DNA of 22,714 bases from an uncultured Eubacterium sp. (lineage in GTDB: Bacteria; Bacillota; Clostridia; Lachnospirales; Lachnospiraceae). The stretch lies in the NCBI GenBank assembly GCA_900548465.1, contig URKY01000039.1, forward strand, positions 1 to 22,714, in the 5' to 3' direction. Under the pieces are notes generated by a model. That model saw only the letters and a program-made list of their open reading frames with translations, did not search any database and had not been told where the DNA came from. Of the stretch, positions 1 to 22,714 are shown in pieces; the first letter of the stretch is position 1, and every line of letters starts with the position of its first letter. A program made the position numbers and the translations under genes.

Positions 1-75
1 AACAGCCCTTAAATGCTGTATTTATGCGGATAATCGGATTTTCTATATCAAGTTTGGGCAAAACTTGCAAAATAT

Positions 76-1959
76 ATGACGGAATATGGAATAGTATATG
101 ATGATTCAAGTGTCAAAACCATAATGGCAGGTAACGACGAAAAGTCCATAAAAGGAAAGTCACAGGGAAATACTCAATATTCTATTACATATAAAGTAGG
201 TGGTACACAATATAGATATGTTTCTGACTTTGACTATGATAAGTCTGATAAACTGATGGATCAATGTATTTTAGAATATGGAGAGATAAAGGCATTAGAC
301 GACAAGGGAATAATGAAGAACTTAAAAGTTAATTTAAGAGATTTTGCTTCGGATATGGAAGAACAGTATTCTACTGATTATGCAAGTGATTGGAATTCGG
401 AATGGAGTGACTTTTCCCAGGATATTGAAGAGATCTTAAACAATATCGAAGTTTGCAATTTTGGAATAAGCAAAAACATGACTTATGACGACTACACTCA
501 TCAACTGATTGAAAAGTACAATGATGCACCGGAAAATTTATTTGAAAATGAAAGATACAAATTAATGGTTATATGCATATGCATTGCAACGATTATTGCT
601 GCATTGGCAATGTTTATAACGTTGATGGTGTGGGCAGGACACAGAGAGAAAGGTGAGTCAGAAGGACTGCATAAGATTGATAAGTTATGGATTGATTTGT
701 GGCTGATACTCATTTTAGCAGCAGGTGCATACGGAATACCAAAAATGCTGGATATATTGGCGAGCTACTGGAACACCAGCAATCAGTTAGTAGTTAATAT
801 AGTTCTGATTGCTCTTGGCATAATACTGGTTATACTGGTTGAAATGGTGGTTTTAATATGTGAGAGTTTTGTCAGAAGACTGAAATATAAGTCATTAATA
901 AAAACTACTTTGTTAGGAAAAATATGTTCCGGCATAAAAAAGGCAGTTTCCTACATCCTTTTAAATACAAAAACATCAATATTAACCATTGTTTTCGGAG
1001 TGGTATCACTTGTATGGATGCTGGTTGCCCTGAAAATGGCAGCAAATCATAAATTAATCATAGGGGTGATAATGACTATAGTTTTAGTCATTGCCGTGGT
1101 GGCAATTATAGTTAAATTTGCATGTGAATATAACAAAATTGCAGATGGAACAAAAAAAATTGCAGACGGAAACCTTGATTATAAACTGGAAGAAGAATAC
1201 TTCTTTAAAATGAACAAAAAACTCAAGGATGGAATAAATAACATTGGTGACGGATTAAGCAAGGCAGTTGGAGAGAGCCTGAAGAATGAGAGACTGAAAA
1301 CGGAACTGATTACTAACGTGTCTCATGACTTAAAGACTCCGCTGACATCTATAATTAATTATGTGGGGCTGTTGAAAAACGAAGGTGTTGAGAGTGAAAA
1401 TGCTGAAAAGTATCTGGATGTAATAGATAAAAAATCCATGAGACTAAAAAATCTTACAGAGGATTTGGTTGAAGCTTCAAAGCTAAATTCAGACGTTATA
1501 ACTTTCAATAAAGAAAAAATAGATATAGTACAACTCATAAATCAAAGTATAGGGGAATATGAAGAAAAATTTAATGAAAAACAACTTACAATAATGAAGA
1601 ATATTCAGGAAGAACCGGTTTATGTTATGGCTGATGGAAGAAGGACATGGAGAGTTTTTGAAAATCTTTATGGAAATATTTACAAATACGCAATGGAATC
1701 CACCAGAGTATATGTTGATGTAAAATGCACTGAGAAAAAGGTTTACATTGCCGTTAAAAACATTTCAGCCACGCCTCTTGATTTTGATGCCGATGAATTA
1801 ATGGAAAGATTTGTAAGGGGAGACAAATCAAGAACCACAGAAGGAAACGGACTTGGATTATCCATTGCAAAATCTATCGTGGAAAAGCAGGATGGCGAAA
1901 TGAAGATATCTACAGATGGTGATTTATTTAAGGTTGAGATTGTGATGAATAAGAAATAG
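76..1959 (+). CDS. Sensor histidine kinase, 5' end disrupted or missing
   Basis: This is a membrane sensor kinase of a two-component system. It should autophosphorylate on His and pass the phosphate to a response regulator, which is not in the window. Visible in order: a hydrophilic, probably extracytoplasmic stretch (about 1-160), five hydrophobic segments (about 164-187, 204-225, 237-263, 300-320, 326-348), a HAMP-like linker (about 350-385), a HisKA domain with His417 in VSHDLKTPL, and a HATPase_c domain with N-box ENLYGNIYKYA and G2 box GNGLGLSIAK. The ATG at 76 has no ribosome binding site. The same frame stays open upstream to a TAA at 31-33 and still looks protein-like. An N-terminal membrane segment expected before the extracytoplasmic domain is absent, so the true start is probably upstream and frameshifted or deleted. 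The kinase call is firm; the start and integrity are not. Confidence 0.85.
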   Translation: MTEYGIVYDDSSVKTIMAGNDEKSIKGKSQGNTQYSITYKVGGTQYRYVSDFDYDKSDKLMDQCILEYGEIKALDDKGIMKNLKVNLRDFASDMEEQYSTDYASDWNSEWSDFSQDIEEILNNIEVCNFGISKNMTYDDYTHQLIEKYNDAPENLFENERYKLMVICICIATIIAALAMFITLMVWAGHREKGESEGLHKIDKLWIDLWLILILAAGAYGIPKMLDILASYWNTSNQLVVNIVLIALGIILVILVEMVVLICESFVRRLKYKSLIKTTLLGKICSGIKKAVSYILLNTKTSILTIVFGVVSLVWMLVALKMAANHKLIIGVIMTIVLVIAVVAIIVKFACEYNKIADGTKKIADGNLDYKLEEEYFFKMNKKLKDGINNIGDGLSKAVGESLKNERLKTELITNVSHDLKTPLTSIINYVGLLKNEGVESENAEKYLDVIDKKSMRLKNLTEDLVEASKLNSDVITFNKEKIDIVQLINQSIGEYEEKFNEKQLTIMKNIQEEPVYVMADGRRTWRVFENLYGNIYKYAMESTRVYVDVKCTEKKVYIAVKNISATPLDFDADELMERFVRGDKSRTTEGNGLGLSIAKSIVEKQDGEMKISTDGDLFKVEIVMNKK

Positions 1960-1971
1960 AAAAATTATAGG

Positions 1972-2000
1972 TTGACATTGAAAACTACACAGATTATAAT
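1972..2000 (+). promoter_or_regulatory. Consensus promoter of the str operon
   Basis: TTGACA at 1972-1977 and TATAAT at 1995-2000 are both perfect sigma-A consensus hexamers separated by exactly 17 bp. They lie about 95 bp upstream of rpsL, with a start point expected near 2007. It is as strong a promoter as expected for ribosomal protein and elongation factor genes. Confidence 0.9.
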
Positions 2001-2003
2001 GAT

Positions 2004-2038
2004 AGGGCACGCTTAAAAAGGGATTAGTGTGCCCTTTT
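2004..2038 (+). terminator. Hairpin with T-run overlapping the str transcription start
   Basis: AGGGCACGC (2004-2012) pairs with GTGTGCCCT (2027-2035), with one G-U pair and a 14-nt loop, and TTTT follows. It fits a Rho-independent terminator for the upstream kinase transcript. It also begins at the predicted start point of the str promoter, so the str mRNA would keep only part of the 5' arm. It could instead be a leader attenuator. Confidence 0.6.
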
Positions 2039-2093
2039 GAGTGCATGTGTAAGATATTAACACATAATTCTAATAACAGGAGGTGAAAAAGGA

Positions 2094-2513
2094 ATGCCTA
2101 CATTTAACCAGTTAGTAAGAAAAGGACGTCAGACATCAGTTAAGAAGTCAACTGCTCCAGCATTGTTAAAGAGTTATAACTCACTTAACAAGAAGATGAA
2201 GGACACAGCTTCTCCACAGAAGCGTGGTGTTTGTACAGCAGTTAAGACAGCTACACCTAAGAAGCCTAACTCAGCTCTTAGAAAAATAGCCAGAGTTCGT
2301 CTTTCTAATGGTATCGAAGTAACAAGCTACATCCCAGGCGAAGGTCACAACCTTCAGGAACATAGCGTTGTTCTTATCCGTGGTGGTAGAGTAAAAGACT
2401 TACCAGGTACAAGATATCATATCATTAGAGGTACTCTTGATACTGCAGGTGTTGCAAACAGACGCCAGGCACGTTCTAAGTATGGTGCTAAGAGACCTAA
2501 AGCAGGTAAATAG
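2094..2513 (+). CDS. rpsL: 30S ribosomal protein S12
   Basis: S12 is part of the 30S decoding centre and the target of streptomycin-resistance mutations. The 139-residue protein carries the invariant [11 protein letters not shown] segment (54-64), [11 protein letters not shown] (about 82-92) and GGRVKDLPG (97-105). The two streptomycin-determining lysine positions, equivalent to E. coli K42/K43 and K87, are the wild-type lysines here (K56/K57 and K101). The N-terminal extension relative to E. coli (about 20-35) is the usual Firmicute form. An AGGAGG sits just upstream of the ATG. It is the first gene of the str operon, and its TAG stop is followed by a 233-bp gap before rpsG. Confidence 0.98.
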
Positions 2514-2640
2514 TACAAATTAGTAGGAGTGACTTGAAAGTCAATCACAGGTTGAATGATTTGTAACGGTTATTAGAATTATGATAAGGCTATACGCCAA
2601 TAAAGTCTAAAGCCGTGAGCAAGGACACAACTTTAGTGAG

Positions 2641-2717
2641 TACCGAAGATCTAATCGCAGGGCCGATAGATTCGGTAACCTGCAAAAAAGAATTCCAAAG
2701 TATAATTTTGGAAATTC
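2641..2717 (+). promoter_or_regulatory. Two tandem hairpins upstream of rpsG, possible S7 autoregulatory site
   Basis: Hairpin 1: TACCGAA (2641-2647) pairs with TTCGGTA (2671-2677), and TCTA/TAGA and TCG/CGA continue the stem inward past two small bulges to a 6-nt loop. Hairpin 2: GAATTCCAAA (2690-2699) pairs with 2707-2717 with one bulged A and a 7-nt loop. The rpsG Shine-Dalgarno sequence (2732-2739) follows directly. In E. coli, S7 represses its operon by binding the rpsL-rpsG intergenic RNA. A similar role here is inferred from position and structure only. Confidence 0.45.
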
Positions 2718-2746
2718 TGTCAAAATTGATTAAGGAGGGAAGTAAC

Positions 2747-3217
2747 GTGCCACGTAAAGGACATACTCAGAAAAGAGAAATTTTAGCAGATCCAATGTAT
2801 GGTAGTGTTGTAGTTACAAAGCTTATCAACAACATTATGTTAGATGGTAAGAAAGGTGTAGCTCAGAAAATCGTTTATGGTGCATTCGATAAGGTTGCAG
2901 CAGAAACAGGAAAAGATGCTATCGAAGTGTTTGAAGAAGCTATGAATAACGTTATGCCTGCTTTAGAAGTTAAGGCTAGACGTATCGGTGGTGCTACTTA
3001 TCAGGTTCCTATTGAGGTTAGACCTGAAAGAAGACAGGCTTTAGGACTTCGTTGGATTACATTGTATTCTCGTCAGAGAAGCGAAAAGACAATGGTAGAC
3101 AGATTAGCTAACGAAATTATGGATGCCGCTAACAATACTGGTTCATCAGTTAAGAAGCGTGAAGACATGCATAAGATGGCTGAAGCAAACAAGGCTTTTG
3201 CTCATTATCGTTTCTAA
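2747..3217 (+). CDS. rpsG: 30S ribosomal protein S7
   Basis: S7 binds the 3' major domain of 16S rRNA and nucleates assembly of the 30S head. The frame is open back to 2615, but the start is taken as the GTG at 2747. That start follows AAGGAGGG (2732-2739) with good spacing and gives 156 residues, the standard S7 length, beginning [11 protein letters not shown] (initiator Met). Conserved S7 segments seen are DPMYGS, the [12 protein letters not shown] region, [13 protein letters not shown] and RRQALGLRW. Residues encoded upstream of the GTG are not ribosomal-protein-like and overlap the two predicted hairpins. It is the second gene of the str operon, 40 bp before fusA. Confidence 0.96.
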
Positions 3218-3257
3218 TTTTTTAGTAAATGAACAATAAATCAAGGAGGAAAAAATC

Positions 3258-5375
3258 TTGGCTGGAAGAGAATATCCATTAGAGAGAACAAGAAACATTG
3301 GTATTATGGCTCATATTGATGCCGGTAAGACTACATTAACAGAACGTATCTTATATTATACCGGTGTAAACTATAAAATCGGTGAAACTCATGATGGTGC
3401 TTCTACAATGGACTGGATGGAGCAGGAACAGGAAAGAGGTATAACAATTACTTCAGCTGCTACAACATGTCATTGGACATTGGAAGATCATCATAAGCCA
3501 AAGGCTGGAGCGTTAGAACATCGTATCAACATCATTGATACACCGGGACACGTTGACTTCACAGTAGAAGTTGAGCGTTCACTTCGTGTATTAGACGGTG
3601 CTGTTGGTGTATTTGATGCTAAGGCAGGTGTTGAGCCACAGTCAGAAAACGTATGGCGTCAGGCTGACACATATAATGTACCACGTATGGCATTCATCAA
3701 TAAGATGGATAAAATGGGTGCAGATTTCTTTTATTCAGTTCAGACAATTATCGATCGTTTAGGAAAGAATGCTATTCCTGTACAGATCCCTATCGGTAAA
3801 GAAGATGATTTCATCGGATTAATCGATTTGTTTGAAATGGAAGCATATTATTACAAAGATGATAAGGGTGAAGATATCGAAATCACAGCTATTCCTGATG
3901 ATCTTAAGGATCTTGCAGATGAATGGCATGAAAATCTTGTTGAAAAGATTTGTGAATTAGATGATGACCTTATGATGCAGTATCTTGAAGGAGAAGAACC
4001 TTCTATCGATGATATGAAGGCTGCTCTTAGAAAGGGTACTATCGCATGTGAAGCAGTTCCTGTATTCTGTGGTTCTGCTTACAAGAACAAAGGTGTTCAG
4101 AAGATGTTAGACGGCGTTATTGAATATATGCCAGCTCCAACAGACATCCCTGACATTACAGGTGTTGATGAAGATGGTAATGAAGTAGTTCGTCATTCAT
4201 CTGACGAAGAACCATTCTCAGCTTTAGCATTTAAGATTATGACTGACCCATTCGTTGGTAAGTTAGCATTCTTCAGAGTTTACTCTGGTACAATGAACTC
4301 AGGTTCATACGTATTAAATGCAACAAAGAACAAAAAAGAACGTGTAGGCCGTATCGTTCAGATGCATGCTAATAAGCGTTCAGAAATAGATAAAGTATAT
4401 TCAGGAGATATTGCAGCAGCAGTTGGTTTCAAAATCACCACAACAGGTGATACAATCTGTGACGAACAGCATCCTGTAATTCTTGAATCTATGGAATTCC
4501 CAGAGCCGGTTATCGAGCTTGCTATCGAGCCTAAGACAAAGAATGATCAGGGTAAGATGGGTGAAGCATTATCTAAGTTGGCTGAAGAAGATCCAACATT
4601 TAGAGCTCACACAGATACAGAAACAGGTCAGACAATTATCGCCGGAATGGGTGAGCTTCACTTAGACGTTATCGTAGATCGTCTTCTTCGTGAGTTTAAG
4701 GTAGAAGCTAACGTTGGTGCACCTCAGGTTGCATACAAGGAAACATTTACAAAAGCGGTTGACGTTGACAGCAAATATGCTAAGCAGTCAGGTGGTCGTG
4801 GACAGTATGGTCACTGTAAAGTTAAATTTGAGCCTATGGATCCAAACGGTGAAGAAACATTCAAGTTTGAATCTACAGTAGTTGGTGGTAACATTCCTAA
4901 GGAATACATCCCAGCTGTTGGTGAAGGTATCGAAGAAGCTGCACAGTCAGGTATTGTTGCAGGATTCCCGGTACTTGGTGTACATGCTACAGTTTATGAT
5001 GGATCATACCATGAAGTCGATTCTTCAGAAATGGCATTCCACATTGCCGGTTCTATGGCATTTAAGGAAGCTATGCAGAAGGCAGATCCTGTTTTACTTG
5101 AGCCTATCATGAAGGTTGAAGTAACAATGCCTGAAGAATACATGGGTGATGTTATCGGAAGCTTAAACGCTAAGCGTGGACAGATCGAGGGTATGGACGA
5201 TATCGGTGGTGGAAAGATTGTTAGAGCATACGTCCCATTGGCAGAAATGTTCGGTTACTCAACAGAACTTCGTTCAGCTACTCAGGGTCGTGGTAACTAC
5301 TCAATGTTCTTTGAGAAGTATCAGGCAGCTCCAAAGTCTGTTCAGGATAAAATTGCTACAGCAAGAGCAAAATAA
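3258..5375 (+). CDS. fusA: Elongation factor G (TTG start)
   Basis: EF-G is the GTPase that drives ribosomal translocation and, with RRF, recycling. The 705-residue protein has the full family length. GTPase motifs are visible: G1 AHIDAGKT (about 18-25), switch I with [10 protein letters not shown]3 DTPGHVDF, and G4 [10 protein letters not shown]. The later domains include the domain IV loop region around [12 protein letters not shown]. The start is the TTG at 3258, preceded at about 8 bp by AAGGAGG; no in-frame ATG fits the conserved N-terminus. It is the last gene of the str transcript before the separate tuf promoter. Small overlapping frames inside it are not genes. Confidence 0.98.
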
Positions 5376-5407
5376 TTCACAAATATTTAACTATTAATTT
5401 AAGATAA

Positions 5408-5453
5408 AGGCTTGAAAATATTCTCATTATCCAATATAATGGGAATCAAGCCT
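5408..5453. repeat. Long inverted repeat enclosing the tuf promoter
   Basis: AGGCTTGA (5408-5415) is matched by its exact reverse complement at 5446-5453. Inside, TTCTCATTAT (5421-5430) pairs with ATAATGGGAA (5436-5445) with one G-U pair and a 5-nt loop; a 5-nt bulge separates the two stem parts. Both promoter hexamers lie inside the structure. No T-run follows on the plus strand, so it is not an ordinary fusA terminator. Confidence 0.7.
5412..5440 (+). promoter_or_regulatory. tuf promoter
   Basis: TTGAAA (5412-5417) and TATAAT (5435-5440) are separated by 17 bp. The predicted start is near 5447, giving an untranslated leader of about 70 nt. That leader holds a small GACC-GTAA-GGTC hairpin (5465-5476) with a GNRA-type loop, then the AGGAGG of tuf (5501-5506). 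It would allow EF-Tu to be made independently of the str transcript. Confidence 0.85.
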
Positions 5454-5515
5454 ATGTAAAAAAAGACCGTAAGGTCAGATTATTAAATTTATTATTTTTT
5501 AGGAGGATTACAAAA

Positions 5516-6703
5516 ATGGCAAAAGCTAAGTTTGAAAGAACAAAACCACATTGTAATATTGGTACAATCGGACATGTCGATCATGGTAAAACAACATTAA
5601 CAGCAGCTATCACAAAAGTACTCTCAGAAAGAGTTGAAGGAAATGACGCTGTTGATTTTGCTAACATCGATAAGGCTCCAGAAGAAAGAGAAAGAGGTAT
5701 CACAATCTCTACAGCTCACGTTGAATACGAAACAAAGAAGAGACATTACGCTCACGTTGACTGTCCAGGCCATGCTGACTATGTAAAGAACATGATCACA
5801 GGTGCTGCTCAGATGGACGGTGCTATCCTTGTTGTTGCTGCTACTGACGGTGTTATGGCTCAGACAAAAGAGCACATCTTACTTTCACGTCAGGTAGGTG
5901 TTCCAAAAATCGTTGTATTCTTAAACAAGTGTGATATGGTAGACGATGAAGAACTTCTTGAATTAGTTGAAATGGACGTTACAGAAATTCTTGAAGAATA
6001 TGGTTTTGAAGATTCACCAATCATCAAAGGTTCAGCTCTTAAGGCTCTTGAAGATCCATCATCAGAATGGGGCGACAAGATCATGGAACTTATGGATGCA
6101 GTAGATGAATACTTCCCAGATCCAGAAAGAGATACAGATAAGCCTTTCTTAATGCCAGTAGAAGACGTATTCACAATCACAGGTCGTGGTACTGTTGCTA
6201 CAGGTAGAGTAGAAAGAGGAACACTTCACTTAAACGATGAAGTTGAAATCATTGGTGTTAAGGAAGAAACACAGAAGACAGTTATTACAGGTATCGAAAT
6301 GTTCAGAAAGCTTCTTGATGAAGCTCAGGCTGGTGATAACATTGGTGCTCTTTTAAGAGGTATCAACAGAGACCAGATCGAAAGAGGACAGGTACTTGCT
6401 AAACCTGGTACAGTAACATGTCATAGAAAGTTTACAGCTCAGGTTTACGTATTAACAAAGGATGAAGGTGGACGTCATACTCCTTTCTTCAACAACTACA
6501 GACCACAGTTCTACTTCAGAACAACTGACGTAACAGGTGTTTGTGAATTACCAGCTGGTGTAGAAATGTGTATGCCTGGTGATAACGTAGAAATCACAGT
6601 TGAACTTATTCACCCAATCGCTATGGAACAGGGTCTTGGATTCGCTATCCGTGAAGGTGGTAGAACAGTAGGTTCAGGTAAGGTTGCTACAATCGTTGAA
6701 TAA
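5516..6703 (+). CDS. tuf: Elongation factor Tu
   Basis: EF-Tu is the GTPase that delivers aminoacyl-tRNA to the ribosomal A site. The 395-residue protein is full length. Motifs: G1 GHVDHGKT (about 18-25), switch [11 protein letters not shown]3 DCPGHADY, G4 NKCDMVDD, G5 GSALKAL. Beta-barrel domains II and III follow, including [14 protein letters not shown] and the C-terminal [15 protein letters not shown]. The ATG lies 9 bp after AGGAGG. It has its own promoter and terminator. The downstream flank of this gene is where the mobilizable element has inserted. Confidence 0.98.
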
Positions 6704-6725
6704 TTAAAATCAATCTAAAAACTTT

Positions 6726-6762
6726 AGCTCAGCCCTTTATTTATAAGGGGTTGAGCTTTTTT
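6726..6762 (+). terminator. Rho-independent terminator of tuf
   Basis: AGCTCA (6726-6731) pairs with TGAGCT (6752-6757), and CCCTT with AAGGG continues the stem. TTTTTT follows. It lies 22 bp after the tuf stop codon. Confidence 0.9.
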
Positions 6763-6785
6763 AGTTTTTAGACTCAAATTCCCCG

Positions 6786-6834
6786 TGCACTTGTTTTGCA
6801 CTTAAAAACTGCTTGTGCACTTAACAATGCACTT
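6786..6834. repeat. Left-end integrase arm-type repeats (attL side)
   Basis: TGCACTT occurs four times in the same orientation at 6786, 6797, 6816 and 6828, immediately beyond the 3' end of the integrase gene. The same heptamer occurs twice near the other end of the element. Clusters of short direct repeats at both ends of an element are what tyrosine integrases of the Tn916/lambda type bind with their N-terminal domain. Confidence 0.6.
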
Positions 6835-6838
6835 TGTG

Positions 6839-7917
6839 TTACGCAGTTTTCGCGTAAATCTTATGCCCGTTATCGTGTGCAGCCTCCATCATATCAACCA
6901 ATTCCTGCTGTTTGTTAGGATATAGATGGGAATAGGTATTTAGGGTTGTCTGGACTTTCTCATGTCCAAGTCGTTCTGATATGAGAAGTGGAGAACAATC
7001 TAAATGAATTAGATAACTTGCGTGAGAGTGTCGCAAATCGTGAATTCTGATTTTCTTAATGCCGGTAGCCTTGCAGGCTCTCGTGATACATCCGTTAATA
7101 TAACTTTTGGTAAATGGAAAGATTCTTTCTTTATCCGTAATACCGAAAAGTGAATCTACATATTCTTTTAATTCATTCATAACAAATGCCGGCATGGCAA
7201 CTGTTCTGACACTTTTAGGAGTTTTTGGACTTGTGATAATGTCTTTACCACCGGCACGTCTTAAATTCTTTGAAATGGAGATTTTGTTATTTTCAAAATC
7301 TATATCTTCTAAAGTCAGAGCCAGAAACTCGCCACATCTAAATCCCGAATAGTAGAATATCTGAAACATAATGTGTGCCGTCCTATCGGTAACAGAAGTG
7401 ATAATGTTTTCATATTCTTCAATAGTCCAGAAGTTTACAACAGTTGTACGCTTCCCCATTGAGCCAGCCTTGTGGCATGGATTAGAGGGAAGGTCGTAGT
7501 AGTTGACTGCAAAGTTTAAAATTGAAACAATCATATTGTTAATTCGTAAGAGATAGGCATCCGAATAACCTTTGTTAATCATTTCCGTCTGCCATGCTCT
7601 GATATCCTTTGCAGTAATCTTGTTTATCGCTTTTTTGCCGAAGTAGGGAAGAATAAGTTTTCTGAATACTGTTCTGTACCCATCAACCGTATTTTCCTTA
7701 TAACGAGAACACATATCTTTAATGTAGATATCATACAACGACTGAAACGTCATATCTGAACTTCCGTGTATCTGTTTTAGAAAATCATTTTCCCAGTTCT
7801 TTGCATCTCTCTGTAATTTGAAACCTCTTTTAAAGGCTTGTTTTCTTTTCCGTGAATGTCCGTGTAATAACATCGGACAAACCATGAATTTCGTTCTTCG
7901 TCTTTGTATACTGGCAT
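6839..7917 (-). CDS. int: Tn916-type tyrosine integrase with N-terminal frameshift
   Basis: This is a tyrosine recombinase that would catalyse element integration and excision. Intact in one frame from 7885 is the core-binding SAM-like domain (for example KENTVDGYRTVFRKLILPYF) and the catalytic domain. Catalytic residues visible are Arg in GFRCGEF, Lys in the SPKTPKSVRTV strand, HDLRHSHAS, LGHEKV and the Tyr in TLNTYSHL. The expected N-terminal arm-binding domain starts at an ATG at 7917 (MPVYKDEERNSWFVRCYYT) behind AGGGTGG, but in another frame. One A appears to be missing from the A-run at 7846-7849, where GKRKQ should be read. The ATG at 7885 has no ribosome binding site and lacks the arm-binding sheet. 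The gene lies 10 bp after the repressor gene. It is frameshifted unless this is a sequencing error or slippage. Confidence 0.85.
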
Positions 7918-7927
7918 TTATCCACCC

Positions 7928-8413
7928 TTATTGCTTGGTGGAAGATTCCTTAATCTGTTTGACGATAAGTTTGAACTGTTCTTTCTGAAAATCCATTATT
8001 CGCGATAATTCAGTTTCACTTACAGGGTAAGTTTGATTATCAATCTTTAATAAATAGGATGAAATTTCTTCACCACTATCTTTCTTGATTTTACAAGATT
8101 CACATTCAAACTTTGAAAGTTTAAGCCAATCGATATAGACATCAAGACCATGTTCATAAAATCCGTCCACTACGGTGCGGTAAAAACCATCTTCTGTAGG
8201 AAGGAAATCGTTAACTGAACAATCCAAAGCTTCTGCAATGGCAATCATCTGGTTAATACCAGGAGTACGATCGCCCTGTTCATATTTGGAAATAGTCCCA
8301 ACTTTCAGTCCGACAAGATTTGCTAAATCTTCCTGAAGCAATCCTTTCTTCTTTCTTAATTGTTTAATGTTTTGTCCGATTAATTTCTTTTCATCTTTGT
8401 TCAATTCTGTCAT
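7928..8413 (-). CDS. Xre-family HTH repressor of the element
   Basis: A DNA-binding regulator of 161 residues. The N-terminal HTH_XRE domain (about 10-70) reads IGQNIKQLRKKKGLLQEDLA, then GTISKYEQGDRTPG. The C-terminal half (about 75-161) is not recognised and contains a CESC pair. The ATG follows GAGGAGGTGAG. It is transcribed with the integrase in the minus direction and faces the mobilization genes, the usual position of an immunity/maintenance repressor in such elements. TATCAC/GTGATA half sites in its own promoter region suggest autoregulation and control of the divergent genes. Confidence 0.88.
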   Translation of the reverse strand: MTELNKDEKKLIGQNIKQLRKKKGLLQEDLANLVGLKVGTISKYEQGDRTPGINQMIAIAEALDCSVNDFLPTEDGFYRTVVDGFYEHGLDVYIDWLKLSKFECESCKIKKDSGEEISSYLLKIDNQTYPVSETELSRIMDFQKEQFKLIVKQIKESSTKQ

Positions 8414-8440
8414 GATTTCTCACCTCCTCAAAACAATACT

Positions 8441-8490
8441 ATCACATGAAAGAGTGATAAATTATAAAAACTAGCAAATAACCATCACAA
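8441..8490. promoter_or_regulatory. Divergent control region: repressor promoter and operator
   Basis: Minus-strand promoter: TTGTGA (complement of 8485-8490) and TATAAT (complement of 8461-8466) with an 18-bp spacer. A palindrome TATCAC-N8-GTGATA at 8441-8460 covers the predicted start point, and a third ATCAC half site (8484-8488) overlaps the -35. This arrangement suits binding by the adjacent Xre protein. Binding is inferred. Confidence 0.6.
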
Positions 8491-8524
8491 TATGTGGGAG
8501 TTGCAAAGAAGGGAGGAATATAGT

Positions 8525-8704
8525 ATGAGAGAAAAATATGTGGATGCTAATGAACTGGTACAGACATTAGGAATATGCAAAAGCAAGGCTTACGCAATTA
8601 TCCGAAAGCTAAACAGGGAATTGGAAAAACAGGGGTACATTACAATAGCCGGTAAATGCCCCAGAAAGTATTTTGAAGAAAAATACTACGGTTACGGAAG
8701 TTAG
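8525..8704 (+). CDS. Small HTH protein, excisionase-like
   Basis: A 59-residue protein starting at the ATG at 8525, which follows GGGAGG (8512-8517); an earlier in-frame ATG at 8492 lacks a ribosome binding site. Residues 6-30 (DANELVQTLGICKSKAYAII) form a MerR/excisionase-type helix-turn-helix, followed by a wing-like segment ending in PRKYFEEKYYG. Such small HTH proteins are common beside Xre and int genes in Firmicute integrative elements, where they act as excisionases or regulators; which applies here is unknown. The TAG stop is immediately followed in frame by TAA and then by TGA two codons later. Confidence 0.8.
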   Translation: MREKYVDANELVQTLGICKSKAYAIIRKLNRELEKQGYITIAGKCPRKYFEEKYYGYGS

Positions 8705-8721
8705 TAAAAATGACTTCCGTA
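8693..8721 (+). repeat. Inverted repeat across the HTH gene stop codon
   Basis: TACGGAAGT (8693-8701) and ACTTCCGTA (8713-8721) are a perfect 9-bp inverted repeat with an 11-nt spacer. No T-run follows, so it is more likely an RNA processing or stability hairpin, or a protein-binding site, than a terminator. Confidence 0.5.
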
Positions 8722-8752
8722 AAATTACAAGTGAATGAAAGAGGGTGAAAGC

Positions 8753-9010
8753 ATGACTAGAAAGACTTCGGAAGATATCCAAAAACAGATTGAGCAGCTT
8801 AAGAATCAGAAAAAGGAAGTGCTGGCAAAAGAAAGAGCACAGGCACGAAAGGAAAGAACCAGAAGACTGATTCAAAGAGGGGCGATACTTGAACAGTATT
8901 TGGACAATGCAGAAGACCTGACTAACGAAGATGTAGAGTCAATCGTTAAATATGCGTTTAATACACCATATGTCAGAGATCTTGTGCGAGGTTTGAATGA
9001 TGTTAAGTAA
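8753..9010 (+). CDS. DUF3847-like mobilization-region protein
   Basis: An 85-residue, highly charged protein. The start is placed at the ATG at 8753 behind GAGGGTG, rather than at the upstream ATG at 8735. Residues 5-45 are predicted coiled coil or helix rich in K, E, Q and R (for example IQKQIEQLKNQKKEVLAKER), followed by RRLIQRGAILEQYL, the sequence style of DUF3847 proteins found before mobA/mobL in Firmicute elements. It sits between the HTH gene and oriT, as accessory relaxosome proteins often do, so a MobC-like role is possible but unproven. Confidence 0.65.
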   Translation: MTRKTSEDIQKQIEQLKNQKKEVLAKERAQARKERTRRLIQRGAILEQYLDNAEDLTNEDVESIVKYAFNTPYVRDLVRGLNDVK

Positions 9011-9036
9011 ATTTGATAAGGTCCCGGAGCCTGCAA

Positions 9037-9165
9037 AGGGCGCACTTATGTACCACAAACAAGTTGTGGTACTTCCCGGTACAAGTACCGAACGCGCGCT
9101 CTCCGAGGGCTCCTGCGGAGTGCGGTAAACCAGTCAGAGCTACATTAAAATGTAGACTGACAGTT
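9037..9165 (-). other. Origin of transfer (oriT), IncQ/MOBQ type
   Basis: Read on the minus strand, a perfect 9-bp inverted repeat (GTACCACAA/TTGTGGTAC, 9050-9072) is followed directly by ATAAGTGCG then CCCT (9037-9049). TAAGTGCGCCCT is the nick-region core of RSF1010-type oriTs, also used by Gram-positive MOBQ plasmids such as pIP501, with cleavage after TAAGTGCG; here that would be between 9041 and 9040. The repeat-then-nick layout is the same as in IncQ. Further palindromes lie toward the relaxase gene: CGGTAC/GTACCG (9077-9090), CTCCG/CGGAG (9101-9120), and GTCAG/CTGAC enclosing CTACAT/ATGTAG (9133-9161). The cognate relaxase follows at 9214. Confidence 0.85.
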
Positions 9166-9213
9166 TTACTGTTTCTCGAACATTGAAAACTTAATATGAA
9201 GGAGGAGAAACAA

Positions 9214-10749
9214 ATGGCAATTTTCCATTTATCAGTAAAGATGATTTCCAGAGGAAAAGGAAAATCTGCCGTTGCAGCGTCGGCATACAGAAGTGGTGAG
9301 AAGATTACCAGTGACTATGATGGAATCACTCACGACTACACGAGAAAGCGTGGTATAGCCAAAACGCTAATAATGTTACCAGACAATGCTCCATTAGAAT
9401 TTTATAACCGTTCAACTTTGTGGAACGCAGTTGAGAAAATCGAGAAAGCAAAGAATTCTCAATTAGCCAGAGAGGTTGAGGTTGCCATACCAAATGAACT
9501 GTCAATTTCAGACCAGTACAGTTTGGTAAAAGAGTTTTGTAATATGAACTTTGTGGACAAGGGGATGATTGCAGATATATGTTTTCACAATAAAAAAGAC
9601 GGCAATCCCCATGCACACATAATGCTTACAGTTAGACCATTTAATGAAGATGGAAGTTGGGGAAGCAAGCAGAAAAAGGTTTATATTCTCGATGGGAATG
9701 GCGAAAAGATTTATGACAAAAAGAAACGTCAGTATAAATGTAAATCGGTTTCTTCGACTGACTGGAATGAAAGAAGCAATGTTGAGAAGTGGCGAAAGAG
9801 CTGGGCAGATATGTGCAACACATATCTTGAAAAATCCGGACATGATGAACGAATAGATCATCGCTCATATGAAAGACAAGGATTAGAGATTTTACCAACT
9901 GAACATTTAGGTACGGCAGCTTCACAGATGGAAAAGCGAAACATCAAAACTAAACGTGGCGATGTCAACAGACATGTCAGACTGATAAATAAAATGATTC
10001 AGTTCTACAATGATGAAATCGCAAGATTAAAGGAAGAAGCAAAGCAACTTATAAAGGACGTAAAAGAAAAGGTTGCTGGTATTGCAAAGAGACTTGAAGA
10101 TTTTAGAAAGAATTATATCTTTGCCACTTATGCAGAGATAAATAATGAACAAAAACTTTCAGAATATCGTAAACTGGTTCCAAAGGGAATGGATGTCATT
10201 AAGAAAGCATATGACCTTATAAGAAAACGAAACAGAATGGACGAAGAAAAACGAGCATACGCAGACGTAATGAATTCCAAAAAGGAAAAGAAAGCCCGAA
10301 GAAAACAGGCAGAGGAAATGTTCAATCAGTTGGTAGGCGAGCTTAATAAAGTGGATGGAAAGTTAAATGAATTACCACAGATGTATAGACTGTTTTCATT
10401 AGATGAAATGGAAGATGCAATCAAGAATGAAGAAAAATATGGTAGGGCAATAGCCAGACTGGAGAAGATGGCTGACAGAATAGAAACGGCTAAGGAAATA
10501 GCCTTATTGGAATATCAGGTTGAAAAGGAAAATATAGAGCCAGAGGATACACAGGCTGTAGAGGAAGAAAGAGCCAAGATAAGACCGGATATGGAGCAAC
10601 AGGCTAAAGGCGAATTGGTTGGAATGTATGGTAGAGATTTTGATGGAGAAACATTTGAGCATGCGGTTATGAAAGCAGATGTTGAATTGGGAGACGGCGC
10701 AACGGAAGAGAAGGATTATATCAAGTATAAAGAAAAATTGAGAAGGTAG
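9214..10749 (+). CDS. mobA: MobA/MobL (MOBQ) relaxase
   Basis: The 511-residue relaxase would nick oriT and pilot the single strand during helper-dependent conjugation. The start is the ATG at 9214 after GGAGGAG, not the ATG at 9196; this gives the typical N-terminus MAIFHLSVKMISRGKGKSAV. Tyr25 occupies the same position as the catalytic Tyr25 of RSF1010 MobA. The metal-binding motif is NPHAHIMLTVRPF (about 130-142), and HDERIDHRSYERQG also matches the family. From about residue 260 on, long charged helices probably form coiled coil. No primase or helicase domain is visible. The TAG stop is followed at once by TGA. Genes for a coupling protein and transfer channel are absent. Confidence 0.93.
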   Translation: MAIFHLSVKMISRGKGKSAVAASAYRSGEKITSDYDGITHDYTRKRGIAKTLIMLPDNAPLEFYNRSTLWNAVEKIEKAKNSQLAREVEVAIPNELSISDQYSLVKEFCNMNFVDKGMIADICFHNKKDGNPHAHIMLTVRPFNEDGSWGSKQKKVYILDGNGEKIYDKKKRQYKCKSVSSTDWNERSNVEKWRKSWADMCNTYLEKSGHDERIDHRSYERQGLEILPTEHLGTAASQMEKRNIKTKRGDVNRHVRLINKMIQFYNDEIARLKEEAKQLIKDVKEKVAGIAKRLEDFRKNYIFATYAEINNEQKLSEYRKLVPKGMDVIKKAYDLIRKRNRMDEEKRAYADVMNSKKEKKARRKQAEEMFNQLVGELNKVDGKLNELPQMYRLFSLDEMEDAIKNEEKYGRAIARLEKMADRIETAKEIALLEYQVEKENIEPEDTQAVEEERAKIRPDMEQQAKGELVGMYGRDFDGETFEHAVMKADVELGDGATEEKDYIKYKEKLRR

Positions 10750-10878
10750 TGAGATAAAGATAAGGATTATATATAAGTATTGCACACTACAAATTAGTGT
10801 GTTAGCATAAAAATGAGGTATGAAATATAAGGGGGATAGAATATAACAAAGCAATACATATTTTACAAAATTAATGTT

Positions 10879-10916
10879 AAAATCCCCCATTATTATATTT
10901 CGGGGGATTTTTGTGT
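10879..10916 (+). terminator. Rho-independent terminator after the relaxase gene
   Basis: AAATCCCCC (10880-10888) pairs with GGGGGATTT (10902-10910) around a 13-nt loop, followed by more T residues. The rest of the 10750-11004 gap holds a weak 7-bp inverted repeat (10783-10801) and a TATAAT at 10937-10942, which may be the -10 of the protease promoter; no good -35 is visible. Confidence 0.85.
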
Positions 10917-11004
10917 TTATATATGAAAATATTATATATAATACAAAAATTCTATCTCATTGTAACCAATGTATTTAATTAAATCATGAAAGGAAGCAAG
11001 AGAT

Positions 11005-13077
11005 ATGAAGAAAAACAGAAAAATATTAAAACAAATTTTGGCAACTTTAATAGTAATGACTATGCTACCAAGTGTTACTACCGTGGCAAATACTAAGAAC
11101 GAAAAAAAACAGAATATTGAAACTAGAAAAGAATATGTAGTATTTAATGATGAATTAGATAGTAAAAAAATAAGAAAAAAATCTTTAACCAAAATGGAAG
11201 TAGAAGAATTTAAACAAGAAAATGAGGATATTATAATTGAAAAAAATATAAAATTTAAAGCTAGTTGGAATGAGAACTATGTAGATCCTGAAGCTGTATC
11301 AGACGATTGGAATTTAAATATGATAAATGTAAATGATAGTGGTGATGAAATTGTAGCAGAGGATAAAATAAAAATTGCAATTATTGATTCTGGAATTGAT
11401 GTATGTGATGGAATAAGTGTTAAAGAAAGATATAACTTGGTTCCATCAGAAGAAAATGTAAATCCAATTTTTGATGATATTACTGGGCATGGTACAGCTA
11501 TTGCATCTATTATTTGCGGAACAAAGGATGCAGATAGAAAGTCATATGGTATAAATAATAATGTAGAAATATATTCTATAAAAATAATGGATGGAGATAA
11601 TACAGCTCCATTGGATAGAGTGGTAGAAGCTATATATAAGGCAATAGAATGTGATGTAGATATTATTAATATGAGTTTTGGAACAACACAGAATTCAAAG
11701 ATATTACAACAAGCTGTCGAAGCTGCTTATAGTGAAGGCATATTAATGGTAGCAGCAGCAGGCAATAGAGGTGAAGAAGATGGTGTTGTTGAATTTCCTG
11801 CAGCATATGATGAAGTTATGGCGGTTGGATCCGTAGATGCAAATGCACAAATAAGTGTCACAAGTTCTAATGGTGATGAAGTAGATGTTTATGCACCAGG
11901 AGATTATGTAAAAACAGCGACGAGTTTCGGATTAGAAACTGTGTCATCAGGAACAAGCATTGCTACTCCTCACGTAGTAGGTTTAGCAAGCATATTATGG
12001 CAACGAGACAGAAGTAAATCAGTTGATTATATCAAGCAATTAATAATTGATAGTTCAAAAGAAATTGAATCTAACAATAAAAAAATAAAGCTGATTGATA
12101 TAGGATATGCAGTGGACAAATATGATGATTTTGAGAAAACTTATAAAAATAATAAAAAAATAAAAAAGAATACGTCGGATACAATTACTTGTGAAGAAAC
12201 AGCTGAAGTATCAGCAAGATGGAGCAAAAATAAGCATGGAACATTAGTTATTAATAATGCAAATGGAAAATTAACAGAAGCTCAAGTGAAGATGGTACGT
12301 GCAGGAATAAGATATAATGACGAAATATTACCTGGAAGTACTAATTCAAGTGCAGGAATTAAGTATGAGCGAAGAGTGTGGCATTCTCTAACATATAGTG
12401 TTAATTATATGGCTGTTATAAATTATATAGGTAGAATTATTAGGAATACAGATTGTAGTACAAATATTACATATAATGATGTGACAAATTTTACAAGTGC
12501 ATATAGAACAAGGATAAACACAGATATAAATGCTATAAAAAAACCAGATTTGCTTCAAATAGGATTACATGGAGATAAGGACAGTAGTGAGTATAAAAAT
12601 TTGGATTTTGATTATAGAATGAGAAGATTACTAATCTTAGGTATGGAACTACACGTAATAACTGATGCTTTTGCACATCGTGCATATGGAATATCGCCAT
12701 ATTTGGCTGGTAATGATCCAAGTCATTGGATTAAAATAAGTACAGAGGATACAGATGGGGATGGAGTAAATGACCTTCTTGCAGATGATATAACTAGATA
12801 TCCTTCTAGATATGAGGCTGCAGGTAGAGTGGTAAGAAATGTTATGAATCAATGCTTGGTTTTTAATGATAATGATGTAGTACAAATGAAAAAAACAAAA
12901 TTAATATTAAGTAAACAGATAATGTACAATAATCCATTTTCATCTTTATCGAATACCGAGTTTAATGATAGATTTTTATTATACAAATTATATTCATATG
13001 CAAGTGCAAATTCTGCTTATGACAATACTTTTTCAACGTACAGTAATGCAATGGCAGGTGTTTCATATGAGTGGTAA
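11005..13077 (+). CDS. Secreted subtilase (S8) with C-terminal metal-hydrolase-like domain
   Basis: A 690-residue secreted serine protease. A signal peptide (about 1-30, KKNRK then a hydrophobic core) and a short pro-region lead to an S8 domain (about 115-375). The catalytic triad is Asp128 (AIIDSGID), His162 (ITGHGTAIAS) and Ser318 (SGTSIATPHV), with oxyanion Asn254 (AAAGNRG). A Lys-rich linker (380-395) precedes a second domain (about 400-690) with His460 (VWHSLTY), His522 (LHGDKD) and H550-x3-D554-x3-H558 (ELHVITDAFAH). That spacing resembles the metal ligands of zinc-dependent phospholipase C-like folds, but the second domain's activity is inferred. There is no cell-wall anchor, so it is probably released. 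The gene is AT-richer than the mobilization genes and forms a likely two-gene operon with the next gene, 12 bp downstream. Confidence 0.85.
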   Translation: MKKNRKILKQILATLIVMTMLPSVTTVANTKNEKKQNIETRKEYVVFNDELDSKKIRKKSLTKMEVEEFKQENEDIIIEKNIKFKASWNENYVDPEAVSDDWNLNMINVNDSGDEIVAEDKIKIAIIDSGIDVCDGISVKERYNLVPSEENVNPIFDDITGHGTAIASIICGTKDADRKSYGINNNVEIYSIKIMDGDNTAPLDRVVEAIYKAIECDVDIINMSFGTTQNSKILQQAVEAAYSEGILMVAAAGNRGEEDGVVEFPAAYDEVMAVGSVDANAQISVTSSNGDEVDVYAPGDYVKTATSFGLETVSSGTSIATPHVVGLASILWQRDRSKSVDYIKQLIIDSSKEIESNNKKIKLIDIGYAVDKYDDFEKTYKNNKKIKKNTSDTITCEETAEVSARWSKNKHGTLVINNANGKLTEAQVKMVRAGIRYNDEILPGSTNSSAGIKYERRVWHSLTYSVNYMAVINYIGRIIRNTDCSTNITYNDVTNFTSAYRTRINTDINAIKKPDLLQIGLHGDKDSSEYKNLDFDYRMRRLLILGMELHVITDAFAHRAYGISPYLAGNDPSHWIKISTEDTDGDGVNDLLADDITRYPSRYEAAGRVVRNVMNQCLVFNDNDVVQMKKTKLILSKQIMYNNPFSSLSNTEFNDRFLLYKLYSYASANSAYDNTFSTYSNAMAGVSYEW

Positions 13078-13089
13078 GGAGGATTTGAT

Positions 13090-14055
13090 ATGAAAAAGAT
13101 ATATTATATTCTAATAATAATGTTAATGCTTAATTTAAACTTGCTTATACCAGAAAATATAAGAGGGGAAACTATACAATCTGAAAATATTATAGATATT
13201 TCAGAAGAAAATTTCCCGGATCAAGTATTAAGAGAAATATTAATTAATGAAGACAAAGATAGAGATGGATATCTATCTGATGAAGAAATAAAAACTATAA
13301 AATCTATTAAATTAGATAAAATGTCATTGCAAGATGAAGAAACTGCAAGGGGACTAAAACCAATGCTGACAAAGGAAGAAAAGGCGAAAAGGTATTGCGA
13401 AATAAATCTTAAAGGTATTGATAAATTAACATCATTGCAAAGTATAGTCCTCGGAACTGGCTATTACAAAGGCTACGAGCAAAAGATATATAATTTTAAA
13501 TTATTATATAAAATGCCAAAGCTTATCGGTTTGCAATTTATTGGTAATAGTGGTATTAACAAATTGCAACTTTACAAATTTCAAAAGTTGAAGAATTTAA
13601 CGCTTTACAGTGCAGATTTTGATTCGATAAATTTTGGGAAAAAGTCTAAAATAGAAAATGTTAGTATTATCATGTGTAATATAAAAAAAAGACTTGATAT
13701 ATCACAATTAAAGAAACTTAAAAAAATCAAGATAGACCATAGTGTAATTACTGATTTGAGGATGGGGCATAAAAACAAGAAACTTGAAAAATTCTACATA
13801 AAAGCAGATTTAGATAATATAAAGAAGTGTAAAATAAGAAAACTAGACTTTTCTAATATGAAAAATCTAAAAACAGTAGAAATAAGAAGTTGGAACAAAT
13901 TAAAAAGCATTAAGTTTAAGAATAATAATAAGCTTAATAAGGTAAGAATTGTTGCTTGCCCAAAACTTAAAAATATTAGAATTGAAAAGTGTAAAAAAGC
14001 AAAGAAAATATCTAAACAAATTGGCCTAAAAAAATACACTGTTATAAAGCAATAA
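13090..14055 (+). CDS. Secreted EF-hand/leucine-rich-repeat-like protein
   Basis: A 321-residue exported protein of unknown function. Visible are a signal peptide (about 1-26), an ENFPDQVLREIL segment, an EF-hand or dockerin-like calcium loop (DKDRDGYLSDEE, about 55-66), and then irregular leucine/isoleucine-rich repeats (about 100-310) such as LKKLKKIKIDHSVITDL and NLKTVEIRSWNKLKSIKF. This architecture recurs in secreted proteins of gut Clostridia. The tail is very basic (KKAKKISKQIGLKKYTVIKQ). AAGGAGG precedes the ATG. The 12-bp gap to the protease gene implies co-expression, perhaps as binding partner, inhibitor or substrate of the protease; that is inference. Confidence 0.75.
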   Translation: MKKIYYILIIMLMLNLNLLIPENIRGETIQSENIIDISEENFPDQVLREILINEDKDRDGYLSDEEIKTIKSIKLDKMSLQDEETARGLKPMLTKEEKAKRYCEINLKGIDKLTSLQSIVLGTGYYKGYEQKIYNFKLLYKMPKLIGLQFIGNSGINKLQLYKFQKLKNLTLYSADFDSINFGKKSKIENVSIIMCNIKKRLDISQLKKLKKIKIDHSVITDLRMGHKNKKLEKFYIKADLDNIKKCKIRKLDFSNMKNLKTVEIRSWNKLKSIKFKNNNKLNKVRIVACPKLKNIRIEKCKKAKKISKQIGLKKYTVIKQ

Positions 14056-14061
14056 TTATAT

Positions 14062-14087
14062 AAAGGATTGGCGAAAACCAATCCTTT
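14062..14087 (+). terminator. Terminator after the cargo genes
   Basis: AAAGGATTGG (14062-14071) and CCAATCCTTT (14078-14087) form a perfect 10-bp stem with a 6-nt loop, starting 6 bp after the stop codon. The following T-tract is poor, but the position and stem support termination. Confidence 0.75.
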
Positions 14088-14250
14088 GTATACATTAATG
14101 TGAGGCTAGCTTTAGATTAAAATGGATATATAAATACAGTTATCATATGATGGCAATAATTTAATAATATTTGTAGATAACTGGAAAAAATATTATCTGA
14201 AAATCAAGGTTAAATATTTGATATTTGAAAGTAAGAAATCATGACACTCA

Positions 14251-14268
14251 TGCACTTAAAATGCACTT
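14251..14268. repeat. Right-end integrase arm-type repeats (attR side)
   Basis: TGCACTT occurs at 14251 and 14262, an 11-bp spacing that matches the first two copies at the left end (6786 and 6797). TTTTTA follows at 14274, as TTTTTA precedes the left set at 6765. Confidence 0.55.
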
Positions 14269-14451
14269 AATAATTTTTAAAAATACATACAGATAGTACA
14301 AACTGTAATAAAACATAGTATAAAATCGGACTAAAAATACTATAAATACCACAGTATGTCATACTATCAGTAAGGTTGCTACTATTATCGAGTAATACAA
14401 TCTGAAAATAGATTTGTTATCGCAAGATAACTTGTGTCCAAACGTAAGATA

Positions 14452-14481
14452 CCCCAGAAACCTTGTGTTTCTGGGGTTTTT
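14452..14481 (+). terminator. Rho-independent terminator, transcript of origin unknown
   Basis: CCCCAGAAAC (14452-14461) pairs perfectly with GTTTCTGGGG (14467-14476) around a 5-nt loop and is followed by TTTTT. No coding gene precedes it, so it may end a non-coding RNA or a read-through transcript. The ISL3 end begins 2 bp after the T-run. Confidence 0.85.
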
Positions 14482-14482
14482 G

Positions 14483-14555
14483 GGCTCTTTGTCAAGCATG
14501 GGGGTAATCCCTTATATATATCGTGTGTGATTTGTAATCACACACGATTTTTATA
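14483..14555. mobile_element. Orphan ISL3-family IS end (73 bp)
   Basis: It begins with GGCTCTTTGTCAAG, the terminal sequence style of ISL3-family elements, and matches 21764-21836 at 72 of 73 positions. It contains the IS-internal palindrome ATCGTGTGTGATT-TGT-AATCACACACGAT followed by TTTTTAT. In the longer copy this sequence runs into the transposase 3' end. Here it is cut exactly where that gene's stop codon would begin and joined to a relaxase fragment, so the rest of the IS has been lost. Confidence 0.85.
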
Positions 14556-14566
14556 GGCTTTTTCAA

Positions 14567-15640
14567 GTGGGGGATAAAGAGTTTTGGGAGAAACAAAAGA
14601 TTCCAAGAAATAATGTTGAATATGTTTATGAGGATATTTTGGATTACTTGCAACAATATCTGCCCAACTTTGTGGTAGCAAATGCAGTTGTACATTATGA
14701 CGAAGCAAGTCCCCATATGCATGTTGTAGGTGTTCCGGTTGGACGGGGATTTAAACGTGGATTAGAAACAAAAGTGTCAAAACGGTCGGTGTTTACGCAG
14801 GAAACCTTATCGAAGGTATTACAGGGAGAGTTAAGAGAAATCGCAGAATCATGTGTAATGAAGTATCTGAATATGGAATTTAAGGAAAAGCAAAAGGGAA
14901 GAAATTATGATCTATCTGTGATAGAGTACAAAGTAAAGAAGGAAACAGAAAAGGTATAGGAACTGGATAAGGTTCTGAAAGTACAATGCAAACAAAATGA
15001 AGAGTTATGTGAAAATCAGATTGAAATTGAGTAGCAGAATGAAGATTTGTATCGAGAGCAGAAAGAATTGGAAGAGAAAAAATCAAATTTGGAAATTGAC
15101 ATTTTTCGCAATCGGTTGGAGCAAAAATATTTGGAAGGAAAATGTGAAGAATCAAAGAAGAAGTTAGGAAAGTTAGATAAGGTGTTGGAAGGATTGGGAA
15201 AGGTAAAAAACTTCATCAAGTCATATTTACCGTTTGCACCATTGTTGGAAGAATTTGCAAATAAAGTTGAGAGTGGAGAGAAAGAATTGCAGGAAGGTTG
15301 CATTATTACGGGATATAAGTCTCCACTTGGAGAGCTGATGGAGTCATTTAAGGAGAAGTTTCAGGAACACTTCTATTGGTTTTCGAGATTGATGAGATGG
15401 AAAACAAGTAAAGGGGATGTTGCTCCAGTGTATCGGGATGTGTCAAATAATGGGGATTACTACGAGATAAAGGGATATGTGAATGTGGAAAGTCGGGCGG
15501 CTTATCGAGTGGAAGAGTTGTAGGACGAGATAAAGTCGTAGAATCGAGTTGGAACGCTGGATCAGATAGAACAGAATATTGAGGCTGTGAAAGTGCAGGT
15601 GAGGGGAATGATGGAGTTAAACAGAAGCAAGAGTCGATGA
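14567..15640 (+). pseudogene. 5'-truncated MobV (Mob/Pre) relaxase remnant with four in-frame TAG codons
   Basis: One frame runs from the IS junction to TGA at 15638-15640 (about 357 codons), interrupted only by TAG at 14957, 15032, 15521 and 15539. There is no internal TAA, TGA or frameshift. The first 130 residues contain the MobV motif HYDEASPHMHVVGVPV and KRGLETKVS, typical of Pre/Mob plasmid relaxases. The middle is a coiled coil rich in E, K and Q, and the end is a conserved-looking tail. The N-terminal part with the first relaxase motif is missing, replaced by the ISL3 end. Reading TAG as Gln restores a smooth sequence, since all four could be CAG-to-TAG changes. The open pieces at 14567-14959 and 15047-15523 are parts of this one gene. 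Confidence 0.8.
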
Positions 15641-15664
15641 ATGGCTAAATGTAGTAAATTTTGG

Positions 15665-15693
15665 TAGACATATTTTGTGGATATATGTATAAT
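15665..15693 (+). promoter_or_regulatory. Promoter upstream of the small basic protein and Hxs cassette
   Basis: TAGACA (15665-15670) and TATAAT (15688-15693) are spaced by 17 bp, with one mismatch to consensus. The predicted start near 15700 leaves a leader of about 40 nt before the 66-residue gene. It is the only good promoter I see ahead of the Hxs genes. Confidence 0.65.
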
Positions 15694-15742
15694 TAAGTCA
15701 GAATATGTGATGTATGGCATTTTTTGATAGGGGGAAACACAA

Positions 15743-15943
15743 ATGAAATATGGAATGAGAAAACCAAGTATTAAAAAATCAATTAGTGCAAAAACTACAG
15801 GCAGAGTAAAAAGAGCAGTTAAAAAGGCCGTTATTCCCGGGTATGGGAAGAAGGGCATGGGATGGATAAAAAATCCGAAAAAGGCTGCGTATAATAAAGT
15901 TTATCATAAAACATCGTTTAGTCTTTGGGATTTGTTTAAATAG
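15743..15943 (+). CDS. Small basic protein of unknown function
   Basis: A 66-residue, strongly basic protein (many K and R, few acidic residues). The ATG follows AGGGGGAAAC. Visible patterns are KPSIKKSISAKTTGRVKR at the start and YGKKGMGWIKNPKKAAYNKV in the middle, ending in SLWDLFK. It has no signal peptide or obvious domain. I recall similar small proteins near phage and integrative elements but cannot name a family. The TAG stop is directly followed by TGA. The gene ends inside a strong hairpin that would terminate most transcripts before hxsD, so it is probably not a true member of the Hxs operon although it may share its promoter. Confidence 0.7.
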   Translation: MKYGMRKPSIKKSISAKTTGRVKRAVKKAVIPGYGKKGMGWIKNPKKAAYNKVYHKTSFSLWDLFK

Positions 15944-15962
15944 TGATTAAACGATGTTTTTT
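15908..15962 (+). terminator. Terminator overlapping the 3' end of the small basic gene
   Basis: AAAACATCGTTTA (15908-15920, coding for part of the C-terminus) pairs perfectly over 13 bp with TAAACGATGTTTT (15948-15960), and the T-run reaches 15962. The 27-nt loop holds the last codons and both stop codons. Ribosomes reaching the stop would cover the 5' arm, so termination could depend on translation. Confidence 0.75.
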
Positions 15963-16001
15963 ATAGTATATCCAGCATTGTCAAAAGGAGAGAATTATAA
16001 A

Positions 16002-16358
16002 GTGAGTATACAATATAAATTTAGGAAGGATTTATATTCTAAGGAAGCGTTAATAAAAGCGGCGTATAATTTTATTGATGATTTTTATATACATTTGGAC
16101 AGCAATAATAATTATTATATCGTTGACATAGATGCTCGAGAAACGAAAGGTGATTATCCAAAGATAAAGGAATTTCAAAATGAGATGCTGATTCAGGAAA
16201 CTAGGAAAATTGTAAATGATAAAACTATCAACATTCGTGAAATTATGTATTCAAGAGCAATGGCATCAACTGTAATTGATGAAAGTCAGCAGGAGGACAT
16301 AGTAGAAAATGAAAATGCTGACAAAATTTTAGTGGATTGGTTTGAAGAAAATGAATGA
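16002..16358 (+). CDS. hxsD: His-Xaa-Ser system protein HxsD
   Basis: A 118-residue protein. The start is the GTG at 16002, which follows AAAGGAGAG (15984-15992); the longer frame from 15954 lies in the terminator and lacks a binding site. It matches what is known of HxsD, the small partner of the His-Xaa-Ser radical SAM system: an early KAAYNFIDDFYIHLD segment (about 20-34) and the family signature region FQNEMLIQETRKIV (about 61-74), followed by NIREIMYSRA. Its job is unknown; small partners of radical SAM maturases often bind or present the substrate peptide. It is the first gene of the tight cassette and overlaps the next gene by 8 bp. Confidence 0.8.
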   Translation: MSIQYKFRKDLYSKEALIKAAYNFIDDFYIHLDSNNNYYIVDIDARETKGDYPKIKEFQNEMLIQETRKIVNDKTINIREIMYSRAMASTVIDESQQEDIVENENADKILVDWFEENE

Positions 16359-16563
16359 TTGTTTGAAACTAAATAAGGAACTTTATGCAAAAAAGATTAT
16401 TGAAGAGGTTATAAAAGATTATTCAGAGATTTGTATTGTATACCTCACTGAGAATGAAGGATATTATAATTGCAAGTTTCTTGATACTGTGATGGATAAG
16501 AAAATAACGATGAAAGAATTTGAAGATTATTTGATTGGTTTGACGAGAAAATATGAGTATTGA
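16351..16563 (+). CDS. HxsD-like small protein (paralogue of hxsD)
   Basis: A 70-residue protein from the ATG at 16351, overlapping the hxsD end; a TTG at 16342 is an alternative start. No clear Shine-Dalgarno is seen, so translational coupling to hxsD is likely. It parallels HxsD along its whole length: LNKELYAKKI against RKDLYSKEAL, ENEGYYNCKF against SNNNYYIVDI, and KEFEDYLIGLTRK against KEFQNEMLIQETRK. It lacks the acidic C-terminal tail of HxsD. It is probably a duplicated and diverged HxsD, possibly a second presentation subunit. The relationship was judged by eye. Confidence 0.65.
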   Translation: MNDCLKLNKELYAKKIIEEVIKDYSEICIVYLTENEGYYNCKFLDTVMDKKITMKEFEDYLIGLTRKYEY

Positions 16564-17587
16564 TTATATTACCGAAATTGCAATATTAGTGATATGTTTA
16601 ATTAGTATTTTTACAGATTTAAAGTATGGGATTATTAGAAATGTACATCTTCTAATATTTGGAACAATTGCAATTGGATTAAACATTATTTCTTTCTTTT
16701 TTAATAAAGATTTTGAAAGATTAGAATATCTTTGGGCTGTAATAATTAGTATTATAATTTCATTGATTTTATATTTTACAAAAATCTGGGCAGGTGGAGA
16801 CTGTAAGTTGTATTTGGTTATTGCGTTGTCGATGCCATATTGTATTGTAAGTAAGCAAACTTATAGAATAAGTTGGACTATTTTTGTTCCAATAATTGCA
16901 TTTTTAATTGGATATTTGTTTATAATTATAGATTCAATTTTAAAAAAAATTCAGAAAAAGGATAATAAAGAAGGAAAAGAAAATATATTAAAAAAATCCT
17001 TGGAAGGATTTATAAAATATTTAAAATATTATCTTGCAATAATATTGGTTAATCGAATATTATCAATGATGTATGTTGGATTGAACATAGCGACTGTCAA
17101 TAAATGGATAGCGTTAATGATCAATGTGACAATTATTATAGTTATTAGTAAACTTGACATTTTAAAATATAAGAGTGTGGTATTTACTCTGATAATTGTG
17201 GATATGGCAATCGGTGTATTAGACTTAGAATGGCTTTTTAACCGACAGACAATTTTGATATGGATTGCAATAATCATATCCAATATACTTAAAAATTTTG
17301 CCGACAGTTATAATTATGAGTACATAGATATTAATAAAGTTAGAGCAGGGATGATTTTGTCAACTGCAAGTTCCATGATTTTGGCAAATGATAAATTAAG
17401 CCAGTTTAAAAAAGTTTCGGATGAAACGCTAAAATCACGCTTAACAGAGGAAGATGTAGAGCAAATTCATGACTTTTTAGCAAAAAGAAATTATTTAAAG
17501 CAGGTTAGTATAGTAAAGAAAATACCATTTGCATTGTTTATATCAGTGGCAACAATTCTTGTCTTGATTGGAGGTAATTTGTTATGA
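16553..17587 (+). CDS. A24-type prepilin-peptidase-like membrane protein
   Basis: A 344-residue polytopic membrane protein. Two aspartates sit in the contexts that define the GxGD-type A24 prepilin peptidases: Asp22 in FTDLKYGIIRN (compare D-L-x-x-x-x-I-x-N) and Asp83 in WAGGDCKLYLV. About eight hydrophobic segments fill residues 6-255, including an inserted charged loop near 128-150. A cytoplasm-like segment (about 255-320) and a final hydrophobic helix (323-343) follow; the C-terminal part goes beyond a usual A24 peptidase. It overlaps the upstream gene by 11 bp and hxsC by ATGA. No pilin or competence genes are present, so the likely substrate is a cassette protein such as HxsA; that is inference. 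Confidence 0.75.
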   Translation: MSIDYITEIAILVICLISIFTDLKYGIIRNVHLLIFGTIAIGLNIISFFFNKDFERLEYLWAVIISIIISLILYFTKIWAGGDCKLYLVIALSMPYCIVSKQTYRISWTIFVPIIAFLIGYLFIIIDSILKKIQKKDNKEGKENILKKSLEGFIKYLKYYLAIILVNRILSMMYVGLNIATVNKWIALMINVTIIIVISKLDILKYKSVVFTLIIVDMAIGVLDLEWLFNRQTILIWIAIIISNILKNFADSYNYEYIDINKVRAGMILSTASSMILANDKLSQFKKVSDETLKSRLTEEDVEQIHDFLAKRNYLKQVSIVKKIPFALFISVATILVLIGGNLL

Positions 17588-18687
17588 TGCTAAAATTAAA
17601 TAATTATGATAGAGGATATCATATTGCATCATTTGCAAAGACTGATAGGACTTTAAATAATATGAAGTCCAGAGATTACAGTATTGTTTATTTAAAGGAT
17701 GATTCACTTGTTTTTTATCCAAAACAGTGGGAGATTAAATTGGAAGAAGATGAAATAGATGCTTTTAATCATGTTGGCGAATATAGCATTTTAGAATTTG
17801 GTAAAGATGGAGTTTATATTTATTATGATTCAACATCAGTCGACAACGCATTATTTATAACTAATAAATGTAATTCGAATTGTGTTATGTGTCCTACAAG
17901 TGATATTGTCAGAAAAAATTCTGGAATTGAGTCTGTTGATAACCTGTTAAAAATCAGTAGTCAGATTCCAAGTGATGCGGCACATATTACGATTACCGGA
18001 GGGGAGCCATTTTTATTAAAGAAAGATATTTTTAAACTTTTTAGTTATTTGAAGAGCAATTTAAATCAGGTGGAGTATTTGTTATTAACTAATGGAAGAG
18101 CATTGGCGGATAAAGAGTATTTTAACTTATTTAAAGAAAACGTACCTGACAATACTATTGTTGGAATTCCAATTCATGGATATGATGATATAACACATGA
18201 TGGAATAACAAGAGCAAAGAATAGTTTGCAGCAAACAGTCAAAGGAATAAAAAATCTATTGTCAGTCCACATAAGAGTAGAAATAAGAATTGTGGTAAGT
18301 AAATTAAATGCTGAATTTCTTGATAAAATTGTGGACTTGATAGTGACAGAACTAAAAGGTGTATATACCATAAAATTTATCGGGTTAGAGATGTTAGGAA
18401 ATGCTAGACGTAATATTGACCAAGTATGGATGAGTTATAGCGATTCGTTTAAATATATGAAACTTCCGATAAAAAAATTAGTTTTGGCTGGGTTTAATGT
18501 AGGAATATATAATTATCCATTGTGTTGTGTGGATAAAGGATATTGGCCTATATGTGAAAAAAGTATTACAGATTATAAAGTCAGGTATTTGTCAGAATGT
18601 GGTGCATGCTCAAAAAAAGATGCATGTGGTGGGATGTTTAATGGCACTTACAGGTTAATGGAAGGAATCGTGAAAGCAATAAAATGA
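17584..18687 (+). CDS. hxsC: His-Xaa-Ser system radical SAM maturase HxsC
   Basis: A 367-residue radical SAM enzyme. The 4Fe-4S/SAM motif is Cys96-x3-Cys100-x2-Cys103 (NKCNSNCVMC), followed by the glycine-rich TITGGEPFL strand. The C-terminal region has the pattern I associate with HxsC: YPLCCVDKGYWP, then SITDYKVRYLSECGACSKKD and CGGMF, likely auxiliary-cluster cysteines. The N-terminal 90 residues form a leader-binding-like or unassigned domain. The ATG overlaps the upstream stop (ATGA) and follows GGAGG (17569-17573). It is paired with the second radical SAM enzyme by another ATGA overlap. Expected chemistry is radical modification of the His-x-Ser repeats of HxsA; the product is not known. 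Confidence 0.88.
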   Translation: MMLKLNNYDRGYHIASFAKTDRTLNNMKSRDYSIVYLKDDSLVFYPKQWEIKLEEDEIDAFNHVGEYSILEFGKDGVYIYYDSTSVDNALFITNKCNSNCVMCPTSDIVRKNSGIESVDNLLKISSQIPSDAAHITITGGEPFLLKKDIFKLFSYLKSNLNQVEYLLLTNGRALADKEYFNLFKENVPDNTIVGIPIHGYDDITHDGITRAKNSLQQTVKGIKNLLSVHIRVEIRIVVSKLNAEFLDKIVDLIVTELKGVYTIKFIGLEMLGNARRNIDQVWMSYSDSFKYMKLPIKKLVLAGFNVGIYNYPLCCVDKGYWPICEKSITDYKVRYLSECGACSKKDACGGMFNGTYRLMEGIVKAIK

Positions 18688-20069
18688 TAGCACCATTTAA
18701 TTTTAAAAAATATGGAAATAAAATTTTAATAACGAATGATTTAGGAAGATATGATTTTTTAGAAGTTGATGAATTTGAGAGATTTGCAAATGATCATTTG
18801 GAGCAGAATTCAGAATTATATGACAGATTGAAAAGCAATTACTTTTTGTATGATGATTCATTCGAGCAGTTTATCGAAAAGATAAAACCAGAACTTCGCT
18901 ATGGTAAAAGTTATTTATTTTCTGCAACAAGTCTTCATATTTTTGTTGTGACAAATTATTGTAATGCACAATGTGTTTACTGTCAGGCACAGAGTGGCAA
19001 TATTAATATTTGTAAAATGATGAATGAGGATATAGCAAAAAAATCAGTAGATATAGCATTACAATCTCCACAGCGAGAACTAAGCTTTGAATTTCAAGGG
19101 GGAGAACCATTAAGTAATTTTCCGATTATTAAGTTTATTGTTGAATATTCAGAAAGAAAAAAGAAAGATAAAATTATTCATTATAGTCTTGTGAGCAATT
19201 TGTCGCTACTAAATGAAGAAATGGTAAAATTTTTTAAGAAACATAATGTATCTGTTTCTACGTCTTTGGACGGAAATAGAATGTTGCATAATCAAAATCG
19301 TCCTTTATCAAGCGGAAAGAATTCTTATAACATATTAAGGGAAAAAATAGAAATGTTAAGGGAAAGAGGTTTGAATTATGGAGCAATTCAGACAACAACA
19401 AAAGCATCATTAGAACAGGGAAAAGAAATCATAGATGAGTATTTAAATCTTGGGCTTGATAGTATATTTATTCGACCACTGACACCTTTGGGTTATGCAT
19501 TGGAAAGATGGAATGAAATAGGTTATACTGTAGAAGAATTTTTGAAATTTTATAAAGAATGCTTAAAGTATCTTATAAAAATAAACAAAAATGGCAAATA
19601 CATAAAAGAAGGTCATGCAGCTATTTTCCTGTCAAAAATTTTGCGAGGATATGGTGTAAATTATATGGAGTTGCGTTCTCCATGTGGAGCTTCGGTAGGA
19701 CAGATGGCATACTATTTTGATGGTAATATTTTCACATGTGATGAAGGTAGAATGCTTTATGAAATGGGGGATTCTTCGTTTAAATTGGGAAATGTGCTAA
19801 CTGACAATTATGACAAACTAATGAATTCAAAACTTTGTAAAACCATATGTAAGTATAGCATAATAGAGAGCGTTCCAAAATGTTGTGACTGTGTGTACCA
19901 GCCATATTGTGGAACTTGTCCGGTAATAAATTATGCATTGGAAAAAGATATAATAAGTAGAAAGAATAAAAATTATAGGTGTAGTACATACATGGGAATG
20001 ATTGATACTATTTTTGAACTTTTAATGGATGATGATAATATAGATGTTTTAAGGAGTTGGGTAGAATGA
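18684..20069 (+). CDS. hxsB: His-Xaa-Ser system radical SAM maturase HxsB (SPASM)
   Basis: A 461-residue radical SAM/SPASM enzyme. Cys93-x3-Cys97-x2-Cys100 (NYCNAQCVYC) binds the SAM cluster; FEFQGGEPLSNF is the GGE motif. The C-terminal SPASM domain has CGASVGQMAYYFDGNIFTCD, then CCDCVYQPYCGTCPV and a final Cys near 430, fitting two auxiliary clusters as in anSME-like maturases. An N-terminal stretch of about 80 residues precedes the barrel, as in HxsB. It is coupled to hxsC and to the MORN gene by ATGA overlaps on both sides. Role: with HxsC, modifies HxsA. Family assignment is from remembered signature patterns. Confidence 0.9.
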   Translation: MIAPFNFKKYGNKILITNDLGRYDFLEVDEFERFANDHLEQNSELYDRLKSNYFLYDDSFEQFIEKIKPELRYGKSYLFSATSLHIFVVTNYCNAQCVYCQAQSGNINICKMMNEDIAKKSVDIALQSPQRELSFEFQGGEPLSNFPIIKFIVEYSERKKKDKIIHYSLVSNLSLLNEEMVKFFKKHNVSVSTSLDGNRMLHNQNRPLSSGKNSYNILREKIEMLRERGLNYGAIQTTTKASLEQGKEIIDEYLNLGLDSIFIRPLTPLGYALERWNEIGYTVEEFLKFYKECLKYLIKINKNGKYIKEGHAAIFLSKILRGYGVNYMELRSPCGASVGQMAYYFDGNIFTCDEGRMLYEMGDSSFKLGNVLTDNYDKLMNSKLCKTICKYSIIESVPKCCDCVYQPYCGTCPVINYALEKDIISRKNKNYRCSTYMGMIDTIFELLMDDDNIDVLRSWVE

Positions 20070-21034
20070 AAGAAAATAAAATGTTAGGAGAAAATGCTGA
20101 AAGTAAAGCAAAGTTTTTTCAGAGGCATAAAAAAGCAACTATATGTATTGTAGTGCTTTTGATATTGGGGATAATAGGAAGTTATGGAGAAGAACCTGAT
20201 CAGAAAGAGGAGAAGAAAACTACAAAAGCGGTTGAGATAACTGTTAATCAATCCGTGAATCCAGTGCCGAATACGTCAAATGGTACATATTATGGTGCAG
20301 ATTTAGATTTAGAAAGTCATTCTGCTAAATTTGTATTTGATACGGGCGATTCCTATGATGGGGAATGGAATAAAGAGATTCCTGAAGGTAAAGGAAAGTA
20401 TGTTTATAAAAATACTGGCGAATATGATGGACAGTTTATAAATTGCCAGCGCGCAGGTGATGGACAATTTGTATGGGAAGATGGAAGTTCGTATATTGGA
20501 AAGTGGGAAAATGATAAAATAAATGGTAAGGGTACTTATATTTCTTCAAAGGATGTTACATTAAAAGGTATGTTTTCTGACAATAAATTTAATTCGGGAA
20601 CTTTGACATATACTGAGAATGGTAATGTATATAACTATAAAGTTGAAAATGGTGTATTTACTGGCAAAATTACAGTTAAGTACAGTAATGGAAGTAAATA
20701 TTCAGGAGAATATAAAGGTAATAAATTAAGTGGAAAAGGAACCTTAAAGTATAATAATGGGGACAAATATAAAGGAAATTTTTCTAATGGAAAAAAATCA
20801 GGACAAGGAAAATATACATGGAAAAACGGTGCTTATTATAAAGGGGATTGGAAAAACGATCAGATGAAGGGACAAGGAAAATATGTCTATGAGTCTGATT
20901 CAAAAGGAAAGTCTTTAAAAGGAAAATTTAAGAAAAATCAACCGATAGGTGTTTGCGTTTATAAAAGTAAAAAGGGTAAAAAATATAAAACTACATGGAA
21001 AAATGGAGTTTGTACAAAAGTAAAGGGGTATTAA
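20066..21034 (+). CDS. Membrane-anchored MORN-repeat protein
   Basis: A 322-residue protein from the ATG at 20066, which overlaps the hxsB stop and follows AAGGAG. A short basic cytoplasmic N-terminus and one membrane segment (about 23-40, ATICIVVLLILGIIGS) precede a low-complexity linker (45-72). About eight or nine MORN repeats (90-310) follow, such as YDGEWNKEIPEGKGKYVY, YSGEYKGNKLSGKGTLKY and YKGDWKNDQMKGQGKYVY. The repeats should face outside. MORN repeats are binding scaffolds; a role in holding HxsA or tethering the modified product at the envelope is suggested only by its position between hxsB and hxsA. It is 1 bp from the hxsA start. Confidence 0.85.
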   Translation: MKENKMLGENAESKAKFFQRHKKATICIVVLLILGIIGSYGEEPDQKEEKKTTKAVEITVNQSVNPVPNTSNGTYYGADLDLESHSAKFVFDTGDSYDGEWNKEIPEGKGKYVYKNTGEYDGQFINCQRAGDGQFVWEDGSSYIGKWENDKINGKGTYISSKDVTLKGMFSDNKFNSGTLTYTENGNVYNYKVENGVFTGKITVKYSNGSKYSGEYKGNKLSGKGTLKYNNGDKYKGNFSNGKKSGQGKYTWKNGAYYKGDWKNDQMKGQGKYVYESDSKGKSLKGKFKKNQPIGVCVYKSKKGKKYKTTWKNGVCTKVKGY

Positions 21035-21035
21035 A

Positions 21036-21557
21036 ATGGATAAAAAGTTATTTCCGACAATAAAGAAGTCAATAGATGATTTGATAAATGATGAAGAAGG
21101 TAACATCCCAAGAGGAAAGCTAGTTATGTTGGGCTCAACGATAATGTTAATGGGAATGATAATGGGGATAGATGTGTTTGCAGCACATTCTTCTCACAGA
21201 TCACATTCTTCGCATTCATCCCACTCGTCAACATCATACCACAGATCTCATGTGTCTCATACATCACATTCATCAGGATATGATCATTCTTCACATGGTT
21301 CACATAGTTCTCATAGTAATACGCATTCATCGCATGGATCTCATTCTTCGGCTCCTGCACATGTGAATTCAAATACTGGAGTAAGCCATATAAGTAATGC
21401 AGGAGGAAGTATACCAGGAACGTCAGAAATACCAGTACCACAGAAACCATTGGTAAATGATTTTGTGACAAAGTTACCAGATATATCGGCAGTAGTTGGT
21501 GTAGAAATTAATTCGGGAATTACAAATAAGCCAGAAATAAAGAAAGAGGCGGAGTGA
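21036..21557 (+). CDS. hxsA: His-Xaa-Ser repeat protein HxsA, presumed substrate
   Basis: A 173-residue protein behind AGGGG. The N-terminus has an acidic leader and the junction DEEGNIPRGKLVML (about 19-32), a hydrophobic segment (28-47), and a possible signal-peptidase site after FAA (48-50). Residues 51-105 hold 16 histidines, nearly all as His-x-Ser: 15 HxS units (HSS, HRS, HGS, HTS, HVS) and one HSN, with small interruptions (TSY, GYD). A Pro/Ser/Asn-rich tail (106-173) follows. This is the defining feature of HxsA, the peptide target of HxsB/HxsC. The repeated trinucleotide pattern is coding, not a DNA repeat array. Last gene of the cassette. Confidence 0.9.
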   Translation: MDKKLFPTIKKSIDDLINDEEGNIPRGKLVMLGSTIMLMGMIMGIDVFAAHSSHRSHSSHSSHSSTSYHRSHVSHTSHSSGYDHSSHGSHSSHSNTHSSHGSHSSAPAHVNSNTGVSHISNAGGSIPGTSEIPVPQKPLVNDFVTKLPDISAVVGVEINSGITNKPEIKKEAE

Positions 21558-21673
21558 AAGTGTATTAAAAACAAATGATATATTAGAAGGATAAATGATT
21601 GATGGGGAATTGATTCACAAAAATATCAAAAAACACCAAAACATCAAAAATTCCATAAAATAATAAAAAAGTA

Positions 21674-21702
21674 TTGATATCTCAATATTTTTTGCATATA
21701 AT
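21674..21702 (+). promoter_or_regulatory. Promoter downstream of the Hxs cassette
   Basis: TTGATA (21674-21679) and TATAAT (21697-21702) are spaced by 17 bp. The start is expected near 21709, leading straight into a short hairpin with a T-run. Confidence 0.65.
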
Positions 21703-21708
21703 AATACT

Positions 21709-21758
21709 AACAGAACCCAACACGCCTCTCAACGATGCGGACCACGTTGGGTCTTTTA
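21709..21758 (+). ncRNA. Candidate short RNA or attenuated leader ending in a terminator
   Basis: ACCCAAC (21715-21721) pairs with GTTGGGT (21746-21752), then CTTTTAATTTT. Inside, CGC/GCG (21723-21725 with 21737-21739) can form a second stem. With the promoter just upstream, the predicted product is only about 50 nt. It may be a small RNA, or the leader of a gene now displaced by the ISL3 insertion that starts at 21764. Upstream (21558-21673) I see only AT-rich sequence with short ATCAAAA-like repeats. Confidence 0.4.
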
Positions 21759-21763
21759 ATTTT

Positions 21764-22714
21764 GGCTCTTTGTCAAGCATGGGGGTAATCCATTATATAT
21801 ATCGTGTGTGATTTGTAATCACACACGATTTTTATATAGTATCACATGATAACATTATTCTGTTTCTGAAATTTTCAAAATTCCTATATCCATAAGCATT
21901 TCGCTTAATTACTTTAATCTTATTATTCATTCCTTCTGTATATCCGTTTGTATATGGGAAATCAAAACTGTTGAGTATGTATTTCGCCCAATTGGCAAGT
22001 GTAGTAAGTACTGAATTGAATTCAGCCAGTTCACTGACAGAGACGGCATTAATAAATTTACGAAGTTTGGGTTTGGCTTCGGAGCTGCTTTTAGAGTTCA
22101 TAAAGTCATAAAAAAAGTTCTTTTAAATAATAAGCCTGAGCGAGATCATTTGATTATTGTAACATTACTTCAAGAGCCTCAAGATTTTCTTTATTTAATT
22201 TATCTTTATGAGCGAGAATTAATTTACGGCTTCGTTTGAAATATTTTCTCTTTGAAGGATGCATCTGTTTTTGAATTCTAATTCGTACTCTTTCGGTAGC
22301 ACCGGTTACCTGTTTAACCACATGAAATTTATCAATAACAATGGTTGCGTTAGGCAACAGCCTCTGTGCAATATCCTTATAAACCTTGTACATATCCATG
22401 ACAAAGTAACGAACATCCTTACGGTTTGGAAAGTCTCTTAAGTATTCTTCAAGCCTGTATTGAGTTCTGGAAGGAAGAATGTCAAAAAATTTATGTTCTT
22501 TTGGTGCTGTCAGAATGGAATGATATTTATTCCCACCTGAATTACCCTTAAACTCGTCAATTGAAAGAACTAATGGAAGGGTTTTCGGTTTCTGGTGTTT
22601 GATGTCCCTGAGGCGTCTGAAAATAGAGGAAACGGATATCCCCAGCTGCGAGGCGACAGTTGAAACATTAAGAGAACTCTTTAACAGGTGTATTGCTTCA
22701 AAACATAAACGGGT
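21764..22714 (-). mobile_element. ISL3-family insertion sequence, running off the window
   Basis: The terminal sequence GGCTCTTTGTCAAG starts at 21764 and a transposase gene lies inward on the minus strand. The palindrome ATCGTGTGTGATT/AATCACACACGAT (21801-21829) lies between the IS end and the transposase stop, presumably to block read-through. The other end is outside the window. Confidence 0.88.
21832..22714 (-). pseudogene. ISL3 transposase, degraded and 5'-partial
   Basis: Reading the minus strand from the window edge gives an uninterrupted ISL3 (DDE) transposase segment: an HTH-like region (LNVSTVASQLGISVSSIFRR), SIDEFKG with the first Asp, VMDMYKVY with the second Asp, and VIDKFHVVKQVTGATERV. 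It then meets TAA at 22154-22156. A few codons later a 7-A run (22110-22116 on the plus strand), one base too long, shifts the frame. After it the gene resumes as FMNSKSSSEAKPKLRKF and reaches YTNGYTEGMNNKIKVIKR with the catalytic Glu, ending at 21832. The C-terminal part is therefore separated from the first two catalytic residues and the copy should be inactive on its own. Confidence 0.85.

Follow-up and report, generated by a model that had tools for sequence, protein, structure and literature searches.

An HxsA3-type His-Xaa-Ser cassette with an A24 membrane peptidase and a MORN-repeat protein: the usual layout of an HxsB clade and a possible maturation route

The window, by which we mean the whole stretch of 22,714 nucleotides analysed here, carries a cassette that appears from its gene content to be a complete HxsA3-type His-Xaa-Ser system, and its layout is the usual one of a whole HxsB clade. 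The preliminary description had called it an expanded cassette in a Firmicute; as an expansion special to this one organism it cannot be kept, and NCBI families for HxsA3 and for the HxsD-like protein already exist. We give a probability of about one half to a joint reading of the cassette, in which HxsA3 would be modified by radical SAM enzymes, would have its leader cut by the A24 peptidase, and would display its repeats together with the MORN protein.

Between positions 16002 and 21557, seven genes follow each other on the forward strand, overlapping or nearly touching, exactly where they had been placed before: HxsD, an HxsD-like protein, an A24 membrane peptidase, HxsC, HxsB, a MORN protein and HxsA3. 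Adjacent genes share 4 to 11 bases (17 with a TTG start of the HxsD-like frame), and 1 base separates the MORN gene from hxsA3. The names given to the genes are borne out by profile scores, five proteins lying above the curated cut-offs of NCBIfam and two above those of Pfam. The hxsD gene (16002 to 16358, GTG start, 118 amino acids) reaches 81.2 bits with TIGR03976 (cut-off 50), and the second small, HxsD-like protein, encoded from ATG 16351 (TTG 16342 is also possible) to 16563, reaches 63.5 bits with NF038315 (cut-off 41). The radical SAM enzymes HxsC (17584 to 18687) and HxsB (18684 to 20069) have intact C-x3-C-x2-C motifs, at 17869 to 17892 and 18960 to 18983, respectively, and both score best with their own hxs models (TIGR03977, 286.5 bits, cut-off 267.9; TIGR03978, 533.1 bits, cut-off 370). 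Searched against the PDB, the HxsB profile matches 5wgg best (E 2.3e-33), an entry that we take to be the peptide maturase CteB. The structure model of HxsD (pLDDT 86.6) is of beta-alpha-beta-beta-alpha type and comes closest, in the PDB, to Pcc1-like and designed ferredoxin-like folds (Foldseek E at least 0.019). The model displays no winged-helix RRE fold, and no RRE is listed among these matches, an absence that weighs little against such a fold. Anti-phage defence, searched with PADLOC, was rejected: the viperin models reach 57.0 bits on HxsC and 36.6 on HxsB, against the scores of the hxs models given above, and HxsD has one marginal match, SduA (E 0.0043).

Counting the window, the survey took in 56 loci from this HxsB clade, collected by HxsB. 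HxsC and HxsB are present in all 56, the A24 peptidase in 55, HxsA3 in 54, HxsD in 53, the MORN protein in 46 and the HxsD-like protein in 37; the second HxsD, previously counted as part of an extended version, is thus frequent but not constant. Since the gene order is found again in dozens of other loci, the arrangement is more than chance. With HxsB and HxsC closest to their own models, and with the A24 and MORN genes recurring beside hxs genes, neither of the two outcomes that the preliminary description had named as refuting it was observed. The sole locus scored without A24 (L032) ends at a contig end and has a piece of A24 just upstream of hxsC. An apparent A24-HxsC fusion in L010 (a frame of 1273 amino acids) was rejected as an assembly gap, because 2159 N lie inside the frame. 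L050 and L051 are nested in the A24 clade; A24 and HxsC are missing from their loci, and their genomes gave no match to HxsA3. Members of the clade are mostly Clostridia, together with an Erysipelotrichaceae genome, two Eggerthellaceae MAGs, one Spirochaetales, one Synergistales and one viral contig. A culturable relative, Anaerostipes butyraticus (L052), carries the cassette together with a MORN gene. The host of the present cassette is a gut-type bacterium.

Six clusters of neighbouring genes occur in four or more of the 56 loci, and none in more than 10. A Pfam scan of members of three of them gave a metallo-beta-lactamase/fn3 protein, VanZ, and a mixed set of membrane proteins, of which one had no match, two were DUF5050-like and one was DUF4236; two further clusters resemble recombinases by eye, and the sixth lay outside the scan. 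For integrase attachment-site repeats, no exact 15-base match was found between positions 6601 to 6850 and anything beyond 10500. When viral contigs were searched for HxsB, the single protein retrieved no relative and the alignment 7 loci. Plasmid matches to HxsB are numerous (537 records, 323 of them Klebsiella; in a spread of 40 rows checked, 21 bear the name hxsB, and the poorest matches are other radical SAM proteins), which indicates that Hxs genes are widespread; A24 had no match in the plasmid collection.

The A24 gene (16553 to 17587) encodes a GxGD-type membrane aspartyl peptidase that is extended at its C-terminus, as are the other hxs-linked A24 proteins. Its Pfam domain (PF01478) is only narrowly above the gathering score (28.2 against 26.5 bits), and the NCBIfam scan of the window returned no model for it. 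Both presumed catalytic aspartates, D22 (codon at 16616 to 16618) and D83 (16799 to 16801, in G-G-D-x-K-L), are kept, each in 58 of 59 A24 proteins. The structure model, which shares the fold of a solved family member, matches FlaK best, and so does the profile in a search of the PDB (E 0.0018).

The HxsA3 precursor (21036 to 21557; NF038309, 108.3 bits, cut-off 65) begins with a leader and one hydrophobic segment, continues with the His-x-Ser repeats and ends in a C-terminal tail. In all 56 aligned HxsA, two mostly acidic residues are followed by Gly (54) or Ala (2) and then by the hydrophobic stretch; in the window these residues are E20-E21-G22 (codons at 21093 to 21101), and the proposed A24 cut would fall just after G22. 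The repeat region starts at H51, 28 residues past the motif glycine (21186 to 21362, the right edge being approximate). Fifteen units had been announced; the repeats are there, and a regular expression counts 16 overlapping H-x-S matches. According to PMC3244431, prepilin peptidases cut after a Gly or Ala that precedes a hydrophobic stretch, and the prepilin rule is [GAS], 4 uncharged residues, [DE], then 14 uncharged residues. This rule is matched anywhere in just 5 of the 56 HxsA, and in the window R26 and K28 come after the Gly, so that the E-E-G site goes against it. The possibility that HxsA3 is a type IV pilin was rejected, since it departs from the published rule.

HxsA proteins of A24-bearing systems have in common the E-E-G motif ahead of the membrane segment, and other HxsA are usually without it. 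Among 28 genomes, motif-type HxsA is found with A24 in 20 and without it in 1, and motif-less HxsA with A24 in 1 (a weak partial match) and without it in 6. No A24 lies in the 7 to 10 kb on either side, or as much of it as the contig provides, of any of the 13 loci with motif-less HxsA; these loci are on plasmids, viral contigs and one MAG, and their HxsA starts are plain and signal-peptide-like. In genome G007, the leader reads E-E-E instead of E-E-G, and A24 is not matched. From this co-occurrence we infer that A24 removes the HxsA leader in these systems; the departure from the prepilin rule and the small number of independent evolutionary cases speak against it. Within the earlier idea of processing and display we would assign the leader-cutting step to HxsA3 itself.

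HxsA3 may instead be an ordinary secreted protein, from which signal peptidase I removes the leader together with the hydrophobic segment at A-x-A, A24 acting on another target or elsewhere in HxsA3. In 50 of the 56 HxsA, a small-x-A/G pattern lies at most 5 residues ahead of the first His, which agrees with this, as do the departure from the prepilin rule and the signal-peptide-like starts in the 13 loci with no A24 nearby. However, such a scheme gives no account of the near-constant A24 (55 of 56) or of its co-occurrence with the leader motif, and no non-core neighbour family exceeds 10 of the 56 loci, in a screen that scored recurrence and had prepilin features outside its scope. We consider it unlikely, though deserving of some weight.

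Under the joint reading, HxsD and the HxsD-like protein would hold or present the precursor, and the cytoplasmic modification of the His-x-Ser units would fall to HxsC and HxsB. The general Sec route would then insert the precursor in the membrane with its N-terminus inside, and the A24 peptidase would cut the leader next to the membrane, most likely directly after E-E-G. The modified repeat domain would remain outside, in association with the MORN protein and anchored by its own membrane segment. In the window the MORN gene runs from 20066 to 21034 (PF02493, 84.8 bits, cut-off 22.5, 5 stretches), and in 45 of 46 loci a MORN gene immediately precedes HxsA3 on the same strand. A Kyte-Doolittle window finds a hydrophobic segment in the first 110 residues of 45 of the 46 MORN proteins, including an N-terminal one here; the MORN part would lie outside the cell. 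In two MORN-less loci, L005 and L021, HxsA3 has a hydrophobic stretch and then a lysine tail at its C-terminus, and in L004, L012, L015 and L018 HxsA3 has a common extra C-terminal region. Membrane segments, an A24 peptidase with its active site intact and the A24/E-E-G co-occurrence strengthen the case for processing and envelope display, as put forward in the preliminary description, which are still best worded as a reasonable supposition.

Since the repeats are very His-rich, they could also make up a metal-binding surface protein on which the radical SAM enzymes bring about a minor change only, and weak, sub-cut-off Pfam matches to ZIP and Ctr metal transporters, probably due to composition only, point the same way; we hold this to be quite improbable, as plain metal binding would hardly call for so much machinery: of the 56 loci, collected by HxsB, all have HxsC and HxsB, and 53 have HxsD. 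A small released peptide (bacteriocin or signal) as the product, with A24 as its leader peptidase, is suggested by the RiPP-like radical SAM maturation genes, the leader-core layout and the 5wgg match, but seems very improbable given that the repeats come after the hydrophobic segment, that no exporter was recognised among the scanned recurring neighbours (one recurring cluster being outside the scan), and that MORN partners have hydrophobic segments and some HxsA3 the endings described above.

Together, the near-constant peptidase and the usual MORN partner of this large branch offer a testable maturation route, in which the precursor is defined, the cut site and the location are predicted, and the Asp pair would be required. 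More tentatively, we propose that the Hxs branch found in Bacillota, Myxococcota, Elusimicrobiota and other phyla may produce a radical-SAM-modified, His-Ser-rich surface protein, whose leader would be removed by a dedicated prepilin/FlaK-type GxGD peptidase at a non-canonical site, E-E-G|x, with a MORN-repeat partner usual in Bacillota. If true, a pilin-type peptidase would here be put to unusual use in the modification of a peptide, along a route that borrows pilin-type processing.

Our literature search, with subscription papers and preprints outside its scope, found no paper linking A24 or MORN to hxs, and none demonstrating an Hxs product or purpose. The classical His-Xaa-Ser system, HxsA/HxsB/HxsC/HxsD, was reportedly described by Haft and Basu. 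PMC9062424 cites Haft and Basu for the classical system and features hxs genes, PMC8446631 is another paper with hxs genes, and PMC6537148 has a single mention of His-Xaa-Ser. The NCBIfam models NF038309 (HxsA3) and NF038315 (HxsD-like), whose cut-offs the window proteins pass, are protein models by name, and no NCBIfam model connecting A24 or MORN with hxs came up in our analysis. Compared with the FlaK preflagellin peptidase and TadV-type A24 peptidases, the hxs-linked A24 has the same Asp pair, GxGD-type motif and fold, but it has a long C-terminal extension, and its proposed substrate breaks the prepilin rule. Like the classical Hxs system, the cassette groups HxsB, HxsC and HxsD with a His-x-Ser repeat protein in a single cluster. 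In the classical-type loci L099, L104 and L105, however, A24 was not found, and their incomplete annotation table has no MORN protein or second HxsD. The gene order also differs, being D-(D-like)-A24-C-B-MORN-A3 here and D-B-C-A in the classical loci L099 and L104, and, unlike the classical system, the window has an HxsA3 that carries an E-E-G leader.

Seven genes lie on the + strand of the window at 16002-21557, each overlapping its neighbour or standing 1 base away from it, and encode, in order, HxsD, an HxsD-like protein, an A24 membrane peptidase, HxsC, HxsB, a MORN protein and HxsA3, the His-x-Ser repeat precursor. Curated NCBIfam cut-offs are exceeded by five of the products (HxsD, HxsD-like, HxsC, HxsB and HxsA3), and Pfam gathering scores by A24, narrowly, and by MORN. 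The preliminary description had named the two radical SAM enzymes HxsB and HxsC, and this assignment holds: among the matches listed (the best 25 of 50 families for HxsC, the best 25 of 63 for HxsB), their own hxs models score far above every other radical SAM model. The cassette is almost certainly an HxsA3-type Hxs system. According to the accessible part of PMC9062424, the His-Xaa-Ser motif was identified by Haft and Basu, with maturation putatively via HxsB and HxsC; an excerpt of PMC8446631 places hxsA-D among the genes of a Pseudomonas aeruginosa region, and the accessible text of PMC6537148 mentions His-Xaa-Ser once.

Relatives of A24 (120 listed of 278 found) and of HxsB (120 listed of 4715) were retrieved, and contigs were scanned with an alignment of 27 HxsB, taking the best 80 of 579 confirmed matches in genome contigs and 7 loci in viral contigs. 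From these 87 loci and the window, we counted a clade of 56 (L001-L049, L052-L056, L081 and the window); outside it stand L050 and L051, nested in the clade with another make-up, and 30 other loci. HxsC occurs in 56 clade loci, HxsB in 56 (by selection, the loci having been collected through HxsB), A24 in 55, HxsA3 in 54, HxsD in 53, MORN in 46 (weak calls in L019 and L054) and HxsD-like in 37, some misses lying at contig ends (L009, L019, L032) or in an assembly gap (L010). The L032 genome carries two A24 pieces on two contigs, one directly upstream of its hxsC, and in the L028 genome HxsA3 is found on a separate contig (L106). In this subtype A24 is therefore a core gene and MORN a customary companion, both recurring beside hxs genes elsewhere. 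As to the cassette being expanded in a Firmicute, the extra genes are real, but the layout is standard for the whole clade. HxsA3 was found in 2 of 291 sampled genomes of the class of the L010 genome, one being that genome itself, and the system is therefore uncommon in that class.

Other hxs-type loci were also encountered. In L050 (9688-13926) and L051 (8143-11880), HxsB, with HxsD in L050, is accompanied by a membrane-like protein rich in CxxC and by a second protein, in L050 with a TPM domain according to Pfam, whose end is a His-Ser-Gly tail; this is possibly another HxsB substrate type. In three Myxococcota loci on short contigs (L067, L073, L075) with HxsB and HxsD-type genes, neither HxsA nor HxsC was recognised in the vicinity, and the corresponding genomes gave no match to A24 or HxsA3. 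Five to seven HxsC-profile matches, some of which may be other radical SAM proteins, lie beside hxsB in L057, L069, L072 and L078 (Schekmanbacteria, Moraniibacteriota, Elusimicrobia and Portnoybacteria records). By tblastn, 537 records of a plasmid collection match HxsB, and Klebsiella accounts for 323; at the weak end the matches are to other radical SAM proteins.

The surroundings of the cassette contain genes typical of mobile elements. The region 6839-10749, which comes shortly after an EF-Tu-like gene recognised by eye (5516-6703) and downstream of it, holds, by Pfam, a tyrosine integrase (6842-7885, - strand), an HTH repressor (7931-8413, - strand) and a MobA/MobL relaxase (9214-10746). 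An integrative mobilizable element thus seems to carry the cassette or to adjoin it. Upstream of the cassette, a fragment of a Mob_Pre plasmid recombination enzyme (14567-14959, Pfam) is a second mobile remnant, and an ISL3-family transposase in two separate frames (21832-22399, Pfam) directly follows hxsA3. Between 11005 and 14055, a Subtilase (PF00082) precedes a same-strand protein whose resemblance to LRR falls short of the Pfam cut-off, both with signal-like starts by eye.

In 45 of the 46 loci with both genes, MORN immediately precedes HxsA3 in the same orientation, the pair following hxsB or preceding hxsD; in the exception, L019, a weak MORN-like gene lies downstream. A hydrophobic segment falls within the first 110 residues of 45/46 MORN proteins (further in for L024), and several proteins carry two or three segments. 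MORN is missing from eight loci that have HxsA3: as read by eye, four of them (L004, L012, L015, L018) bear an extra C-terminal HxsA3 region, and in L005 and L021 HxsA3 finishes with a hydrophobic stretch followed by lysines. Pfam at E 0.01 gave no match for L012, L005, L021 or L038. These segments and C-termini would fit a predicted location outside the cell.

The HxsA3 profile yielded 56 HxsA proteins, and in all 56 aligned the leader has a mostly acidic pair followed by Gly (54) or Ala (2), then a hydrophobic stretch, then the first His, which lies 28 or 29 residues past the motif in 46. In L054, a tandem pair of HxsA3 genes (6868-7645) has E-E-A instead of E-E-G in each. Thioether links as a general modification are ruled out, since a Cys follows the motif in just 7/56. 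The HxsA of 13 loci (L076, L082-L085, L087, L098-L102, L104, L105; L086 and L103 being left out, with no HxsA recognised) has a plain signal-peptide-like start without the motif, and A24 is near none of the 13 within the flanking stretch examined.

Among 28 genomes, chosen non-randomly as having loci without obvious A24 or for comparison, 20 have motif (E-E-G or E-E-A) and A24, 1 the motif alone (G010, with L063), 1 A24 alone (G004, a partial match at E 1.2e-5) and 6 neither (Fisher p 1.2e-4, uncorrected for kinship); some of the A24 matches cover only part of the protein or fall on a contig other than that of hxsB, mostly in MAGs. The HxsA leader of G007 is of recognisably the same kind but has E-E-E at the motif, and a search of that genome matched no A24. 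In L050 and L051, which are nested in the A24 clade, both A24 and HxsC are missing from the locus, and the genomes gave no HxsA3 match. On the HxsB tree, A24 requires 2 changes against a shuffled mean of 14.8, and none of 500 shuffles came as low; here 80 of the 96 rows were labelled, according to the locus or the same contig. When labels were instead assigned per genome, to 93 rows, L051 being set to no A24 despite a weak match, the number of changes was 4 for the motif and 5 for A24. Supported branches give 3 independent pairs, in which A24 goes in the same direction in 2.9 on average and never in the opposite one (p 0.25, pairs too few for significance). Because HxsB, HxsC and HxsD also accompany motif-less HxsA in classical loci, the motif more likely serves A24 than the radical SAM step.

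The whole chain, in which HxsA3 would be modified by the radical SAM enzymes, its leader cut by A24 and the product displayed outside with MORN, is given a probability of about one half, because of the following features of the cut region. An A-x-A-like pattern precedes the first His in 50/56 HxsA. The position of G33 in the window protein is G in 51, A in 4 and S in 1, and is another possible A24 site. Outside the subscription literature, we found no paper joining prepilin peptidase, radical SAM and RiPP, and the sole one combining MORN repeat and radical SAM concerns, to judge by its abstract, domain identification. The E-E-G site departs from the prepilin rule as given in the accessible part of PMC3244431, which in full is matched anywhere in 5/56 HxsA; the 8 residues past the motif are net positive in 54/56. 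With the related FlaK, the residues that follow the cut are important as well, according to the available portion of PMC4390842: its substrates, the archaellins, have a +3 Gly, whereas HxsA3 is without it.
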